Positions 1 through 64,000 of a stretch of 64,000 nucleotides of DNA are shown piece after piece. Numbering within the stretch: the first letter of the stretch is position 1; each line of letters opens with the position of its first letter. The position numbers were made by a program, and so were the translations under genes. The DNA is taken from positions 1 to 64,000 of the forward strand of contig JAHDPL010000024.1 of the NCBI GenBank assembly GCA_018434355.1, given 5' to 3'. The notes beneath the pieces are model-generated. The model was given only the letters and a program-made list of their open reading frames with translations. It ran no database searches and was not told where the DNA came from. Origin of the DNA: Sporomusaceae bacterium (GTDB lineage Bacteria > Bacillota > Negativicutes > UBA1444).

Positions 1-3000
1 AAGCTGGATACCCGGGCCGACGCGTCCAAACATGGCGGAGATTTCCGCAAGATCGTAGAGGGCGTCAATAAGACCCTTGACTCGGTGATCGGGCCACTTA
101 ACGTGGCAGCCGAGTATGTCGACCGGATTTCGAAGGGCGACATCCCGCCGAAGATCACTGACAGCTACAATGGTGACTTCAACGAAATCAAGAACAATCT
201 GAACCAGGCCATCGATGCGGTCAATGCGTTGGTTGCCGATGCGAACATGCTGTCTGTGGCTGCAGTGGAAGGCCGTCTCGACACCCGGGCCGACGCGTCC
301 AAACATGGCGGAGATTTCCGCAAGATCGTAGAGGGCGTCAATAAGACCCTTGACTCGGTGATCGGGCCACTTAACGTGGCAGCCGAGTATGTCGACCGGA
401 TTTCGAAGGGCGATATTCCACCGAAGATCACCGACAGCTACAACGGCGACTTCAACGAGATCAAGAACAATCTCAACAATGCGATCGACAACATCAACGC
501 GCTGGTCGCCGATGCGAACATGCTGGTGGTGGCTGCGGTCGAAGGAAAACTGGCGACCCGGGCCGATGCATCCAAACATGGCGGAGATTTCCGCAAGATT
601 GTCGACGGAGTCAACAAGACATTGGATGCCGTTATTGACCCGCTCAACGTAACAGCCAAATATGTTGATGATATTTCGAAGGGCGTCATTCCGCCGATTA
701 TCACCGACAACTACAATGGCGACTTTAACGTGATCAAAACCAATCTCAACAACATGGTCAAGATGATGAGCGATTTGCTTGCACAAACCGACATCATCAT
801 CAAGGGGGCGGCTGACGGTGAGCTTGACAAGCGGGCCAATGCCGAAATGTTCGTGGGCGGCTGGAATCAATTGGTCAAAGGTGTCAATGAAGCGATCACC
901 AATATCGTGAACCCGCTGAACGTCACCGCCGACTATGTGGACAAGGTCGCCAAAGGGATTATCCCGCCGGTGATTACGACGGAATACAAAGGACAGTACA
1001 ATATCATCAAAGAGAACCTCAATTCGTTGGTCAAAATGATGAGTGACCTGCTGGCGCAGACAGATATCATCATTAAGGGTGCGGCTGACGGTGAACTCGA
1101 CAAGCGTGCCAATGCCGAAATGTTCGTGGGCGGTTGGAATCAGCTGGTTAAGGGTGTCAATGCTGCGATCACCAACATCGTCAATCCCTTGAATGTCACG
1201 GCCGATTATGTTGACAGAATCTCCAAAGGCAATATCCCTCCCAAGATTACCGATCCATACAGCGGTGACTACAACATCATCAAGAATAACCTTAACCAAT
1301 GTATCGACACGGTCAATGCTCTGGTAGCCGATGCGGGAATGTTGGCAATGGCGGCAGTTGACGGTAAGTTGGATACTCGGGCGGATGCCAGCAAACACCA
1401 GGGGGACTATCGCAAAATCGTCGAAGGTGTCAACAAGACTCTCGATGCGGTTATTGGACCCTTGAATGTAGCAGCCGAGTATGTCGACCGGATCTCGAAA
1501 GGCGATATTCCGCCGAAGATCACCGACAACTACAATGGCGATTTCAACGAAATCAAGAACAACCTCAACAATGCGATCGACAACATCAATGCGCTGGTCA
1601 TCGACGCCAACATGTTGGTGGTGGCGGCTGTGGAAGGCAAGCTCGCAACCCGGGCCGATGCATCCAAACATGGCGGCGACTTCCGCAAGATTGTCGAAGG
1701 CGTCAATAAGACACTGGATTCGGTCATCGGGCCCTTGAACGTGGCGGCCGACTATGTCGACAAGATTTCCAAAGGCGAGATTCCGCCGAAGATCACCGAC
1801 ACCTACAATGGCGACTTCAATACAATTAAGAACAACCTGAACCAGGCCATCGATGCAGTCAATGCGCTGGTCGCCGATGCAGCAATGCTATCGGTGGCAG
1901 CGGTGGAAGGCAAATTGGCGACTAGGGCCGATGCAACGAAGCATCAGGGCGACTATCGCAGAATCGTCGAAGGCGTGAACAAGACCCTCGATTCGGTCAT
2001 CGGGCCACTTAATGTGGCGGCTGATTATGTCGACAAGATTTCCCGCGGCAACATGCCGCCTGTGATCACCGACAGCTACAACGGCGATTTCAACACGATC
2101 AAGAACAACCTGAACCGTTGCATTGAAGCCGTGAATGGTCTGATCGCAGAAAGTGTAACCCTGTCGAGAGCGGCTGTGGAAGGCCGTCTGCAGACCCGCG
2201 GCAAGGCCGATAAGTTCGAAGGCGGTTACCGTGAAATCGTCCAGGGCGTCAACGATACGCTGGACGCAGTGCTCAAACCGATTGAAGAGGCAGCGGACTG
2301 CCTGAAGGAAATGGCCAATGGCAACCTGAACGTCGAAGTCAAAGGCAATTACCAGGGCGACCACGCGATCATCAAAGACGCGCTGAATGGCACGATCGAT
2401 GCCATGAACGACATCCTTGGCCAGGTCAGCGTCGCCGTAGAACAGGTTTCGGCCGGTTCGCGCGAAATCGCCACTTCCAGCCAGGCGTTGTCGCAAGGCG
2501 CTACCGAGTCGGCTAGCGCCGTGGAAGAAATCTCGGCGTCGATGCAGGAAATGGGTTCACAAACCAACCAGAATGCGGAGAATGCCACCCAGGCCAACCA
2601 ACTGGCCGTACTGGCCCGCGACAACGCTGAAAAAGGCAACGGCCAGATGGCCCAGATGGTCAAGGCGATGGGCGATATCAATCAATCCGCCAACAATATC
2701 TCCAAGATCATCAAGGTCATCGACGAGATCGCCTTCCAGACCAATCTGTTGGCTCTGAACGCCGCAGTTGAAGCAGCCCGGGCTGGCAAGCACGGCAAAG
2801 GCTTCACCGTGGTGGCGGAGGAAGTCCGCAACTTGGCCCAACGCAGCGCCAAAGCGGCCAAAGAGACGACCGAAATGATCGAAGACTCGATCAAACGCAC
2901 CGAGATCGGTACCACCATCGCCGAGAACACCTCCAAGGCTCTGGAAGAGATCGTGGTCGGCGCTACCAAGGTAACCGATTTGATCAGCGAGATTGCCGCA

Positions 3001-3390
3001 GCTTCCAAAGAGCAGGCGCAAGGCATCGGTCAGATCAATAACGGCCTGGGTCAAGTCGATCAGGTCACGCAGCAGAATACCGCCAGCGCCGAAGAGATGG
3101 CGTCTGCCGGTGAAGAGCTGTCCAGCCAGTCGTTGCAGCTTAAACAAATGCTGGCCAAATTCCAGCTGAAGAAGGCCGTGGGATCCCACCTGGGCGGTGG
3201 ATACGGCGGCGGATACGGCGCAGACCATTTCGACGCAGGGCCGCCTGCGCGCCAATCCGGCAATCGTCAGCGAGTTGAAGTTCCCTGGGGTGGCACTCCG
3301 GCCAAATCAGGCAGGAAAAACTCGCGTGGCGGCGAAGTAAAACCAGAGGAAATCATTTCACTGGACGACCAACACTTCGGCAAATTCTGA
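1..3390 (+). CDS. Methyl-accepting chemotaxis protein with tandem poly-HAMP array (5' partial)
   Basis: The frame is open from base 1, so the N-terminus (any sensor domain and membrane spans) lies outside the window. What is visible is eight 91-residue repeats, each with two HAMP-like segments (motifs PLNVAA-YVD-ISKG-IPP-IT and [17 protein letters not shown]), a final divergent HAMP pair, then a standard MCP signalling domain with the hairpin tip ([20 protein letters not shown]) that binds CheA/CheW. The tail is Gly/Tyr rich and ends DDQHFGKF; I see no NWETF-type CheR tether. Repeats 3 and 4 carry a different second HAMP ([20 protein letters not shown]). Poly-HAMP receptors are known; the array would relay or transform signal between sensor and kinase-control tip. 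It heads a chemotaxis operon with cheR 80 bp downstream. Whether the protein is membrane-bound or soluble cannot be told from this part. Confidence 0.93.
88..2271 (+). repeat. Eight in-frame 273-bp tandem repeats (HAMP pairs)
   Basis: Units start at 88, 361, 634, 907, 1180, 1453, 1726 and 1999, each exactly 273 bp (91 codons) with no indels. Bases 10-140 and 283-413 are identical over 131 bp, including third codon positions, while other units have diverged, so the array has been reshaped recently by duplication or gene conversion. Confidence 0.93.
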
Positions 3391-3417
3391 TAGTCTCGGT
3401 TCATAGGATAGCGTCAA

Positions 3418-3450
3418 CAGGATAAGGCGAGGTTCTCTTGCCTTATCCTG
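3418..3450 (+). other. Hairpin between receptor gene and cheR
   Basis: Perfect 11-bp inverted repeat CAGGATAAGGC / GCCTTATCCTG with an 11-nt loop, ending 7 nt before the cheR ribosome site. There is no T-run after it, so it is more likely a processing or mRNA-stability hairpin than a full terminator. It could lower cheR expression relative to the receptor. Confidence 0.55.
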
Positions 3451-3469
3451 TCCTGTAGGGAGGCTTATC

Positions 3470-4309
3470 GTGGCAATCGGGCAACAGCAACTTTCGATGG
3501 AAGAGTTCAATCTGATCCGCAAACTGGTTTATGACCGGTTTGGCATCCATTTGAACGAACAAAAGAAAAGTCTGGTCGTGGAGAGGTTGCAAAAAACCTT
3601 GCGCACCGGTCAGTTTGACAGTTTTCGCGCCTATTACGACTATGTGGTGAGCGACCGCAGCGGCAGAGCCCTGCTCGAGCTGGTCGACCGGATATCCACT
3701 AACCATACGCATTTTTTCCGCGAAAAAGATCATTTTGTCTTTATGCAGACCACCTGGTTGCCGGCAATGAAAAAAGCAGCCCAGACTGCAGGCAAGAAAA
3801 AGGACATCCGTATCTGGTCGGCTGGCTGTTCCTCCGGCGAAGAACCCTATACCATTGCGATGCTGTTGGCGGACCAGTTTGAACTGGATGGCGCCGGCTG
3901 GGATATCGGCATCCTGGCGACCGATATTTCGACAAGTGTGCTGGAAAAAGCTCAGGCGGGAATGTATTCCGACACGCAGTTGGAGCAGGTGCCTGACGTA
4001 TACAAGCGTAAATATTTCCGACCCGCCGGCAACGGGTTGTTCAGCGTTGCGCCGGCAATCAAAGACCTGGTGATGTTTCGCCGCCTGAACCTGATGAACG
4101 CAGAATATCCATTTAAAGGCCAGTTTCAGATTATTTTCTGTCGTAATGTGATGATATATTTTGATGAACCCGTCAGGGAAGGACTGTTGGCTCGCTACCA
4201 CCGGTATCTTGAACCGAACGGGTATTTGTTTATTGGACACTCGGAGTCGATCGGCAGGGACAACAAATATTTCCGCTTTATTCGCCCTGCGATTTACCAA
4301 AAAATATAG
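3470..4309 (+). CDS. cheR: CheR chemotaxis protein methyltransferase
   Basis: 279 aa, normal length for CheR. The N-terminal helical domain (about residues 8-70) is followed by the SAM-binding methyltransferase domain with the SAGCSSGEEPYT motif (about 117-128) and IIFCRNVMIYF. It methylates glutamates on chemoreceptors such as the one immediately upstream, using S-adenosylmethionine, in the cytoplasm. The start is a GTG, chosen because AGGGAGG lies 6 nt before it and the protein aligns from MAIGQQQ. It is followed 20 bp later by cheB, so the adaptation pair is co-transcribed. Confidence 0.95.
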   Translation: MAIGQQQLSMEEFNLIRKLVYDRFGIHLNEQKKSLVVERLQKTLRTGQFDSFRAYYDYVVSDRSGRALLELVDRISTNHTHFFREKDHFVFMQTTWLPAMKKAAQTAGKKKDIRIWSAGCSSGEEPYTIAMLLADQFELDGAGWDIGILATDISTSVLEKAQAGMYSDTQLEQVPDVYKRKYFRPAGNGLFSVAPAIKDLVMFRRLNLMNAEYPFKGQFQIIFCRNVMIYFDEPVREGLLARYHRYLEPNGYLFIGHSESIGRDNKYFRFIRPAIYQKI

Positions 4310-4329
4310 GAACGGGATGGACCGGAAAC

Positions 4330-5391
4330 ATGATGAAACGGATTCGGGTTCTAGTCGTTGATGATTCGGCGTTGGTGCGTGAGTTGTTGACTGCCGGTCT
4401 GGCTAAAGATCCGGAACTGGAAGTGGTCGGATCGGCTGCCAATCCATATATCGCCCGTGATAAAATTGTGGAACTTCGCCCGGATGTCTTGACCTTGGAT
4501 GTGGAAATGCCGCGCATGGACGGGGTGGATTTTTTGCGGCGGCTGATGCCGCAGTATCCGATTCCGGTCATCATGGTCAGCGCCCTGACGCAAAAGGGAG
4601 CGCAGATAACCTTGGAGGCGTTGGAAGCCGGCGCAATCGATTTTGTCACCAAGCCCAGCACCGATGTGGCGCGCGGTCTCAACCAGATGCTGGCCGATCT
4701 GCGGCAGAAGATCAAAATGGCGGCCAAAGTCGACCTTTCAGCCTGGAAGAATCGCGCCGTCCGACGGGAGTCGCCGGGGCCGGTCAAGGTCCGTACGGCG
4801 TTAAGTGAATCTACAGACAAAGTCATTGCGATCGGCGCATCGACAGGCGGTACGGAGGCAATTCGTCGGGTCATCAGCGCATTTCCGGCCAATATGCCGG
4901 GAATTGTGATTGTCCAGCACATGCCGCCGGGATTTACCAAGCATTTTTCCGACAATCTGAATGAGATTTGCGAGATGGACGTGCAGGAGGCCAAAACCGG
5001 TGATCGGGTCATGCCGGGTCGGGTGTTGATTGCACCTGGCGGCAAGCATATGACGGTGCGCCGATCCGGCGGGATTTACCTGGTAGATTGTCAGGAAGGC
5101 GAAAACGTGAACGGACACTGTCCTTCGGTGGATGTACTGTTTCATTCGGTCGCCCGTTATGTGGCAGGCAACGCGGTGGGGGTCATCCTGACCGGTATGG
5201 GCGGCGACGGGGCGGAGGGACTGCTGGCGATGCGGCAGGCCGGCGCCAGGACGATTGCCCAAGATGAAGCGACCTGCGTCGTTTTTGGCATGCCGAAAGT
5301 GGCGATTGATCGTGGCGGAGTCGAAAAAATCGGGCCGTTGGACACTATTCCCCAGATGATTGTGTCCACGCTTGGCGGAGAGAAACGATGA
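4330..5391 (+). CDS. cheB: CheB protein-glutamate methylesterase/deamidase
   Basis: 353 aa with an N-terminal receiver (VVDDSALVR; phospho-acceptor Asp in LTLDVEMPRMDG, about residue 57) and a C-terminal methylesterase domain showing the catalytic GASTGGTEA serine motif, VQHMPPGFT histidine and LTGMGGDGA aspartate. It removes methyl groups from receptors (or deamidates Gln) when phosphorylated by CheA, giving adaptation opposite to CheR. An ATGATG start is used; either Met is possible. The stop overlaps the cheD start (ATGA), which indicates translational coupling. Confidence 0.95.
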   Translation: MMKRIRVLVVDDSALVRELLTAGLAKDPELEVVGSAANPYIARDKIVELRPDVLTLDVEMPRMDGVDFLRRLMPQYPIPVIMVSALTQKGAQITLEALEAGAIDFVTKPSTDVARGLNQMLADLRQKIKMAAKVDLSAWKNRAVRRESPGPVKVRTALSESTDKVIAIGASTGGTEAIRRVISAFPANMPGIVIVQHMPPGFTKHFSDNLNEICEMDVQEAKTGDRVMPGRVLIAPGGKHMTVRRSGGIYLVDCQEGENVNGHCPSVDVLFHSVARYVAGNAVGVILTGMGGDGAEGLLAMRQAGARTIAQDEATCVVFGMPKVAIDRGGVEKIGPLDTIPQMIVSTLGGEKR

Positions 5392-5870
5392 GAGCTGTAC
5401 CGATCGGCATCGGCGAATTGAAAGTATCGAATGCTGCCGGAGATGTCCTGCGGTCCTATGGGCTTGGTTCCTGTATCGGACTAGTGGTGTTGGCGCCCCG
5501 GCAACGCACCGTCGGCATGCTGCATGTGGCGTTGCCGGAGTCAAAAATCAACCTGCAGCTGGCAAAAGACCAGCCAGGCATGTTTGCGGATACGGGAATC
5601 CCTTTCCTGTTGCAGGAGATGGAACGGTTCGGTTGCAGTATCAGCGATATGGTGATCAAGATCGCCGGCGGCGCAAGCGTCATGGATCCCGGAGCGACCT
5701 TTGAAATCGGCAAACGCAATATCCTGGCTGTGAAGAAAACCCTCTGGCGGTACCGGCTGGGGCCGGTCGCCGAAGATGTTGGCGATGTCATCAGTCGGAC
5801 GATGTCCGTGTCGGTGGACACCGGAATCGTGACCGTGTCATCACCCAGGAAAGGAGAATGGGACATTTGA
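5388..5870 (+). CDS. cheD: CheD chemoreceptor glutamine deamidase
   Basis: 160 aa, typical CheD size. The catalytic cysteine lies in GLGSCIGL (about residues 26-33) and the histidine in GMLHVALP (about 44-51), the signature of the CheD deamidase family. CheD deamidates receptor glutamines and in Bacillus-type systems also binds CheC, stimulating its phosphatase activity. That is relevant here because a genuine two-site CheC is encoded 4 kb downstream in the same cluster. It overlaps cheB by 4 nt and the next receiver gene by 13 nt. Confidence 0.93.
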   Translation: MRAVPIGIGELKVSNAAGDVLRSYGLGSCIGLVVLAPRQRTVGMLHVALPESKINLQLAKDQPGMFADTGIPFLLQEMERFGCSISDMVIKIAGGASVMDPGATFEIGKRNILAVKKTLWRYRLGPVAEDVGDVISRTMSVSVDTGIVTVSSPRKGEWDI

Positions 5871-6262
5871 TTAGTTCGGAGTTGGTACAAACCATTCTGG
5901 TGGTGGATGATTCGGGCACGGCGCGGATGATTATCAAGCAGTGTCTGGCGATCATCGGCCTAAAAGACAAAAAATATCTGGAAGCCTCCAATGGTCGGGA
6001 TGCAGTGGAGGTCTTGAAGCAAAGCAATATCGATCTGGTGGTGACCGACCTCAACATGCCGGTGATGGACGGCGAGGCGTTACTTTTGGAAATCAAGGGC
6101 GCGGAAGCCTGGCGGAAAATCCCGGTCATCGTCATAACCAGCACCAGTAATGATGTGCGGGAAAAAGCGTTGCGGGAAGTCGGCGCCGAAGCGGTGATCA
6201 GCAAACCCGTCAATCCGGCGGTGCTGCATGCGGCGTGGCAAAAAATCTGTGGAGCGAAGTGA
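5858..6262 (+). CDS. CheY-like single-domain response regulator (1 of 3)
   Basis: 134 aa consisting only of a receiver domain: acidic pair in VVDDSG, acceptor Asp in VVTDLNMPVMDG, Thr in ITSTS and Lys in SKPV. It has no output domain, so it acts by protein-protein contact, for example on a flagellar or pilus motor, or as a phosphate sink. It overlaps cheD and is followed 5 bp later by a CheX-like gene, suggesting a receiver/phosphatase pair. I cannot tell which of the three stand-alone receivers in this cluster is the motor-binding CheY. Confidence 0.9.
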   Translation: MGHLISSELVQTILVVDDSGTARMIIKQCLAIIGLKDKKYLEASNGRDAVEVLKQSNIDLVVTDLNMPVMDGEALLLEIKGAEAWRKIPVIVITSTSNDVREKALREVGAEAVISKPVNPAVLHAAWQKICGAK

Positions 6263-6267
6263 AGACG

Positions 6268-6714
6268 ATGGATCATAAGACGGCATTACAACAGGCAGTG
6301 TCGGAAATCTTTGAAAACATGGCGTTTCAGGAACTGACGCCGATCGGGCAGAACCCTTTGCCTGCGCCGGTGCTGTGGTCGTTCCGCCAGGCGACGATGA
6401 CGATTTATTCACCGATACAGGGGACGCTGGTCATGACGATTTCGCCGACGATGATGCAGATGGTGACTGCCAATGTGCTGGGGATCGATACGGAAGAGGT
6501 CGATGCCGGCATGGAGTCTGACGTGCTGGCGGAAATGCTGAACACGATGGCCGGCGCCTGGATGCGCAAGATCACCGATGTAAGTCAACCGTACGAACTG
6601 GGGTTGCCGGATACGACCGAAGCGGATTATATCGACAGCAAGAGCGCAGAGATCCATTGCGTGTTCAATGCGGACGGCGATTTTATCGAGGTGGCGTTTT
6701 TTTTGGTTTCATAA
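6268..6714 (+). CDS. cheX: CheX-like CheY-P phosphatase (1 of 3)
   Basis: 148 aa from the ATG that follows GGAGCGAAG; the frame extends further upstream but overlaps the receiver gene. The sequence contains the CheC/CheX/FliY catalytic signature (D/S)-x3-E-x2-N in SDVLAEMLNTMAG (about residues 71-83), once only, as in CheX. Members dephosphorylate CheY-P. Overall similarity to textbook CheX cannot be measured by eye, so the specific activity is inferred from the motif and the position directly after a receiver gene. Confidence 0.78.
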   Translation: MDHKTALQQAVSEIFENMAFQELTPIGQNPLPAPVLWSFRQATMTIYSPIQGTLVMTISPTMMQMVTANVLGIDTEEVDAGMESDVLAEMLNTMAGAWMRKITDVSQPYELGLPDTTEADYIDSKSAEIHCVFNADGDFIEVAFFLVS

Positions 6715-6757
6715 TATGCCAAGACAGTACTTGCAAAGAGGAAGGGGAGGAAACAGT

Positions 6758-7135
6758 ATGAGCAAAATCCGGGTTCTGATTGTCGATGACTCGCCTTTTA
6801 TCCACAAGGCAATTAGTCGCGCCCTGGCCAACGGCGATTTTGAAGTCTGCGGCATCGGCTCCAATGGCAAGGAAGGGGCCGAATTATACGCAAAGCTAAA
6901 ACCGGATTTGGTGACGATGGACATCACGATGCCGATCATGGACGGGCTCGATTCGGCAAGAACGATCATGAAGAGCGACCCATCGGCCAAAATCATCATG
7001 CTCAGCGCCATGGGCGACGAAGAACTGATGAAATCCGCCAAAGAAATCGGTATCCGGGTGTTTTTGCAAAAACCGTTCAAATCTGACGAAATGATGAAGG
7101 CGATTGCTCAGGTCATGGGGGCGAGCGGAGCATGA
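6758..7135 (+). CDS. CheY-like single-domain response regulator (2 of 3)
   Basis: 125 aa receiver domain with VDDSPFIHKAI at the N-terminus, acceptor Asp in VTMDITMPIMDG (about residue 55), and LSAMGDEE and QKPFKSDEM at the conserved Thr/Ser and Lys positions. This resembles the CheY branch. The start is the ATG 5 nt after GGGGAGG; reading further upstream would overlap the preceding CheX gene. It overlaps the next CheX-like gene by 4 nt (ATGA), again pairing a receiver with a putative phosphatase. Confidence 0.9.
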   Translation: MSKIRVLIVDDSPFIHKAISRALANGDFEVCGIGSNGKEGAELYAKLKPDLVTMDITMPIMDGLDSARTIMKSDPSAKIIMLSAMGDEELMKSAKEIGIRVFLQKPFKSDEMMKAIAQVMGASGA

Positions 7136-7596
7136 GCGCCAATTATCTGGAGCACTTTTCCGCTTCGATGCTGCAAAACCTGCAGGAAATGGCAGGCATG
7201 GAAGCCGCGGCCAGCCAACCGACCGGTCAGGAAACGGCATTTGCCTCTCAGGGATTCTCGGTCATTATCGGTATCACCGGCAAACGACCGGGCCGGATTA
7301 TATTGGACACTACGCAGGCTACGGCCTGTGCGCTGAGCAATACGATCAACGGTGAGGAGTGTGACGAGGAGTTCGTGCTCGATACGATGGCCGAACTGAC
7401 CAATATCGTTTCAGGCAATGGAATTACCACCGTCAACAACGCCAATCCCGGCATGGGGCTGATGCTGACGCCGCCCAGCATTTTTATCGGCAATGAACTG
7501 ACAATCGTCAGTCCGAAGTTGAACGCGGAAGTGGTCACCGTCACCACCCCGCTTGGCCCGATCAATCTCAGTATCGGCTTTGAAGGAGGGAAGTAG
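7132..7596 (+). CDS. cheX: CheX-like protein (2 of 3)
   Basis: 154 aa. One copy of the phosphatase motif D-x3-E-x2-N occurs in LDTMAELTNIVSGNG (about residues 84-98), and the C-terminal part (PPSIFIGNELTIVSP, then a beta-rich end) matches the layout of CheX. It overlaps the upstream receiver gene by 4 nt and is 3 bp from another CheX-like gene. Two adjacent family members that are not close copies suggests different partners rather than a recent duplication. The function is inferred from the motif and the neighbourhood. Confidence 0.78.
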   Translation: MSANYLEHFSASMLQNLQEMAGMEAAASQPTGQETAFASQGFSVIIGITGKRPGRIILDTTQATACALSNTINGEECDEEFVLDTMAELTNIVSGNGITTVNNANPGMGLMLTPPSIFIGNELTIVSPKLNAEVVTVTTPLGPINLSIGFEGGK

Positions 7597-7599
7597 CCA

Positions 7600-8061
7600 A
7601 TGGATGCAGCACTAGCGACTCCCTTTATCAAGGCGTTTTTTGATTTGCTGCCCCAGCTCGGTTTTCAGCAGGTGAAGCGGGGCAACCTGAGGGTTTCGGA
7701 AAAAATGGCAGTCAGTCTCGACGTGATTGCGGTAGTCGGCTTGTCGCAGCAACTGCGCGGCAACGTTGCCTATGCGATGTCGCAGGAAACGGCGAAAAAA
7801 TTTGCTTCGGTGATGATGATGGGCATGCCGGTGGAGCAGCTGGACGAAATGTCGCAGAGCGCCATCTCAGAAGCCTCGAACATGATTACTGCCAATGCAG
7901 CGATGACGCTTGAGTCACAGGGAATCAGCGTGAATATTTCGCCGCCGACGCTGGTGATCGGCCACGGCGTAAAAGTGCGAATTTCCCAGGTGCAAAGCCT
8001 GATTGTGGAGATCGTGACTGAAGCCGGCGTGATCGATGTGATTCTTGGTCTGGAGCGATAG
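7600..8061 (+). CDS. cheX: CheX-like protein (3 of 3)
   Basis: 153 aa. The catalytic-type motif is S-x3-E-x2-N in SAISEASNMITANA (about residues 87-100), again single. PPTLVIGHGVKV parallels the PPSIFIGNEL region of the preceding protein, showing common ancestry. The start ATG follows GGAGGGAAG. It is the last of the small che genes before the NtrC-type regulator 20 bp downstream. Whether it acts on a CheY or on the receiver of that NtrC-type protein is open; the gene order makes the latter worth testing. Confidence 0.75.
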   Translation: MDAALATPFIKAFFDLLPQLGFQQVKRGNLRVSEKMAVSLDVIAVVGLSQQLRGNVAYAMSQETAKKFASVMMMGMPVEQLDEMSQSAISEASNMITANAAMTLESQGISVNISPPTLVIGHGVKVRISQVQSLIVEIVTEAGVIDVILGLER

Positions 8062-8081
8062 CTTCCGGGGAGGACTGTTTT

Positions 8082-9488
8082 TTGCGTATATTATTGGCAG
8101 ACGATGATGTGGACAGCCGGGGAACGGTTGCCGAGTTCCTGCGTGCGTCCGGCCATACGGTGACAGAGGCAAACAACGGCAGCGAAGCGCTGTCGATCTA
8201 TCGAACCGGTCAGTTTGAAATGGTGATGAGTGACCTACGGATGCCGCGATGTTCAGGAATCGGCTTGTTGAAAGAGCTGCGCAAGCTAGACCGCAAGCCG
8301 GCTCCTGATGTTGTTTTGTTTACAGGGCATGGTGACATGCAGTCGGCGATTGAGGCGCTACGGCTGGGTGCGTATGATTTTGTCCTGAAACCGCTCAATG
8401 TGGAAGAACTGGCGGCGCTCGTCGATCGGATCGCCGAACATCAGGCTTTGCTGGCGGAAAACAGACAGTTGCGGCGCGACCTGAAAAAAATCTCCCGCCA
8501 GTCGGCCGGACTGGACGAACTGGTTTTCGCTTCGGAATCGATGCAGCTATTAGTCAGGCAAGCGCTGCTTTATCATGGCGACCGTTCAATTCCGGTGCTG
8601 ATTCAGGGCGAGACCGGTACCGGCAAAGAAGTGATGGCCCGCTTGATCCATTACGGCGAGGAAGGAACGCAGGCGCCGTTTGTCGCACTGAATTGCGCGG
8701 CGATTTCGCCCGGATTGTTTGAAAGCGAACTTTTTGGCTATGAAGGCGGCTCGTTTACCGGCAGTCGCAGCCAGGGCCAGCGGGGCAAACTTGATCTGGC
8801 GGCCGGCGGCACTCTGCTGCTTGACGAAATCGGTGAATTGCCGGCAGAATTGCAGGCAAAGCTGCTGCGGGTGATTGAGGCGCGCGAATATTACCGGGTG
8901 GGCGGGCTGACCAAAGTGCACACGGACATTCGCCTGATCGGCGCGACCAATCAGGATCTATCCGAGAAAGTGAACCAGGGAACCTTCCGCCGCGACTTGT
9001 ATTTTCGCCTGAAAGGCGGTGTGCTGGAGATTCCGCCGCTGCGCAAACGCCCGGAAGATATTGTTACTCTGGCACGCCAGTTTCTCGAGCGACTGAGCAA
9101 AACCAAAGGCAAGCGGTTTTGTCGGCTGGCGCCGGAAACGGAGAGCCATTTGTTGTCCTATCCTTGGCCAGGCAATGTGAGGGAACTGCGGACCAGTATC
9201 GAATGGTCGGTGTTTATGCATGACGATATAGAATTGAAGCCGCTTCATTTACCGATCGGTGTGGCGACAACTTACGCCGGTTCATCAGGAGAGGCCCTGC
9301 TGAATTTGCCGGCGGAAACATTTCCACTGGATAACCACATCCTGGGAATCATTGCCGCTGCCTTGCGAAAAAATGACGGAAATAAGAAAAAGACGGCCGA
9401 ATATCTGCAAATATCGCGCCGTTCGTTGTATACTTATCTTGAACATATCGAAGCGGCGGAAAAAATCAAGGGCGTTGTGAAGAACTGA
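8082..9488 (+). CDS. NtrC-family sigma-54-type response regulator
   Basis: 468 aa: receiver (acceptor Asp in MVMSDLRMP, about residue 51), AAA+ domain with Walker A GETGTGKE (about 177-184), Walker B LLLDEIGE and arginine-finger region, and a C-terminal Fis-type helix-turn-helix (KKTAEYLQISRRSLYTYLE). The start is a TTG preceded by GGGGAGGA; no better start exists because the receiver begins at once. The sigma-54 contact loop, normally GAFTGA, reads GSFTGS. The protein probably activates sigma-54 promoters in response to this chemosensory pathway, but the altered loop leaves the sigma-54 interaction less certain. Its kinase is not in view. Confidence 0.88.
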   Translation: MRILLADDDVDSRGTVAEFLRASGHTVTEANNGSEALSIYRTGQFEMVMSDLRMPRCSGIGLLKELRKLDRKPAPDVVLFTGHGDMQSAIEALRLGAYDFVLKPLNVEELAALVDRIAEHQALLAENRQLRRDLKKISRQSAGLDELVFASESMQLLVRQALLYHGDRSIPVLIQGETGTGKEVMARLIHYGEEGTQAPFVALNCAAISPGLFESELFGYEGGSFTGSRSQGQRGKLDLAAGGTLLLDEIGELPAELQAKLLRVIEAREYYRVGGLTKVHTDIRLIGATNQDLSEKVNQGTFRRDLYFRLKGGVLEIPPLRKRPEDIVTLARQFLERLSKTKGKRFCRLAPETESHLLSYPWPGNVRELRTSIEWSVFMHDDIELKPLHLPIGVATTYAGSSGEALLNLPAETFPLDNHILGIIAAALRKNDGNKKKTAEYLQISRRSLYTYLEHIEAAEKIKGVVKN

Positions 9489-9521
9489 GTTTTTTATTAT
9501 CGACGGGTTGGGGGTTGTTTG

Positions 9522-9896
9522 GTGAAGGTACTGGTGGTCGAAGATTCGTCTTTTGCCCGGATGGCAGTGACTAAAGTTGTGGGCGGATTGTTGCCGCAGG
9601 CGGAGTTTTTTGAAGCAGCTGACGGAAAAACCGGTTTGGCCCTGTTCCAGACGATGCGTCCCGAGTTGGTGCTGACCGATTTGCTGATGCCCAATATGAC
9701 CGGTGAAGAATTGATTCGTTCGATTCGCGAGATTGATGCGACAGTGCCGATCATCGTCATGACCGCCAATATTCAAAAACCGGCAAGAGAAAAGGTCGAA
9801 GCGCTGGGAGTGACCGGGTTTGTCACCAAGCCGGTAATCGGTGACAGTATCAAAACGTTGCGATCGCTTTTGGCGGGGTGTTTGCATGCTGACTGA
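9522..9896 (+). CDS. CheY-like single-domain response regulator (3 of 3)
   Basis: 124 aa receiver: VVEDSSFARMAV, acceptor Asp in LVLTDLLMPNMTG, MTAN and TKPV. I place the start at GTG (KVLVVEDSS follows); a TTG codon just before it is an alternative. It overlaps the cheC gene by 11 nt, so the two are translationally coupled, which fits CheC acting on this receiver. The gene lies 33 bp after the NtrC-type regulator. Confidence 0.88.
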   Translation: MKVLVVEDSSFARMAVTKVVGGLLPQAEFFEAADGKTGLALFQTMRPELVLTDLLMPNMTGEELIRSIREIDATVPIIVMTANIQKPAREKVEALGVTGFVTKPVIGDSIKTLRSLLAGCLHAD

Positions 9897-10533
9897 ATTG
9901 CAAAAAGATATCCTGGGTGAAATGGTCAATGTCTACATTGGCCAGGCGGCCAGTTTGCTATCGGAAATGACCGGCCAGGAAATTCGTCTGAATGTTCCGC
10001 AGGTGCTGCTTCTAACCGGTGATGCCATCGCTCTCGATCCACGGGTTACCGACGATATTTGGTCGCAGGGGCATATCGTGTCCTCTTCGCTTCGGTTTTC
10101 TCAGGGTTTGCACGGCAAGACCTTTTTGATGTTTCCGGCGGCGCAGGCGAAAGCACTGGTCAATGCCTGTTTGGGCGAGATGGAATTGTGCACATCGTTT
10201 TCTGAATCGCGCGACCTGCTCGACACTGACTTTGATGTACTAAAGGAAGTCGCCAACGTAATTCTGAACTCAATTATGGGTGGCTTTGGCGAACTGCTGG
10301 ACACCTGTCTGGAATATTCCGTGCCGGAAATCGAGATGCTGTTCGCCCCAGATAACGAACAACGTCAGTTTTTGTCGAATCAGCAGAATATCTTGCTGTT
10401 GAAGACGGAATTGTTCCTTGATGCTGCTTCCGTGCAAGGTTTTATCATGATTGCGTTCAGCATGAATTCGATCAGCCTGCTGCTGGAAAAAATCAATGCG
10501 ATGACAGAGGATTTTTCTGATTATGCTGGCTGA
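9886..10533 (+). CDS. cheC: CheC-type CheY-P phosphatase
   Basis: 215 aa. Unlike the three CheX-like proteins this one has two copies of the D-x3-E-x2-N signature: KDILGEMVNVYIGQA near the N-terminus (about residues 7-21) and FDVLKEVANVILNSIMGG around residue 112. Two sites in one chain is the CheC arrangement, where CheD binding enhances activity, and cheD is in the same cluster. It overlaps the upstream receiver and the downstream diguanylate cyclase (11 nt), so signalling, signal termination and c-di-GMP output are encoded as one coupled string. The start ATG lies within the receiver's last codons. Confidence 0.83.
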   Translation: MLTELQKDILGEMVNVYIGQAASLLSEMTGQEIRLNVPQVLLLTGDAIALDPRVTDDIWSQGHIVSSSLRFSQGLHGKTFLMFPAAQAKALVNACLGEMELCTSFSESRDLLDTDFDVLKEVANVILNSIMGGFGELLDTCLEYSVPEIEMLFAPDNEQRQFLSNQQNILLLKTELFLDAASVQGFIMIAFSMNSISLLLEKINAMTEDFSDYAG

Positions 10534-11476
10534 ACAAGTGTTGGAAAGGATTGACACAGGGATTCTGCTGCTCGACTCTTCGCTGCGGATCGTCAAGTGC
10601 AACCAAGCGCTCAAAAACCTTGCCGATAAAGCGTGCGAAGAGCTTTGCGGCAAACCGGTCGGCGAAGTGTTTCCCCGCTTTGCCGAAGTTCGCTATCAAC
10701 ATATTCTGCGCGAATGCCTGGAACGCGGGCAAGTGCGGTTTTGTTCCGGTATGATTCACTCGGCGTTTGTATTGCCGGAAGACCCCTTGCGCCAGTTTCG
10801 CTGTCGTCAAAACCTGCAGGTGAAGCGACTGGAAGACTGCGGCCAATATTATGTCCTGTTGCAGATCACCGATATCAGCGATCATTTTGAACGCGTCTTT
10901 CATTTAAAACACCTGATTCGCGACTTGGGCGCCGATTACGAACAGGCGCGAACCAGTGGTGAATCGATGCGAAAACAGGCGTATTATGACCACCTTACCG
11001 GCGTATACAATCGGGCGATGTTCATGATCCAGTTGCGCCACGATATGAAGCAGGCCGATCGCAATCAAAAGCTGGTCAGCGTATTGTTTCTTGATCTGGA
11101 TGCCTTTAAGGCAGTCAATGATACCTACGGTCATGCGATTGGCGATCTTCTGTTGCAACAAGTCGCCGGGCGACTGAAGGCTTGCGTCCGCAGTTCCGAC
11201 ACAGTGGCCCGGTTTGGCGGCGACGAATTCGCAATCATCCTGACCAATATTACTGAAGCCGAAAATGTTCGTGAAGTCGCAGAAAAAATCAGGCTGTCCT
11301 TGCTGGCGCCATATGACTTGCATGGCAATTCACTGACGATTTCGGCCAGTATCGGTTTCAGCATGTATCCGGCTGACTCACAGGACCCCCAGGCATTGAT
11401 CGATCTGGCGGATCGCGCGATGTACCGGGTGAAATTCAGCTGCAAGAACAATGTGGCCTGCTATTGCGATCTCTAA
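10523..11476 (+). CDS. PAS-GGDEF diguanylate cyclase
   Basis: 317 aa. A PAS-like N-terminal domain (about residues 5-130, starting ILLLDSSLRIVKCNQ) is followed by a linker helix and a GGDEF domain (about 155-310) with the intact active-site signature FGGDEF, so c-di-GMP synthesis from two GTP is expected. I see no RxxD inhibitory site just before GGDEF (RSSDTVARFGGDEF does place R-x-x-D five residues ahead, so product inhibition remains possible). It is cytosolic with no membrane spans and is translationally coupled to cheC. A PilZ receptor follows. Confidence 0.9.
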   Translation: MLAEQVLERIDTGILLLDSSLRIVKCNQALKNLADKACEELCGKPVGEVFPRFAEVRYQHILRECLERGQVRFCSGMIHSAFVLPEDPLRQFRCRQNLQVKRLEDCGQYYVLLQITDISDHFERVFHLKHLIRDLGADYEQARTSGESMRKQAYYDHLTGVYNRAMFMIQLRHDMKQADRNQKLVSVLFLDLDAFKAVNDTYGHAIGDLLLQQVAGRLKACVRSSDTVARFGGDEFAIILTNITEAENVREVAEKIRLSLLAPYDLHGNSLTISASIGFSMYPADSQDPQALIDLADRAMYRVKFSCKNNVACYCDL

Positions 11477-11521
11477 TTGTCATCTACCCACGACGTCATT
11501 ATTGAAACGGGAGGGTTGCCG

Positions 11522-11878
11522 ATGTCAGACGAACGACGACAATTTACCCGGGTGCATTTTCATGTATACGCCGAGATCCAGTGCCAGGGGGAAACGATCA
11601 GCGGACGGGTCGTAGATCTCAGCCTGAAAGGATTGTTCGTCTACACCGACAAGAAACTTGAAGTCGGTGACGTGGTCGAGGTTAAGTTGCGTATGCCATT
11701 GACCAATCCACCGCTGGAATTTCATTTGCGGGCGGAAGTGATGCGCAATACCGATACCGGTATCGGCTTCCGGATTGTCGAATCCGATGTTCAATCGTTT
11801 ACCCACCTGCGCAATATTGTTGCGATGCAGGCGGAAAACCCCGATTTGGTGTTGGAGGAGTTACTGCCCAAACCTTGA
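11522..11878 (+). CDS. PilZ domain protein (c-di-GMP receptor)
   Basis: 118 aa, start ATG after GGGAGG. The PilZ hallmarks are present: an RRQFTRVHF arginine cluster at the N-terminus (RxxxR) and VVDLSLKGLFV (D/N-x-S-x-x-G) at about residues 33-43. It is a stand-alone c-di-GMP binding adaptor, probably changing motility or surface behaviour when the upstream cyclase is active. It is the last gene of the chemosensory cluster, followed by a hairpin and the lepA promoter. Confidence 0.88.
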   Translation: MSDERRQFTRVHFHVYAEIQCQGETISGRVVDLSLKGLFVYTDKKLEVGDVVEVKLRMPLTNPPLEFHLRAEVMRNTDTGIGFRIVESDVQSFTHLRNIVAMQAENPDLVLEELLPKP

Positions 11879-11920
11879 TTGCTGCGTTCGCCGATAGTTG
11901 CATTGCGTGTTGCTTTTGCT

Positions 11921-11948
11921 GCAAGGCCCGACTCGCTTCGGGCCTTGC
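11921..11948 (+). terminator. GC-rich hairpin ending the chemosensory cluster
   Basis: Perfect 11-bp stem GCAAGGCCCGA / TCGGGCCTTGC with a 6-nt loop, 43 bp after the PilZ stop. The T-run that should follow is poor, so termination is probable from position only. Confidence 0.5.
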
Positions 11949-11965
11949 GTTGTAACCAACAGGAC

Positions 11966-11993
11966 TTGACCGAAGCGCCAAACTCAATATAAT
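11966..11993 (+). promoter_or_regulatory. Sigma-A promoter for lepA-hemW
   Basis: TTGACC, 16-nt spacer, TATAAT, 70 bp upstream of the lepA start. This is the best-matching vegetative promoter in the gap. Confidence 0.65.
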
Positions 11994-12063
11994 TAATAAA
12001 GATAGAACCTGATTGCATTGCGTTGTATATTATAAATGAAGTGAATGGAGAAGGAGCTGCGAC

Positions 12064-13860
12064 TTGAACACTTCCCACATCCGCAACTTTTCGATTATCG
12101 CCCATATTGACCACGGCAAATCGACGCTGGCTGACCGCCTGATCGAAATTACCGGCACCGTTGCCGCCCGGCAGATGGAGAACCAACTGCTGGACCAGAT
12201 GGAACTGGAACGCGAGCGCGGCATTACGATTAAGGCGCAGGCAGTGCGGCTCGATTATCTGGCGGAAAATGGCGAGGCGTATATGCTTAACCTAATTGAC
12301 ACTCCGGGCCATGTCGATTTTTCCTATGAGGTTTCGCGCAGCCTGGCCGCCTGTGAAGGTGCGCTGTTGGTGATTGACGCATCTCAGGGCATTGAGGCGC
12401 AGACGCTGGCTAACGTTTATCTGGCGCTCGATCATGATTTGGAAATCATCCCGGTAATCAATAAGATTGATTTGCCGAGCGCCGATGTGGACAAAGTCAA
12501 ACGGGAAATCGAAGAAGTGATCGGAATCGACGCCAGTGATGCAGTGCTGGTCAGCGCCAAGTCGGGTGAAGGGGTGCCGGCGGTGTTGGAAGCGATCGTG
12601 AAACGGATTCCGCCGCCCAAGACCGATGCGGCTGCCGTGACACGCGCGCTGATTTTCGATTCGCATTTTGACGCCTATCGCGGCGTTATTTCCTACATCC
12701 GGGTGATGGACGGCACGATCGCTAACGGCATGAAAGCCCAGATGATGCATAGCGGTCGCAGCTTTGAAGTGTCGGAGGTAGGTGTGTTTCGTCCTTCTTT
12801 GACGCCGATGCCTGCACTAGGTCCAGGACAGGTCGGCTACATGGTGGCCGGCATCAAAAACCTTAAAGAGGTGCGGGTCGGCGATACCATCACTGACGCC
12901 GCCAGGCCGGCCAAGGAGCCGCTGCCGGGTTACCGCAAGGTGACGCCGATGGTGTATTGCGGCATGTACCCGGTGGAAACCAGCGAATTCGACAACTTGC
13001 GCGAAGCGCTGGAAAAATTGCAGATGAATGATGCGGCGCTGACTTTTGAGGCGGAAACCTCTGCGGCGCTCGGTTTCGGTTTCCGTTGCGGTTTTCTCGG
13101 TTTGTTGCACATGGATGTGGTGCAGGAAAGGCTGGAACGCGAATACCAGATGTCGCTGGTCATCACGGCGCCGAACGTTATTTATCAGGTGCGCAAGACC
13201 GACGGCGAAGTCCTCTTGATCGACAACCCGTCAAGGATGCCGGTGCCGCAGGTGATCGATGCGATCGGCGAGCCCTATGTCAAGGCAACGATTATCGTGC
13301 CGAACGATTTTGTCGGCGCGATCATGGAGCTGTCGCAGGAAAAACGCGGCGAATTCAAAGATATGAAGTACATGGACACCACGCGGGTAATGTTGACCTA
13401 TCACCTGCCTTTGTCCGAGATCATTTACGATTATTTTGACCGGTTGAAAACGGTCAGCCGCGGCTACGCCTCGCTCGACTACGAACTGGAGGGGTATCAG
13501 GAATCGGATCTGGTCAAGATGGATATCCTATTAAATGAAGAAGTGGTCGATGCGCTATCAGTCATCGTGCACAGGGAAAAGTCGGTGTACCGTGGCCGCC
13601 AGTTGGTGGAAAAACTACGAAAACTAATTCCGCGGCACATGTTTGCGATTCCGATCCAGGCAGCTATCGGCAATAAAGTCATTGCCCGCGAGACGATCAG
13701 CGCCTTGCGCAAAGATGTGCTGGCCAAGTGTTACGGCGGGGATATCACCCGCAAACGCAAGCTGCTGGAAAAACAGAAAGAAGGCAAGAAACGGATGAAG
13801 CAGGTCGGCAGCGTCGAGTTGCCGCAGGAGGCTTTCATGGCGGTTCTCAAGCGCGATTGA
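12064..13860 (+). CDS. lepA: Elongation factor 4 (LepA), ribosome-associated GTPase
   Basis: 598 aa, standard LepA length. G-domain motifs: [10 protein letters not shown] (P-loop), [15 protein letters not shown] and NKIDLP, followed by the LepA-specific C-terminal domain ([20 protein letters not shown]). It binds translating ribosomes and can promote back-translocation. The start is TTG with AAGGAG 7 nt upstream, giving [18 protein letters not shown], the expected N-terminus. hemW follows with a 1-nt overlap, a common Firmicute arrangement. Confidence 0.96.
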
Positions 13861-15011
13861 TGACAGGACTGGTGGATGCAGCTTGGGGAATTTACGTTCA
13901 TATCCCGTTCTGCCAGGCAAAATGCAGCTATTGCGCGTTTGTGTCGCAGGTCGGAAATGAACAGTTGCAACAGGAATATGTCGCCGCTCTCTGCCGGGAA
14001 ATCACCGCAGCGGGCGGCGATTTCTCCGCGCATAGCGTCGATTCGCTGTTTTTTGGCGGCGGTACGCCGACCGTGCTGCAGACAGATGCGCTAGCGCTGA
14101 TTTTACAGACGATCCGGCAGACTTTTTCTCTCGCGCCAGACGCGGAGATCAGCATCGAAGCCAATCCGGGAACCGTAACCGCCCAGTCGCTGACATCGCT
14201 GCGACAGCTGGGATTCAACCGACTGAGTCTTGGCGTACAGAGCTTTGATGATAGGGTTCTTGCGGCCGCCGGGCGGATTCATCGGGCTGAAGATGCCGAA
14301 ACCGCATTTGGCTTGGCGCGGCAAGCAGGCTTTGACAATATCGGGTTCGACCTGATGTATGGATTGCCGCAGCAAACCGAAGCGAGTTGGCAGTCTACGC
14401 TGGAGCACGCCATCATGCTGAATCCGGACCATCTGTCAGCTTACGGACTGAAACTGGAAGACGGGACGCCGCTTGCCGTAGCTGTGGAGAACGGTCGTGA
14501 AATATTGCCGTCGGAGGCAGACGAAGAAGCGATGTACGATAAGTTGAATGATTTTTTGCCTATGGCAGGTTTCGAACGCTATGAAGTTGCCAATTATGCC
14601 AAACCAGGCCGGCAGTGCCGGCACAATCTGAAATATTGGCGGTCGTTGCCGTTTCGCGGTTTTGGCCTGGCAGCCCATTCGTTTGATGGAACGCAGCGTT
14701 TTGCCAACACCGATAACCTGACGGAGTATCTGCAGCGAATCGCAGCCGGTCAGTCGGTGGTACTGCCACCGGAGGAAACGGACGAAGCTACGTTGATCGC
14801 AGAATATACCTTTACTGCCCTGCGGCTTGCCACAGGACTCAGTTACGATGATTTCCGCCAACGGTTTGACCGTGATTTCCGCCAAATCTATGCGGCAGAG
14901 CTGCAACGACTATTGCAAAAGAAACTGATCGTGCAAACCGATCAGGCGGTTTTTTTAACGCCGCGCGGCATGAAATTTGGCAATCGGGTGTTTGCGGAAT
15001 TTTTACCGTGA
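13860..15011 (+). CDS. hemW: HemW, haem chaperone / radical SAM protein
   Basis: 383 aa. The N-terminus has the radical SAM cluster CxxxCxxC (FCQAKCSYC), and the HemW-type HNLKYW motif is at about residue 265, separating it from true HemN coproporphyrinogen dehydrogenase. HemW binds haem and delivers it to haem proteins; the window encodes the multihaem NrfHA. The start ATG shares an A with the lepA stop (TGATGA), so translation is coupled. Often misnamed HemN. Confidence 0.92.
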   Translation: MTGLVDAAWGIYVHIPFCQAKCSYCAFVSQVGNEQLQQEYVAALCREITAAGGDFSAHSVDSLFFGGGTPTVLQTDALALILQTIRQTFSLAPDAEISIEANPGTVTAQSLTSLRQLGFNRLSLGVQSFDDRVLAAAGRIHRAEDAETAFGLARQAGFDNIGFDLMYGLPQQTEASWQSTLEHAIMLNPDHLSAYGLKLEDGTPLAVAVENGREILPSEADEEAMYDKLNDFLPMAGFERYEVANYAKPGRQCRHNLKYWRSLPFRGFGLAAHSFDGTQRFANTDNLTEYLQRIAAGQSVVLPPEETDEATLIAEYTFTALRLATGLSYDDFRQRFDRDFRQIYAAELQRLLQKKLIVQTDQAVFLTPRGMKFGNRVFAEFLP

Positions 15012-15059
15012 TTTTTGTCTATATCCCGTCAGAACGCCAGTTCACAGCAGCGCGAAGGC

Positions 15060-15088
15060 TTGACACGAGCGCCGTTGCATGGTATGTT
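15060..15088 (+). promoter_or_regulatory. Sigma-A promoter of the hrcA heat-shock operon
   Basis: TTGACA, 17-nt spacer, TATGTT, with the CIRCE operator starting 10 bp after the -10. This is the expected geometry for HrcA repression. Confidence 0.8.
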
Positions 15089-15097
15089 TTGTATATG

Positions 15098-15124
15098 TTA
15101 GCACTCTGCTTCATAGAGTGCTAA
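15098..15124 (+). promoter_or_regulatory. CIRCE operator (HrcA binding site)
   Basis: Perfect consensus TTAGCACTC-N9-GAGTGCTAA. HrcA bound here represses the whole downstream operon, including the chaperonin, and is released on heat shock. Confidence 0.97.
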
Positions 15125-15141
15125 CAAGGAGCGTGTTTTGG

Positions 15142-16170
15142 ATGGACGAGCGAAAAAGACAAGTATTGCAGGCCATCATTGACGATTATATTTCAACCGC
15201 TGAACCGATTGGTTCACGGACCATTGCGCGCAAATGCGGGCTAGGAGTGAGTCCGGCCACGATCCGCAATGAAATGTCGGATCTGGAAGCGCTGGGATTT
15301 CTGGAGCAGCCGCATGCGTCGGCCGGCCGGATACCTTCGGCCAAAGGCTATCGTTTTTATGTCGACTGTCTGATGGGTCCGCAGCAGTTGTCGGATCGCG
15401 ATGCGCTGCTGATCAATCAATGGTTCGACCAGAAAGTGCGTCGACTGGATGAGGCGTTTCAGGAAACCGTCAAGGTGCTGTCGCGAATTACCCGCAACGT
15501 GTCGTTGTTGGTTACGCCGCAAACGTCGTCTTGTCAGTTCAAATACCTGCAGTTTTTGCCGTTTGACGATACACGGGTCGTGGTGATCGTGGTCACCGAT
15601 ACCGGGGTCATGGACAACCGGTTGATGGAGATTCCTGCCGGCACATCCGTTGAAGAATTGCAACGCATTGCCGCTGTAATGAATCATCGTTTGAGCGGGC
15701 TGCACCTGACGGAAATCCAGTCCTCTGTGCTGGAAAAAATCAAGGAAGAAGTCCTGCCGCGGCCTGAGCTGCTGGAAGGGGCTTTATCACTGATCCGGGA
15801 GGCAACCGGCTGCGCCAATGCCAATGACAAGGTGTATCTTGGCGGCACGACCCAGCTGCTGAATCAACCGGAGTTCCGCGATGTGGAAAAGGTGCGGACC
15901 TTGCTGTCGATGCTGGAGGAAGACCGGCTGCTGTATGACATTTTGCATACACAGGACGGCAATGGCGTCATCGTGACCATCGGCGCGGAAAACAAGTTTT
16001 CCGGCATCAAGGACTGTAGTGTGATTCAGGCTTCGTTCCGGTTGGATGGACAGATGGTCGGCACGCTGGCCGTGCTTGGGCCTACCCGGATGGAATATGC
16101 GCGGACGATGGCCGTGATTGAGTTTATGCAGGCCCACTTGGGCAACGTCCTGAAAAAATATCAACGGTAA
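15142..16170 (+). CDS. hrcA: HrcA heat-inducible transcription repressor
   Basis: 342 aa, typical size. N-terminal winged helix ([17 protein letters not shown], then [27 protein letters not shown]-like sequence) and the GAF-like HrcA domain. It binds the CIRCE element just upstream and represses the operon; in the family, chaperonin keeps HrcA active. Here the only chaperonin in view is the thermosome-like one encoded next. ATG start chosen with AGGAG 11 nt upstream; a GTG 9 nt earlier is too close to the ribosome site. Confidence 0.95.
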   Translation: [342 protein letters not shown]

Positions 16171-16184
16171 AGCGGGGAAACAGA

Positions 16185-17771
16185 ATGAATTTTAAACAGT
16201 CGGGCGGCAATGAAGCGGATGAGAGTCTGGCAGCGCTGATGACAAATGCATCGGCTGTGCGGGCGATCGCCGCCGCCGTGCAGGGAACGATCGGTCCCAA
16301 GGGGCTGGATACGATGCTGGTCGATCGCTTTGGCGAAGTCATCATTACCAATGACGGGGTGACGATCCTCGACAAGATGGACGTGAACCATCCTGCCGCC
16401 AAGATGGTGATCAATATTGCCAAAGCCCAGCAACATGAAGTGGGCGACGGAACAACGACCGCCACGATCATGGCCGGTGCGCTTGTGAATGAAGGGGTTG
16501 GCCAGGTGCTGCGCGGCGTGCCGGTGGCCCGCGTCATCGAGGGGATCAAGCTGGGCATTTCACTGGCCCAGACTGAACTGACCAAGCGGGCCAAAACATT
16601 CAAGGAGATCAAGGATCCGAAACTGTCGAACATTGCCATGGTGGCTGGGCGTGAAAACGCCGACATCGCCGACCTGGTGGTGCAGGCCGCTCGATTGATC
16701 GGCAGGGAAAAGTTGCTGGAAGCGAACTATAAACTATCGGATATCATTGTGGCGGAGGAAAATGCCAACAATGAGGTGTTCCTCGGCGTGATCGTCGACA
16801 AGGAACGGATGTCCAAAGAGATGCCGGAGCAGGTTGAACAGGCGACGGTGCTGATTATCGATGATGCACTGGAACCGGAGGAACTGGACAATGAGGCGCT
16901 CGGGACCGAAGCCGGATTTCGGCGGTTCCGTGAATTGCAGGACGAGTTTGAACTGAATGTGCGCAAAATCGTTGATCTGGGCGTTAAAGTGGTAATGACG
17001 GACCGCGGTGTACACGCCCGGGCTGAAGAAATACTGACCGACGGTCAGGTCATGGTGGTAGAGCGGGTGGCTGCCAACGAACTGCGCCGGGTGGCGGAAC
17101 ATGTCGGCGCCAGGACGATCAAACGGACTGGTTTGCGCAAAGAACTGGCCGAGCTGCAAAAAGCGCTCGGTTATGCGGAAAAGATATATGAAGACGAAAA
17201 GCTGGAGCATGTACGGATCATGGGCGGTCGCGGCAAGCCGGCGGCGACGATTCTGGTCGGAGCGGCCACACAGGAAGTGGTCGGTGAGCGGCAACGTATC
17301 GCCAAAGATGCGGCATCCAGCGTGCAGGCGGCGGTGCGAGGCGGTTATGTCGCCGGTGGCGGCGCGGTGGAAATCGCGGTGGCCCGGGCAGTGGAAAAAT
17401 CTCGCAGCAGCCTGAAAGGGATGTCGGCGTATGGTCTGGATTGCGTAGTCAGTGCATTGAAACGTCCACTGGCGCATATCGTGGAAAATGCCGGTTACAA
17501 TCCGCTGGAAAAAGTCGAAAATGTCGTGGCGGCGCAAACGGAACGAAAAGCCGATACGCTGGGAATCGATTGTGAAACCGGCGAGGTCAGCGACATGATC
17601 AAAGTCGGCGTGATTGATCCGACGCTGGTGAAGCTGCATGCGCTGAAGGCGGCTGGTGAAGTGGCGACAGCGATTCTGCGCATCGACACGATCATTCGCA
17701 AAAAAGATGAAGGCGAACAGGCCGGTCGCCCGGTCGGCGGCGATTCGCCAGCCGGCGCGCCGGATTATTGA
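16185..17771 (+). CDS. Archaeal-type (group II/III) TCP-1/Cpn60 chaperonin
   Basis: 528 aa. The sequence is thermosome-like and not GroEL-like: TIGPKGLDTMLVD, VITNDGVTILDKMDVNHPAAK, GDGTTTATIMAGAL near the N-terminus, a GYVAGGGAVEIAVAR ATPase motif about residue 387, and an ILRIDTIIRKKDE end. GroEL would have a GGM-rich tail and a GroES partner; neither is present, and no groES is nearby. Such group III chaperonins are known from a limited set of Firmicutes, placed in the dnaK operon (first described for Carboxydothermus hydrogenoformans), and fold proteins in an ATP-driven cage with a built-in lid. It lies between hrcA and grpE under CIRCE control. High confidence on family; substrates unknown. 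Confidence 0.93.
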   Translation: MNFKQSGGNEADESLAALMTNASAVRAIAAAVQGTIGPKGLDTMLVDRFGEVIITNDGVTILDKMDVNHPAAKMVINIAKAQQHEVGDGTTTATIMAGALVNEGVGQVLRGVPVARVIEGIKLGISLAQTELTKRAKTFKEIKDPKLSNIAMVAGRENADIADLVVQAARLIGREKLLEANYKLSDIIVAEENANNEVFLGVIVDKERMSKEMPEQVEQATVLIIDDALEPEELDNEALGTEAGFRRFRELQDEFELNVRKIVDLGVKVVMTDRGVHARAEEILTDGQVMVVERVAANELRRVAEHVGARTIKRTGLRKELAELQKALGYAEKIYEDEKLEHVRIMGGRGKPAATILVGAATQEVVGERQRIAKDAASSVQAAVRGGYVAGGGAVEIAVARAVEKSRSSLKGMSAYGLDCVVSALKRPLAHIVENAGYNPLEKVENVVAAQTERKADTLGIDCETGEVSDMIKVGVIDPTLVKLHALKAAGEVATAILRIDTIIRKKDEGEQAGRPVGGDSPAGAPDY

Positions 17772-17796
17772 GCAGGGAATTACGGGAGGGAACACT

Positions 17797-18351
17797 ATGG
17801 GACACAAAAAACACACAGAACAAACCGAAATCGATAACCAGACGACAGGCCAGACCGTAGATGAGAACGTATCCGTTGAGGCCGAAGCGGCGGAAGTCAC
17901 ACAGGATTCGCCGGAAACCCTCGAAGCGGTCAAGGCGGAGATGTTGGATCGGGTAAAGCGGCTTCAGGCGGACTTTGACAATTTCCGACGCCGGACCCGC
18001 CAGGAACAGTGCGATCTCAGCGCATACGTCACGCAGAACCTGATCAAGGATCTGCTGCCGGTGATCGATAATTTTGAGCGGGCGTTGGCCAGCAAACCGG
18101 CGGAAGACCCGTCAGGCTTTGGCGCCGGAGTGGAAATGATCTACCGGCAGTTTTACACGGTGCTGGAAAAGCAGGGTGTCAGCGTGGTGGAGACGGTCGG
18201 CGCGATGTTCGACCCGGCCAAGCACGAAGCAATCATGCGGGACGAGGAGTCAGATCAACCGGAAGGCACGGTTGTTGCCGAGCTGCAAAAAGGTTACGCC
18301 GCCTGCGGCAAAGTGATTCGACCGGCGCTGGTGAAAGTGGCTGGCAAATAG
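17797..18351 (+). CDS. grpE: GrpE nucleotide exchange factor
   Basis: 184 aa. Acidic, low-complexity N-terminus (about residues 1-45), then the dimerising helix (LQADFDNFRRRTRQE) and the GrpE core with PVIDNFERAL and a beta-rich end (VVAELQKGYAACGKVIRPALVKV). It releases ADP from DnaK. The start ATG follows GGGAGG; the frame reads upstream into the chaperonin gene, but no start with a ribosome site occurs there. Confidence 0.95.
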   Translation: MGHKKHTEQTEIDNQTTGQTVDENVSVEAEAAEVTQDSPETLEAVKAEMLDRVKRLQADFDNFRRRTRQEQCDLSAYVTQNLIKDLLPVIDNFERALASKPAEDPSGFGAGVEMIYRQFYTVLEKQGVSVVETVGAMFDPAKHEAIMRDEESDQPEGTVVAELQKGYAACGKVIRPALVKVAGK

Positions 18352-18431
18352 GGTCGGCAAGCAAAGTTCATGAGACAAATAAAAATGAAAAAGCCGGCTG
18401 CGGTCGGTAGTTGTTGGAGGAGGAACAAATT

Positions 18432-20288
18432 ATGGCAAAAGTAATCGGAATTGACCTGGGAACAACCAACTCGGTCGTAGCAGTGATGGAGGGCGGCGAA
18501 CCAGTTGTTATCACCAATGCGGAAGGGAGTCGCCTGACGCCTTCAGTCGTTGGTTTCTCCAAAACAGGCGAGCGCCTGGTCGGTCAGGTAGCCAAACGGC
18601 AAGCGATTTCCAACCCGGATCGCACCATCAGCTCGATCAAACGGGAAATGGGCAGCAATTATACGGTAGCCATCGATGATAAAAAATATTCGCCGCAGGA
18701 AATCTCGGCGATGGTGCTGCAAAAGCTCAAGACTGATGCGGAGGCGTATCTGGGCGAGAAAGTCAGTCAGGCAGTCATCACCGTACCGGCCTATTTCAGC
18801 GACAGCCAGCGTCAGGCAACCAAAGACGCCGGCACGATCGCCGGTCTGGAAGTGCTGCGGATCATCAACGAGCCGACGGCAGCTTCGCTGGCTTACGGCA
18901 TTGATAAAGGCGATGACCACACCATCCTCGTGTTCGACCTCGGCGGCGGCACGTTCGACGTTTCGATTCTCGAACTTGGAGATGGCGTGTTTGAAGTAAA
19001 ATCCACCAGCGGCAACGGTCGGCTGGGCGGCGATGATTTTGACGAGCGAGTCATGAAATGGTTGATCAGCGAGTTCAAGAAAGATTCCGGCATCGACCTG
19101 AGCAACGACAAAATGGCGTTGCAACGGCTGAAAGAAGCGGCGGAAAAAGCCAAAATCGAGCTTTCCTCGCTGCTGACGACCAACATCAACCTGCCGTTCA
19201 TCACAGCCGATGCCAGCGGGCCCAAGCATCTTGATCTCAGCCTGACCCGGGCCAAGTTCGACGAGTTGACCGCCGACCTGGTCGAGTCCACCATGGGACC
19301 GACCCGGCAGGCGATGACCGATGCCGGACTTAGCCCGAAAGAAATCGACAAGATCATTCTGGTCGGCGGTTCCACCCGGATTCCTGCCGTACAGGAAGCG
19401 ATCAAAAAATTCTTTGGCAAGGAAGCCCACAAAGGCGTCAACCCGGATGAGTGCGTCGCCGTTGGCGCGGCGATCCAGGCTGGCGTGCTGGTCGGTGAAG
19501 TCAAAGATGTACTGTTGCTGGACGTGACGCCGCTGTCGCTCGGAATCGAGACGCTGGGCGGAGTGTTCACCAAAATCATCGAGCGCAACACGACGATTCC
19601 CACCGCCAAGAGCCAGACCTTCTCCACCGCCGCCGACAATCAACCCTCGGTCGATGTGCATGTGCTGCAGGGCGAGCGTGAAATGGCCGCCTACAACAAG
19701 ACTCTCGGACGGTTCGAACTGTCCGGCATCGCTCCGGCGCCGCGCGGCGTGCCGAAAATCGAAGTGACTTTTGACATTGACGCCAATGGCATCGTGCATG
19801 TCAGCGCCAAAGACCTTGGTACTGGTAAGGAGCAGAAAATCACCATCACCTCGGCGTCGCAGGGCGGCGGACTGTCCAAGGAAGAAGTCGAGCGGATGGT
19901 CAAAGAAGCCGAAGCCAACGCAGCGGAAGACAAGAAGCGCCGCGAAGAGGTCGAAACCCGCAATAACGGCGACTCGCTCGTTTATCAAGCGGAGAAGACG
20001 CTTAAAGACTTTGAAGGCAAGGCCGACAAAGAGCTGGCCGACAAAGTTCAGGCGGCGATCGACGTACTCAAGGAAAGTCTGAAAGGTACTGACACGGAAA
20101 AAATCAAAGCCGATACCGAAGCGCTGTCCAAGCCGCTTTACGAACTGACTTCCGCCGTTTATCAGCAAGCAGGACCGCAGGAAGGCGCACCGGGGCAAGC
20201 TGGCCCGACCGGGGCTGCCGGTGGCGCCAAAACCGACGAAAAGGTCGTCGATGCTGAATACAAAGTGATGGACGACGAGAAAAAATAA
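18432..20288 (+). CDS. dnaK: DnaK (Hsp70) molecular chaperone
   Basis: 618 aa. Starts [14 protein letters not shown], has the ATPase signatures [12 protein letters not shown]-like ([12 protein letters not shown]) and [13 protein letters not shown], substrate-binding domain ([12 protein letters not shown]) and a C-terminal lid with a Gly/Ala/Pro-rich tail ending [22 protein letters not shown] precedes the ATG. It works with DnaJ and GrpE encoded on either side. The 80-bp gap after grpE contains no clear promoter, so it is expressed mainly from the CIRCE promoter. Confidence 0.98.
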
Positions 20289-20378
20289 ACGGGATGACGA
20301 ACCCGACCAAGTGAAATATAAGCGAGGGAGCAGTGTTGCGGTGTGCAGCGCTGCTTCCTTTCTGGAGTTGGTGAAGAA

Positions 20379-21503
20379 GTGGCGGACAAAAAAGACTACT
20401 ATGAACTGCTGGGCGTAGCCCGCAATGCCAGCGACGAGGAAATCAAAAAAGCATTCCGCAAACTGGCCCGGCAGTATCATCCCGATGTGAACCGGGACGA
20501 CCCCAAGACAGCGGAGGCGAAATTCAAGGAGATCAATGAGGCCTACGAGGTCCTGTCCAACCAGGAGAACCGGGCCAAGTACGATCAATTTGGTCACGCC
20601 GCCTTTGACGGGGCGTCGGGTGGCGGCGGCGGCTTCGGTGGCGGCGGGATCAATGATATCTTTGACATGTTTTTTGGCGGCGGCTTCGGTGGCGGACAAA
20701 GACGCCAGGGTCCGGAGCGCGGCGCTGATCTGCGTTATGACATGGAGATTACGCTGGAGCAGGCGGCAAGCGGTTTTAACCAGGAAATCGAGATTCCGCG
20801 CACCGAAGATTGTACAGCTTGTCAGGGGACTGGCGCGGCTGCCGGCACCCACCCGGAAACCTGTCCGCAGTGCGGCGGTTCCGGCCAGGCGCAGGTCGTG
20901 CAGAATACACCGTTCGGCCGGATGGTCAACGTGACTACCTGTAGCCGTTGTCGTGGCGAAGGCAAAATCGTGCATACTCCTTGCGGCGAGTGCCGTGGTC
21001 GCGGCAAAGTCCGCAAGAATCGCCGGATCCAGGTCACGATTCCGCCTGGCGCCGACAACGGACTACGGCTGCGCATTTCGCAGGGCGGCGAAGCCGGTAC
21101 GCGCGGCGGTCCGCCGGGCGATCTCTATGTATATGTCTCGGTGAGACGCCACAAAACCTTTGGCAGGGACGGCGACAACCTGATTTATGAACTGCCGGTC
21201 AGTTTTGCCCAAGTCGCACTTGGCGATGAAGTGGAAGTGCCGACGCTGGAAGGAATGACCAAACTGGAAATCCCGGCCGGAACGCAGACAGGGGCTGTTC
21301 TGACGATCAAGGAAAAAGGCGTGCCGCATCTGCGCGGCAAAGGCAAAGGCGACCTCAAAGTGCGCCTCACAGTGGTGACGCCGAAGAAACTGTCGGATAA
21401 GCAAAAACAGCTGCTCGCGGAGTTTGCCAAACTTGGCGGTGAAACCGTAAAAAGCGAAAGCCCCAGTTTTGTGAAAAAAGTCAAGGAAGCGTTGGGCGGC
21501 TGA
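20379..21503 (+). CDS. dnaJ: DnaJ (Hsp40) co-chaperone
   Basis: 374 aa from the GTG giving [13 protein letters not shown]; the open frame runs 36 nt further upstream but that part is not DnaJ-like. J-domain with HPD (YHPDVN, about residues 32-37), a Gly/Phe-rich linker ([21 protein letters not shown]), four zinc-finger CxxCxGxG repeats ([32 protein letters not shown]) and the C-terminal peptide-binding domain. It delivers substrates to DnaK and stimulates its ATPase. A GC-rich hairpin-forming stretch lies between dnaK and dnaJ, perhaps setting their expression ratio. Confidence 0.97.
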
Positions 21504-21526
21504 ATTTAGTGCTAGGAGGCGACGGA

Positions 21527-22471
21527 ATGCAGGACAAATGGGCAGAAATCAGTATCCACACGACCCAGGAAGCCACGGAAGCGGTGGCGGCTGTTTTCCA
21601 TGAACTGGGCGCTGGTGGCGTCGTGATCGAGGATCCGGACCTGATTCAGTCCTACCGTCGTTCCGGTAATTGGACCGACTGCATTTTTCCCGATGAACCG
21701 GCTGTCGATTATGTGACTGTGGTTGGCTACTTGCCTTCAGATACGGAGTTGCCAGGCAAATTGCGCATTCTGTCGCAACGGATCGATGAACTGGCCGGAC
21801 ATTCGCTGGACAAGGGGCGCGGCACAATCCACTGGCGTGAGGTTCGCGAAACCGAGTGGGCGGATTCCTGGAAACAATTTTTTCACACCGCGCGCATTGG
21901 GCGGCGTTTCGTTGTAAAACCGTCTTGGGAAGACTACACGCCGCAACCGGATGACATCATTCTTGACCTTGATCCGGGGATGGCGTTTGGCACCGGTACG
22001 CACGGCACGACCATCCTGTGCCTGGAAAGCCTGGAAACGCTGGTTGAACCGGGCATGACGGTGTTTGACATCGGCGCCGGTTCGGGAATCCTTTCGATTG
22101 CCGCCGCCAAACTGGGGGCAACTTCGGTGCAAGCGGTCGAGTATGACAAAATGGCGACCGAAACCGCCCTGCAAAATGTTGCGGCCAATGCTGTAAGCAA
22201 CCGGGTAACGGTTTCGCAGGGAAACCTGATGGACGACCTGACCGGACAGGCCGATATCATTGTCGCCAATCTGGTGGCGGATCTGATTTTGCAGCTGGCG
22301 CCGGCGATTCCTTCCCGTCTCAAAACTGAAGGCTGTTTTCTGGCCAGCGGTATCATCAAGGACCGGCTGGCTGACGTGACCGCCGCATTGCTGCAGCAGG
22401 GCCTGCATGTTACCAAAGTCAATGAGGCCGGCGAGTGGGCGGCTGTAATCGCCTGTCGTAGCCAGGTCTGA
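21527..22471 (+). CDS. prmA: Ribosomal protein L11 methyltransferase PrmA
   Basis: 314 aa. The start ATG (MQDKWAEIS) follows AGGAGG. The C-terminal class I SAM methyltransferase domain has the PrmA signature DPGMAFGTGTHGTT (about residues 150-163), then FDIGAGSGILSIAAAKLGA and IVANLVADLI. It trimethylates ribosomal protein L11. prmA and rsmE after dnaJ is a widely conserved Firmicute order. Confidence 0.95.
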   Translation: MQDKWAEISIHTTQEATEAVAAVFHELGAGGVVIEDPDLIQSYRRSGNWTDCIFPDEPAVDYVTVVGYLPSDTELPGKLRILSQRIDELAGHSLDKGRGTIHWREVRETEWADSWKQFFHTARIGRRFVVKPSWEDYTPQPDDIILDLDPGMAFGTGTHGTTILCLESLETLVEPGMTVFDIGAGSGILSIAAAKLGATSVQAVEYDKMATETALQNVAANAVSNRVTVSQGNLMDDLTGQADIIVANLVADLILQLAPAIPSRLKTEGCFLASGIIKDRLADVTAALLQQGLHVTKVNEAGEWAAVIACRSQV

Positions 22472-22472
22472 T

Positions 22473-23207
22473 ATGCGTCGGCTGTTTATTGACGGTCCGC
22501 TTGTCGACACGATGACCGTCAGCGGCGAGCCGGCTCGTCATATCGGTTTGTCGCTGCGGATGGCGGTTGGCGATTCCATCGGTGTGGCTGATTCGTCCGG
22601 GCAGTGCGGCAGAGCTGAAATCAGCAGTATTACGGCGAGTATGGTGACATTGCGACTGACTGAATTGACGGAATCACCGGAACCACCGGTTTCTGTGTGG
22701 CTGGCCCAGGCGCTGCCGAAAGCTGACAAAATGGACCTGATCGTGCAAAAAGCAGTGGAGCTGGGAGTGCAGGGCGTATTGCCGTTGCAGACCGCCCACT
22801 GCATTGTGCGATATGAACCAGCCAAGCAGGCGGAAAAGCTGCGTCGCTGGCAAAAGATTTCGCTGGAAGCGGCGGGGCAATCGGGACGGGGTATCGTGCC
22901 GGTCATAGGCCCTTTTTTGACATGGCAACAATTGTTTGGGCGTGTTACGCCGCAGACGCAACTGCTGATTCTGTATGAAGGCGGGGGAACGCAAGGGCTG
23001 CGCCGAATTTTGACTCAGCACCCCGGCAAGGATTGGCTCGTTGTCGTCGGCCCGGAAGGTGGACTGTCGGCGGACGAAGTCCGTCGCGCCGAGCAGTTCG
23101 GCGCGGTGCTTGCCGGTCTCGGACCGCGGGTGTTACGGGCCGAAACCGCCGGCTTGGCCGCGTTGTCGGCGATCATGTACCAATGCGGCGATTTGGGAGG
23201 GAACTGA
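22473..23207 (+). CDS. rsmE: 16S rRNA m3U1498 methyltransferase RsmE
   Basis: 244 aa SPOUT methyltransferase. Recognised by MRRLFIDG at the N-terminus, QALPKADKMDLIVQKAVELGV in the middle, and the SAM-binding knot VVVGPEGGLSADEV plus LGPRVLRAETAGLAALS at the C-terminus. It methylates U1498 of 16S rRNA. It starts 1 nt after the prmA stop and its TGA stop overlaps the ATG of mtaB, so it is tightly coupled within the heat-shock operon. Confidence 0.95.
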   Translation: MRRLFIDGPLVDTMTVSGEPARHIGLSLRMAVGDSIGVADSSGQCGRAEISSITASMVTLRLTELTESPEPPVSVWLAQALPKADKMDLIVQKAVELGVQGVLPLQTAHCIVRYEPAKQAEKLRRWQKISLEAAGQSGRGIVPVIGPFLTWQQLFGRVTPQTQLLILYEGGGTQGLRRILTQHPGKDWLVVVGPEGGLSADEVRRAEQFGAVLAGLGPRVLRAETAGLAALSAIMYQCGDLGGN

Positions 23208-24508
23208 TGCCAACGGTTGCGTTTATCACGCTAGGCTGCAAAGTGAATCAGACGGAGACTGAGGCGATGAGCGGATTGTTCCGGCATCGCGGTTACGAGA
23301 TGGTGGATGCCACTGAAAAAGCTGATGTCTATGTGATCAATACCTGTTCGGTGACGCACCTGGGCGAACGAAAATCGCGCCAGATGGTCAGGCGCGCCGG
23401 TCGGCTCAATCCCGACGCGATTGTGGCGGTGACCGGCTGCTTCGCCCAACTTTCGCCGGCCGAAACGGCGGCAATCCAGGGCGTCGATGTGGTGGTGGGA
23501 ACGCAGAATCGTTCGCATATCGTCGACTATGTAGAGCAGGCCCGCGAACAAAAGCTACAGGTACAGGCTGTTTCCGACATCATGTCGATGCGCGAGTTCG
23601 AGGAGATTCCGCTGCAGGATTCGCCGGGGCGGACCCGTGCGTTCATGAAGATCCAGGACGGCTGCGACAACTACTGTTCTTATTGCATCATCCCTTATGC
23701 CAGAGGCCATTTGCGCTCGCGTTCCCTTGGCGGCATCAGCGAAGAGACTCGGTTTCTGGCTGACGCCGGTTATCGTGAGATCGTGCTTACCGGAATCAAT
23801 CTTGGCACTTACGGACGGGAAACAGGTCGGCACACGCTGGTCGACGCCGTGCGCGCCGTGTTGGCGGAGCCGCGGATCGCCAGGGTAAGGCTCAGCTCCA
23901 CCGAGTCGCTGGAAATCTCGGCGGAACTGATAGAATTGATGGAACAAGACTCTCGACTGTGCCCGCATCTGCATTTGCCGCTGCAGGCCGGCGACGACGC
24001 GATTCTCTCGGCGATGCGCAGACCTTATACCACAGGCGATTATGCGGATCTATTGAAACGATTGCGCAGTCGCGTGTCGGATTTGGCGGTGACGACCGAT
24101 ATTATCGTCGGATTTCCCGGCGAAAGCGCCGACAGATTTGCCCGCAGCTTGGAATTTGCCAGCGCGATGCAGTTTGCCAAGATCCATGTGTTTCCCTATT
24201 CCAAACGCAGTGGTACGCCGGCGGCGAGCTTTGCCGGGCAGGTCGGCGATGCGGAAAAGAAATGCCGTGTGGCGGATTTGATGCAGGTCAGCGAGCAGGG
24301 CAGTCTGAATTTCCGGCAACGGATGCTGGGAAAAACTTTGCCGGTCTTGCTGGAAAGGATTGTCGATGGTATCGCCGAAGGGCTTACGCCGAACTATCAG
24401 CGGGTTTTTATTGCTGAAGAGATAGCCGGATTGACGGAGAATCAGCTGGTCCAGACAGAGTTGGTCGGAATTTGTGATGAAGGGTTAAGCGGGCGGTTGA
24501 AGAAATAA
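23207..24508 (+). CDS. mtaB: tRNA (N6-threonylcarbamoyladenosine37) methylthiotransferase MtaB
   Basis: 433 aa from the ATG overlapping the rsmE stop (TGATG), with GGGAGG upstream; the frame reads far into rsmE but that is not coding. MTTase N-terminal domain with cysteines in LGCKVNQTE, NTCSVTHLGERKS and TGCFAQ, radical SAM CxxxCxxC in DGCDNYCSYCIIPYARG, and a C-terminal TRAM-like region. It converts t6A37 to ms2t6A37 in tRNA for ANN codons. It is the last gene of the operon, with a terminator overlapping its end. Confidence 0.94.
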   Translation: MPTVAFITLGCKVNQTETEAMSGLFRHRGYEMVDATEKADVYVINTCSVTHLGERKSRQMVRRAGRLNPDAIVAVTGCFAQLSPAETAAIQGVDVVVGTQNRSHIVDYVEQAREQKLQVQAVSDIMSMREFEEIPLQDSPGRTRAFMKIQDGCDNYCSYCIIPYARGHLRSRSLGGISEETRFLADAGYREIVLTGINLGTYGRETGRHTLVDAVRAVLAEPRIARVRLSSTESLEISAELIELMEQDSRLCPHLHLPLQAGDDAILSAMRRPYTTGDYADLLKRLRSRVSDLAVTTDIIVGFPGESADRFARSLEFASAMQFAKIHVFPYSKRSGTPAASFAGQVGDAEKKCRVADLMQVSEQGSLNFRQRMLGKTLPVLLERIVDGIAEGLTPNYQRVFIAEEIAGLTENQLVQTELVGICDEGLSGRLKK

Positions 24509-24528
24509 GTTCAACCGCCTGTTTTTTT
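24492..24528 (+). terminator. Intrinsic terminator of the hrcA-mtaB operon
   Basis: 10-bp stem GGCGGTTGAA / TTCAACCGCC with an 8-nt loop, followed by TG and seven Ts. The stem includes the last codons and stop of mtaB. Confidence 0.9.
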
Positions 24529-24607
24529 AGCAGGAAACCGGCAGGGTCTGACAGAATTTTCAATAGTAGAAACTGTTTTGATTATATACGGAAAGCGGGG
24601 AATGTTG

Positions 24608-24955
24608 ATGCCGGAAGATTGTATTTTTTGCAAAATTGCTGCGGGAGAGATCCCGGTGAAACCAATTTATCAGGATGATCAGCTGGTAGCGTTTGCCGAC
24701 ATCAATCCGGTGGCGCCGCAGCATGTACTGGTGATTCCGCGCAAGCACCTTTCCTCCCTCGCGGAGGCCGGAGAAGCAGACAAGGCGCTGCTTGGCCACG
24801 CGATGCTGATGTTGCCGAAAATAGCTGCACAGATCGGACTGGCGGCGGACGGGTTTCGCATCGTACTAAATACAGGAAAAAACGGCGGCCAAACGGTGAT
24901 GCACCTGCACTGGCATATCCTCGGCGGTCGTTATATGGAGTGGCCGCCGGGCTGA
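24608..24955 (+). CDS. HIT family purine nucleoside phosphoramidase (HinT)
   Basis: 115 aa. CIFCKI at the N-terminus (zinc/HinT type) and the histidine triad HLHWHILGG near the C-terminus define the HinT branch of HIT hydrolases, which cleave adenosine 5'-phosphoramidates. Start placed at the ATG giving MPEDCIFC, 7 nt after GGGG; an ATG 6 nt earlier is too close to the ribosome site. It is expressed separately between the mtaB terminator and cheW. Confidence 0.93.
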   Translation: MPEDCIFCKIAAGEIPVKPIYQDDQLVAFADINPVAPQHVLVIPRKHLSSLAEAGEADKALLGHAMLMLPKIAAQIGLAADGFRIVLNTGKNGGQTVMHLHWHILGGRYMEWPPG

Positions 24956-25023
24956 ACCCCGTGCAAGAATCATACAGCGTAGAGCACACTGCAAAATCGT
25001 AAGGAAAGAAAGGAGCGATTAAT

Positions 25024-25485
25024 ATGGCGCAAGATGTTCAACTGGTAATCTTTAAATTGGCCAACGAGGACTATGGATTGCCGATCCAGAAGGTTCAGGA
25101 AATCAACCGGATGGTGCCGGTGACCAAGTTGCCCCAGACGCCCGAATTTATGGAAGGGATCATCAATCTGCGCGGCAGAGTCATTCCTGTGGTTGACCTG
25201 AGAAAACGCTTCGGACTGGCTGCAAAACCGCATGAAGACGATACCCGGATCATGATCATTGATATCGATGGACAAACCGTCGGCATCATTGTCGATGCCG
25301 TCAATGAAGTCGTACAGATGCCGGGAGCCTCGATTGAGCCGCCGCCGCCGACCTTCATTCTGGAAGCGCAATATATCGAAGGAATCGGCAAAATGGAAGA
25401 TCGGTTGGTCATTTTGCTGAACATCGACCGGGTGATGACCAGTCAGGAAACGATCCAACTGAAACAGGCCGTACAAGCTCACTGA
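25024..25485 (+). CDS. cheW: CheW coupling protein (orphan)
   Basis: 153 aa single CheW domain: VIFKLANEDYGLPIQKVQEI, the NLRGRVIPVVDLRKRFGL core and IMIIDIDGQTVGIIVDAVNEV. It links chemoreceptors to CheA. AAAGGAG precedes the ATG. It stands 13 kb from the main chemotaxis cluster, next to an HD-GYP gene rather than cheA, so it may serve a different array or be a second copy. It is 16 bp from the following gene, probably co-transcribed. Confidence 0.95.
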   Translation: MAQDVQLVIFKLANEDYGLPIQKVQEINRMVPVTKLPQTPEFMEGIINLRGRVIPVVDLRKRFGLAAKPHEDDTRIMIIDIDGQTVGIIVDAVNEVVQMPGASIEPPPPTFILEAQYIEGIGKMEDRLVILLNIDRVMTSQETIQLKQAVQAH

Positions 25486-25501
25486 TCGGCTTGAGTCCGT
25501 C

Positions 25502-26572
25502 ATGAATTTTCCGGATATCGAATTGTTGATCGCCGAAAACAAAAGCTTGCAGGAACAACTGGAACTGGTGAGGTCAGAGCTGACAAAACGCATAGCAGCG
25601 GCCGAACGGGCGTCAGCGCGTCAGCGTGAGTTTCTCTGGGGCTTGCTGGATGCTTTACCGGAACGCATTTATGTGAAAGATGAAGCCGGTCGGTTCCTGT
25701 TGGTCAACAAGGCTATGTCCGAGGCGTGGGGCATTCCGATTGAGGAGTTTGTCGGCAAGACCAACGTGGACATCCATTTTGACCAGGCAATGGTGAAACA
25801 ATTGGACGAAACCGACGTGCGAGTTTTGGAATCATTGCAGGAAGTCGTGATGTCGGATGCTATGATGGTTGACCGGCAAGGCAAAGAAGTCTGGCTTTCG
25901 CGTACCAAAAGACCGATTCGTTCTTTGGATGGGCAGGGATGGAATGTACTGGGCATTACGTCGGACATCACCCAGATCAAACAACATGAATTGGCGTTGA
26001 TGCAGGCGTGGCGGCAGACTATCGAAGTGTTGTCCAATACGACTGAAGCCAAAGATCCCTATACGGCAGGGCATCAGCGTCGTGTCGCCCAACTTTCCGC
26101 CGCGATCGGTCGGCAACTGGGTCTGGATGATGAAGTGCAGTCGATTTTGTCGTTGGCTGGTGCAATCCATGATATCGGCAAGATAAACATTCCCGGTGAA
26201 ATCCTCAGTAAACCGGGAAAATTGAATCTAATCGAGCGTCGCTTGATTGAAACACATTCCACTGCCGGTTATGAGATCTTGAAAAACTTGATTCTGCCCT
26301 GGCCGCTTGCCAAAATCATTTACCAACACCATGAACGACTGGATGGCAGCGGTTATCCCCAGCGATTGTCCGGCGAGGCAATCATGTTGGAGGCTCGGGT
26401 AATCATGGTGGCGGATGTGGTCGAATCGATGATGTCGCATCGTCCTTATCGGATGGCATTGGGACAGGATGCCGCGCTGGCCGAGATACAGAACGGCAGC
26501 GGAACCCGCTATGACCGGTTGGTAGTGGATGCGTGTGTTGCATTGTTTGTTGATCAACAATTTGCATTTTAG
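25502..26572 (+). CDS. PAS domain HD-GYP c-di-GMP phosphodiesterase
   Basis: 356 aa, soluble. A short coiled coil (about residues 8-45) precedes a PAS domain (about 48-165: LPERIYVKDEAGRFLLVN, ITSDITQIKQHE) and a complete HD-GYP domain (about 178-350): AIHDIGK metal-binding HD, KPG, YQHHERLDGSGYPQ, VADVVESMMSHRPYR. All metal ligands appear present, so c-di-GMP hydrolysis is expected. It follows cheW by 16 bp. It converges on a second HD-GYP gene and shares a terminator hairpin with it. Confidence 0.92.
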   Translation: MNFPDIELLIAENKSLQEQLELVRSELTKRIAAAERASARQREFLWGLLDALPERIYVKDEAGRFLLVNKAMSEAWGIPIEEFVGKTNVDIHFDQAMVKQLDETDVRVLESLQEVVMSDAMMVDRQGKEVWLSRTKRPIRSLDGQGWNVLGITSDITQIKQHELALMQAWRQTIEVLSNTTEAKDPYTAGHQRRVAQLSAAIGRQLGLDDEVQSILSLAGAIHDIGKINIPGEILSKPGKLNLIERRLIETHSTAGYEILKNLILPWPLAKIIYQHHERLDGSGYPQRLSGEAIMLEARVIMVADVVESMMSHRPYRMALGQDAALAEIQNGSGTRYDRLVVDACVALFVDQQFAF

Positions 26573-26594
26573 CCGGATTGCTGATTGCATTTTT

Positions 26595-26647
26595 CCTTAA
26601 ATCAAGAACCCCGACAGATTCAATCTGCCGGGGTTCTTGATTTAAGG
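26595..26647. terminator. Bidirectional terminator between converging HD-GYP genes
   Basis: Perfect 19-bp inverted repeat (CCTTAAATCAAGAACCCCG and its complement) around a 15-nt loop that itself can pair. It begins 23 nt after the plus-strand stop and overlaps the stop codon of the minus-strand gene; T-rich on both flanks. Confidence 0.92.
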
Positions 26648-28198
26648 ACTGAACTTGAAGAGCTTCTCGTGAAAAACTGCGGTGCAGGCTTCGACCACAG
26701 CCGGATCGTAAGCAGATCCTTGCATCGAGTGGATTTCCGCCAGCGCTTTTTCCACCGAGAGTGCAACGCGATAGGGGCGGTGCGACAACATTGCTTCCAT
26801 CGAATCCGCCACAGCCAAAATTTTCGCTTCCAGACAAATCTGAGAAGCGCCAAGACCGAGCGGATAACCGGAACCATCCAGACGCTCATGGTGCTGCAGC
26901 ACCGTTGTGACGACCGGTTTAGGCAAATCGGCGGCGCGCAGGATTTCTACCCCTTCGCTGACATGCAGCTTGACGAGGTCATGCTCAATGGGCGACAATA
27001 CGGCCGGCTTGCTGAGGATTTCGCCGGGAATGGCGATTTTTCCAACATCATGCAACGCTGCCGATATCCGGATGCGTTCCAGACGTTCCGGGTCGAGCCC
27101 AAGCCGGCGACCTATAGCTACCGCCAGTTCGGTCGTTTTGCGTTGGTGGCCGGCGGCATAAGGATCATGCTTTTCTGTGATTGATGCCAGTGTCTGGATT
27201 GTTTGCGCCGAAGATCTGCGGATCGCCTGCAGCGATTCATCGGTTTGTTGCAATAGTCTTTGATTGCGTTTCAGTAGCTGTGAGAAGCCCGCGGCGGAGC
27301 CTAGCAATAGTAAGATGAACAGTCCGGCTGTCGCATAATAACGGGTTTTTCGGCGCTCCACGCCAGCCAGTGCATGAGATTCATCGACGCCCACGGTGAC
27401 GATCAGCGGATGTAGCGGCAACTTGCGGTAGGATATCAAGCGCCGTTTGTCGGAGATTACGCCGGGGCTGGCATAGCTTCCGGAAGTTTGCGTCGGTAGC
27501 ATGCGAAATATCTGTGAACTGGCGACCGACTGACCTACTTCACGGGCCCCGTTCATATAGCGGGCCCGCACGACGCCATCAAGTCCGATAAGCGACACGC
27601 CGTGACTGTCGCCGAGTTTCAAGCCTTCGTAAAACGAGGAGAAGTATTCTGGGTCAACCGCGGCTACCACGACTCCGGCAAACGAACCATCGGGATTGTT
27701 CATTCGCCGGGTTAGATGAATCGACGTCTGGCCGGTGGTTCGACCGCGAATCGGTTTGCCGATGAACAGGTCAGCCTGGTTACTGGCTCGGTGAACGGCA
27801 ATGTGAGGCATTTCAGCGATGTTGACGGGACGCAGGACCGCCTCGCTGCTGGCAATGGTCGTTCCGGTTGCATCGACTAGCCCGACGATATGGAAAATCC
27901 GTCGCTGCCGCAGTACCTGCAACATCGCCTGGATGTCGCCGGTCACCCGCAGATCTTTCTCGTAGTGCGCCTTGAGAAACAACAACACTGTATCGATGCT
28001 GGCGATGCTGCGCGTCACATCCTGCTCGAAGGCGCGGCAGTAAATTTCATTTTCCCGCTGTGCATCGGCAAAGGCCTCTTTGAGGTCGACCTGCACCCGT
28101 TCGAACACGGTATAAGCCGAAATGACGCAAAGCAGCAATGTGACAATCCACAATAAGCCAATCGGAGATAAATGGCGTTTCAAGCGAATCCTCCCCAT
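26642..28198 (-). CDS. Membrane HD-GYP phosphodiesterase with dCache-type sensor
   Basis: 518 aa. Transmembrane segment (about residues 15-33), an extracytoplasmic double-Cache-like domain (about 40-275), a second transmembrane segment (about 285-305) and an HD-GYP domain (about 330-515) with ALHDVGK, QHHERLDGSGYP and ADSMEAMLSHRPYR intact. It would hydrolyse c-di-GMP in response to an external ligand. Its sensor half closely resembles that of the SpoIIE-type phosphatase at 46.8 kb (shared GKP-GR-TG--SI-L-RR-N--DGSF-G and DP-YF--FY patterns). The HD-GYP half resembles the converging neighbour, suggesting module shuffling. Confidence 0.92.
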   Translation of the reverse strand: MGRIRLKRHLSPIGLLWIVTLLLCVISAYTVFERVQVDLKEAFADAQRENEIYCRAFEQDVTRSIASIDTVLLFLKAHYEKDLRVTGDIQAMLQVLRQRRIFHIVGLVDATGTTIASSEAVLRPVNIAEMPHIAVHRASNQADLFIGKPIRGRTTGQTSIHLTRRMNNPDGSFAGVVVAAVDPEYFSSFYEGLKLGDSHGVSLIGLDGVVRARYMNGAREVGQSVASSQIFRMLPTQTSGSYASPGVISDKRRLISYRKLPLHPLIVTVGVDESHALAGVERRKTRYYATAGLFILLLLGSAAGFSQLLKRNQRLLQQTDESLQAIRRSSAQTIQTLASITEKHDPYAAGHQRKTTELAVAIGRRLGLDPERLERIRISAALHDVGKIAIPGEILSKPAVLSPIEHDLVKLHVSEGVEILRAADLPKPVVTTVLQHHERLDGSGYPLGLGASQICLEAKILAVADSMEAMLSHRPYRVALSVEKALAEIHSMQGSAYDPAVVEACTAVFHEKLFKFSP

Positions 28199-28271
28199 AA
28201 TGCGACCTGGACGACTGAAACGACGTGAGCTTCTATCTTAGTAAATTCAGCCTGAATCGGGAAAATCCTGC

Positions 28272-28299
28272 AAAAAAAACCTCCGGCGTACACCGGAGG
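28272..28299 (-). terminator. Intrinsic terminator of the first DUF2680 gene
   Basis: Read on the minus strand: CCTCCGG / CCGGAGG stem with a 6-nt loop followed by eight Ts. It lies 33-60 bp after the DUF2680 stop. Confidence 0.88.
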
Positions 28300-28331
28300 G
28301 GTAAAAGAGGAGGAGTGGAGGAGTGTATTGT

Positions 28332-28925
28332 TTAGAATCGAGGTCCTTGGCCAGGGCCTTTTCCACTGCCCATTCCCGGCCCGCCATGTCCGGCAAAGCC
28401 TTTTTCAAAGCCGGCATCGATTCGTTTTTGCATCCACTCGATTTTCGCATCCGCTTGCGACTGAGTGATTTGACCGGCGCTTACCAAACGGGACAGGTTT
28501 TCTTTTTGAATGGCGAGACGTTGCTCAGCCATCTTTTTCAGGTCGGCTTTCTGTTCATCGGTGAGCGGCGCATTCAGCCTGGCACCGGGGGCAACCAGGT
28601 TGTTTTTCATCCGGAAGGAATGCGAGCTTTGCATTGTTTGCAGTTTTGCATCGGCTTGTTCTTGGGTCAAATAACCGGTTTTCACCATCAGTTGAATCCG
28701 CTCTTTTTTTAGCTGGAAGTTTTTATCCTGCAAAGCTTTCCATTCGGCTTGCTGCGCATCCGTCAACTGCTGGGCCTGGATTGCCATTGGGCCGGCCATG
28801 CCGGGTCCGCCCATGCCGCGCCCGCCTCCCATCATTCCCATGCCCATCGGAGAGGCCATGGTGACTCCAGCAACAGTCAGTGCCAATACGGCCACGCCGA
28901 CAATAATCATTGTTCTTTTGCTCAT
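28332..28925 (-). CDS. Secreted DUF2680 (Spy/CpxP-like) protein 1
   Basis: 197 aa from the ATG 9 nt after AAAGGAG (an ATG 6 nt earlier is too near the ribosome site). Signal peptide to about residue 25 (MIIVGVAVLALTVAGVTMASP), then a Gly/Met-rich stretch (MGMGMMGGGRGMGGPGMAGP), then alpha-helical repeats with LTDAQQ, LTQEQADAK, LTDEQKADLKK and ITQSQADAK, and a Gly-rich tail. The LTxxQ-like helices recall periplasmic Spy/CpxP chaperones, but that is analogy. A paralogue lies at 55.7 kb beside a two-component system and shares the same promoter box. The protein probably acts in the cell envelope; the function is not established. Confidence 0.87.
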   Translation of the reverse strand: MSKRTMIIVGVAVLALTVAGVTMASPMGMGMMGGGRGMGGPGMAGPMAIQAQQLTDAQQAEWKALQDKNFQLKKERIQLMVKTGYLTQEQADAKLQTMQSSHSFRMKNNLVAPGARLNAPLTDEQKADLKKMAEQRLAIQKENLSRLVSAGQITQSQADAKIEWMQKRIDAGFEKGFAGHGGPGMGSGKGPGQGPRF

Positions 28926-28974
28926 TTTCATCTGCTCCTTTCAACTTTGGCGGCTTATCCCGCCCTCAATTCAT

Positions 28975-29028
28975 ATTATAGAAGCAGATTATTACGAAAC
29001 GGTGTCAAATTTGTGACAACATTGTGAA
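28975..29028 (-). promoter_or_regulatory. Shared OmpR-type box plus -10 upstream of DUF2680-1
   Basis: On the minus strand: 17-bp box TTCACAATGTTGTCACA (29028-29012), a 31-nt spacer, then -10 TATAAT (28980-28975). The box is a direct repeat with 11-bp period (TTCACA / GTCACA), the usual form of OmpR/PhoB-family sites, and there is no good -35, as expected for an activated promoter. The same box and spacer occur at 56425-56478 and 57361-57414. Confidence 0.75.
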
Positions 29029-29135
29029 ATCGTTAACGCCCACTTGCAGGAGAATGACAAGTGACGCGGAATATAAATTATATATTTTGAAATTTTGATG
29101 GAGTCATTGGCATTGCGCAAGCCAGGGAGGGCAAA

Positions 29136-30185
29136 ATGAACACTTCGATTCGTCGCGTATCAGTGCGAAATTTAAAGCCGGACATGATTATCGCCAATGC
29201 CGTCCTGTCGGACCGCAATGCCTTGCTGGTGGCGGAACGAACCCGTCTGACCCAGCCGATTATTGATCGAATCATTGACAGCGGCGTGCCGTATGTCGAT
29301 ATCCTGATCATGCTGGAAACGGATTTTGCGGCATCGATGGCTGAAGAGCAGCGGAAGCTGATTACACAGCATGCGCAGATGACGAAAAAGATCAAGGACA
29401 GTTTTGATCGCATTCGCCTGACCAATTCGTTGCCACCGGATGAGTTCGTTGAAATTGCCACCGATATTTCCCGCACAATGGTGAATACGCCGAGTATCCT
29501 CACCACGCTGCAAAACGTCAAGGTGATGGACGATTATACCTATACTCACAGCGTCAATGTCGGGGTCTTGTCGGGACTGATCGGAAAATGGCTGAATGTG
29601 CCTGATGTGCCGCTGCTGATTTTAGCAGGCATGCTGCACGATGTCGGCAAAACCAAAATCCCGCTGGAAATCCTCAATAAGCCGTCACGCCTGACGCCGG
29701 AAGAACAGATGACGATGAACAAGCATGCCGAGTTCGGCTACTATTTGACAGAAAACAATGATGCCTATTCACCGCAGGTGCGGCAAGGCATTCTATATCA
29801 TCATGAACGCCTGGACGGAACCGGCTATCCGCTTGGTCTGAGTGAAAAGGAAATTCCTTATGTTGCCCGTATTATCGCAGTAGCCGATATGTTTGACGCC
29901 ATGACTTCGGAGCGGGTATATCGCAGTGCATTGACGCCGTTTGATGTCTTGGAGCAGATCTTTGGCGAGATGTTTACCAAGCTGGATCCGAAAATTTGTT
30001 ATGTGTTCCGCCAGCGGATCAAGGAGTTGTTGGTCGGTAGCTCGGTGGTGCTGAGCAACGGTAGCAATGCCCGGGTAGTGTTCATTGATGGCGACGACCA
30101 CTTCAAACCGGTGTTGCAGGATGATTTTGGCCGCTGCTTTACCCCGGAGTCGACACACTTGCGGATTTCTGAATTTACCTATTGA
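29136..30185 (+). CDS. HD-GYP domain c-di-GMP phosphodiesterase
   Basis: 349 aa, soluble. N-terminal region of about 130 residues (starts VSVRNLKPDMIIANAVLSDRNALLVAE, the common N-domain of stand-alone HD-GYP proteins), then HD-GYP: THSVNVGVLSGLIGKWL, GMLHDVGKTKIP, YHHERLDGTGYPLGL and ADMFDAMTSERVYR. A C-terminal extension of about 60 residues (VVLSNGSNARVVFIDGDD) follows. ATG after AGGGAGG. It is the third HD-GYP gene within 5 kb; it diverges from DUF2680-1. Confidence 0.93.
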   Translation: MNTSIRRVSVRNLKPDMIIANAVLSDRNALLVAERTRLTQPIIDRIIDSGVPYVDILIMLETDFAASMAEEQRKLITQHAQMTKKIKDSFDRIRLTNSLPPDEFVEIATDISRTMVNTPSILTTLQNVKVMDDYTYTHSVNVGVLSGLIGKWLNVPDVPLLILAGMLHDVGKTKIPLEILNKPSRLTPEEQMTMNKHAEFGYYLTENNDAYSPQVRQGILYHHERLDGTGYPLGLSEKEIPYVARIIAVADMFDAMTSERVYRSALTPFDVLEQIFGEMFTKLDPKICYVFRQRIKELLVGSSVVLSNGSNARVVFIDGDDHFKPVLQDDFGRCFTPESTHLRISEFTY

Positions 30186-30205
30186 AATAATCTGTACGAA
30201 TTTTG

Positions 30206-30239
30206 ACAGGTCGACGTGATTTAGGTCGGCCTGTTTTTT
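30206..30239 (+). terminator. Intrinsic terminator after the HD-GYP gene
   Basis: Stem ACAGG-TC-GAC / GTC-GG-CCTGT with one internal mismatch, followed by six Ts. Confidence 0.75.
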
Positions 30240-30268
30240 GTTGCGTTAGGACGTTGAACCTAGAAAAA

Positions 30269-30334
30269 ATAGGACTGTTGACCGATAAAATAAGACTGTA
30301 AGCCGATGCGAACCTTCGCTGCAACATTTACAAT
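30269..30334 (+). promoter_or_regulatory. Bipartite element and -10 upstream of the TadG-like gene
   Basis: Two direct copies 21 bp apart: ATAGGACTGTTGACCGAT (30269-30286) and ATAAGACTGTAAGCCGAT (30290-30307), then 21 nt, then TACAAT (30329-30334). The same order and the same 21-nt gap recur before the flp pilin gene (49302-49368). The -35 position is weak, so an activator or alternative sigma factor is likely. Confidence 0.65.
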
Positions 30335-30354
30335 AATGATAGGAGGGGTGCAGT

Positions 30355-31278
30355 ATGAAAACGCTGAAGCAGATAATGCGTTGCCGCAAAGGCGCTGTCG
30401 TCGTGCTGATGGCCGCCGCCGTGGTCGGATTGACAGGTATGGCAGCCTTGGCAGTCGATGCCGGAATGTTGTACCTCAATAAATATCAGCTGGCCAACGC
30501 CGCAGATGCGGCAGCACTGGCAGGAGCGCAGGAACTACCGGGAAGGCCGAACGAAGCGGTATCCACGGCGTCAAGCATTGCTGCAGCCAACAGCAAGCCA
30601 GGCGGCACACCGGACAATATCCAGCCGGTTTTATCCAACAACAATACGGCGATCACCGTAACGATCGGCCGCAACGTTCCGCTCTATTTCGCCAAAGTGC
30701 TGGGCCTCGCATCTTCGCAGGTCACCGCTACGGCGACGGCGGAAGTCAAGACCTATACCGGCGGAACCAACGGCATCGTGCCGTTCGGCATCGTCAAACA
30801 GAACTTTGTCTTCGGTCAGACCTATAAGCTGAAACTGGGTGGCGGCGACGGCTACAACGGTAATTTCCAGGCGCTGGCCCTCGGCGGCAGTGGAGCAGCG
30901 ACCTACACCAACAACATTAAGTATGGCTACAAGGGAACGTTTAAAATCGGCGACTGGATTCTGACCGAGACCGGCAATATGTCCGGACCGACGGCTTCCG
31001 GCGTGTCCTACCGGATCGGCCTCGATCCGGCTTCGACCTTTGATAATGTGGCGGCCAATTCCAGCCGGATTATCATTGTGCCGGTACTGGAGTCGTTGTT
31101 GGTTGATGGTCGCAGCGACGTGCTGGTGGTTGGTTTTGCGGCGTTTTTCCTAGAAGGCAGCGGCGGGGGCGGCAACGATAGCTATGTGTATGGCAAGTTC
31201 CGTGAAATGGTGACACCGGGGGAATCGAGCAACGGGGTGCCTTACTACGGGTTGTCGGTAGTGACGCTAACCAAGTAA
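30355..31278 (+). CDS. TadG/TadE-like surface protein
   Basis: 307 aa. It starts MKTLKQIMRCRKGAVVVLMA and continues into one hydrophobic segment, then DAGMLYLNKYQLANAADAAALAGAQEL, the N-terminal pattern of TadG-like Flp-pilus assembly proteins (a cytoplasmic basic stretch, one membrane span, then the LxxAxDAAALAGA helix). The rest (about residues 90-307) is Gly/Thr/Asn-rich and looks exported and beta-rich; I recognise no catalytic domain. No other tad genes adjoin it, but an orphan flp pilin at 49.4 kb shares its upstream element. It ends at a strong terminator, so it is monocistronic. Confidence 0.8.
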   Translation: MKTLKQIMRCRKGAVVVLMAAAVVGLTGMAALAVDAGMLYLNKYQLANAADAAALAGAQELPGRPNEAVSTASSIAAANSKPGGTPDNIQPVLSNNNTAITVTIGRNVPLYFAKVLGLASSQVTATATAEVKTYTGGTNGIVPFGIVKQNFVFGQTYKLKLGGGDGYNGNFQALALGGSGAATYTNNIKYGYKGTFKIGDWILTETGNMSGPTASGVSYRIGLDPASTFDNVAANSSRIIIVPVLESLLVDGRSDVLVVGFAAFFLEGSGGGGNDSYVYGKFREMVTPGESSNGVPYYGLSVVTLTK

Positions 31279-31293
31279 GTTCAGTCATTTGGC

Positions 31294-31327
31294 GACGGGT
31301 TCGATTGAATCGAACTCGTCTTTTTTT
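31294..31327 (+). terminator. Intrinsic terminator after the TadG-like gene
   Basis: Stem GACGGGTTCGATT / AATCGAACTCGTC with a single mismatch and a minimal loop, followed by seven Ts. Confidence 0.88.
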
Positions 31328-31328
31328 A

Positions 31329-31371
31329 TGCACTTAATAATTATTATAAATTGTGTTAAAATTAAAGTGCA
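31329..31371. promoter_or_regulatory. AT-rich inverted repeat upstream of fabK-like gene
   Basis: TGCACTTAAT (31329-31338) and ATTAAAGTGCA (31361-31371) form an imperfect inverted repeat around an AT-rich centre that probably holds the promoter. It may be an operator for a fatty-acid regulator; no specific regulator is identified. Confidence 0.4.
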
Positions 31372-31447
31372 GGTGATAAAGCTTCAGCCCTGAAAAAAAG
31401 AAGTGCTCTGCGGTGGAAAAGCCAAGGGACGGAAAGAAGGACAAACG

Positions 31448-32389
31448 ATGAAAACAAGAATTACTGAACTATTGGGAATTAAGCTCCCGATTTTACAAGG
31501 TGCGATGGCCTGGGTATCGGAAGCGAACCTGACGGCGGCGGTATCGAACGCCGGCGGTGCAGGAGTGATTGCGACCGGCGGTCGCATGACCGAGTGGGTG
31601 CGTGACGAGATCCGCAAAACCAAGACGCTGACCGATAAGCCGTTTGGCGTGAATGTGATGTTGATGGCTCCGAACCGGGACGACATCGTAAAAGTGATCT
31701 GCGAGGAAAAAGTGGCGTTCGTGACGCTAGGGGCCGGCAACCCGGTTGTATATTTTGACGCGTTGCATCAGGCCGGCATCAAGGCGATACCGGTCGTCCC
31801 CAGCCTGAAACTTGCGAAGCGGGTGGAGGCGGCAGGAGCGGACGCTATCATCATCGAAGGGATGGAAGCAGGCGGTCATATCGGTTCGCTTACGACAATG
31901 GCCCTGTTGACCAATGTGATTCCGGAAGTCGATCTGCCGGTGATCGTTGCCGGCGGAATCGTCGATGGGCGCGGCATGGCGGCGGCTCTGTTGATGGGGG
32001 CGGATGGCGTGCAAATGGGGTCGCGTTTCTTGCTGACTAACGAATGCGGCCTGCACCCGAATGCGAAACAGCAGATTATTGCCGCTGCCGATACGGATTC
32101 GATTGCGACCGGAGTTTCTCGCGGTCATGCCGTGCGTGGCCTAAAAAACAGTTTCACCGAAAAATTCCTGGCGCTGGAAGTGCAGGGAGCGCCGCAAGCG
32201 GAACTGGACAGTCTGGCAACCGGCACCAACCGGTTGGCGGCAGTCGACGGCGATGTGGAAAACGGGCTGGTCCAGGTAGGGCAGAGCCTGATTCCGCTCA
32301 AGGCGATCAAACCGGTGCAGGCGGTGATTGATGAGATCATGACTGAAACCCGGCAAAAACTGCAGAATGCCGCGAAACTGCTTGATTGA
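31448..32389 (+). CDS. FabK-like enoyl-ACP reductase II / nitronate monooxygenase family
   Basis: 313 aa FMN-dependent TIM-barrel protein: ITELLGIKLPILQGAMAWVSEANLTAAVSNAGGAG at the N-terminus, GVNVMLM, IIIEGMEAGGHIG and VIVAGGIVDGRGMAAALLMGADGVQMGSRFL. Length and motifs fit FabK (last step of fatty acid elongation, NAD(P)H-dependent), though nitronate monooxygenases share the fold. The gene stands alone here, with no other fab genes beside it, so the assignment between the two is by resemblance only. ATG chosen after GAAGGA; an upstream ATG is not preceded by a ribosome site. Confidence 0.82.
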   Translation: MKTRITELLGIKLPILQGAMAWVSEANLTAAVSNAGGAGVIATGGRMTEWVRDEIRKTKTLTDKPFGVNVMLMAPNRDDIVKVICEEKVAFVTLGAGNPVVYFDALHQAGIKAIPVVPSLKLAKRVEAAGADAIIIEGMEAGGHIGSLTTMALLTNVIPEVDLPVIVAGGIVDGRGMAAALLMGADGVQMGSRFLLTNECGLHPNAKQQIIAAADTDSIATGVSRGHAVRGLKNSFTEKFLALEVQGAPQAELDSLATGTNRLAAVDGDVENGLVQVGQSLIPLKAIKPVQAVIDEIMTETRQKLQNAAKLLD

Positions 32390-32417
32390 GCGACCGAAAT
32401 CCAAATCAACATTGACT

Positions 32418-32450
32418 GAAACCGTGCTCTAGGGTGCGGTTTCTTTTTTT
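32418..32450 (+). terminator. Intrinsic terminator after the FabK-like gene
   Basis: GAAACCG / CGGTTTC stem followed by seven Ts. Confidence 0.82.
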
Positions 32451-32576
32451 CTTTGGCAGCTAGGCAATTGTTTTCAAAAAAATCCTTCAGTTAGCAGGAA
32501 TTTTAATTATGAAAGTTAAATAAATAACAAAATAGCAACGAACGCAGAATGACAACATGGCAAGGGAGTTGGATCA

Positions 32577-33335
32577 GTGCGCAAGATGGTTTTGAGCATA
32601 CTGCTACTGGGCGGGATTTTTTTTGTTTCCCAACAGGGGTCTCTGGAAAAGGTGTTGGCAAATGAACAGGTGAGTTCAGCGGTCGAATGGGTAAACACCT
32701 TGGGCAGAAAGCCGGAAGACCCCGCCTATCTGACATTGAACTATCGATTGAGGCGGTTGTACTTTACAATGACTGCGAACAGCAAGCAAAACCCGGTGGT
32801 ATTCTTTGGCGACAGTATCACGTTCGGCGCCGACTGGCAGCGGTTGTTCCCCGACACGCCGGTGGTCAATCGCGGCATCAGCGGCGACACGACGCTGGGC
32901 TTGCTAAACCGGCAGGCAGAAATCATCGAACTGAAACCGCGCCAGATTTTCTTGATGATCGGGACAAATGACCTGTGTTTCAACCGGACCCCGGACAAGG
33001 TGCTGGCCAACTATGACTTGATTTTGCAGCGGTTTCGTCGTGAATTGCCGGATACGCCGGTTTTTGTGCAGAGCATCCTGCCGTTCAACGACCAACTATT
33101 TCCGGCTAACGGGCTGCGCAAAAATAACAACATTCGCGAGCTGAACAAGGGGATCGTACTGCTGGCGCAAAAGCACGGCTACAAGTATCTTGACCTGACC
33201 GGTTCGTTCACCGGCCCTGATGGACGGCTGTTGCCCCAGTACACATATGACGGGCTTCATTTAAACGATGCGGCGTATTTGGTCTGGCAGAAGCAGATTG
33301 ACAGTTTTGTGGGCAAAGATACAGCGCGGCGCTAA
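32577..33335 (+). CDS. Secreted/anchored SGNH (GDSL) hydrolase
   Basis: 252 aa. GTG start, AAGGGAG 8 nt upstream. Hydrophobic N-terminus (MVLSILLLGGIFFVSQQG) as a signal peptide or anchor, then the four SGNH blocks: FFGDSIT (Ser nucleophile), RGISGDTT (Gly), IGTND (Asn) and DGLHLN (Asp/His). Members are esterases, often acting on acetylated or acylated cell-wall sugars and lysophospholipids; the substrate here is unknown. Flanked by terminators on both sides, so monocistronic. Confidence 0.9.
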   Translation: MRKMVLSILLLGGIFFVSQQGSLEKVLANEQVSSAVEWVNTLGRKPEDPAYLTLNYRLRRLYFTMTANSKQNPVVFFGDSITFGADWQRLFPDTPVVNRGISGDTTLGLLNRQAEIIELKPRQIFLMIGTNDLCFNRTPDKVLANYDLILQRFRRELPDTPVFVQSILPFNDQLFPANGLRKNNNIRELNKGIVLLAQKHGYKYLDLTGSFTGPDGRLLPQYTYDGLHLNDAAYLVWQKQIDSFVGKDTARR

Positions 33336-33338
33336 ATT

Positions 33339-33370
33339 AAGCCCTGCAGTTCAGACTGCAGGGCTTTTCA
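33339..33370 (+). terminator. Intrinsic terminator after the SGNH hydrolase gene
   Basis: Perfect 12-bp stem AAGCCCTGCAGT / ACTGCAGGGCTT with a TCAG loop and a short T-rich tail. Confidence 0.85.
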
Positions 33371-33481
33371 TTTTCGGCAGCGGCAGGAAATCCGGCAAAC
33401 AGGCAGAATATCTATTACTAATCAAATTGCTGGTCGATGTTTCACCGGCGAGAATAATCTCCGTGAAGGGGGACCGTATCC

Positions 33482-34026
33482 ATGCAGACCAACCTGCTCG
33501 AGTTACAGAAAATCCTGCAACAGCATGGGGTGCTGATCAGTTTTTCCGGTCGTTTTTCCCAGGAAATCATCGAAGAACTCGGTGATGCAGTGAAAAATAT
33601 CTGGAAACCGAGTCGATTTCCCAGACCGAGACCTACAATGTGTTTTCCGTATTTATCGAGCAGACGCAGAACATCAAGAACTATTGCGGGCAAAAGGCCA
33701 ACAGCCCTTATCTTGACCGGATCGCCAATTCCGGCATTGTGGCGATCGGCAAAACGGAGCAGGGCCACTATATATCGGCCGGCAACCTGATCGAAGCCGC
33801 CGATGCGCCGAAATTCGCCGCGCAGCTGGACGCGATCATCGCGATGGACAAACAGGAACTGAAGCAATATTACAAGCAGCAACTCAAGGCGGACGTCCCG
33901 CCCGGCTCGAACAGCGCCGGTCTTGGCTTGATCGACATGGCCCGCAAGGCCAGTCGGCCGCTTGAATACTCGATCATGAAACTGGATGGGGCCGTTTGCT
34001 TTTTTACCTTGAAAGCATGTGTCTAG
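33482..34026 (+). pseudogene. siaB: SiaB-like protein kinase, disrupted by a one-base frameshift
   Basis: The product is split between two frames. The first frame gives MQTNLLELQKILQQHGVLIS and FSGRFSQEIIEELGDAVKN up to about 33598. The continuation (LETESISQTETYNVFSVFIEQTQNIKNY, then a long SiaB-like C-terminus ending FFTLKACV) is in the -1 frame. One extra A in the AAAAA run at 33593-33597 would restore a single protein of about 181 residues reading VKKYLETES. SiaB-type proteins are kinases that phosphorylate the partner SiaC; siaC follows after 8 bp. The defect may be a real mutation, a phase-variable tract or an assembly error. No slippery heptamer typical of programmed shifts is seen. 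Confidence 0.82.
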
Positions 34027-34034
34027 GAGGAACG

Positions 34035-34430
34035 ATGGAAGCGTTAGTGATAGAACAGACAAAATCGACGCCGGAGATTCACTTCGACCCGGTAAACAAC
34101 CTGCTCAGCATCAAAGGGCAATCCTACCCGGAGAATTCGTTCAAGTTTTATGAACCGGTGTTCGCCTGGCTGGATGAGTACCTGGCTTCAGTGGAGACGC
34201 AGGTGACGGTGCGGATTTATTTTCACATGCCCTACATCAATACCAGCAGTTCCAAATGTCTGATGATGTTACTGGAAAGACTGGAAACTGCTCATCAAAA
34301 GGGGAAACAGGTCGGCGTGCTCTGGTATTATGACCCGGAAAATGAAACCGCGATGGAATGCGCCGAAGATTTCAAAGAAGATCTGACATTGCCGTTTGAA
34401 CTGCAGCCACTGGAAGACGTACGCGCATGA
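34035..34430 (+). CDS. siaC: SiaC-like phosphorylatable regulator (DUF1987)
   Basis: 131 aa. Contains the family pattern TPEIHFDPVNNLLSIKGQSYPENSFKFYEPV and YFHMPYINTSSSKCLMMLLE; the phosphorylated residue in Pseudomonas SiaC is a Thr in this region, matching INTSSSK. In the Pseudomonas aeruginosa model the unphosphorylated form binds and activates the SiaD diguanylate cyclase, SiaB phosphorylates it and SiaA dephosphorylates it. AGGAGG 7 nt before the ATG; overlaps the siaA-like gene by 4 nt. Confidence 0.87.
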   Translation: MEALVIEQTKSTPEIHFDPVNNLLSIKGQSYPENSFKFYEPVFAWLDEYLASVETQVTVRIYFHMPYINTSSSKCLMMLLERLETAHQKGKQVGVLWYYDPENETAMECAEDFKEDLTLPFELQPLEDVRA

Positions 34431-36277
34431 ATACGCGGGGGCTGATGTACGATAAGGGAACCATGAAGGTGATCGTGCTGGCCTGCGTGGTTATTGTCTT
34501 TTCGGTAGTACTCACCGGGGTCAGCAGTTACTTCATTACCCAAGGCGAAGTGCTGGAAAAATTGAAGACCCGTGATATGGTCCATATCATCTCCGCAATT
34601 GCATCCCGCATCGATGGACGTTTGGAACGGGCCAAAGAAGCGGCGCTGATGTTGGCGGAAGACCCTGCAGTCATTGAATGGGTCGCCGGCGGCGAACGCG
34701 ACGAAGCGCTGGGGCGGCATGTCAAGAACAAGATTACCAAGATGGCCTGGAACCATGATTACTCCAACGCGTTTGTCGTCAGTGCGGTGACCCGTCACTA
34801 CTGGGCCGAAGGCGGTCGCCTGATCGACGTTATGTCGGAGACCGACCCGGACGACAACTGGTTTTTTGAATCGCTCAAGGTCACCCAGCCGGTCGAGCTG
34901 AACATCGACTCCAACAAGGAACGTGGCGGCACGTTCGTGTTTGTTAATGCGTTGATGCGACAGCAGGACAAACCGCTAGCGGTGGTCGGAGTAGGGCTGA
35001 GCCTGCAGGAAATCGCCCAGGAGTTCCAGCGCTACAAAATCGGTGAAAAAAGTAATCTGTGGCTGGCTGACAGTCTGGGCAAAATCCATCTGGCGGAAGA
35101 TGTCGAACAGATCGGTCTGTACCTGAATGATTTCGTGCCGCCGGAGCTATCGGAGCGGATCGTGGCCGAGTCCGGCAATGTCGGCGCCAGGCCGAAGGTG
35201 CTGGAATATGTCAACCGGCAGGGCGAAACGATCGATTTGGTGTATCTGCCGATGAAATCGACCGACTGGAAACTGGTTTTCCAGATGCCGCGGACAGAAA
35301 GCATCGCGATTCTTAACAACATCCGTCTGCATACGATATTGGCAGGCGTGATTTCGTTGGTTGTCATCATCTTTATCTTTTACTTCATTTCGGCGCGCAT
35401 CGCCAACCCGCTGAAACGGGCAATCTTGCTTGGCCAGGAGCTGGAAAAACAAGTGGCGGCTCGCACGCTGGAACTGGAACAGAAGAACCAAAAAATCATG
35501 GATAGCATCGACTATGCACAGCGGCTGCAAGAGTCGATTTTGCCGGCCCGGTCTGATCTGGCTGCGATGTTTGCCGATTTCTTCGTCATCTGGCAGCCGA
35601 GGGACCAAGTCGGCGGCGATTTTTACTGGGCCAGACGGCTGGATGAAACCCGCGGCCTGATCGCGGTGATCGACTGCACCGGCCACGGCGTGCCGGGCGC
35701 ATTCATGACGATGGCGGTCAACTCGATCCTCGACCACATTACAGCCACGGTGCAGGATGACCCGGCGCGGATTTTGGCGGAGCTGAACCGGCGGGTCAAG
35801 GAAACTCTGCACCGCAGCGATCCTAAAGGCTTATCCGACGACGGCCTGGACATCGGACTGTGTTATCTGGAGCAAAATCGCCGTATCGTATTCGCCGGCG
35901 CCAAAATCTCGCTGTTTATCGGACGTGACGGCAAGATGCAGCTGATCCGCGGAACGAACAAGAGCCTGGGTTACCGTCGCTCCAGCTTGGAACTGAGCTT
36001 TGCCAACAACGAGTGGTTGGTCGAACCCGGCGACGTCTTTTACCTGACCAGCGACGGATTTATCGACCAGAACGGCGGTGAGCGCGATTACCCCTTCGGT
36101 CGCCAGCGATTCATGGCAACGCTTGGCGCTTTGCAGGGGCAATCGCTGGAAAGTCAGCAAAAGGACCTCTCACTGCGACTGCAGGAGTATATGGGGCAGG
36201 AGCTGCAACGCGACGATATCACGGTATTCGGCTTTGCATTTTTGCCGGGAGGAATTCAAGATGAACAAAACCAGTAG
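34427..36277 (+). CDS. siaA: SiaA-like membrane PP2C/SpoIIE phosphatase with Cache sensor
   Basis: 616 aa. Transmembrane helix at about residues 14-36, extracytoplasmic Cache-like sensor (about 45-295), second transmembrane helix (about 302-325), short HAMP-like and coiled-coil linker ending QKIMDSIDYAQRLQESILP, and a C-terminal SpoIIE/PP2C phosphatase domain (about 380-605) with metal-binding DQVGGDFYW, IDCTGHGVPGAFMTM and TSDGFIDQNGG. It would dephosphorylate SiaC in response to an external signal. It overlaps siaC by 4 nt and the cyclase gene by 17 nt. Confidence 0.9.
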   Translation: MNTRGLMYDKGTMKVIVLACVVIVFSVVLTGVSSYFITQGEVLEKLKTRDMVHIISAIASRIDGRLERAKEAALMLAEDPAVIEWVAGGERDEALGRHVKNKITKMAWNHDYSNAFVVSAVTRHYWAEGGRLIDVMSETDPDDNWFFESLKVTQPVELNIDSNKERGGTFVFVNALMRQQDKPLAVVGVGLSLQEIAQEFQRYKIGEKSNLWLADSLGKIHLAEDVEQIGLYLNDFVPPELSERIVAESGNVGARPKVLEYVNRQGETIDLVYLPMKSTDWKLVFQMPRTESIAILNNIRLHTILAGVISLVVIIFIFYFISARIANPLKRAILLGQELEKQVAARTLELEQKNQKIMDSIDYAQRLQESILPARSDLAAMFADFFVIWQPRDQVGGDFYWARRLDETRGLIAVIDCTGHGVPGAFMTMAVNSILDHITATVQDDPARILAELNRRVKETLHRSDPKGLSDDGLDIGLCYLEQNRRIVFAGAKISLFIGRDGKMQLIRGTNKSLGYRRSSLELSFANNEWLVEPGDVFYLTSDGFIDQNGGERDYPFGRQRFMATLGALQGQSLESQQKDLSLRLQEYMGQELQRDDITVFGFAFLPGGIQDEQNQ

Positions 36278-37436
36278 CGACGGTCAGCTGTTTCAAGAAG
36301 AACAACAGGCCCTGCTGACAGCCCAAAGCATTGCGACGGAAGATCGGTATCAGGCGAATGAACTGTTGCCGGCGATGTTGCGTCTTACCGAGCAGTACGA
36401 CAAACTGCTGCGACTGACCCGCAAGATTTTCCGCATCAGCGACAATCAGGGAAAGGTGCTGCATCAGCACCAGACAGAGATGCAAACCCTGCTCGACAAC
36501 GCCAATCAAGGATTCCTTACTTTTGGTCCGGATCTGCGGGTGGGGCGGCAGTTCAGCGCCGAATGCAGCCGGATTTTCCAGCGCAATCCCGCAGGCGTTT
36601 CGATTTTGGAACTGATGGCGCCAAACGGCGACGAAGCAAGGGAACTATGGCGGCAACGCTTTGCCGACGTTTTTGCCGCGACGGGCGAGCAAACCGGGAC
36701 GGCGTTGAAGAGCATCCCTTCGGTGGTGAAAATCGGCGCGCTGGATATCCGGGTCGAGTGCAAATTCATCTTTCATTCGATCCAGGTTGGCGAGCAGCCG
36801 CTGTTGATGATGATGCTGACAGATATCACCGAAATATTGAAAGCCGAACAGGAAATCCGCTATCTCAGTTTTCATGACAAACTGACCGGGCTTTTTAACC
36901 GGCCCTATGTGGAAAAAGCGGCCCAGGAGCTGATCAACCAGGCACGGCTGCCGCTCAGCGTAATCGTGGCCGACATGAACGGATTGAAGATTACCAATGA
37001 CATGTTCGGTCACGAGCAAGGTGATTGCCTGTTGGCGGCGATGGCCGAGGTATTGGTCGCCTCCTGCCGCCGCAGCGATATCGTGGCCCGCTGGGGTGGC
37101 GACGAGTTCCTTGTAGTGTTGCCGGATACCGATGCCGAGCAATGCGGGCAGATTTGCGACCGGATTCTTGCTGCCTGCGCTGCGGCCCCCAAGACGCCGA
37201 TCCAGCTGAGCGCGGCTTTGGGCTCAGCGACAGGCGGGAGCGAGTTGCGTGGACTGTCCGACCTGTTCTCGCAGGCGGAGGACAGGATGTATCAAAATAA
37301 ACTGGAACGCAGCTCTGTAGTGCGTTCCAAATTGGTGGCCGATTTTCTCGGCGACGATCCGCAGCTGACCGAGCGATTTTTCGCCTATCTGGCGCAGCGG
37401 TCGCCGCAAGCTACAGGAAAAGATTCAGGAGTGTGA
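36261..37436 (+). CDS. siaD: SiaD-like diguanylate cyclase
   Basis: 391 aa. Starts at the ATG after GGGAGGAATT, inside the end of siaA; the frame is open much further upstream but there it is only the shadow of siaA. An N-terminal helical region (about 1-75), a PAS-like domain (about 80-200, VLHQHQTEMQTLLDNANQGFL) and a GGDEF domain (about 215-365) with intact WGGDEF. It makes c-di-GMP, presumably switched by SiaC. The C-terminal about 30 residues after the GGDEF domain (LVADFLGDDPQLTERFFAYLAQ) are extra. Confidence 0.9.
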   Translation: MNKTSSDGQLFQEEQQALLTAQSIATEDRYQANELLPAMLRLTEQYDKLLRLTRKIFRISDNQGKVLHQHQTEMQTLLDNANQGFLTFGPDLRVGRQFSAECSRIFQRNPAGVSILELMAPNGDEARELWRQRFADVFAATGEQTGTALKSIPSVVKIGALDIRVECKFIFHSIQVGEQPLLMMMLTDITEILKAEQEIRYLSFHDKLTGLFNRPYVEKAAQELINQARLPLSVIVADMNGLKITNDMFGHEQGDCLLAAMAEVLVASCRRSDIVARWGGDEFLVVLPDTDAEQCGQICDRILAACAAAPKTPIQLSAALGSATGGSELRGLSDLFSQAEDRMYQNKLERSSVVRSKLVADFLGDDPQLTERFFAYLAQRSPQATGKDSGV

Positions 37437-37443
37437 ACCGGAT

Positions 37444-38151
37444 TTGAAAACACGCGGCGTCCTGTTTGATTTATATGGAACCCTGATTATTTACGGTGAC
37501 ATGGAGAAAGCATGGAATTCCTGGTATGAAGTGATTTATGGCGCATTTCGCGACAGTGGGCTTGCGCTTTCTGCCGACGAGTTCCGGCCGTATTGCGAAG
37601 GTTTTTTTGAACGGCCTGAACCAAGCAGCGAAGCGGCGGAACGTACGGTTGTCGAGCGCCGGCTGCAACGACTGGCTAGGGAAGTGCAGGTCCGCGTGCC
37701 GCAGGAGCTGGCGCTGCAGGCGATCGAGCGGTCGATCGACGTGTGGCACGATTATGTGACGATTGATCCGGCGGCGCACGATGTATTGACAGAAATCGGC
37801 AGGACCCGTTCACTCGCGCTGGTGTCAAATTTTGATTACGCGCCCTATGTGCATGACCTGATGGTTCGTTGGCAACTTGAACCACTGTTTGACACGATAT
37901 TGGTTTCGGATGCGGTGGGCGTGAAGAAGCCGCAGGCAGGGATTTTCCAGCAGGCGCTGCAGCGGCTCGACCTGTCGCCGGAACAGGCGATTCATGTCGG
38001 CGATAGTCAGGAAGATGTGGAAGGGGCGCTGGGGGCAGGCATCCGGCCAGTCTGGATCGACCGGGACCGGCGCGGGCGCTGGCGGGCGCCGGCGGATTTG
38101 CCGGTGCGTCGGATTTCCGGCTTGCCAGAACTGCTTGAACTGCTGGACTAG
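37444..38151 (+). CDS. HAD superfamily hydrolase
   Basis: 235 aa. Motif I FDLYGTL (Asp nucleophile, with Tyr in place of the second Asp as in haloacid-dehalogenase-like members), motif II LVSNFDYAP, motif III K in GVKKPQAGIFQ and motif IV VGDSQEDVEGALGAG. A small phosphatase or dehalogenase with a helical cap; substrate unknown. TTG start, with CAGGAG about 14 nt upstream inside the siaD stop region, so probably the last gene of the sia operon, although function need not be related. Confidence 0.86.
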   Translation: MKTRGVLFDLYGTLIIYGDMEKAWNSWYEVIYGAFRDSGLALSADEFRPYCEGFFERPEPSSEAAERTVVERRLQRLAREVQVRVPQELALQAIERSIDVWHDYVTIDPAAHDVLTEIGRTRSLALVSNFDYAPYVHDLMVRWQLEPLFDTILVSDAVGVKKPQAGIFQQALQRLDLSPEQAIHVGDSQEDVEGALGAGIRPVWIDRDRRGRWRAPADLPVRRISGLPELLELLD

Positions 38152-38169
38152 GTATTTATCCTTTCTTAG

Positions 38170-38514
38170 GGAACCATTGAATAATTCCGATTGTTAAGGA
38201 ACCGCTGAATAATTCCGATTGCTGAAGATTGCGGTCTTGATTCGCATCGATTTGTGACTGCAATTTGCCGGACGCGCATAATGCTCCGGTCTTCGCACAG
38301 CCTGTAGATATAATTCTTCTTAACAGGCTGTAGCTCGACATTACTCGACTACGCTGCCAGCGTCGCAAAGCTCCTTGTCAGCAAGTCTCGTATTATCCGT
38401 CGCATCCGGCCTCAAATCAACATCCGTGTTGATTTGACCAGGCAAAACTGCGTCCCTTCATCGGCGAATGCTACGGCCACAATCCAAGGCAATCTTCATT
38501 ATTTCAACGGTTCC
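38170..38514. repeat. Inverted-repeat-bounded noncoding element (MITE-like or structured RNA)
   Basis: The left end has two 28-bp direct copies (38170-38197 and 38198-38225) beginning GGAACCATTGAATAATTCCG and GGAACCGCTGAATAATTCCG. The right end (38490-38514) read in reverse is GGAACCGTTGAAATAATG then AAGATTG, matching the left end, including the inner GAAGATTG after a 10-nt gap. Inside are hairpins: CAAATCAACA-TCCG-TGTTGATTTG (38413-38436) and ACAGCCTGT ... ACAGGCTGT (38297-38331). There is no protein-like reading frame. It could be a non-autonomous mobile element or a structured RNA. This accounts for most of the 520-bp gap before prfC. Confidence 0.68.
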
Positions 38515-38615
38515 TATAATCATAATCATCACTTACAACTATTTTTGCCATGGCGCAATGATGCCATGGCTTTAGTTTTTTCCTACGGGTTTGCTGCAAA
38601 ATGTGCAAATGACCT

Positions 38616-38643
38616 TTGCGAATGGATAAAATACAGGTATACT
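38616..38643 (+). promoter_or_regulatory. Probable sigma-A promoter of prfC
   Basis: TTGCGA, 16-nt spacer, TATACT, 30 bp upstream of the prfC start. Confidence 0.55.
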
Positions 38644-38673
38644 ATATTGGATGTTTCAAAATGGAGGAGAACA

Positions 38674-40281
38674 ATGCAGGATTCAGAGACTCTTGAACAA
38701 ATTAAAAAACGTCGCACCTTTGCGATCATTTCGCACCCGGACGCCGGCAAAACCACATTGACGGAAAAATTGCTGTTGTACGGAGGAGCGATTCGGCTGG
38801 CCGGCACCGTCAAAGGCCGCAAAGCCCAGAAATTCGCCGTGTCGGACTGGATGGAGATCGAGAAGCAACGCGGCATTTCGGTCACGTCCAGCGTCATGCA
38901 GTTTGAGTATGACGGCTGTTGCATCAACATTCTCGACACTCCCGGTCACCAAGACTTCAGCGAAGACACCTACCGGACCCTGATGGCGGCGGACAGCGCG
39001 GTGATGCTGATCGACGCGGCCAAAGGCGTCGAGGAGCAGACCAAGAAGCTGTTTCAGGTCTGCCGGCAGCGCCGCATCCCGGTGTTTACCTTTGTCAACA
39101 AGATCGACCGTTACGGCCGCGACCCGTTCGAGCTGATGGACGAACTGGAAAAAGTGCTGGGCATCCATTCCTGTCCGATGAACTGGCCGGTCGGCCTAAA
39201 CGGCAGTTACAAAGGCGTATACAACCGACAGCAGCAACAGATCGAACTGTTCGAGGCCGATGGGTCGCATGGCAGTGATATCATCAAATCGACGGTCGGC
39301 GATTATCGTGACGAACAGTTTGCCAAACTGCTTGCGCCGGAGGCGTATGAACAGCTTTGCCATGATATCGAACTGCTCGACATGGCCGGCAATTCGTTCG
39401 ATCAGGAACTGGTGCAGAAGGGTGAGCTCAGCCCGATGTTTTTCGGCAGTGCATTGACCAATTTCGGCGTGCGCGCCTTCTTGGAAGAATTCCTTAAACT
39501 GGCGCCGTCCCCCTCGCCGCGCATGGCCAAGGAAGGCATCGTGTTCCCTGAAACGGAAGGTTTCAGCGCGTTTGTGTTCAAGATTCAGGCCAATATGAAC
39601 CCGGCCCACCGCGACAGGCTTGCCTTTGTCCGCATCTGCTCCGGAAAGTTCAGCCGCGGCATGACGGTGACGCACAAGCAGTCCGGCAAGACGATGGCAT
39701 TGACCCAACCGCAGCAGTTCGTCGCCCAGGAACGGACCATCGTCGACGAGGCCTATCCCGGCGATGTGGTCGGTCTGTTCGACCCCGGCATTTTTGCCAT
39801 CGGCGATACGGTGTGCGAAAGCGGCGTCGATGTGACGTTTGAAGATTTTCCCGTGTTTCCGCCGGAACATTTCGCCAAGGTGCAACCAAAAACATCATTG
39901 AAACGCAAGCATTTCATCAAGGGAATCACCCAGCTCGGCCAGGAAGGGGCGATTCAGATCTTCCAGTTGCCGAACGCAGCGGACCAAGGCTACGTCATCG
40001 GCGTGGTCGGCCAGCTGCAGTTTGAAATCTTGTCCTACCGGCTGAAATACGAATACGGCGTCGATGTCGAGATTCAGCAGTTGCCGTATGCGGCGGCCCG
40101 CTGGCTGGTCGAGGACCCGCAAAACAAGCAGCCGCTGAAGTATATGGACGAAAACATGCTGGTCATGGACCGGAACGAGCGACCAGTGGTCCTGTTTGTC
40201 GGCAACTGGCAGATGAACTGGACGATTGAGCAGAACCCGCAGGCCCAATTTCTAGTGGTTCCGCCGCGGGAATGGCTGTAA
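38674..40281 (+). CDS. prfC: Peptide chain release factor 3 (RF3)
   Basis: 535 aa from the ATG after GGAGGA; the frame is open 240 nt further but covers the inverted-repeat element and promoter and is not protein-like. GTPase motifs SHPDAGKTTLTEKLL, QRGISVTSS, DTPGHQDF and NKIDRYGRDP, then RF3-specific C-terminal sequence (FVGNWQMNWTIEQNP). RF3 recycles RF1/RF2 after termination. It is monocistronic: a separate promoter precedes the next gene. Confidence 0.96.
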   Translation: MQDSETLEQIKKRRTFAIISHPDAGKTTLTEKLLLYGGAIRLAGTVKGRKAQKFAVSDWMEIEKQRGISVTSSVMQFEYDGCCINILDTPGHQDFSEDTYRTLMAADSAVMLIDAAKGVEEQTKKLFQVCRQRRIPVFTFVNKIDRYGRDPFELMDELEKVLGIHSCPMNWPVGLNGSYKGVYNRQQQQIELFEADGSHGSDIIKSTVGDYRDEQFAKLLAPEAYEQLCHDIELLDMAGNSFDQELVQKGELSPMFFGSALTNFGVRAFLEEFLKLAPSPSPRMAKEGIVFPETEGFSAFVFKIQANMNPAHRDRLAFVRICSGKFSRGMTVTHKQSGKTMALTQPQQFVAQERTIVDEAYPGDVVGLFDPGIFAIGDTVCESGVDVTFEDFPVFPPEHFAKVQPKTSLKRKHFIKGITQLGQEGAIQIFQLPNAADQGYVIGVVGQLQFEILSYRLKYEYGVDVEIQQLPYAAARWLVEDPQNKQPLKYMDENMLVMDRNERPVVLFVGNWQMNWTIEQNPQAQFLVVPPREWL

Positions 40282-40285
40282 ATGC

Positions 40286-40315
40286 TTGTCAATGGTCCGC
40301 TATCAATGGTATAAT
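40286..40315 (+). promoter_or_regulatory. Promoter of the ACT-hom-thrB operon
   Basis: TTGTCA, 18-nt spacer, TATAAT, 57 bp before the ACT-protein start. Confidence 0.6.
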
Positions 40316-40371
40316 GTCTTTTATAAGTGGATAAATTGCTATTGAAAAATACGTGGGGCAGGAGTGACGAC

Positions 40372-40818
40372 ATGACAGAAAAGAATTCCAACTATTATCT
40401 GGTGCGCGAAGAAATCCTCCCGGAAGCGATCAAGAAGACAATCAAGGTCAAAGAGCTGCTAAAAAAAGGCGAAGTCCGCACCATCAACGAGGCGGTCGAA
40501 AAACTGAACCTGAGCCGCAGCGCCTATTACAAGTACAAGGATTATGTATTTCCGTTCTATGAAGCCAGCAAGGAAAAAATCGTCACGCTGGCATTGCTGT
40601 TGGAGCATCGCTCCGGCGTACTGTCCAAGGTATTGAATGTGCTGGCGGCGGAAGGCGGCAGTGTGCTAACGATCAATCAGGGAATTCCATTGCAGGGAGT
40701 CGCCAATGCGACGTTGTCGCTGGAAACGGTGGAACTGGTCATCGATCTGGAGGCGTTGCTGGACAAAGTGCGTGTGATCGAAGGCGTGAAGCGGCTGGAA
40801 GTGCTCGGTCAGGCCTAA
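40372..40818 (+). CDS. ACT domain protein (UPF0735/PheB family)
   Basis: 148 aa. N-terminal helix-turn-helix-like region (KTIKVKELLKKGEVRTINEAVEKLNLSRSAYYKYKDYVFPF, about residues 20-60) and a C-terminal ACT domain (about 70-145, LALLLEHRSGVLSKVLNVLAAEGGSVLTINQ). The family regularly sits upstream of hom-thrB in Firmicutes. The ACT domain probably senses an amino acid, perhaps threonine; the DNA-binding role is inferred. ATG after GCAGGAG. Confidence 0.88.
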   Translation: MTEKNSNYYLVREEILPEAIKKTIKVKELLKKGEVRTINEAVEKLNLSRSAYYKYKDYVFPFYEASKEKIVTLALLLEHRSGVLSKVLNVLAAEGGSVLTINQGIPLQGVANATLSLETVELVIDLEALLDKVRVIEGVKRLEVLGQA

Positions 40819-40833
40819 GGAAAGAAGGGGCTA

Positions 40834-42132
40834 ATGATGGACAATACAATACAGATCGGTCTGCTCGGGTTCGGCACGGTTGGCGGCGGCGTGGCGCAGA
40901 TTTTCCAATCCAATGCCGCGATGATGGCGCGCAAGATCGGTGCCGATTTGCATATCAAGAAGATTCTGGTGCGGGATCTGAAAAAGCCGCGGGCTGTTCA
41001 ATGCGACGCGCAGCTGACGACCGACCCGGCGGAGATTCTCAACGATCCGGATATTCAGATTGTGGTCGAACTGTTGGGCGGCGAAGAACCGGCGCACAGC
41101 CTGATGTTGGCTGCGCTGCAAAACGGCAAGCATGTGGTGACCGCCAACAAAGACGTGATCGCCCGGCATGGACGGGAACTGTTTGCGGCGGCTGAGCAGC
41201 ATGGTGTAAACCTATTATTTGAGGCGAGCGTCGGTGGCGGCATCCCGATCATCCGCCCTCTGAAACGCTGTCTGGCAGCCAACCGCGTCACCGAAGTGAT
41301 GGGGATTGTCAACGGCACGACCAATTATATGCTGGACAAGATGACCACCGATGGCGTCGATTTTGCCACCGTGCTGGCCGAAGCCCAGGCCAAAGGGTTT
41401 GCCGAAGCCGATCCCACCGCCGATGTCGGTGGCTGGGACGCGGCCCGCAAGATTGCCATCCTGGCCTCGATCGCCTTTGGCACGCGGGTTTCGCTGGAGG
41501 ATGTCTCGGTGGAAGGCATCACCCGGATCGAACCGGAAGATATCGACTACGGGCGTGAGTTGGACTATGTCGTCAAATTGCTGGCGATTGCCCAGGAGAA
41601 TGAGAAAGGCGTCAACGCCCGGGTGCATCCTGCCTTCATCCACAAATCGCATCCGCTGGCTGCGGTGCGCGATGTGTTCAACGCGATTTTTGTCCGCGGC
41701 GACGCGGTGGGCGATGCGATGTTCTATGGCCGAGGCGCCGGCGCTATGCCGACGGCGAGCGCGGTCTGCGCGGATGTGATGGAAGCGGCGCGGGAGATAT
41801 GCTTTCACTCCAGCAGCCATATCCTGTGCACCTGTTTTGAGGAAAAGCGGATCTTCAGCATCGCGGAAACCGAGTCGCCCTATTATATCCGCCTGTTGGC
41901 CGAGGACCGTCCCGGCGTCATGGCGGCGATCGCCGGCGCGTTCGGTTCGCAGCAGGTCAGCCTGAACTCGGTCATTCAAAAGCGGCGGGTCGGCAACCGG
42001 GCCGAAATCGTGCTGATTACCTACAAAGTCAATGATGCGGACCTGCAACTGGCGGTACAGACGCTGGCCGGCCTGTCGGTGGTCAACAAAGTTTCGACGG
42101 TGATCCGGGTGGTCGGCGACGATGCGGAATAA
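40834..42132 (+). CDS. hom: Homoserine dehydrogenase
   Basis: 432 aa. NAD(P)-binding GLLGFGTVGGGV (about residues 8-19), VTANKDVIARHG, the catalytic GGGIPIIRPLK and NGTTNYMLDKM, AKGFAEADPTADVGGWDAARK, and a C-terminal ACT domain (about 350-430, LLAEDRPGVMAAIAGAFG) for threonine feedback. It reduces aspartate semialdehyde to homoserine. ATGATG start after AAGAAGGGG; the second Met is equally possible. thrB overlaps its end by 11 nt. Confidence 0.96.
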   Translation: MMDNTIQIGLLGFGTVGGGVAQIFQSNAAMMARKIGADLHIKKILVRDLKKPRAVQCDAQLTTDPAEILNDPDIQIVVELLGGEEPAHSLMLAALQNGKHVVTANKDVIARHGRELFAAAEQHGVNLLFEASVGGGIPIIRPLKRCLAANRVTEVMGIVNGTTNYMLDKMTTDGVDFATVLAEAQAKGFAEADPTADVGGWDAARKIAILASIAFGTRVSLEDVSVEGITRIEPEDIDYGRELDYVVKLLAIAQENEKGVNARVHPAFIHKSHPLAAVRDVFNAIFVRGDAVGDAMFYGRGAGAMPTASAVCADVMEAAREICFHSSSHILCTCFEEKRIFSIAETESPYYIRLLAEDRPGVMAAIAGAFGSQQVSLNSVIQKRRVGNRAEIVLITYKVNDADLQLAVQTLAGLSVVNKVSTVIRVVGDDAE

Positions 42133-43045
42133 CAAGCAGGTACGGGTCAGGATCCCCGCGACGACCGCGAACTGTGGTCCCGGTTTCGATACGCTGGGCA
42201 TCGCCTGTACCCTATATAATGAAGTCGCACTGGAACTGACCGGGCCGGCCGGGCAGGTCGAAATCGGCGTGAGCGGCGAAGGGGCGGAGACCTTGCCGAC
42301 CAATTCACGCAACCTGGTGCTGCGGGCGGTGCGGACCGTCTTGGACAAAGTGGGCGAAACCCAGACCGGTATTCGGCTGTCGCTCGTTAATGCGATACCG
42401 TTGTCACGCGGCCTGGGCAGTAGTTCGGCGGCGATTGTCGGCGGGCTGACGGCAGCCAACGCGATTGTCGGCAACCGGTTCAATCAGGCCGAGATCCTTG
42501 ACATGGCGACAGAGATGGAAGGCCATCCCGACAATGTGGCTCCGGCGTTGTATGGCGGGTTCACGATTTCCGTGATGACGGGAGGGCAAGTTACCTGTCT
42601 GCGACTGCCATTGCCGCAACAACTGAAGCTGGTGGTCTGTATCCCGGAATTCCGACTGTCGACCCACAAGGCGCGTCAGGCGATCCCGACAATGGTGCCG
42701 CACAAGGATGCGGTGTACAATGTCAGCCGGGCAGCATTGTTGGTCGGGGCGCTGACCAGCGGGAACCTGGATTGCCTAGGCGAGGCGCTGAACGATAAAT
42801 TGCACCAACCGTACCGGTCCTCATTGATTCCCGGCATGCCGGAGATATTTGCCGCAGGCAGGGCAGCAGGTGCAATGGGCGTGGCAATTAGTGGCGCCGG
42901 CCCGTCGTTGATGGCGTATACGGCAGAGCGGCCGCAAGCGGTTGGCGAGGCGATGGTCGCCGCGTTTGCCGCCAAACAGATTGTTTCCAGGTATTTGTGC
43001 CTGGATGTCGACTATGAAGGCGCAAAGGTCGTGGAATCAGCTTGA
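42122..43045 (+). CDS. thrB: Homoserine kinase
   Basis: 307 aa GHMP kinase: RIPATTANCGPGFDTLGIA at the N-terminus, ATP-binding PLSRGLGSSSAAIVGG (about residues 90-105) and the C-terminal GVAISGAGPSLMAY. It phosphorylates homoserine in threonine synthesis. Overlaps hom by 11 nt. thrC (threonine synthase) is not adjacent. The tRNA-Pro promoter overlaps its stop codon. Confidence 0.95.
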   Translation: MRNNKQVRVRIPATTANCGPGFDTLGIACTLYNEVALELTGPAGQVEIGVSGEGAETLPTNSRNLVLRAVRTVLDKVGETQTGIRLSLVNAIPLSRGLGSSSAAIVGGLTAANAIVGNRFNQAEILDMATEMEGHPDNVAPALYGGFTISVMTGGQVTCLRLPLPQQLKLVVCIPEFRLSTHKARQAIPTMVPHKDAVYNVSRAALLVGALTSGNLDCLGEALNDKLHQPYRSSLIPGMPEIFAAGRAAGAMGVAISGAGPSLMAYTAERPQAVGEAMVAAFAAKQIVSRYLCLDVDYEGAKVVESA

Positions 43046-43070
43046 CTTCGGTCCCGAAAATGGGTACAAT
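43042..43070 (+). promoter_or_regulatory. Promoter of tRNA-Pro
   Basis: TTGACT, 17-nt spacer, TACAAT, 14 bp before the mature 5' end; overlaps the thrB stop. Confidence 0.75.
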
Positions 43071-43083
43071 GGTATTCGTTAGT

Positions 43084-43161
43084 CGGGGCGTAGCTCAGTT
43101 TGGCTAGAGCGCTACCTTGGGGTGGTAGAGGCCGCACGTTCGAGTCGTGTCGCTCCGACCA
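43084..43161 (+). tRNA. tRNA-Pro (anticodon GGG)
   Basis: 78 nt with encoded CCA. Acceptor stem CGGGGCG / CGCTCCG with one G-U pair (the C1-G72 pair typical of bacterial tRNA-Pro), D-arm GCTC...GAGC, anticodon stem CTACC/GGTAG with loop TTGGGGT giving GGG, and T-loop TTCGAGT. It reads CCC/CCU proline codons. Confidence 0.93.
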
Positions 43162-43167
43162 GTATTT

Positions 43168-43201
43168 AAAAGGGTTCTGAGATTTGTCTCAGAACCCTTT
43201 T
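43168..43201 (+). terminator. Terminator after tRNA-Pro
   Basis: Perfect 15-bp stem AAAAGGGTTCTGAGA / TCTCAGAACCCTTTT with a TTTG loop. A-rich on one flank and T-rich on the other, so it can also stop transcription of the converging EamA gene. Confidence 0.92.
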
Positions 43202-43259
43202 CCTTTTGCTGAATACCTTACTGCGTTTCGTTATCTGGCGAGTCAGTGCGAAGCGTCGG

Positions 43260-43682
43260 TCAATACCTGAGCAGAACAATACCTGCCGAGATCAAAACAG
43301 CGGCCAGAATTTTGGCTGCGGAAATCTGTTCGCCTAATACGGCAACTGCCAGCAGTATCGATACAAACGGAAATGCAGCGACAATCGGCGCAACCAGACT
43401 TACTTCACCGAGTTTTAGCGCATGGTAATATGCCAATTGACCCAGCAGCGCTGCGCAAATTCCTTCTAGCGCCAAGAAGGACGCTTCACGCAAAGGAACT
43501 TGTAGCAGCAGTTTCCATTGCCCGGTTCCTACTGTGACGCCCAACAGAATCGTGCTGATGACAAGACTACGAATCGTCAACGCGGCGAGAGGAGGGGCGC
43601 TAGCTAGACCTAGTTTGCCGAAAATCGGCGCTAGCCCCCAAAACAACATCGCTAGAGCCGCCATAAAATATGGATTGGACAT
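43260..43682 (-). CDS. Half-size EamA-family (DMT) transporter
   Basis: 140 aa with four to five predicted hydrophobic helices: PYFMAALAMLFWGLAPIFGKLG, LAALTIRSLVISTILLGVTVG, FLALEGICAALLGQLAYYHAL, LVAPIVAAFPFVSILLAVAVLGE and AAKILAAVLISAGIVLLRY. This is one EamA repeat rather than the usual two, so it must act as a dimer, like small four-helix exporters. Substrate unknown. AGGAGG upstream of the ATG. It is last in a minus-strand operon with the TauE-like and nicotinamidase genes. Confidence 0.87.
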   Translation of the reverse strand: MSNPYFMAALAMLFWGLAPIFGKLGLASAPPLAALTIRSLVISTILLGVTVGTGQWKLLLQVPLREASFLALEGICAALLGQLAYYHALKLGEVSLVAPIVAAFPFVSILLAVAVLGEQISAAKILAAVLISAGIVLLRY

Positions 43683-43712
43683 TGCATTTCCTCCTAGAAT
43701 TCGTTGCCTATT

Positions 43713-44450
43713 CTATATCAGTCCCAGCAGCATCAAAACACCCAACAGCAAAACCGCGACTAGAATTATCCGCTTGAAAAGCTCGGAAGATACCTGCGGT
43801 AAAATGCGACTGCCAATCAATGTTCCGGCAATTGATGCCAGGATGACAAGCGCGAGCAACAGCAAATTATCCGTCAGATATTGGTAGTTGGCATAGGTAT
43901 ACACCGGGATACGGGTAAGGTCAATGACGACTGCAATCAGCGCGGCGGAAACAATCAGTTCCTGTTTTTCCAGCTTGTAGTTCAGTAGATACAATGATCG
44001 GATCGCACCTTGATTGCCGATCAGGCCGCCGACCAAACCAGACAGAAACCCGCCGATAACATCGATGATCGCTGGCAATTTCCAGTTGATTGCGCCAGGG
44101 CGCAGCGACAGGAGGGCAAACAGGGCCAAAAATAAACCGACACCGTTCTTCAGCCAGCCGCTGTCGACGGTTAGCTGGGCGAATGAGCCGACAAAGGCGC
44201 CAACAATACTGACGATGCCAAAACGGCGAAGGATTTCCCAACGCATAAACCGGTGGTATAAGGCGATGCGGGACAGATTGTTGAAAAGGTGGACGATTGC
44301 AGCCAAAAAGATCGCGACTTTTATGTCAAAAAACAGCGCCATAACCGGCATCATGATCGTACCGACACCAAAACCAGTGAATAGTGTAATAACAGATGTG
44401 CATAAAGCGAGCGAAACGAGAATGAGGATTTGCACAATAGTGGCATCCAT
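43713..44450 (-). CDS. TauE/SafE-family sulfite/anion exporter
   Basis: 245 aa, about eight hydrophobic segments. The family pattern shows as LFTGFGVGTIMMPVMALFFDIKVAIFLAAIVHLFNN near the N-terminus and GFLSGLVGGLIGNQGAIRSLYLLNY in the second half. Members export sulfite, sulfoacetate or related anions; the substrate here is unknown. AGGAGG precedes the ATG. 20 bp downstream of the nicotinamidase fusion gene and 30 bp from the EamA gene. Confidence 0.88.
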   Translation of the reverse strand: MDATIVQILILVSLALCTSVITLFTGFGVGTIMMPVMALFFDIKVAIFLAAIVHLFNNLSRIALYHRFMRWEILRRFGIVSIVGAFVGSFAQLTVDSGWLKNGVGLFLALFALLSLRPGAINWKLPAIIDVIGGFLSGLVGGLIGNQGAIRSLYLLNYKLEKQELIVSAALIAVVIDLTRIPVYTYANYQYLTDNLLLLALVILASIAGTLIGSRILPQVSSELFKRIILVAVLLLGVLMLLGLI

Positions 44451-44469
44451 CGGGAACCTCCTCGCCGAG

Positions 44470-45513
44470 CTATGTCTCGGTCATTTTTTTTTGCAGCATG
44501 AACTTGCGCACATCCGTCGTCGGCAACACAGAAAAAGACAGCGGTTCATAAAACTGAGGAGTACGGGTAATCAGGCAGACGTTTTTCAAGTCGCGAAGGC
44601 AGGGGTGTTCACATATCGTGCGGATCAGCCATTTGCCGAGCCCTTTGCCGCGATGCTCCTTTAGCACAAAAACATCAGACAAGTAGGCGAACACCGTCAG
44701 GTCGGAAATTACGCGGCAGAAACCGACCAGAACCGGGGTTGGCGTAGCTTGCTGATACAAGCCGAAACAAATCGTGCTGTTATCGATAGCTTTCCTCATC
44801 ACCTCGGCCGTTCTGCCCTTGCCCCAATAGGATTCCTCACTGATGAACCGCAAGATGACGTCAAAGTCGAGCAACGCCTTGTCGGTGCAGATAAAGTAAT
44901 CGTCCAGCGCAATCCGCTCTTTCTCATCAGTCAATGTCCACTCGGGCGAGACTATAAAAGCGCCGCCGTCCAGCATTTCAGCTACTGCTTTTTCCCCGTC
45001 TCCCGCCTGCAAGTCAATCCCTTGAATCGCATCGTTAAGCAATACAGTAGCAAACCCTGCCTCCAATGCATCCATCACTGTAGCCCTGACACAATATTCT
45101 GTAGCCACACCGCCGACAAACACGCGTCGGATTCCTTGTTCCTTTAGAAGCTTCAATAACTCAGTATTCTGAAACCCGGAATAGGCATCTTTGTCCAACT
45201 GTTGGCCTTTGGAAACAATATGCCGATTTTCTGGCGGCATTACGAGCTTAGGGTGAAATGAAGCGCCTGACGTGTCAGCAACACAATGCGGCGGCCAATT
45301 TCCCCCGTTTTCCTTGAATGAACAATGATTGCGGCAATGCCAATCGCGCAGGAAAAATATCGGCAAATTCCTCTGCGAAAACATCTGGATATAGCGATTC
45401 AAAGGCTGTAGAATCGTTTCACCGTTTGAAACCGGCAATGCTCCACCAGGCAGAAAATCGACTTGCACATCGACGACAAGCAGGGCATCCTTGGCAGTCA
45501 AATGAAGTTTCAT
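44470..45513 (-). CDS. Nicotinamidase-GNAT acetyltransferase fusion
   Basis: 347 aa, two domains. Residues 1-200 are a nicotinamidase (isochorismatase fold) with Asp15 (VVDVQVDF), metal ligands Asp57/His59/His63 in RDWHCRNHCSF, Lys102 (SKGQQLDKDAYSGF) and catalytic Cys141 (GGVATEYCV). Residues about 205-347 are a GNAT N-acetyltransferase with acetyl-CoA loop EHRGKGLGK. The first domain should convert nicotinamide to nicotinate for NAD salvage; the acetyl acceptor of the second is unknown. There is no stop or frameshift at the junction, so it is one chain. AGGAGG before the ATG. First gene of a minus-strand operon with two transporters. Confidence 0.9.
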   Translation of the reverse strand: MKLHLTAKDALLVVDVQVDFLPGGALPVSNGETILQPLNRYIQMFSQRNLPIFFLRDWHCRNHCSFKENGGNWPPHCVADTSGASFHPKLVMPPENRHIVSKGQQLDKDAYSGFQNTELLKLLKEQGIRRVFVGGVATEYCVRATVMDALEAGFATVLLNDAIQGIDLQAGDGEKAVAEMLDGGAFIVSPEWTLTDEKERIALDDYFICTDKALLDFDVILRFISEESYWGKGRTAEVMRKAIDNSTICFGLYQQATPTPVLVGFCRVISDLTVFAYLSDVFVLKEHRGKGLGKWLIRTICEHPCLRDLKNVCLITRTPQFYEPLSFSVLPTTDVRKFMLQKKMTET

Positions 45514-45737
45514 TCAAGTAACCTCCTGACCGGAAGGCGTTCCGGAGATTTTTTCAAGATTTTTGATTAGGCGTCGTATATTTTATAATCGTAGAATAGG
45601 AATGTCGCATAGTCAAGTTAAATGAATGCAGTGATAACAAGGTATCTATCGAGAACATCCCTGATTGGTTCGAAATATTCTGTTAAAGCGAAGCTGGATA
45701 TGGTAAAATAATAGTAAACATAGAAAGGGGGTAGCAT

Positions 45738-46175
45738 ATGCAGTCGGCACTTGTTAAGGCGATCTGGTTGTTTCTGGTTTGTCTTGCGTTTCTCCCTCCT
45801 GTCGCCTCTGCTTGCAGTATAACGTCTGAACAGGCAAAACACGGCGTTATGGTCCGGGTTGAAAAGTCAGGTCAGGTGTGGAAGGAGACTGCCGAATTCG
45901 TTGTGCCGAACGGGTATTCCGGGTACTTTATCAACTGCGTAGACGCAAAGTTTGTCGCAAATCCCAACTCTTCAGGACCAATGCAATTCGGCCTCAACTA
46001 TGACTATGGCCGGGGTACATACGCCGGACAGATTTATTACCGCTATGTTCAAGGAAATAAAGATGGTCCGAATGATTATCGTTCCATTTTTATCAAACCG
46101 GGAAAATACCGACTCGAAATCGCTCCTAACGCGGGTTCCGGCAGCTGGGCAGAAATGACGGTAATTTGGCGCTGA
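45738..46175 (+). CDS. Small secreted protein of unknown function (1 of pair)
   Basis: 145 aa. Clear signal peptide (AIWLFLVCLAFLPPVASACS, cleavage after ASA likely; the following Cys with ASAC is only a weak lipobox). The mature part is beta-rich with aromatic and Gly residues (VVPNGYSGYFINCVDAKF, YDYGRGTYAGQIYYRYVQG), ending GKYRLEIAPNAGSGSWAEMTVIW. The two mature Cys could form a disulfide. I recognise no family. GAAAGGGGG precedes the ATG. The 3' neighbour 34 bp on is a similar-sized secreted protein; both end in a short beta strand after a GKY/GYY turn, so they may be related. Confidence 0.72.
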   Translation: MQSALVKAIWLFLVCLAFLPPVASACSITSEQAKHGVMVRVEKSGQVWKETAEFVVPNGYSGYFINCVDAKFVANPNSSGPMQFGLNYDYGRGTYAGQIYYRYVQGNKDGPNDYRSIFIKPGKYRLEIAPNAGSGSWAEMTVIWR

Positions 46176-46209
46176 TGAATAATTGGAATAAATATAGGAG
46201 GAATGCAGG

Positions 46210-46641
46210 ATGAAAAAACGCGGTATCCTGATTATCGCCCTAGTGTTAATCGCAATGTTATTGCTCAGCCTAATCGCTTATGCGGCGCCACGTTACAGAG
46301 TCAGTTCGAAGATCGGCGGCACCCAGTACGGCGCCACCCAGGAGATCGGTCATTTCCGGGTGGGACCCAATGGTTCAGCCAGTGCATTCCAGGGCGGCGC
46401 CAATGTAATCTCTTCGGCGCAAAACCAAGCGATCGGCTATGGTTTTCACATCGAAAGAATTGGGACTGGCAACCAAAAAACTGTTACGGTCTTTGAGCGT
46501 AGCTGGAATGGCAAGGTTGATTCGCCGGTTGCCCTTGGCAACCTAGTGCTCGGACCTGGTTATTATGCGCTGGTAGTGGGTGGGCGGCCCGGCTCGACCG
46601 CCGAGATTACGTTTACCGGAGTTAATGTCACGATTGACTGA
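46210..46641 (+). CDS. Small secreted protein of unknown function (2 of pair)
   Basis: 143 aa. Signal peptide or anchor MKKRGILIIALVLIAMLLLS then LIAYAAP. The mature part is Gly/Ser-rich and beta-rich (GATQEIGHFRVGPNGSASAF, VTVFERSWNGK), with LGPGYYALVVGGRPGSTAEITFTGV at the end, which parallels the GKYRLEIAPNAGSGSWAEMTV end of the preceding protein. No family recognised. AGGAGG before the ATG; a strong terminator follows. Likely an exported pair of structural or binding proteins; the function is not known. Confidence 0.7.
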   Translation: MKKRGILIIALVLIAMLLLSLIAYAAPRYRVSSKIGGTQYGATQEIGHFRVGPNGSASAFQGGANVISSAQNQAIGYGFHIERIGTGNQKTVTVFERSWNGKVDSPVALGNLVLGPGYYALVVGGRPGSTAEITFTGVNVTID

Positions 46642-46696
46642 TGCACGCGGCTTAATACGAAAGCACAATGCGGTAACCCTTCATATTTTTGGATGG

Positions 46697-46742
46697 AACG
46701 ACTATGGGAAGACGCTATTGCGTCTTCCCATAGTCGTTTTTA
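46697..46742 (+). terminator. Intrinsic terminator after the secreted pair
   Basis: Perfect 19-bp stem (AACGACTATGGGAAGACGC and complement) with a 4-nt loop followed by Ts. Confidence 0.92.
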
Positions 46743-46823
46743 TGAATAGGCGTTCAAACAGAGGATTACTTACAGGCAACAGCGAACAAATCCAATAAGT
46801 AGTCCGAGCAAAGGAGGGGCGCG

Positions 46824-49304
46824 ATGAACATGAAACCATTTCCACAAATTCGCTATATCAGCGCCCTGACCATTCTGTTCGGACTGGTTCTGCTTTGCTT
46901 TATTTGGGGTGGACTCTACTTCAAGATTCAGAATGAACGACAATCCGAGCAGGTGGATGCGCTCAAGGAAACGGCGCACTACGCGATGATGTTTGAAGAA
47001 CATACCGTGCGAACGATCAAGGGTTTGGACCAAGTCGTGCTGTTACTCAAACATTTGGTGGAAAAAGAAGGCGGCGTGGACATCCCCCGGCTTGTCAACG
47101 AAAAAAGGTTTGAAGGCCAACCGTTCGTACAACTGGGGGTTGCCGATGAAAACGGTGATTTGACGGCGACCAACATCGTGCCGTTTGTTAAGGCGAATGT
47201 CGCTGATCGCGAACATTTTCAGGTGCACAAACATAATGACACAGGCGAAATATTTGTCAGTAAACCACTAGTTGGTCGGGCATCCGGCAAATGGTCGATT
47301 CAGCTGAGTCGCCGGGTTAACAAGGCGGATGGCTCGTTTGGCGGCATTGCTGTGGCGTCGATTGACCCCTATTATTTTGCAGGGTTTTATCAAAAGCTCA
47401 ATCTTGGGGAGGCTTCGTCGATTGCAGTGGTCGGGCGTGACCAAATCGTGCGTGTACGGCAGTCCGGCAATGACGTTGCCATTGGCCAGGATTTTCGCAA
47501 CAGTGAGGTCATCAGGCGTTTGGCTACAAGCGATGTCGGCAGTTTTACAGCCCGCAGCCCCGTCGATGGCATTCACCGCATCTACAGTTACCGCGCGCTG
47601 CGGGAATATCCGCTCGTTGTTGTGGCAGGCGTGTCAGAAGAACAGGTGTACAAGGATCTGAATGAACGGGTCAATTTGTATTATTGGGTTTGCGGTGCAA
47701 TCAGTGTGGTGATCGTACTGTTCGTCGCGATTTTGTTGGTCGGGTTCGCTCAGCGCCGCAGCATTCGTTTGCAGGCGATCTTGAGGGAAATTGCCGAGGC
47801 AGCGGTAATGGCAAAATCATCGGAAGAACTTTTTTCTGTGATACATAAAAGCATTAGCAAAGCGCTGCCTGCCAAGTACTTTAATCTGGCGTTAATCGAT
47901 GAAGCAAAGCAACAAGTTGTCGACGGATACAGCGTGGATGTTCGTAGCGCTATTCCACGCAGCAGAGCACTGGCCAAAGGGCTTACCGAGTATGCCCTAA
48001 AGAAGGGGCGAATTACTCATCTAAGACGGACCGACATCCAGCGTCTGCAGGAGATCGGAGAGGTCGTCAGACCCAACGCCACGCCAATTTACGAGTGGCT
48101 CGGCGCCCCGTTGCTTGATGCAAAGGGCAAAGGATTCGGTGTGATGGCGCTGGTTGCTCGCGAGGCTGATCAGTCGTTTTCTCCGGATGATGTCGAAATT
48201 TTTGCGATTATTGCCGAACAGGTTTCGCTGTCCATTGAGCGAAAACAGGCCGAGGAACAAATCCGCGCCAATCAGGTGCGGTATCAGACACTGATGGAGC
48301 AGTCCACCGAAGCGCTATTGCTGGTCGAAATACAGACGCAGCAAGTACTGGAAGTGAATCGCCGGTTTACTGAGCTGCTTGGATATTCGCTGCCGGAGGA
48401 TGCACCGCTTTATGTAAAGCAGTTTGTTCATTCATCGCAGGAAGAGTTGGATCATTTATACAATGTCACATTGGCGCAGCAACGATTCATTCCAGCCGAA
48501 CCGAGACGCCTGCGCCATAAGAATGGCGTGGATGTGTTGGTGGACCGGGCCGGTACCGTCATCAACATCGAGGGACGCGACGTCTTTTTGGCAAGCATGC
48601 GCGACATGACCGCAGAGCGACGCAGACAGGCTGAGCTGACCCGTGATGTCGAGTTTGCCCGCCGGGTACAGCGTGAGCTGTTGCCGGTGCTTACCGATTC
48701 GCCGCAAGTCAGGATTCGTACATTCTACCATCCGGTTAATTTTGTCAGTGGCGATTCGTTTCTGTTGGAATGGCAAAACGATGGTGCGATGCTGCGTGGA
48801 TTCTTGATTGATGTATCGGGACACGGTCTGGCTACCGCCATTCAGACGGCGGCGATAAACGTGTTGCTACGCGAAGCGGCGTCAAGCAAACTGCCTTTGT
48901 TGGACCAATTGCAGCAGGTCAATTCCCATGCAGCCAAATACTTTACCGACGGTGCTTATGCGGCAATTATCGGTTTTGAATTGGATTTGTCGCACCAGGA
49001 ATTGCGCTATGTAGGAGCGGGGATTACCCAGTTTCTTGCCAACGGCCGAAAAATTGAGACGCCGGGCATGTTCGTGGGGTTGTGGGATGACGCCGAATTT
49101 GAGCAGGGCGTGATATCGGTTTCAGCCGGCGACTCGTTCTGCTTCCTTACCGATGGGTTTACCGATTGCCTTGTCTGCAAGGAACGCGGTCGACCGGTTT
49201 TGGACGGAGATTTTGACGTGGTGGTCGATACCTTGGAGAAAATGATGAAGACCGGCGATTTGCGCGATGACGCCACAGGAATCTGCCTGCAGCTGAAAAA
49301 TTAG
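46824..49304 (+). CDS. Membrane sensor phosphatase: dCache-GAF-PAS-SpoIIE
   Basis: 826 aa. Transmembrane segment (about residues 14-36), dCache-like extracytoplasmic sensor (about 40-275), second transmembrane segment (about 290-313), GAF domain (about 330-475, ending FAIIAEQVSLSIERKQAEEQI), PAS domain (about 485-605) and a C-terminal SpoIIE/PP2C phosphatase (about 625-823) with VSGDSFLLEWQNDG, IDVSGHGLATAIQTAAINVLL, LTDGFTD and LRDDATGICL. Such proteins dephosphorylate anti-sigma antagonists or SiaC/STAS-type partners; no partner gene is adjacent. The sensor is homologous to that of the HD-GYP protein at 26.6 kb. AAGGAGG before the ATG. Confidence 0.9.
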   Translation: MNMKPFPQIRYISALTILFGLVLLCFIWGGLYFKIQNERQSEQVDALKETAHYAMMFEEHTVRTIKGLDQVVLLLKHLVEKEGGVDIPRLVNEKRFEGQPFVQLGVADENGDLTATNIVPFVKANVADREHFQVHKHNDTGEIFVSKPLVGRASGKWSIQLSRRVNKADGSFGGIAVASIDPYYFAGFYQKLNLGEASSIAVVGRDQIVRVRQSGNDVAIGQDFRNSEVIRRLATSDVGSFTARSPVDGIHRIYSYRALREYPLVVVAGVSEEQVYKDLNERVNLYYWVCGAISVVIVLFVAILLVGFAQRRSIRLQAILREIAEAAVMAKSSEELFSVIHKSISKALPAKYFNLALIDEAKQQVVDGYSVDVRSAIPRSRALAKGLTEYALKKGRITHLRRTDIQRLQEIGEVVRPNATPIYEWLGAPLLDAKGKGFGVMALVAREADQSFSPDDVEIFAIIAEQVSLSIERKQAEEQIRANQVRYQTLMEQSTEALLLVEIQTQQVLEVNRRFTELLGYSLPEDAPLYVKQFVHSSQEELDHLYNVTLAQQRFIPAEPRRLRHKNGVDVLVDRAGTVINIEGRDVFLASMRDMTAERRRQAELTRDVEFARRVQRELLPVLTDSPQVRIRTFYHPVNFVSGDSFLLEWQNDGAMLRGFLIDVSGHGLATAIQTAAINVLLREAASSKLPLLDQLQQVNSHAAKYFTDGAYAAIIGFELDLSHQELRYVGAGITQFLANGRKIETPGMFVGLWDDAEFEQGVISVSAGDSFCFLTDGFTDCLVCKERGRPVLDGDFDVVVDTLEKMMKTGDLRDDATGICLQLKN

Positions 49305-49368
49305 GACCATATACCTAGATAAGATAAGACTTGCGGACGATGTTCCTCCTGTTGCGACTTGCTACAAT
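49302..49368 (+). promoter_or_regulatory. Bipartite element and -10 upstream of flp
   Basis: TAGGAC (49302-49307), N5, ACC-TA-GAT, then ATAAGACT...CGAT (49324-49341), then exactly 21 nt, then TACAAT (49363-49368). Same components and same last spacing as before the TadG-like gene (30269-30334). Confidence 0.62.
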
Positions 49369-49442
49369 AAGGTCAGAAAGCAAGCAACGCAAAACCCTCG
49401 AATCCGGAAAAAATAAAAACAAAAATGAAGGAGGAAAACAAA

Positions 49443-49604
49443 ATGTTCGCAATGATTACTTCGGTACTGCAAAATAAAAAAGGCCAGGGAATGGTCGAGT
49501 ATGGTCTGATTCTGGCGCTGGTGGCAGTCGTCGGGATGGCCGGACTGATTCTCCTCGGACCGCAGGTACTGGCGCAGTTCAACACCGTAGCCGGAGCACT
49601 GTAA
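49443..49604 (+). CDS. Flp-family type IVb pilin
   Basis: 53 aa, too short for most gene finders. The sequence MFAMITSVLQNKKGQGMVEY followed by GLILALVAVVGMAGLILLG is the Flp/Fap pilin signature: a short leader with GQGMVEYGLI, Glu at position +5 region, then one hydrophobic helix. Prepilin cleavage should fall in the G-Q-G region by a TadV-type peptidase. GAAGGAG precedes the ATG. No tad secretion genes adjoin it; a TadG-like gene at 30.4 kb shares its promoter element. Terminator 20 bp downstream. Confidence 0.88.
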   Translation: MFAMITSVLQNKKGQGMVEYGLILALVAVVGMAGLILLGPQVLAQFNTVAGAL

Positions 49605-49624
49605 GAAAGATTAGTCAAATGAAA

Positions 49625-49658
49625 AGTCCTCCGATCGAAAGATCGGAGGACTTTTTTT
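49625..49658 (+). terminator. Terminator after flp
   Basis: Perfect 12-bp stem AGTCCTCCGATC / GATCGGAGGACT, GAAA tetraloop, seven Ts. Likely also usable by the converging nrfA. Confidence 0.94.
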
Positions 49659-49682
49659 GTAGATGCAATCTAGCCGAATCTC

Positions 49683-50966
49683 TTACTGTTTCGTGGTTCC
49701 GCCAGCCTGTACGGCGGCTTCGATCGCTTGGTGCGCCAGGTCGATCGCCTGGCCGAGGGTGTTCATGTTGCCGCCAGGATTATGTACGCCCATGCCGTTT
49801 TCGGCGGCGACGATATCCCAGTACCATTGGGCCTTGCGGATCAATTCACGTGCATTGGCCAGCGCCGCCGGGTCGGCGGCTGGATTCTGCCCGGCCCGGC
49901 CGGTCGCGTCATGGGCGCGGGCGATGGTCTGGCCGGCAATATGCATTAGCTGCCAGGTCCGGTCCTGAGTCGTCTTGACTTGGGCTAGCAGCCATTCTTC
50001 ACTCTGGGTGTGGCAGGTACGGCAGGAATTCTTGATGTGCTTCAGCGGGCTGGTCACCCAGTGGGAAGTATATTTGCGGCCATCCTCCCGCATAAACGGC
50101 ATATGGCAGTCGGCGCAGGAGACGCCGGCTTTGCCGTGCACTCCTTCGCTCCAGGTCTCAAATTCGGGGTGCTGCGCCTTCAGCATCGGCGTTTTGGAGT
50201 CGGGATGCTGCCAGTCCTGGACAAAACCGAACGGTTTGCCGGCATAGTACTCGTACATCGCTTCCGGCGTCAGGCCTTTGTCCCAAGGAAAGACCACCCG
50301 GCTCGTGCCCGGCTCGAAATAGTATTCGGCGTGGCACTGACCGCAGACATAACTGCGCATTTGTTCGCGCGGCGCTTTCTTCACATCGACGCCGCGGCGC
50401 GACATCGCTTCGATGAACGCCGGGTTGATCACCCGCAGATCCATCGTCGCCGGGTCGTGGCAGTTGCCGCAAACCACAGGATGCTTGGTTTTGGCGGTCA
50501 GCTCTGTCAACGGGACTTTGGCGTAACCCCAGCCCATATCTTTGAAAAATGTCTCGACATGCGCCGTTTTGCAGGTGATGCAGGCGCCGGGGCTGGTCGG
50601 GCCGATCCGTTTGGTTTCCAGCAAATCTTCGACCGCGTAGGGATGGCCGCGATCTTCCGTGTAATCTTTGCTGAACGGATTGCCTTTGAAGTTGGTCAGA
50701 AGTTCCGGTTGCATAATCGACTTCTGCACTTTTTCACTGCCGCCGTAACCGGTCGGCGACGGGCTCATCTGGCGGTTCTTCAGGTAGCTGGCGTATTGCA
50801 ACGGATAGTTTTTGCCCCAGACCGCCGGATCGTATTCGCCGGCGGGAATCGGTTTGATCTTCACCGTTTCCTGCGGTTTGGCGACAAAAGTGCGAATCAC
50901 GACGAACCCGAATGCCAGCAGCAAAACTAGAGACAAGCCGATCACTATTTTCATCCGTTTGTTCAT
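49683..50966 (-). CDS. nrfA: Cytochrome c nitrite reductase catalytic subunit NrfA
   Basis: 427 aa. One N-terminal membrane anchor/signal (residues 6-28), then the catalytic haem site with the diagnostic lysine ligand CITCK (about 117-121) and four CxxCH haem sites (CGNCH, CGQCH, CADCH, CRTCH): the pentahaem NrfA pattern. It reduces nitrite to ammonium with six electrons on the outer face of the cytoplasmic membrane. The start overlaps the nrfH stop by 4 nt, and AAAGGAG precedes the ATG. The pair is divergent from hcp, linking nitrite and nitric-oxide/hydroxylamine stress handling. Confidence 0.97.
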   Translation of the reverse strand: MNKRMKIVIGLSLVLLLAFGFVVIRTFVAKPQETVKIKPIPAGEYDPAVWGKNYPLQYASYLKNRQMSPSPTGYGGSEKVQKSIMQPELLTNFKGNPFSKDYTEDRGHPYAVEDLLETKRIGPTSPGACITCKTAHVETFFKDMGWGYAKVPLTELTAKTKHPVVCGNCHDPATMDLRVINPAFIEAMSRRGVDVKKAPREQMRSYVCGQCHAEYYFEPGTSRVVFPWDKGLTPEAMYEYYAGKPFGFVQDWQHPDSKTPMLKAQHPEFETWSEGVHGKAGVSCADCHMPFMREDGRKYTSHWVTSPLKHIKNSCRTCHTQSEEWLLAQVKTTQDRTWQLMHIAGQTIARAHDATGRAGQNPAADPAALANARELIRKAQWYWDIVAAENGMGVHNPGGNMNTLGQAIDLAHQAIEAAVQAGGTTKQ

Positions 50967-51409
50967 TTTTGCAGCACTCCTTTCGGTTCACCGCGGCCAT
51001 GGACCAGTTCCCGGTGGCAAGTAGTACACTGGGCTTCGCCCTTATTCATCCGCGTATCGCCGACGCTTGACGAATGGCAGCGCAGGCAGTTGTTTTGCAA
51101 AATCTGATGCGCTTCCGCCGAAAGCGGCGTCACCACCTGATAATTGCGACCGAATTCGTCCCGCACGTCGCGCAGGCCGGCTTTGGCCTTGTAGAGGAAA
51201 CTTTCGGCGAAATTGCCGTTCGGCAGATGGCATTCGATGCAGGCGAATTGCTTGTGGGTACTTGCATTCCAGGTGCGATGGACCCGTTCCATGCTGTGGC
51301 AGGAGCCGCAAAAACCGGGGGAGCCGGCCCATTGATAGCCGGTCCCCATCACCAGCAGCAGCACCATGCCGGCTACGATGCCGAGCAAGAACAATTTCCA
51401 GCAGTTCAT
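50963..51409 (-). CDS. nrfH: NrfH tetrahaem quinol dehydrogenase subunit
   Basis: 148 aa. N-terminal transmembrane helix (KLFLLGIVAGMVLLLVMGTG) and four CxxCH haem sites (CGSCH, CIECH, CLRCH, CTTCH), the NapC/NirT family in its short NrfH form. It takes electrons from menaquinol and passes them to NrfA. It is the first gene of the nrfHA operon; haem attachment genes are not in the window. The ribosome site (GTGATGTGGA) is weak. Confidence 0.95.
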   Translation of the reverse strand: MNCWKLFLLGIVAGMVLLLVMGTGYQWAGSPGFCGSCHSMERVHRTWNASTHKQFACIECHLPNGNFAESFLYKAKAGLRDVRDEFGRNYQVVTPLSAEAHQILQNNCLRCHSSSVGDTRMNKGEAQCTTCHRELVHGRGEPKGVLQK

Positions 51410-51494
51410 TCCACATCACCGCCGATCTTACAAGCTCTATCTTTCACCTTCTACATGAAAAGAGGGATTCCTGCCGAAATAAACAGGAATGACG

Positions 51495-51529
51495 AAAAAA
51501 TCTGACAAATAGTAAAAATGTCAGATTTT
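51495..51529. promoter_or_regulatory. 12-bp inverted repeat between nrfH and hcp
   Basis: AAAAATCTGACA (51495-51506) and TGTCAGATTTTT (51518-51529), spacer 11 bp, in the 218-bp divergent region. Nothing is transcribed towards it from either side, so an operator for a nitrogen-oxide regulator is more likely than a terminator. A second imperfect palindrome (TAAATTTATCA-TAG-TGATGATTTA) lies about 50 bp nearer hcp. Confidence 0.5.
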
Positions 51530-51627
51530 TATCATAAAAATTGCATGGTATCGGTTGCCTGCCGGTAGAAATTCGTGGTAAATTTATCATAGTGATGATT
51601 TACGTAAAGAAAAGGGGGAAGCGAAAA

Positions 51628-53259
51628 ATGAGCATGTTTTGTTACCAGTGTCAGGAAACCGCCAAAGGAACTGGCTGCGAGGTGCGCGGAGTCTGCGGCA
51701 AAACGGAAGAGGTGGCGAAACTCCAGGATCTGCTGATTTACTCGCTGAAAGGTATCGCCGAAATCGTGGTCAAGGGCAAACTCGACGTCAAGGAACTCGG
51801 CCCCGTCAATCACGAAGTGTTGAAAGGCCTGTTCATGACGATCACCAACGCCAATTTTGACGCGGGAGCGTTCGAAACAGAAATCAAGAAGATGCTGACC
51901 CTGCGGAAAATGCTCAAAGCCAAAGTGGCTGTAGCCGATTGGCATGACGCCGTGACCTTCGAAGTCGATTCGAAAGAGGCCATGCTGGAAAAAGCGGCAA
52001 GCGTCGGCGTGCTGGCGACCCAGAACGAAGACGTGCGTTCGCTGCGAGAAATGATTACCTACGGACTGAAGGGCCTGGCGGCATATACTCTTCACGCGCT
52101 GAACATCGGCAAGGAAAACAATGAACTTTACGCCTTCGTTTACGAAGCGCTGGCCTCAACGCTGAACGACAAGCTGACAGCCGAGGACCTGGTCGCGCTG
52201 ACCCTGAAAACCGGCCAGTTCGGCGTGTCGGCGATGGCGCTGCTGGACGAAGCCAATACCTCGAAATACGGCAATCCGCAAATCACGGAAGTCAACCTCG
52301 GCGTGCGCGGCAATCCGGCGATCCTGATCTCCGGCCACGATTTGACTGATCTGGAGCAGCTGCTGGAGCAAACCAAGGGAACCGGCGTCGATGTCTATAC
52401 CCACAGTGAAATGTTGCCGGCGCACTACTACCCGGCATTCAAGAAATATGACAACCTAGCCGGCAATTACGGCAACGCCTGGTGGAAACAGGTCGACGAA
52501 TTCGTCACGTTCAACGGGCCGATCCTGTTCACGACCAACTGTATCGTCCCGCCGCGGAGCGAAGAAGTGCGGGCGCGCATCTTCACCACCGGCGCCGCCG
52601 GTTACCCTGGGTGTAAGCATATCACAGCTGACGAAAACGGCAAGAAGGATTTCTCGGCCATCATCGCCATGGCCAAAACGCTCAAGTCGCCGACAGAGAT
52701 CGAGACAGGCACGCTGGTCGGCGGATTCGCCCACGAACAGGTGTTTGCCGTGGCCGACAAAGTGGTGGCGGCGGTCAAGTCCGGCGCGATCAAGAAATTC
52801 TTTGTCATGGCCGGTTGCGACGGTCGAATGAAGTCGCGTGAATACTTTACCGAGTTTGCCCAGAAACTGCCGATGGATACGGTAATCCTGACGGCCGGTT
52901 GCGCCAAGTATCGTTACAACAAGCTGAAACTCGGCGATATCGGCGGTATCCCCCGCGTATTGGACGCCGGTCAGTGCAACGACTCCTATTCACTTGCCGT
53001 CATCGCGCTGAAACTGAAGGAAGTGTTCGGTCTCGATGATATCAACAAGCTGCCGATCGCATTCAATATCGGTTGGTACGAGCAGAAAGCGGTCATCGTA
53101 CTGCTGGCGCTTTTGTATCTAGGCGTGAAGAACATCCACCTCGGGCCAACGCTGCCGGGTTTCCTGTCACCCAATGTGGCAAAAGTGCTGGTGGAGACGT
53201 TTGGCATCGCCGGAATCGGCACAGTTGATGAGGATATCAAACTTTTCATGGGCACATAA
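51628..53259 (+). CDS. hcp: Hybrid cluster protein / hydroxylamine reductase
   Basis: 543 aa from the ATG giving [17 protein letters not shown]. The N-terminal cysteines CYQC...C...C bind the [4Fe-4S] cluster (CxxC-x7-8-C-x5-C, class I/II spacing) and later Cys/His/Glu residues ([31 protein letters not shown]) bind the hybrid cluster. Hcp acts as a nitric oxide or hydroxylamine reductase under nitrosative stress. AAGGGGG upstream. Divergent from nrfHA; converges on a two-component system with a shared hairpin. Confidence 0.96.
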
Positions 53260-53284
53260 CGGAAAAATGTAACAGAAAATATAA

Positions 53285-53323
53285 GAGGAGCCGGACGAAA
53301 CAACAGTTTTCATCCGGCTCCTC
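53285..53323. terminator. Terminator between hcp and the sensor kinase gene
   Basis: 11-bp stem GAGGAGCCGGA / TCCGGCTCCTC, extendable through GAAA/TTTC, between converging genes. The T-runs are modest on both sides. Confidence 0.75.
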
Positions 53324-53327
53324 GGTA

Positions 53328-54914
53328 TTAATTTGTGTCTTGAGCTTTTACGTCCGCAGCTTCAGTTTTAAATTCCAGTTCGATCCGCGTTCCGGCGCCG
53401 GGTTCGCTCACGACGTTGACGCGCGCCTTGTGCAGGTCGATGATCTGACGGGCGATGGCTAGGCCTAGACCTGCGCCGCCTTCGTCCTGCTGATGAGACT
53501 TGTCCACCTTGTAAAAACGCTCCCAGATATAGGGGAGATCTTCCGCCGGAATTCCGATGCCGGTGTCCTGCACAGTACACCGCAGGGCGCCGGCTTCTGT
53601 CTGCGCCAGGGACAACGTCACACTGCCGCCGGACGGCGTATATTTCACGGCGTTGTCTGCCAAAATCAGCAGCAGCTGCACCAAACGGTCGCGGTCGCCC
53701 GAAATCTTTGGCAAGGCTTCGCCTGATTCGATCTGCAGCGCGATCTGTTTGGCCTCAGCCAGCGGCTGCACCAACTGCCCGACATGGCGCAGGATTTCGG
53801 CTAAATCCTGCGGCGAAAAGCGGTTACCCGATTCGGCGGTTTGCAGCTTGCTCAGCTCCAGCAAACTTTTGATCAGGCGCTCCAGTCGGACCGCTTCATC
53901 GCGGACCATCTGCAGGAAACTGTCGATTTGTTTGCGGTCATCGACCGTGCCGTCCAGTATGGCTTCGGAATAGCCGCGAATGATCGTGAGCGGGGTGCGT
54001 AGCTCGTGCGAAACGTTGGCGATGAAATCGCGGCGCAATTTTTCAGTCTTGGCAGCTTCCAACATGAACTGACCGAGGTCGGCGGCCAATTGGTTGATAG
54101 AGGTTCCCAGCCGACCGATCTCATCGGCGCTGTCGATGTGTACCCGCGCGCCATAATCGCCTTTGGCGATCGCGCCTGTAGTATCCTGCATCGCCCGTAG
54201 CGGCCGGACCAAGCTGCGCGTGAGCAATTGGATGACCAAAAAGGAGAGTAGAATCCCGGCCACCGCCCCGAGGCCGATGAACCAATAGATATGGCGCAAA
54301 AAGTCATTCACGGCGACGACCGGCGAGTTGATCACCACCGCGCCGTCGACTTTGCCGTTAGACAGGCGGATCGGCACGCCGACCACCACCATTTGTTCTT
54401 CGTACACCGGATGAACAATCACCTTACTCCACAGATTGCCCTGATATACCGTGTCCAGTTCATTGGCAAAGCTGCGCAGCGCGGCTGGCAGCGCTGCTGG
54501 TGGCGTCGGGCCGCCGCCCGGCGAAGCATTGCGTCCGCCCATTCCCATGCCGCCGCCCTGACCGCCGCGACCCATGCCCATTCCCATGCCGCCGCGCGGC
54601 GAGCCGGCTTGGTGACCACCCTGTGAAAAGGCGAGCGGCTGCCGATTTGTGTCCAGCACCCAGATTCGTGAATCAAGATACAGGTCCATGTCGCTGAGCA
54701 GATCGCCGAGCGTTGTTCTGGGCGTCGGGTTCTCCTTGAAAGCGGCGATTTTTTTTGCCAGTTCGCTGCCTTTTTGCGTCAGGTCCTGCTGCTTTTCGCT
54801 CAGCATCCGGTCGCGAATGAACAAGGAGGCGCTCCAGAAGACGGCGACCAGCACGACGATGATGACCAGCATGAAGGCGGCGACCAATTTTGCTTGAAAC
54901 GACCATTTCTTCAT
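53328..54914 (-). CDS. Sensor histidine kinase with Gly/Met-rich extracytoplasmic insertion
   Basis: 528 aa. Transmembrane helices at about residues 9-33 and 209-232 flank an extracytoplasmic domain that contains a Gly/Met/Arg-rich stretch (about 105-136, e.g. GGMGMGMGRGGQGGGMGMGG). Then HAMP (about 233-285), HisKA with phospho-acceptor His303 (FIANVSHELRTPL) and HATPase_c with NAVKYTP, DTGIGIP and GGAGLGLAI. A CpxA/BaeS-like architecture. It overlaps the regulator gene by 4 nt. The insertion resembles the N-terminal segment of the secreted DUF2680 proteins, one of which is encoded just upstream, suggesting a common ligand or direct contact. Confidence 0.93.
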   Translation of the reverse strand: MKKWSFQAKLVAAFMLVIIVVLVAVFWSASLFIRDRMLSEKQQDLTQKGSELAKKIAAFKENPTPRTTLGDLLSDMDLYLDSRIWVLDTNRQPLAFSQGGHQAGSPRGGMGMGMGRGGQGGGMGMGGRNASPGGGPTPPAALPAALRSFANELDTVYQGNLWSKVIVHPVYEEQMVVVGVPIRLSNGKVDGAVVINSPVVAVNDFLRHIYWFIGLGAVAGILLSFLVIQLLTRSLVRPLRAMQDTTGAIAKGDYGARVHIDSADEIGRLGTSINQLAADLGQFMLEAAKTEKLRRDFIANVSHELRTPLTIIRGYSEAILDGTVDDRKQIDSFLQMVRDEAVRLERLIKSLLELSKLQTAESGNRFSPQDLAEILRHVGQLVQPLAEAKQIALQIESGEALPKISGDRDRLVQLLLILADNAVKYTPSGGSVTLSLAQTEAGALRCTVQDTGIGIPAEDLPYIWERFYKVDKSHQQDEGGAGLGLAIARQIIDLHKARVNVVSEPGAGTRIELEFKTEAADVKAQDTN

Positions 54915-55642
54915 GAAAAGGACTCCTTTGGCAAATGAATTTCAAATCGGTAGCCCACGCCCCAGACGGTGGCGATTTTCCAGTCGGAGCTGCCATCATC
55001 GATTTTTTGCCGCAGTCGCTGGATGTGGATGTCGACGGTGCGGCTATCGCCAGAGGCATCGACTCCCCAGACGGTCTGCAGCAGATTGTCGCGCGAGAAA
55101 ACATGACCGGGCCGACTGGCCAGGGTATGCAGCAAATCGAACTCCTTGGCAGTCAGTTCTTTTTCCACGCCCCCTAAGTGGACTGAGCGAGCCGCCGGGT
55201 CGATCCGCAAAGCGCCATGTTGCACGACAGGGGACACTATTGGAGCTTTGACCGGTTGCGGCGGCTTGGCTGCAGCCGGACGGCGGCGCAGGATGGCGCT
55301 GACCCGGGCGACGACCTCCTGCGGGTTGAATGGCTTTTCCACATAATCGTCCGCTCCGCAGTCGAACCCGAGCAGCTTGTCGTCGACTTCTGTGCGGGCC
55401 GTGAGCAGCAGGATCGGCGTGGTTGCCAGCTTGCGAATCTGGCGGCAGGTTTCCATACCGTCAAGCACCGGCATCATGATGTCCAGCACGATCAGGTCCG
55501 GCTGGTTGTTCTGCAGCGAAAGCAACGCTTCTAGGCCGTTTTCGGCTTCGCTCACCTGAAAGCCGGCCTTTTCCAGATAGATTTTCAGTAGGTTGCGAAT
55601 CCGGCCATCGTCGTCGACGAGGAGGATTTTTTGTTTTTCCAT
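54911..55642 (-). CDS. OmpR/PhoB-family response regulator
   Basis: 243 aa. Receiver with Asp54 (LIVLDIMMPVLDG), Thr/Lys in LLLTAR and EKPF, a Pro/Ala-rich linker (about 128-150) and a winged-helix DNA-binding domain (ELTAKEFDLLHTLASRPGHVFSR, then TVDIHIQRLRQKI and VWGVGYRFE). It partners the kinase downstream (4-nt overlap). OmpR-type proteins bind direct repeats of about 11-bp period; exactly such boxes lie upstream of both DUF2680 genes and the beta-lactamase-like gene. No copy of the box is seen before its own start. Confidence 0.95.
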   Translation of the reverse strand: MEKQKILLVDDDGRIRNLLKIYLEKAGFQVSEAENGLEALLSLQNNQPDLIVLDIMMPVLDGMETCRQIRKLATTPILLLTARTEVDDKLLGFDCGADDYVEKPFNPQEVVARVSAILRRRPAAAKPPQPVKAPIVSPVVQHGALRIDPAARSVHLGGVEKELTAKEFDLLHTLASRPGHVFSRDNLLQTVWGVDASGDSRTVDIHIQRLRQKIDDGSSDWKIATVWGVGYRFEIHLPKESFS

Positions 55643-55661
55643 TACACAATTCCTCGTGCTA

Positions 55662-55698
55662 TAAAAATAATGACGAAGAATGCCGTAGCACCCTTCGT
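55662..55698 (-). terminator. Terminator between DUF2680-2 and the response regulator gene
   Basis: On the minus strand: GACGAAG / CTTCGTC stem followed by ATTATTTTTA. Read-through may feed the two-component genes. Confidence 0.75.
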
Positions 55699-55723
55699 CA
55701 TTCCAAGACCATTGTAGCTGTTA

Positions 55724-56353
55724 TCAGAAGCGGTTGCAACCGCCACCCGCGCCGCCACCAAAGCCGCCGCGTCCCTGTCCTTTGCCGCCGCCCATGCCGC
55801 GTCCGCCTTTATTCGCTCCCATGCCGTTTTCCAGACGATAGTTGAAATTATCCTGCATCCGCTGGATCTGGTTGTCGGCCTGCGCCTGGGTGATTTGGCC
55901 GGATTTCACTGCATTGGCCAGCGCTTCCTTGCGGGTAGCCAGCCGCTGCTCAAACAGTTTTTTCATGTCGGCTTTTTGCTCGTCGGTCAGCTTGACGTTG
56001 CGCATCGCACCGGGCGCTACCAGGTTGTTTTTTGCGCGGAAGGCATGCATCGATTCCATCTGCTTGATCCTTGCATCAGCTTCTGCCTGGGTCAGCGAGC
56101 CGGATTTTACCAGATTACCGATATACTCTTTGCGAAGTTGAAAATTCTTTTCCTGCCAAACTTTCCAGTCGGCGAGTTGCTGCTCGGTCAGTTGCGCCGG
56201 CGGTTGACCCTGCGGGCCCATGCCCATGCCGCCGCCCATACCGCGTCCGCCACCCATGCCCATGCCTCCACCCATCGGGCCAGCCAAAGACACCGAAGCC
56301 AGCGAGAGTACCAAAACGGCTGTTCCTAAAATCGCGATTGTCTTTTTGTTCAT
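55724..56353 (-). CDS. Secreted DUF2680 (Spy/CpxP-like) protein 2
   Basis: 209 aa from the ATG 9 nt after AAGGGGG (an ATG 6 nt earlier has poor spacing). Signal peptide (KKTIAILGTAVLVLSLASVSLAGP), a Gly/Met-rich stretch (GGGMGMGGGRGMGGGMGMGP), helical repeats with LTEQQLADWK, LTQAEADAR, LTDEQKADMKK and ITQAQADNQ, and a Gly/Arg-rich tail ending in CNRF. It is a clear paralogue of the protein at 28.3 kb. Predicted exported; a Spy-like chaperone or metal-binding role is a guess. It is encoded just upstream of the two-component system and has its own box-containing promoter. Confidence 0.87.
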   Translation of the reverse strand: MNKKTIAILGTAVLVLSLASVSLAGPMGGGMGMGGGRGMGGGMGMGPQGQPPAQLTEQQLADWKVWQEKNFQLRKEYIGNLVKSGSLTQAEADARIKQMESMHAFRAKNNLVAPGAMRNVKLTDEQKADMKKLFEQRLATRKEALANAVKSGQITQAQADNQIQRMQDNFNYRLENGMGANKGGRGMGGGKGQGRGGFGGGAGGGCNRF

Positions 56354-56424
56354 TGTCATAATCCCCCTTATATTTTTGTGTTGATTTTTTATTTGTGACC
56401 GCAGCATTTTTGGCTGTTAATCAA

Positions 56425-56478
56425 AGTATAGCGGTCAAGCGTTTCAAAAGAATGTCGTATTTGTAACGAAAGTGTGAA
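56425..56478 (-). promoter_or_regulatory. Shared OmpR-type box plus -10 upstream of DUF2680-2
   Basis: On the minus strand: box TTCACACTTTCGTTACA (56478-56462), 31-nt spacer, -10 TATACT (56430-56425). Identical in box sequence to the one upstream of the beta-lactamase-like gene. Confidence 0.78.
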
Positions 56479-56500
56479 ATTTGCAAGGCACGGTTTGAAA

Positions 56501-57328
56501 TTAATTGGCATGCCAGGAAAAGTTCACCGGTTCACCGCTCAACCGACTGTATAGACAGGCCGACAGCGCGGCGATAAAGTCGCTGGCATAGTCGCCGTCT
56601 TGCGGCGTTTCAGTGAATATGCTGATCAGAATCGGTCCGTTGGGCCCTTCGACCACTCCCACATCGGCCAGCACATCGTCTAGTTCGCCGATTTTGTGGA
56701 TGACTTTGCGTGGCTGCAGATAGCGGGCCATTTCATCAGGAAAAATCGAGTTTGCCATCGCATCCAGCATGAACCGCGTCTTATCCGGACCAATTAGATT
56801 ACCGCGGTAGAGTTGCTCGAAAATCAGCGCCATGTCGCGGGCGGTCGTGACGTTGGAGTAACCGAATGCCTCGCGCGCCTGATTGTCGCGAATCGTGGTG
56901 TGCCGCATGCCCAGCCGGGAAAAATGTTCGCGGATTACCGCAGGTCCGATTGATTCCTCGATTTCGTCAAGAAAATCGGCGAAATAATCGTTTTCACTAA
57001 CGGTCATCATCAGTTCGACGCCGGTATCATAAACGGCGCGCAGGTCGGGGCCAGCCTGCTTGTAGAAGTGGCGGTAGACGACGATGGAGACGGGGACCTT
57101 GATCGTCGAGGCGGCGGCAAAAATGTTGTCGGGATGGTACTCGATCACCTGACCGGTTTTTAAGTTCTTGGCGTAATAGCCGACATCGCCGAGGAATTTG
57201 CCGACCGGCAGACAATCGGCAGGCAGTGAAGCCGGTGAGGGAGTATTTTGCGCAAAAGCGAGTTGCAGCGATCCGGTCGATAGAAGCAGCACGACTAGGA
57301 TTGCGATGAGACATACTTTGCGACGCAT
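56501..57328 (-). CDS. Class A beta-lactamase-like serine hydrolase
   Basis: 275 aa from the ATG after GGAGGTG. Signal peptide (VCLIAILVVLLLSTGSLQLAFA). Active-site STIK (SxxK) at about residue 73, SEN (SDN equivalent) at about 110 and KIG (KTG equivalent) at about 210. I do not find the omega-loop Glu-x-x-Leu-Asn used for deacylation, so it may be a peptidoglycan-active DD-peptidase-like enzyme or slow beta-lactamase rather than a resistance enzyme. The promoter has the same box and spacing as the two DUF2680 genes, placing it in the envelope regulon. Confidence 0.83.
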   Translation of the reverse strand: MRRKVCLIAILVVLLLSTGSLQLAFAQNTPSPASLPADCLPVGKFLGDVGYYAKNLKTGQVIEYHPDNIFAAASTIKVPVSIVVYRHFYKQAGPDLRAVYDTGVELMMTVSENDYFADFLDEIEESIGPAVIREHFSRLGMRHTTIRDNQAREAFGYSNVTTARDMALIFEQLYRGNLIGPDKTRFMLDAMANSIFPDEMARYLQPRKVIHKIGELDDVLADVGVVEGPNGPILISIFTETPQDGDYASDFIAALSACLYSRLSGEPVNFSWHAN

Positions 57329-57360
57329 TGGTGACACCTCCGAATTCTTCTCTACATATC

Positions 57361-57414
57361 ATCATAGGTGGAAGATGTTTCACAGGTTTGACGCAACTGT
57401 AACGAAAGTGTGAA
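57361..57414 (-). promoter_or_regulatory. Shared OmpR-type box plus -10 upstream of the beta-lactamase-like gene
   Basis: On the minus strand: box TTCACACTTTCGTTACA (57414-57398), 31-nt spacer, -10 TATGAT (57366-57361), 32 bp before the start codon. Confidence 0.78.
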
Positions 57415-57436
57415 CAAATGAAAGCAGCGACTTGGA

Positions 57437-57465
57437 TTGACGTGAAGCGGTTATGCCCTTATATT
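57437..57465 (+). promoter_or_regulatory. Sigma-A promoter of DUF190-crcB
   Basis: TTGACG, 17-nt spacer, TATATT, 41 bp before the DUF190 start. No fluoride-riboswitch consensus is visible in the short leader. Confidence 0.7.
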
Positions 57466-57506
57466 TGAGTTGGTAAGAGTTTTTAATGGCAGAGGGAGGT
57501 TTTTTT

Positions 57507-57857
57507 GTGCCGAAAATTGCCTCGAAAGCGAAACGATTACGGATTTATATCGGTGAATCAGATACATGGAATCATCGTCCGACGTTTCGGGTCATCGTGG
57601 AAAAGGCAAAAGAACTGGATATGGCAGGGGCCAGCGTGTTTCGCGGCTTGATGGGGTACGGCGCGAACAGCCGGATTCACACGGCGTCGATTGTCGATCT
57701 GTCGGGCGACTTGCCGATCTTGATCGAACTGGTCGACAGTGAAGAATACATCAACCGGTTGCTGCCATTCCTCGACGAAGTGCTCGATACCGGCGGCATG
57801 GTCACGCTGGATGATATCGAAGTAATCAAATACGGAAAAAAACCGCCCAAACGATGA
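57507..57857 (+). CDS. DUF190 protein
   Basis: 116 aa from the GTG 7 nt after AGGGAGG (an in-frame ATG upstream lies before the ribosome site). Recognised by KRLRIYIGESDTWNHRP, AGASVFRGLMGYGANSRIHT and DLPILIELVDSEEYINRLLP, the ferredoxin-like-fold DUF190 family, which is commonly encoded beside crcB. A PII-like sensing role has been suggested for the family; the ligand is unknown. crcB follows after 33 bp. Confidence 0.9.
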   Translation: MPKIASKAKRLRIYIGESDTWNHRPTFRVIVEKAKELDMAGASVFRGLMGYGANSRIHTASIVDLSGDLPILIELVDSEEYINRLLPFLDEVLDTGGMVTLDDIEVIKYGKKPPKR

Positions 57858-57890
57858 GGTCATCGCAGGCGGGGCAAGCGTGAGGTGTAA

Positions 57891-58268
57891 ATGGAATTGA
57901 AGTTGTTGGCAGTTGCAGTGGGCGGCGCGGTCGGCGCCTGCACCCGCTATTGGGTTTCACAATGGGCGGCCGGCAGGTTTGGCGCCGACTTTCCCTACGG
58001 GACGCTGATCGTCAATGTAGTCGGGTGCTTTATCATCGGGGTGTTTCTGACGCTGACCACGGAACGGATTATCGTCAGCCCGTATTGGCGTCTTGTCGTC
58101 GCGGTCGGCTTCCTCGGCGGGCTCACGACGTTTTCTTCGTTTGGCTATGAAACGCTGCGGTTGGTCGATGCGGCGAATTTGTTGCCGGCGCTTAGCAATA
58201 TTGCACTCAATCTGTGCCTGAGTCTGCTTGCCACCTGGGCTGGCATGATGCTGGCCAGAGTCCTATAA
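57891..58268 (+). CDS. crcB: CrcB/Fluc fluoride channel
   Basis: 125 aa with four hydrophobic helices: LLAVAVGGAVGACTRYWVS, PYGTLIVNVVGCFIIGVFLTL (with the conserved Asn), WRLVVAVGFLGGLTTFSSFGYE (the TTFSSF fluoride-coordination motif) and ALSNIALNLCLSLLATWAGMMLA. It exports fluoride as a dual-topology dimer. A single crcB copy with DUF190 suggests a homodimer. Confidence 0.94.
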   Translation: MELKLLAVAVGGAVGACTRYWVSQWAAGRFGADFPYGTLIVNVVGCFIIGVFLTLTTERIIVSPYWRLVVAVGFLGGLTTFSSFGYETLRLVDAANLLPALSNIALNLCLSLLATWAGMMLARVL

Positions 58269-58810
58269 ATAGTCTTGTGGATAAACTTGCGGAAGGGGCA
58301 AGCCGTTTGCCCGGCATGGGTAAGCAGCTTACCCCCGGGGGGCAAGCTGCTTACCCCGAACGTATCCATATAACTATAGTCAATTAACTGGAGGGAGAAA
58401 CGTTCGAGTCACGGAGTCTTTTGGGGTGGGTTTGGTTAAGCGGGTCATGGCATTTGTTGTTACTGGCAGGATTTATAATTGCTTGAGCGAATGATGATTA
58501 TAATAAAGATGGTGTGGCGACGACCGAGGTTTTTGTTATGGAAACTGCCCGTTTTGACCGGTGTAGCCGCGATTGGTACAAGCGGCAATATTTCGCTGAT
58601 GAAGCTGCGGTCGCAGAATATGGCGACTTCCGGCATGATTCTACCAACGCTGCGGGCTTATGACGCTTCGAAGGTTCCAGAAAAAATGTGAAGGTAAGAA
58701 ATCCGCGACGAACGGCGTCCAGGCGATTGAGCTAGACTGGCAATGGTGGACGGAACGGACGGAGTGAGCGAGCGGCAAGAACAGCATCAGCATGTTTCGC
58801 GATGTCGTGA
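58269..58810. other. Noncoding gap with hairpin and a possible decayed reading frame
   Basis: Contains a 13-bp inverted repeat GGGTAAGCAGCTT / AAGCTGCTTACCC (58318-58356) after crcB, probably a terminator or palindromic repeat. From a GTG at 58514 to 58660 an unlisted 48-codon frame reads protein-like (TEVFVMETARFDRC, DWYKRQYFADEAAVAEYGDF) but has no ribosome site and stops abruptly. It may be a gene remnant. I recognise nothing else in this stretch. Confidence 0.4.
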
Positions 58811-58848
58811 AATAAAACAAGACCTCCCGACGAAATGTCCTGGAGGTC
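58811..58848 (-). terminator. Terminator of the small membrane protein gene
   Basis: On the minus strand: GACCTCC / GGAGGTC stem with a 14-nt loop, then TTGTTTTATT. Confidence 0.8.
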
Positions 58849-58860
58849 TGAATAAAACCC

Positions 58861-59043
58861 TCATAAAAAATCTGTTGGAATCATCGGTATACTTAAGAAT
58901 TCAAATCCTACCCTGGCTGCATCTAAGGTGATAACTCCGAGGATAACGGTTGCAGCGGCCAACGTGACGATCACGAGAGAGAAAAAATTGATTTTATCGT
59001 GAACTCCGCAAACTTCTTCATAGCAAATTGTTTTCGACATCAT
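58861..59043 (-). CDS. Small single-span membrane protein
   Basis: 60 aa: MMSKTICYEEVCGVHDKINF, then a hydrophobic span FSLVIVTLAAATVILGVITL, then a short polar end. A good ribosome site (AAAGGAAGCG) precedes the ATG and a terminator follows, which supports a real gene. Two Cys near the N-terminus (CYEEVC) on the probable cytoplasmic side. Family and function unknown. Confidence 0.62.
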   Translation of the reverse strand: MMSKTICYEEVCGVHDKINFFSLVIVTLAAATVILGVITLDAARVGFEFLSIPMIPTDFL

Positions 59044-59170
59044 AATCGCTTCCTTTCGCGATGCTGTTCCTTGATTTGATTATATCGCGCAAATCTAAAT
59101 TTGTAAATGATATTTTTTATCAAATTTAATTCGTCGTTTACTGATGCTGCGCAAAGGAAAAGGGTGGAAT

Positions 59171-60169
59171 ATGAAACAAAAAGAATCGATTGAATGGAAA
59201 AGCATTGTTTTGCCTCACGATGGCATTGGCGAGATAATGCTGTTTATCGCGGCGGCAAGGGAGTCGATCGAAGGCAAGTTCTTTAAGTTGCAGGATCCGT
59301 TGGTGATTGACGGCTTGATTATGGCGCAACATAGAGGAGTAAAGGTCAGGGTGATGCTGAATTCAAAGCGCTCCGATGGTTCGCGAGTAAATGACCAGGC
59401 TTATGATGCGCTTCAAGCAACCGGCATTGAGGTGCGTTGGACGAATCCGTTGTTTGTCGTATCCCATGAGAAAAGCATTCTCGTCGACCAAAAGAAGGCG
59501 TTGGTTGGAACCTTCAATACCTGCACCGCCTGTTTTGAAAAAGCACGCGACTATGCCTTGATTACCAATGATCCTGCGGTTGTCGACGAAGTGCGGCGAT
59601 GTTTTCAGGCGGATTGGGATGAACAGGAGTTTGTTCCGGCGCCGGAGTCGCCGCTGTTATGGAGCAATGTCAATTCACGCAAGAAAACGATAGAGTTTAT
59701 CGATTCAGCACAGAAGACACTGGATGTACAGCATCCCAAACTAGTTGATGCATCGATTCTTGACCGTCTGTTGGCGGCGCATTTTCGCGGCGTTAGGGTG
59801 CGGTTTCTCTGCGGTGGCGGCAGTGGTCTCAGTCATTGGGATTTTCTCGAATGTTTTTCGGCCTGGCGGATTCTTGTACGCTGCGGTATTCGGATTCGGC
59901 ATCAGAAAAAACCGAAGTTGCATGCCAAATTAATCTTAGCTGATGAAAAAAGCATGTTGGTCAGTAGCTTCAATCTGGACCGCAGTGCGTTTGATTTGCG
60001 GCGGGAAGTCGGACTGATCACCAGTCATCCGCAAGCCGTGGAGCGGCTGCATGCCCAATTTCATGCCGACTGGAAGCTTGCCCGACTGTATCATGTGCCT
60101 GAACCCTTGGAAGCGCTTGCCCTGAGCGCCAAAGAAAAAGACGTAGTGCCGGAGATGCGAGATGATTGA
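59171..60169 (+). CDS. Phospholipase D-like protein with two HKD motifs
   Basis: 332 aa. Two HxK-x4-D motifs: SHEKSILVDQKKALVGTFN (about residues 104-122) and LHAKLILADEKSMLVSSFN (about 255-273), the duplicated catalytic halves of the PLD superfamily (phospholipases, cardiolipin synthases, nucleases). No signal peptide and no membrane helices, unlike typical cardiolipin synthases, so a soluble phosphodiesterase or nuclease is possible. Overlaps the following chromate-transporter gene by 8 nt, so likely co-transcribed. Confidence 0.87.
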   Translation: MKQKESIEWKSIVLPHDGIGEIMLFIAAARESIEGKFFKLQDPLVIDGLIMAQHRGVKVRVMLNSKRSDGSRVNDQAYDALQATGIEVRWTNPLFVVSHEKSILVDQKKALVGTFNTCTACFEKARDYALITNDPAVVDEVRRCFQADWDEQEFVPAPESPLLWSNVNSRKKTIEFIDSAQKTLDVQHPKLVDASILDRLLAAHFRGVRVRFLCGGGSGLSHWDFLECFSAWRILVRCGIRIRHQKKPKLHAKLILADEKSMLVSSFNLDRSAFDLRREVGLITSHPQAVERLHAQFHADWKLARLYHVPEPLEALALSAKEKDVVPEMRDD

Positions 60170-60701
60170 GCGGCCATCCTTGCCTTTGATTGCCCGAAGT
60201 TACTTGAAAATTGCGTTATCAAGTTTTGGCGGCGGTTTGTCGGCGTGGACGCAGCAAATCGTTGTGGAGGAACAGCGTTGGATTGATGACCGGGAGTTTC
60301 TCAGCGGACTGGCGCTGAGTCGGATGTTGCCCGGACCGACGATGGTCAATTTTGCAGTGTTTCTTGGCTCGCGTTTACGAGGATTTCCCGGAGTGGTTGC
60401 AGCGTTAGCCGGGTTGTTGGCGGTTCCGTTCATCGGGGCGGTATTATTGGCAATGTTGTACTTTGAATATCAGCACATTCCCCAAGTACAGCCGGCATTG
60501 GCGGGGATGGCGGCTGCCGCAGCCGGCATGAGCATTGGGATGGGCGTAAAGATGCTAATGCGAAGGGCTGGCAACCTGATAGAGTTGTTGATTGTGGCGG
60601 CTGCCTTTATTTTAATTGGTATAATGCGGGTTCCACTATTAGTGTCCTTACTGTTTTTGGTTCCTTGCGCTTTGTTGTTGATCCGAGGCGAAACGAAATG
60701 A
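60162..60701 (+). CDS. chrA: Chromate transporter, N-terminal half-type (ChrA)
   Basis: 179 aa. One CHR domain with the family pattern SFGGGLSAWTQQIVVEEQRWI, GLALSRMLPGPTMVNFAVFLG and repeated Gly-rich helices. Short-chain CHR proteins are encoded in tandem pairs with opposite topology; the second half follows with an ATGA overlap. Function: chromate or another oxyanion efflux. Overlaps the PLD-like gene. Confidence 0.92.
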   Translation: MIERPSLPLIARSYLKIALSSFGGGLSAWTQQIVVEEQRWIDDREFLSGLALSRMLPGPTMVNFAVFLGSRLRGFPGVVAALAGLLAVPFIGAVLLAMLYFEYQHIPQVQPALAGMAAAAAGMSIGMGVKMLMRRAGNLIELLIVAAAFILIGIMRVPLLVSLLFLVPCALLLIRGETK

Positions 60702-61225
60702 ATATGGGAGTTTTGTCTGAGCTGATTTCATTTTTTGGCGGATTGTCGTTACTTTCGTTTGGCGGCGGCAATGCAGTAATTCCTGAGATTCAGCGGCATG
60801 TGGTATTGGTGATGAATTGGCTGAGTGATGCAGAATTTGTTGCGTTATACGCCATTTCCCAGTCAGCGCCCGGGCCCAGTTCCCTGTTTGTTGCGCAGAT
60901 CGGGTGGCGGATTGCCGGCTGGCCCGGCGCCATCGCCGCGACACTGGCCATGTATACACCGTCCTCTATCCTGGTATATCTGGTGGAACGGAGCAGGCAA
61001 CGATTTCGGGAACAAAATTGGCTTGCTCGGCTGGAAAAAAGTCTGGCGCCGATTACCATCGGATTGATTTTTGCAGGTGGATGGATTGTGGCTCAGGAAG
61101 TGGGAAAAGATTGGACCGGTTGGCTACTCACAGCAGGAATGGCTTTTTTTGTGGTGACGACAAAGTTAAATCCGTTGCCGCTGGTGCTTGTGGCAGGAAT
61201 AATCGGCATGTTGGCTTGGGGATAA
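60698..61225 (+). CDS. chrA: Chromate transporter, C-terminal half-type (ChrA)
   Basis: 175 aa from the ATG overlapping the previous stop. CHR domain: FFGGLSLLSFGGGNAVIPEIQRHVV, LYAISQSAPGPSSLFVAQIGWRI and AATLAMYTPSSILVYLVE. The paired partner of the preceding protein in a two-subunit CHR transporter. Followed 38 bp later by an ECF sigma factor gene in the same direction. Confidence 0.92.
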   Translation: MNMGVLSELISFFGGLSLLSFGGGNAVIPEIQRHVVLVMNWLSDAEFVALYAISQSAPGPSSLFVAQIGWRIAGWPGAIAATLAMYTPSSILVYLVERSRQRFREQNWLARLEKSLAPITIGLIFAGGWIVAQEVGKDWTGWLLTAGMAFFVVTTKLNPLPLVLVAGIIGMLAWG

Positions 61226-61263
61226 AAATGTTCAATAAGAATCGGTGGAGTATGCGTTGAAGC

Positions 61264-61830
61264 ATGAAAAATACTTTTTTAGCATTTGAACAGATTTATC
61301 AGCAGTTTTTTCCGCCAATTCACCGTTACCTTATGCGCTTCGTAGGGCAGAAAGACGCGGAAGACTTGGCTCAGGAAGTTTTCATCAAGGCCGGGCAATC
61401 GCTGGACTCTTTCCGCAATGAGGCTCAGGTTTCAACCTGGCTTTACAGGATCGCAACCAATGCGGCCATTGACCGGATGCGACAGCCGAACTTTAGGCGG
61501 GAGACCGTTTTTTCGCAGCAGGAAACCGAATTGTCCAATGATGCGATGTCGTTAGAAAACGAGGCTTTGCGTCAGGCGACCAATGAATGCATTCGTGGTG
61601 TTATCGACAGTTTGCCGGAGAACTATAGGGTGCCGTTGATTCTCAGTGAACTGCAGGGGTTACCGAATCAGCAAATTGCCGAAGTGCTGGGGCTGAGCCA
61701 GGACGTGGTAAAAGTTCGCCTGCACCGGGGCAAAGCGAGATTAAAGCAGGAACTGCAAAAGCGCTGCCAGTTTTCCCGCGATGAACGAAACGAACTGACC
61801 TGTGACCCGAAAAACAGCCGTTGCGTCTGA
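61264..61830 (+). CDS. ECF-family RNA polymerase sigma factor
   Basis: 188 aa. Sigma region 2 (FEQIYQQFFPPIHRYLMRFVG, EDLAQEVFIKAGQSLDSFR, STWLYRIATNAAIDRMR) and region 4 (DSLPENYRVPLILSELQGLPNQQIAEVLGLSQDVVKVRLHRGKARL). A Cys-containing C-terminal tail (KRCQFSRDERNELTCDPKNSRC) may sense metal or redox state, replacing a separate anti-sigma factor, none of which is adjacent. It may control the neighbouring transporter or the DGC/DUF2703 genes. The terminator overlaps its stop. Confidence 0.93.
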   Translation: MKNTFLAFEQIYQQFFPPIHRYLMRFVGQKDAEDLAQEVFIKAGQSLDSFRNEAQVSTWLYRIATNAAIDRMRQPNFRRETVFSQQETELSNDAMSLENEALRQATNECIRGVIDSLPENYRVPLILSELQGLPNQQIAEVLGLSQDVVKVRLHRGKARLKQELQKRCQFSRDERNELTCDPKNSRCV

Positions 61831-61852
61831 AAATGACTGCAGCGGTTTTTTT
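61818..61852 (+). terminator. Terminator at the end of the ECF sigma gene
   Basis: CCGTTGC / GCAGCGG stem (one G-U pair), 14-nt loop, seven Ts. Confidence 0.8.
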
Positions 61853-61932
61853 ATTTGTCACAGGTGTATCTTTTTGACCGCTGGCTTCGTCTAAAGAAAT
61901 ATAAAGAAAAATAAATATATGGGGGAATTAAA

Positions 61933-62307
61933 ATGGACAATGAAAAAGTAACAAACTTGCCACTACTGTTTGCCTGCGCGGGAGGTTCAAGCGTTGGACA
62001 GCTGGCCAATGATGCCTGCCGCGAACTGACCCGCGAAGGAAAGGGGAAGATTTATTGTCTAGCTGGGGTAGGAGGGCATATTGCCGGAATTATTGACACA
62101 GCAAAAAAATCTGAGGCAGTTATCGCTGTGGACGGTTGTGGAGTTAAATGTGCGCTGAAGGCACTAGAGGCAGCTGACGTGCCAGTAAGTGAACATATCG
62201 TGCTGACCGACCATGGGTTTGCCAAAACCGCCGAACTGTGGCCGGAAAAGGCAACAATAAACTCTGCAAAAGCAACAATACTAAATAAAATGGAGCTGCA
62301 TTCATAA
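61933..62307 (+). CDS. DGC-domain putative zinc-binding protein
   Basis: 124 aa. Cysteine motifs LLFACAGGSSVGQLAN (residues about 11-26), GKIYCLAGVGGH, and AVDGCGVKCALKALEAADV, which contains the D-G-C motif naming the family, with cysteines placed to bind metal. Family members often sit with redox and metalloid genes, but the biochemical role is not established. It follows an AT-rich gap of about 100 bp that may hold its promoter and precedes two further Cys-containing genes. Confidence 0.83.
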   Translation: MDNEKVTNLPLLFACAGGSSVGQLANDACRELTREGKGKIYCLAGVGGHIAGIIDTAKKSEAVIAVDGCGVKCALKALEAADVPVSEHIVLTDHGFAKTAELWPEKATINSAKATILNKMELHS

Positions 62308-62333
62308 TCAATTTTGCAACAGGGGTGAGAACA

Positions 62334-62564
62334 ATGGGCGGTTTTCCTTATTGGGGAGTAAATCCTGGTTTTCCTTGGTTTCTGCTGATTATGCCAGTGA
62401 TGTTTATTGCGATGATGTTTTTCTTTTGCCGGATCGGATTTTGCCGTGATCAGAGGAGAGCGTCTGCTTGTTGGAGTCGCTCGAATCATTATAATGGTTT
62501 GGTTGATGAGGTCGCGGCGCTTCGCAAAGAAGTGGATGCATTGAAAAGAATGGTGGTTAAGTAA
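62334..62564 (+). CDS. Small membrane protein with coiled-coil tail
   Basis: 76 aa, ATG 6 nt after AGGGGTG. Aromatic/Gly/Pro-rich start (GGFPYWGVNPGFPW), one membrane span (FLLIMPVMFIAMMFFFCRIGF) with a Cys at its end, and a C-terminal heptad-like helix (LVDEVAALRKEVDALKRMVV). Shape resembles small SHOCT or phage-shock-type membrane proteins, but I do not recognise the family. Lies between the DGC and DUF2703 genes. Confidence 0.68.
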   Translation: MGGFPYWGVNPGFPWFLLIMPVMFIAMMFFFCRIGFCRDQRRASACWSRSNHYNGLVDEVAALRKEVDALKRMVVK

Positions 62565-62635
62565 GTACTAAACTTTGTATGGCAGGAAGTGAATGACAAA
62601 GCGTCGAACTTTTCGGCTAGAGGAGTGTGGGTATT

Positions 62636-63187
62636 ATGTCACAAGAACAAAACAAAGTAGGCGAGACCGGTTGTTGCTGCGGCGCGAGCTGCTGCGATGA
62701 ACCGGCGAAAGAGTTTGGCAAACGCCAGGTCATCATCGATTTTCTCTATCTGGACCTGGAGGTTTGCAGCTGGTGCAAGGGGACCGGCGAAAATCTCGAC
62801 GGGGCATTGGCTCAGGTGGCGGGAGTGTTGCAAGCCGCGGGCGTCGAAGTGAAGGTGAACCGGATTCATGTCGACAGCGAAGAAAAAGCGGTGACGCATC
62901 GCTTTGCCAGCTCGCCAACGATTCGCGTGAACGTCAGGGACATCCAGCTGGAAGGCAAAGAGAGCAAATGCGATTCCTGCGGCGATTTGTGCGGCGACGA
63001 GGTGGATTGCCGGATATGGCTGTATCAGGGCAAAGAGTACACCAGCCCGCCGCCGGCGATGATCGTCGATGCGATTCTGCGTGCAGTCTATGGACAGCCG
63101 GCTGCAGTGGCAGCAGCAGTTTGCGAACCGTTCGTGCTGCCGGATAACCTGCGAAAATTCTTCCAAGCGATGAAAAACAAAAAGTAA
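62636..63187 (+). CDS. DUF2703 cysteine-rich protein
   Basis: 183 aa. Starts with a Cys-rich leader (GCCCGASCCDEP), then a thioredoxin-like core (IIDFLYLDLEVCSWCKGTGENLDGA, CxxC at about residues 44-47), SSPTIRVNVRDIQL and a second cysteine cluster (CDSCGDLCGDEVDC). This is the DUF2703 pattern; a redox or metal-handling role fits the CxxC and Cys clusters but is not proven. AGGAG precedes the ATG by 10 nt. The PhnD-like lipoprotein gene starts 15 bp after the stop, so they are probably co-transcribed. Confidence 0.85.
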   Translation: MSQEQNKVGETGCCCGASCCDEPAKEFGKRQVIIDFLYLDLEVCSWCKGTGENLDGALAQVAGVLQAAGVEVKVNRIHVDSEEKAVTHRFASSPTIRVNVRDIQLEGKESKCDSCGDLCGDEVDCRIWLYQGKEYTSPPPAMIVDAILRAVYGQPAAVAAAVCEPFVLPDNLRKFFQAMKNKK

Positions 63188-63202
63188 CGAAGGAGCATTC
63201 GT

Positions 63203-64000
63203 TTGAAGCGGTTATCCTGGATAGGTATGGTTATGGGTTGTTTGCTGCTGGCTGGTTTGTTGGCAGGCTGTTCTACGCCAGCCGTTAAAACGGTCAGATT
63301 GCAGGACCCTGACGCCCGAATGCCGCAGACCGCGCCAAAAGCGTCGGGGGTCTCGCCGTTTCGCGTGGCGGTATCGTCAATTCTTTCACCAATGGAAACA
63401 CTGGACGGTTATGAACCGCTGCTGAAATATCTGGAAGCGCGGCTGGACCGTCCGGTTGTCTTGCTGCAGCGGCGAACCTACCAGGAAGTGAATCAGCTAT
63501 TGCAGGAGCGGGGCGTCGATCTCGCCTTTGTCTGCAGCGGCGGCTATACGGCGGGGCAGGGGATGGAGCTGTTTGCCATGCCGGAAGTGCGGGGCCGTCG
63601 GACCTATCAGTCCTACATCATCGTCCGCAGTTCGCTGCCGTCCAGTTCGCTCACGTCACTGGCGGGGCGTTCGTTTGCTTTTACCGATCCGCTGTCTTTC
63701 TCCGGCCACATGGCGCCGCAGTCGATGCTGATCGCGCAAAAAATTGCGCCGCAAACTCATTTTAGTCGCAGTTTCTTTACCTTCAGCCACGACAATTCGA
63801 TTCGTTCGGTGGTGGAAGGGCTGGTGGACGGAGCGGCGGTGGACAGCATGATTTATGACCGGGTTCTGGCCCAGCGGCCGGAGTGGGCCGGTAAAGTGAG
63901 AATCATCGAGAAATCACTGACGGTTGGCAATCCGCCGGTAGTCGTGCCACAAGGCCTCGATGCGGCGCTAAGGCAGAAGGTCCAGGCGATTTTGCTGCAG
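63203..64000 (+). CDS. PhnD-like substrate-binding lipoprotein (3' partial)
   Basis: 266 codons visible, open at the window end. TTG start with AAGGAG upstream. Lipoprotein signal peptide (WIGMVMGCLLLAGLLAGCS, lipobox LLAGC). The mature region reads as the PhnD/phosphate-phosphonate-phosphite binding family: FRVAVSSILSPMETLDGYEPLLKYLE, VDLAFVCSGGY, YIIVRSSLPSSSLTSLAGRSFAFTDPLSFSGH and VVEGLVDGAAVDSMIYD. Some proteins of this type are sensor domains of larger signalling proteins, and the missing 3' end would decide. Linked here with a DUF2703 redox protein rather than a phosphonate operon. Confidence 0.83.
   Translation, partial: MKRLSWIGMVMGCLLLAGLLAGCSTPAVKTVRLQDPDARMPQTAPKASGVSPFRVAVSSILSPMETLDGYEPLLKYLEARLDRPVVLLQRRTYQEVNQLLQERGVDLAFVCSGGYTAGQGMELFAMPEVRGRRTYQSYIIVRSSLPSSSLTSLAGRSFAFTDPLSFSGHMAPQSMLIAQKIAPQTHFSRSFFTFSHDNSIRSVVEGLVDGAAVDSMIYDRVLAQRPEWAGKVRIIEKSLTVGNPPVVVPQGLDAALRQKVQAILLQ

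Follow-up and report, generated by a model that had tools for sequence, protein, structure and literature searches.

A phased tandem operator of PhoB/OmpR type ahead of DUF2680 and envelope genes in the Negativicutes

Three promoters in a 64,000-nucleotide stretch of a Sporomusaceae bacterium genome (contig JAHDPL010000024.1; this whole stretch is hereafter the window) share a tandem-repeat operator that recurs, in fixed phase with the -10 hexamer, ahead of DUF2680 genes across the class Negativicutes. The operator family is real and conserved. The three sites appear to be members of one family of targets for a PhoB/OmpR-type response regulator, and the recurrent operator would mark a stress- or signal-response gene set under two-component control in a diderm Firmicute and its class. 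Taken as a whole, and judged from sequence, the explanation that combines this operator family, its regulon and the regulator encoded in the window as the most likely reader is considered reasonably probable.

Structure of the operator

The 17-bp box TTCACA-N5-GTNACA is found exactly at positions 29028-29012, 56478-56462 and 57414-57398, in each case on the minus strand, and is followed after exactly 31 nt by TATAAT, TATACT or TATGAT. These positions, strand, spacing and -10 hexamers had been given by a sequence-only reading of the window, and a rescan returned all of them exactly. The 11-bp direct-repeat period of OmpR/PhoB type noted in that reading also holds and extends to four repeats, the box being the first half of a full operator composed of four 11-bp tandem units. 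Their consensus is R1 TTCACA, R2 GTYACA (GTTACA or GTCACA in the window), R3 GNCA (GACATT, GTCAAA or GACACC) and a weaker R4 (GAAACG, GAAACA or GTAATA), the weakness of R4 in the window operators being counted against the main explanation. In the window operators, 9 nt separate the end of R4 from the -10, and the array occupies the -35 position. Among the in-phase DUF2680 promoters, no hexamer placed 16-18 nt from the -10 agrees with TTGACA at four or more positions, which accords with the earlier remark that no good -35 is present. PhoB sites are composed of 11-nt direct repeats that are bound head-to-tail, with contact to sigma (PMC4415409). The window sites have this PhoB-type activator layout, and their direct repeats, with a period of about 11 bp over the -35, are those of OmpR/PhoB-family operators.

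Table 1. Operators, genes and hairpins of the window
Feature	Position	Strand	Evidence and remarks
DUF2680-1	28332..28931	-	exported; PF10925 E=1.2e-19
Operator/promoter 1	28975..29028	-	pattern scan; orthologous promoter with same box in the nearest relative (G001)
Operator 1, -10	28980-28975	-	TATAAT
Operator 1, repeats	29028-29023, 29017-29012, 29006-29001, 28995-28990	-	TTCACA, GTCACA, GACACC, GTAATA
Terminator-like hairpin after kinase	53285..53323	-	16 pairs; consensus match only
Sensor histidine kinase	53328..54914	-	HAMP-HisKA-HATPase
PhoB/OmpR-type response regulator	54911..55642	-	PF00072 E=1.8e-31; PF00486 E=2.6e-27
Terminator-like hairpin, DUF2680-2/regulator gap	55669..55702	-	15 pairs, then ATTTTTATAG; consensus match only
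DUF2680-2	55724..56359	-	exported, Met/Gly-rich; PF10925 E=3.1e-20
Operator/promoter 2	56425..56478	-	TTCACA / GTTACA / GACATT / GAAACG; -10 TATACT 56430-56425
Class-A-beta-lactamase-like serine hydrolase	56501..57328	-	exported; PF13354 E=1.1e-32
Operator/promoter 3	57361..57414	-	TTCACA / GTTACA / GTCAAA / GAAACA; -10 TATGAT 57366-57361

Pfam searches agree with the gene identities first read from the sequence (two DUF2680 proteins, a beta-lactamase-like hydrolase, an OmpR-type regulator and a kinase; Table 1). Both DUF2680 proteins belong to PF10925, with 72.5 and 70.6 bits against a gathering score of 25. Proteins of this family are generally exported and possess helical hairpins between Met/Gly- or His-rich ends; in the AF2 model of DUF2680-1, Met/Gly-rich ends surround two tandem helical hairpins. 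The open frame of DUF2680-2 reaches back as far as 56407, and the start taken here, 56359, has the better RBS. As the hydrolase matches PF13354 and falls short of the NCBIfam bla_class_A cut-off (51 bits against 200), it is termed beta-lactamase-like. The regulator, which contains a receiver and a winged-helix Trans_reg_C domain, is a member of the OmpR/PhoB family and scores below every NCBIfam equivalog cut-off given here. The extracytoplasmic loop of the kinase harbours a Met/Gly-rich stretch (GGMGMGMGRGGQGGGMGMGG) resembling the DUF2680 ends, and a similar stretch is present in the kinase loop of most species examined. The hairpin between DUF2680-2 and the regulator gene suggests strong expression of DUF2680 and weak, read-through expression of the regulator and kinase. 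The module is flanked by DUF190 and CrcB (fluoride channel) genes at window positions 57486-58268. In two other genomes (G003 and G023; loci L045 and L050), genes for CrcB/DUF190, an ArsR-type regulator and a P-type ATPase are likewise found in the vicinity of a DUF2680-regulator-kinase module.

Recurrence in the genome and across the class

When the composite pattern (box, 31 nt, TATNNT) was searched for across the 3.9-Mb genome, four exact matches were found, about 0.007 being expected by chance according to our own estimate: the three window sites and a fourth at C6:6152, which played no part in defining the pattern and lies upstream of a gene for a 169-aa exported protein. With up to two mismatches allowed on both strands, 11 real matches stand against four in the reversed control. 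The 17-bp box alone, again with two mismatches, occurs 14 times in the window against 13.1 expected, i.e. it is not enriched. The two-mismatch matches L007-L010 resemble chance and were set aside, and a match at C17:172425, ahead of a gene for a membrane 4Fe-4S protein and with TAGAAT at the right phase, is doubtful as a target.

Conservation was examined in 200 Negativicutes genomes, the nearest relative among those compared being Negativicutes bacterium UBA1444 (G001), a draft that is 73% complete. The exact three-repeat form followed by TANNNT gave 13 matches and none in the reversed control. Of the two matches in G001, one precedes the DUF2680-1 orthologue and the other that of the C6 exported protein, and the remaining exact matches in the class outside the genus lie ahead of DUF2680 genes, a family that a Pfam search detected in 35 of 150 class genomes. 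The phased four-repeat operator, called at an automatic score of at least 17, is present in 36/46 DUF2680 upstream regions, compared with 8/439 for the other genes of those loci and 0/230 for shuffles; correction of mis-called starts allows five more DUF2680 genes to pass, giving about 41/46. Seven of the eight non-DUF2680 positives precede exported, envelope or regulator genes (MacA, TolC, beta-lactamase-like, two of C6 type, one further exported protein and one response regulator), and the eighth is itself a DUF2680-family gene that had slipped past the exclusion filter. When the four-repeat array was placed without reference to any -10, strong -10 hexamers occurred at offsets of 48 (29 promoters), 59 (10) and 70 (1), which differ by one repeat each, and elsewhere once. 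Together with the match of operator flavour to regulator clade described below, this recurrence carries the case far past what the sequence-only reading had to offer.

An explanation of these sites as chance likeness or copied promoter segments, read by no common regulator, could appeal to the two window sites that lie within 1 kb of each other and are identical over TTCACACTTTCGTTACA. It is refuted by the counts and retains next to no probability: control counts are near zero, some 40 DUF2680 promoters from many families keep the same phase, and the sites are distributed over several contigs with unrelated sequence outside the repeats. The earlier view that the boxes are not just a local repetition is upheld.

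Outside the class, the exact pattern also occurs ahead of HlyD/MacA-type adaptor genes in Clostridia MAGs (L101, L104 and L120). In Proteobacteria and further phyla (L083, L084, L085, L097, L105, L107, L108 and L132) it catches what are probably PhoB boxes of PstS, PstB and PhoX genes, and a match to the pattern is therefore not by itself diagnostic of the DUF2680 system.

Operator flavours and their regulators

A regulator of the same family is found near 29 of 45 DUF2680 loci examined, mostly within 3.5 kb, the usual gene orders being DUF2680-regulator-kinase or regulator-kinase-DUF2680. The operators occur in three flavours, of which A has TTCACA, B has TTCC and C is TTC-rich with three repeats. 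When the adjacent regulators were placed on a tree, all eight of type B grouped in a single clade and both of type C in a second one. A regulator of genome G094, placed in the B clade by the tree, was later found to have a TTCC operator before a neighbouring gene, a small fulfilled prediction of the match between flavour and clade. Since operator flavour tracks the clade of the adjacent regulator, DUF2680-associated PhoB/OmpR-type regulators almost certainly read this operator family. The match could partly reflect common descent of whole DUF2680-regulator loci and not recognition; the A sub-flavours also separate by leave-one-out scoring, to which such common descent contributes. The recognition helix differs little from one flavour to the next (Ile to Val at residue 207 of the window regulator), and its residues are not proposed as a flavour code.

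All three flavours are present in this one genome, on the contigs C16 (the window, A), C32 (B) and C33 (C). The C32 module (C32:6907-8229; L163) is composed of DUF2680, regulator and kinase genes behind a TTCC-type operator. This operator has a single exact match in the genome, for which reason the module appears to have no target but its own genes. The C33 module (C33:54.2-58.7 kb; L164) has two divergent promoters, each with a TTC-rich array of three repeats. It encodes a short DUF2680 protein, a small membrane protein resembling SHOCT, a regulator, and a kinase whose loop contains Met residues.

The reader of the operators in this genome

The sequence-only reading had held that the two-component system of the window activates all three promoters. 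What stands of this claim is a real OmpR/PhoB-type operator with activation-type geometry; the assignment of the reader is only favoured, as contig C26 encodes a paralogous regulator and kinase that must be taken seriously as a rival. It may be that the operators are read mainly by the C26 pair, or by both, and that the window pair is a copy that has diverged and in part specialised. In most of the genomes tested whose A-type DUF2680 operator is an orphan, a regulator of C26 type, 70-74% identical to that of C26, is present; G094 departs from this, its best match belonging to the B clade. Moreover, a regulator grouping near C26 adjoins an A-type operator in genome G021, the boxes of the genome studied here score best with the C26-associated A sub-flavour, and the window regulator sits on a long branch. 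Against this, C26 has neither a DUF2680 gene nor a box nearby, whereas the order DUF2680-2/regulator/kinase puts an operator ahead of the window regulator's own genes. G001 has kept the boxes and a window-type regulator, and a C26 orthologue was not found there; this absence is weak evidence because the gene flanking C26 is likewise missing from the 73%-complete draft. On balance the C26 or shared reading is considered the less probable, though not a negligible one, and the window regulator (54.9-55.6 kb) is favoured as the reader in its own genome at somewhat better than even probability. The regulator and kinase most closely related to those of the window, in G001 (C241; L034), form an apparent operon with ABC-type efflux permease and ATPase genes, which stand in place of a DUF2680 gene.

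The regulon and a proposed mechanism

The predicted regulon in this genome is an envelope-and-efflux set, in line with the envelope regulon originally proposed, and it reaches beyond the three window promoters. The box ahead of the C6 exported protein gene is conserved in the G001 orthologue. A one-mismatch match at C36:132658 lies upstream of a gene for a small exported protein, which is followed by genes for an MscS channel and for a paralogue, 64% identical, of the window's beta-lactamase-like protein; this cluster is a probable member. The MacA-MacB operon (C33:223.8 kb), with four repeats GTCACA/TTCACA/GTCACA/TTCACG that are kept in G001 up to an assembly gap, and a TolC-family gene (C23:120.3 kb), with in-phase repeats and TACAAT at the expected phase, are probably members as well. 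No convincing operator was seen at MacA homologues outside the genus. At homologues of the beta-lactamase-like gene the four-repeat operator was not found, which is counted against the main explanation; some of them instead carry GTCATA-N5-GTCATA 9 nt before TATACT or TATTAT (L223, L227, L230 and L231). These two-repeat elements are a hint that beta-lactamase-like genes may be under related control throughout the class.

In the mechanism proposed here, from operator geometry and the example of PhoB, the phosphorylated regulator would bind four head-to-tail 11-bp half-sites as a head-to-tail array, and the bound regulator would recruit sigma-70-type RNA polymerase, the last half-site ending 9 nt before the -10 and standing in for a -35 element. 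The core regulon would comprise at least the two DUF2680 genes, the beta-lactamase-like gene and the two small exported proteins. Because the regulator-kinase pair comes after DUF2680-2 and its operator, positive autoregulation of the pair is also predicted. The sensor loop of the kinase has the same Met/Gly composition as the DUF2680 proteins, which probably feed back on the kinase or share its ligand.

Significance

The regulon is apparently undescribed so far: literature searches found no paper on such a DUF2680-operator regulon and none on envelope-stress two-component systems in Negativicutes, and among 5.39 million full-text papers DUF2680 is mentioned once, in an unrelated toxin-antitoxin context. 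The operators provide a first functional context for this domain of unknown function, on which there is essentially no literature, and a regulon is now defined in diderm Firmicutes. Three flavours paired with three regulator clades in one genome also offer a natural system for studying the insulation of PhoB/OmpR paralogues.

Comparison with known systems

In common with the pho box of PhoB in Escherichia coli and the PhoP box of Bacillus subtilis, the window operators pair an OmpR/PhoB-family regulator with head-to-tail 11-bp repeats that replace the -35; they differ in their half-site, TTCACA/GTYACA, and in their targets, DUF2680 and envelope genes. That the boxes are themselves Pho boxes of a phosphate-starvation regulon is very improbable. 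Such a reading would account for the arrangement of the repeats, which is that of PhoB (PMC4415409), and for the finding that the same pattern catches likely PhoB sites in Proteobacteria, ahead of genes for PstS and PhoX. It was dropped because the genome's own pstS promoter (L203, on C23) has TTAAC-type repeats and no TTCACA box, and its best PhoB-like regulator is encoded on C41 and belongs to a different clade; furthermore, no phosphate-uptake gene is among the identified targets, and the window regulator scores 210 bits against a PhoB cut-off of 296.2. The TTAAC-type direct repeats of the pstS promoter resemble a Bacillus-style Pho box.

WalRK (YycFG) of Firmicutes shares hexamer-N5-hexamer direct repeats and a Firmicute envelope setting with the window system. 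The reverse complement of the box, TGTRAC-N5-TGTGAA, resembles the WalR box (TGTWAH-N5-TGTWAH; PMC4168254) in spacing and half-sites, the targets are envelope proteins, and the best NCBIfam score of the kinase is with WalK. A WalR (YycF)-type cell-wall regulon is nonetheless very improbable, as the scores lie far under the cut-offs (regulator 213 bits against 340 for YycF; kinase 283 against 725 for WalK), four phased repeats stand against two, the half-sites differ, one clade has the TTCC flavour, and no WalRK-type gene neighbourhood was seen. The closest NCBIfam models of the window regulator are RpaB, associated with HLR1 in cyanobacteria, and MtrA of actinobacteria, at 230 and 226 bits, both below cut-off (330 and 300).

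The CpxRA-CpxP, BaeSR-Spy and ZraSR-ZraP systems of Proteobacteria also combine a two-component system with an adjacent small exported helical protein, as is predicted for DUF2680 control here, and efflux and envelope genes are again among their targets. CpxP feeds back on the CpxA kinase (PMC6737893), and a feedback of this type by an exported protein is a possible likeness to the DUF2680 system. The sequence-only reading had spoken of a Cpx/Bae-like circuit, which holds as an analogy and not as homology. Scores fall short of every equivalog cut-off: 171 against 341 for CpxR and 129 against 486 for CpxA; 183 against 380 for BaeR, and 207 against 500 and 187 against 603 for BaeS. DUF2680 has no LTXXQ Pfam match, ZraP appears in profile searches only at E=0.15, and Foldseek found no PDB fold at E<=0.001 for the AF2 model (mean pLDDT 64). 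DUF2680 is thus not placed in the Spy/CpxP/ZraP (LTXXQ) family and homology to it is not claimed, leaving the relation to Cpx and Bae as one of analogy only. As a tentative view, held at rather less than even probability, the Negativicutes may have paralogous DUF2680/regulator/kinase modules insulated by diverged half-sites, in which DUF2680 acts as the exported feedback partner of a Met/Gly-loop kinase and the whole constitutes an independently evolved counterpart, in diderm Firmicutes, of Cpx/CpxP or Zra/ZraP.
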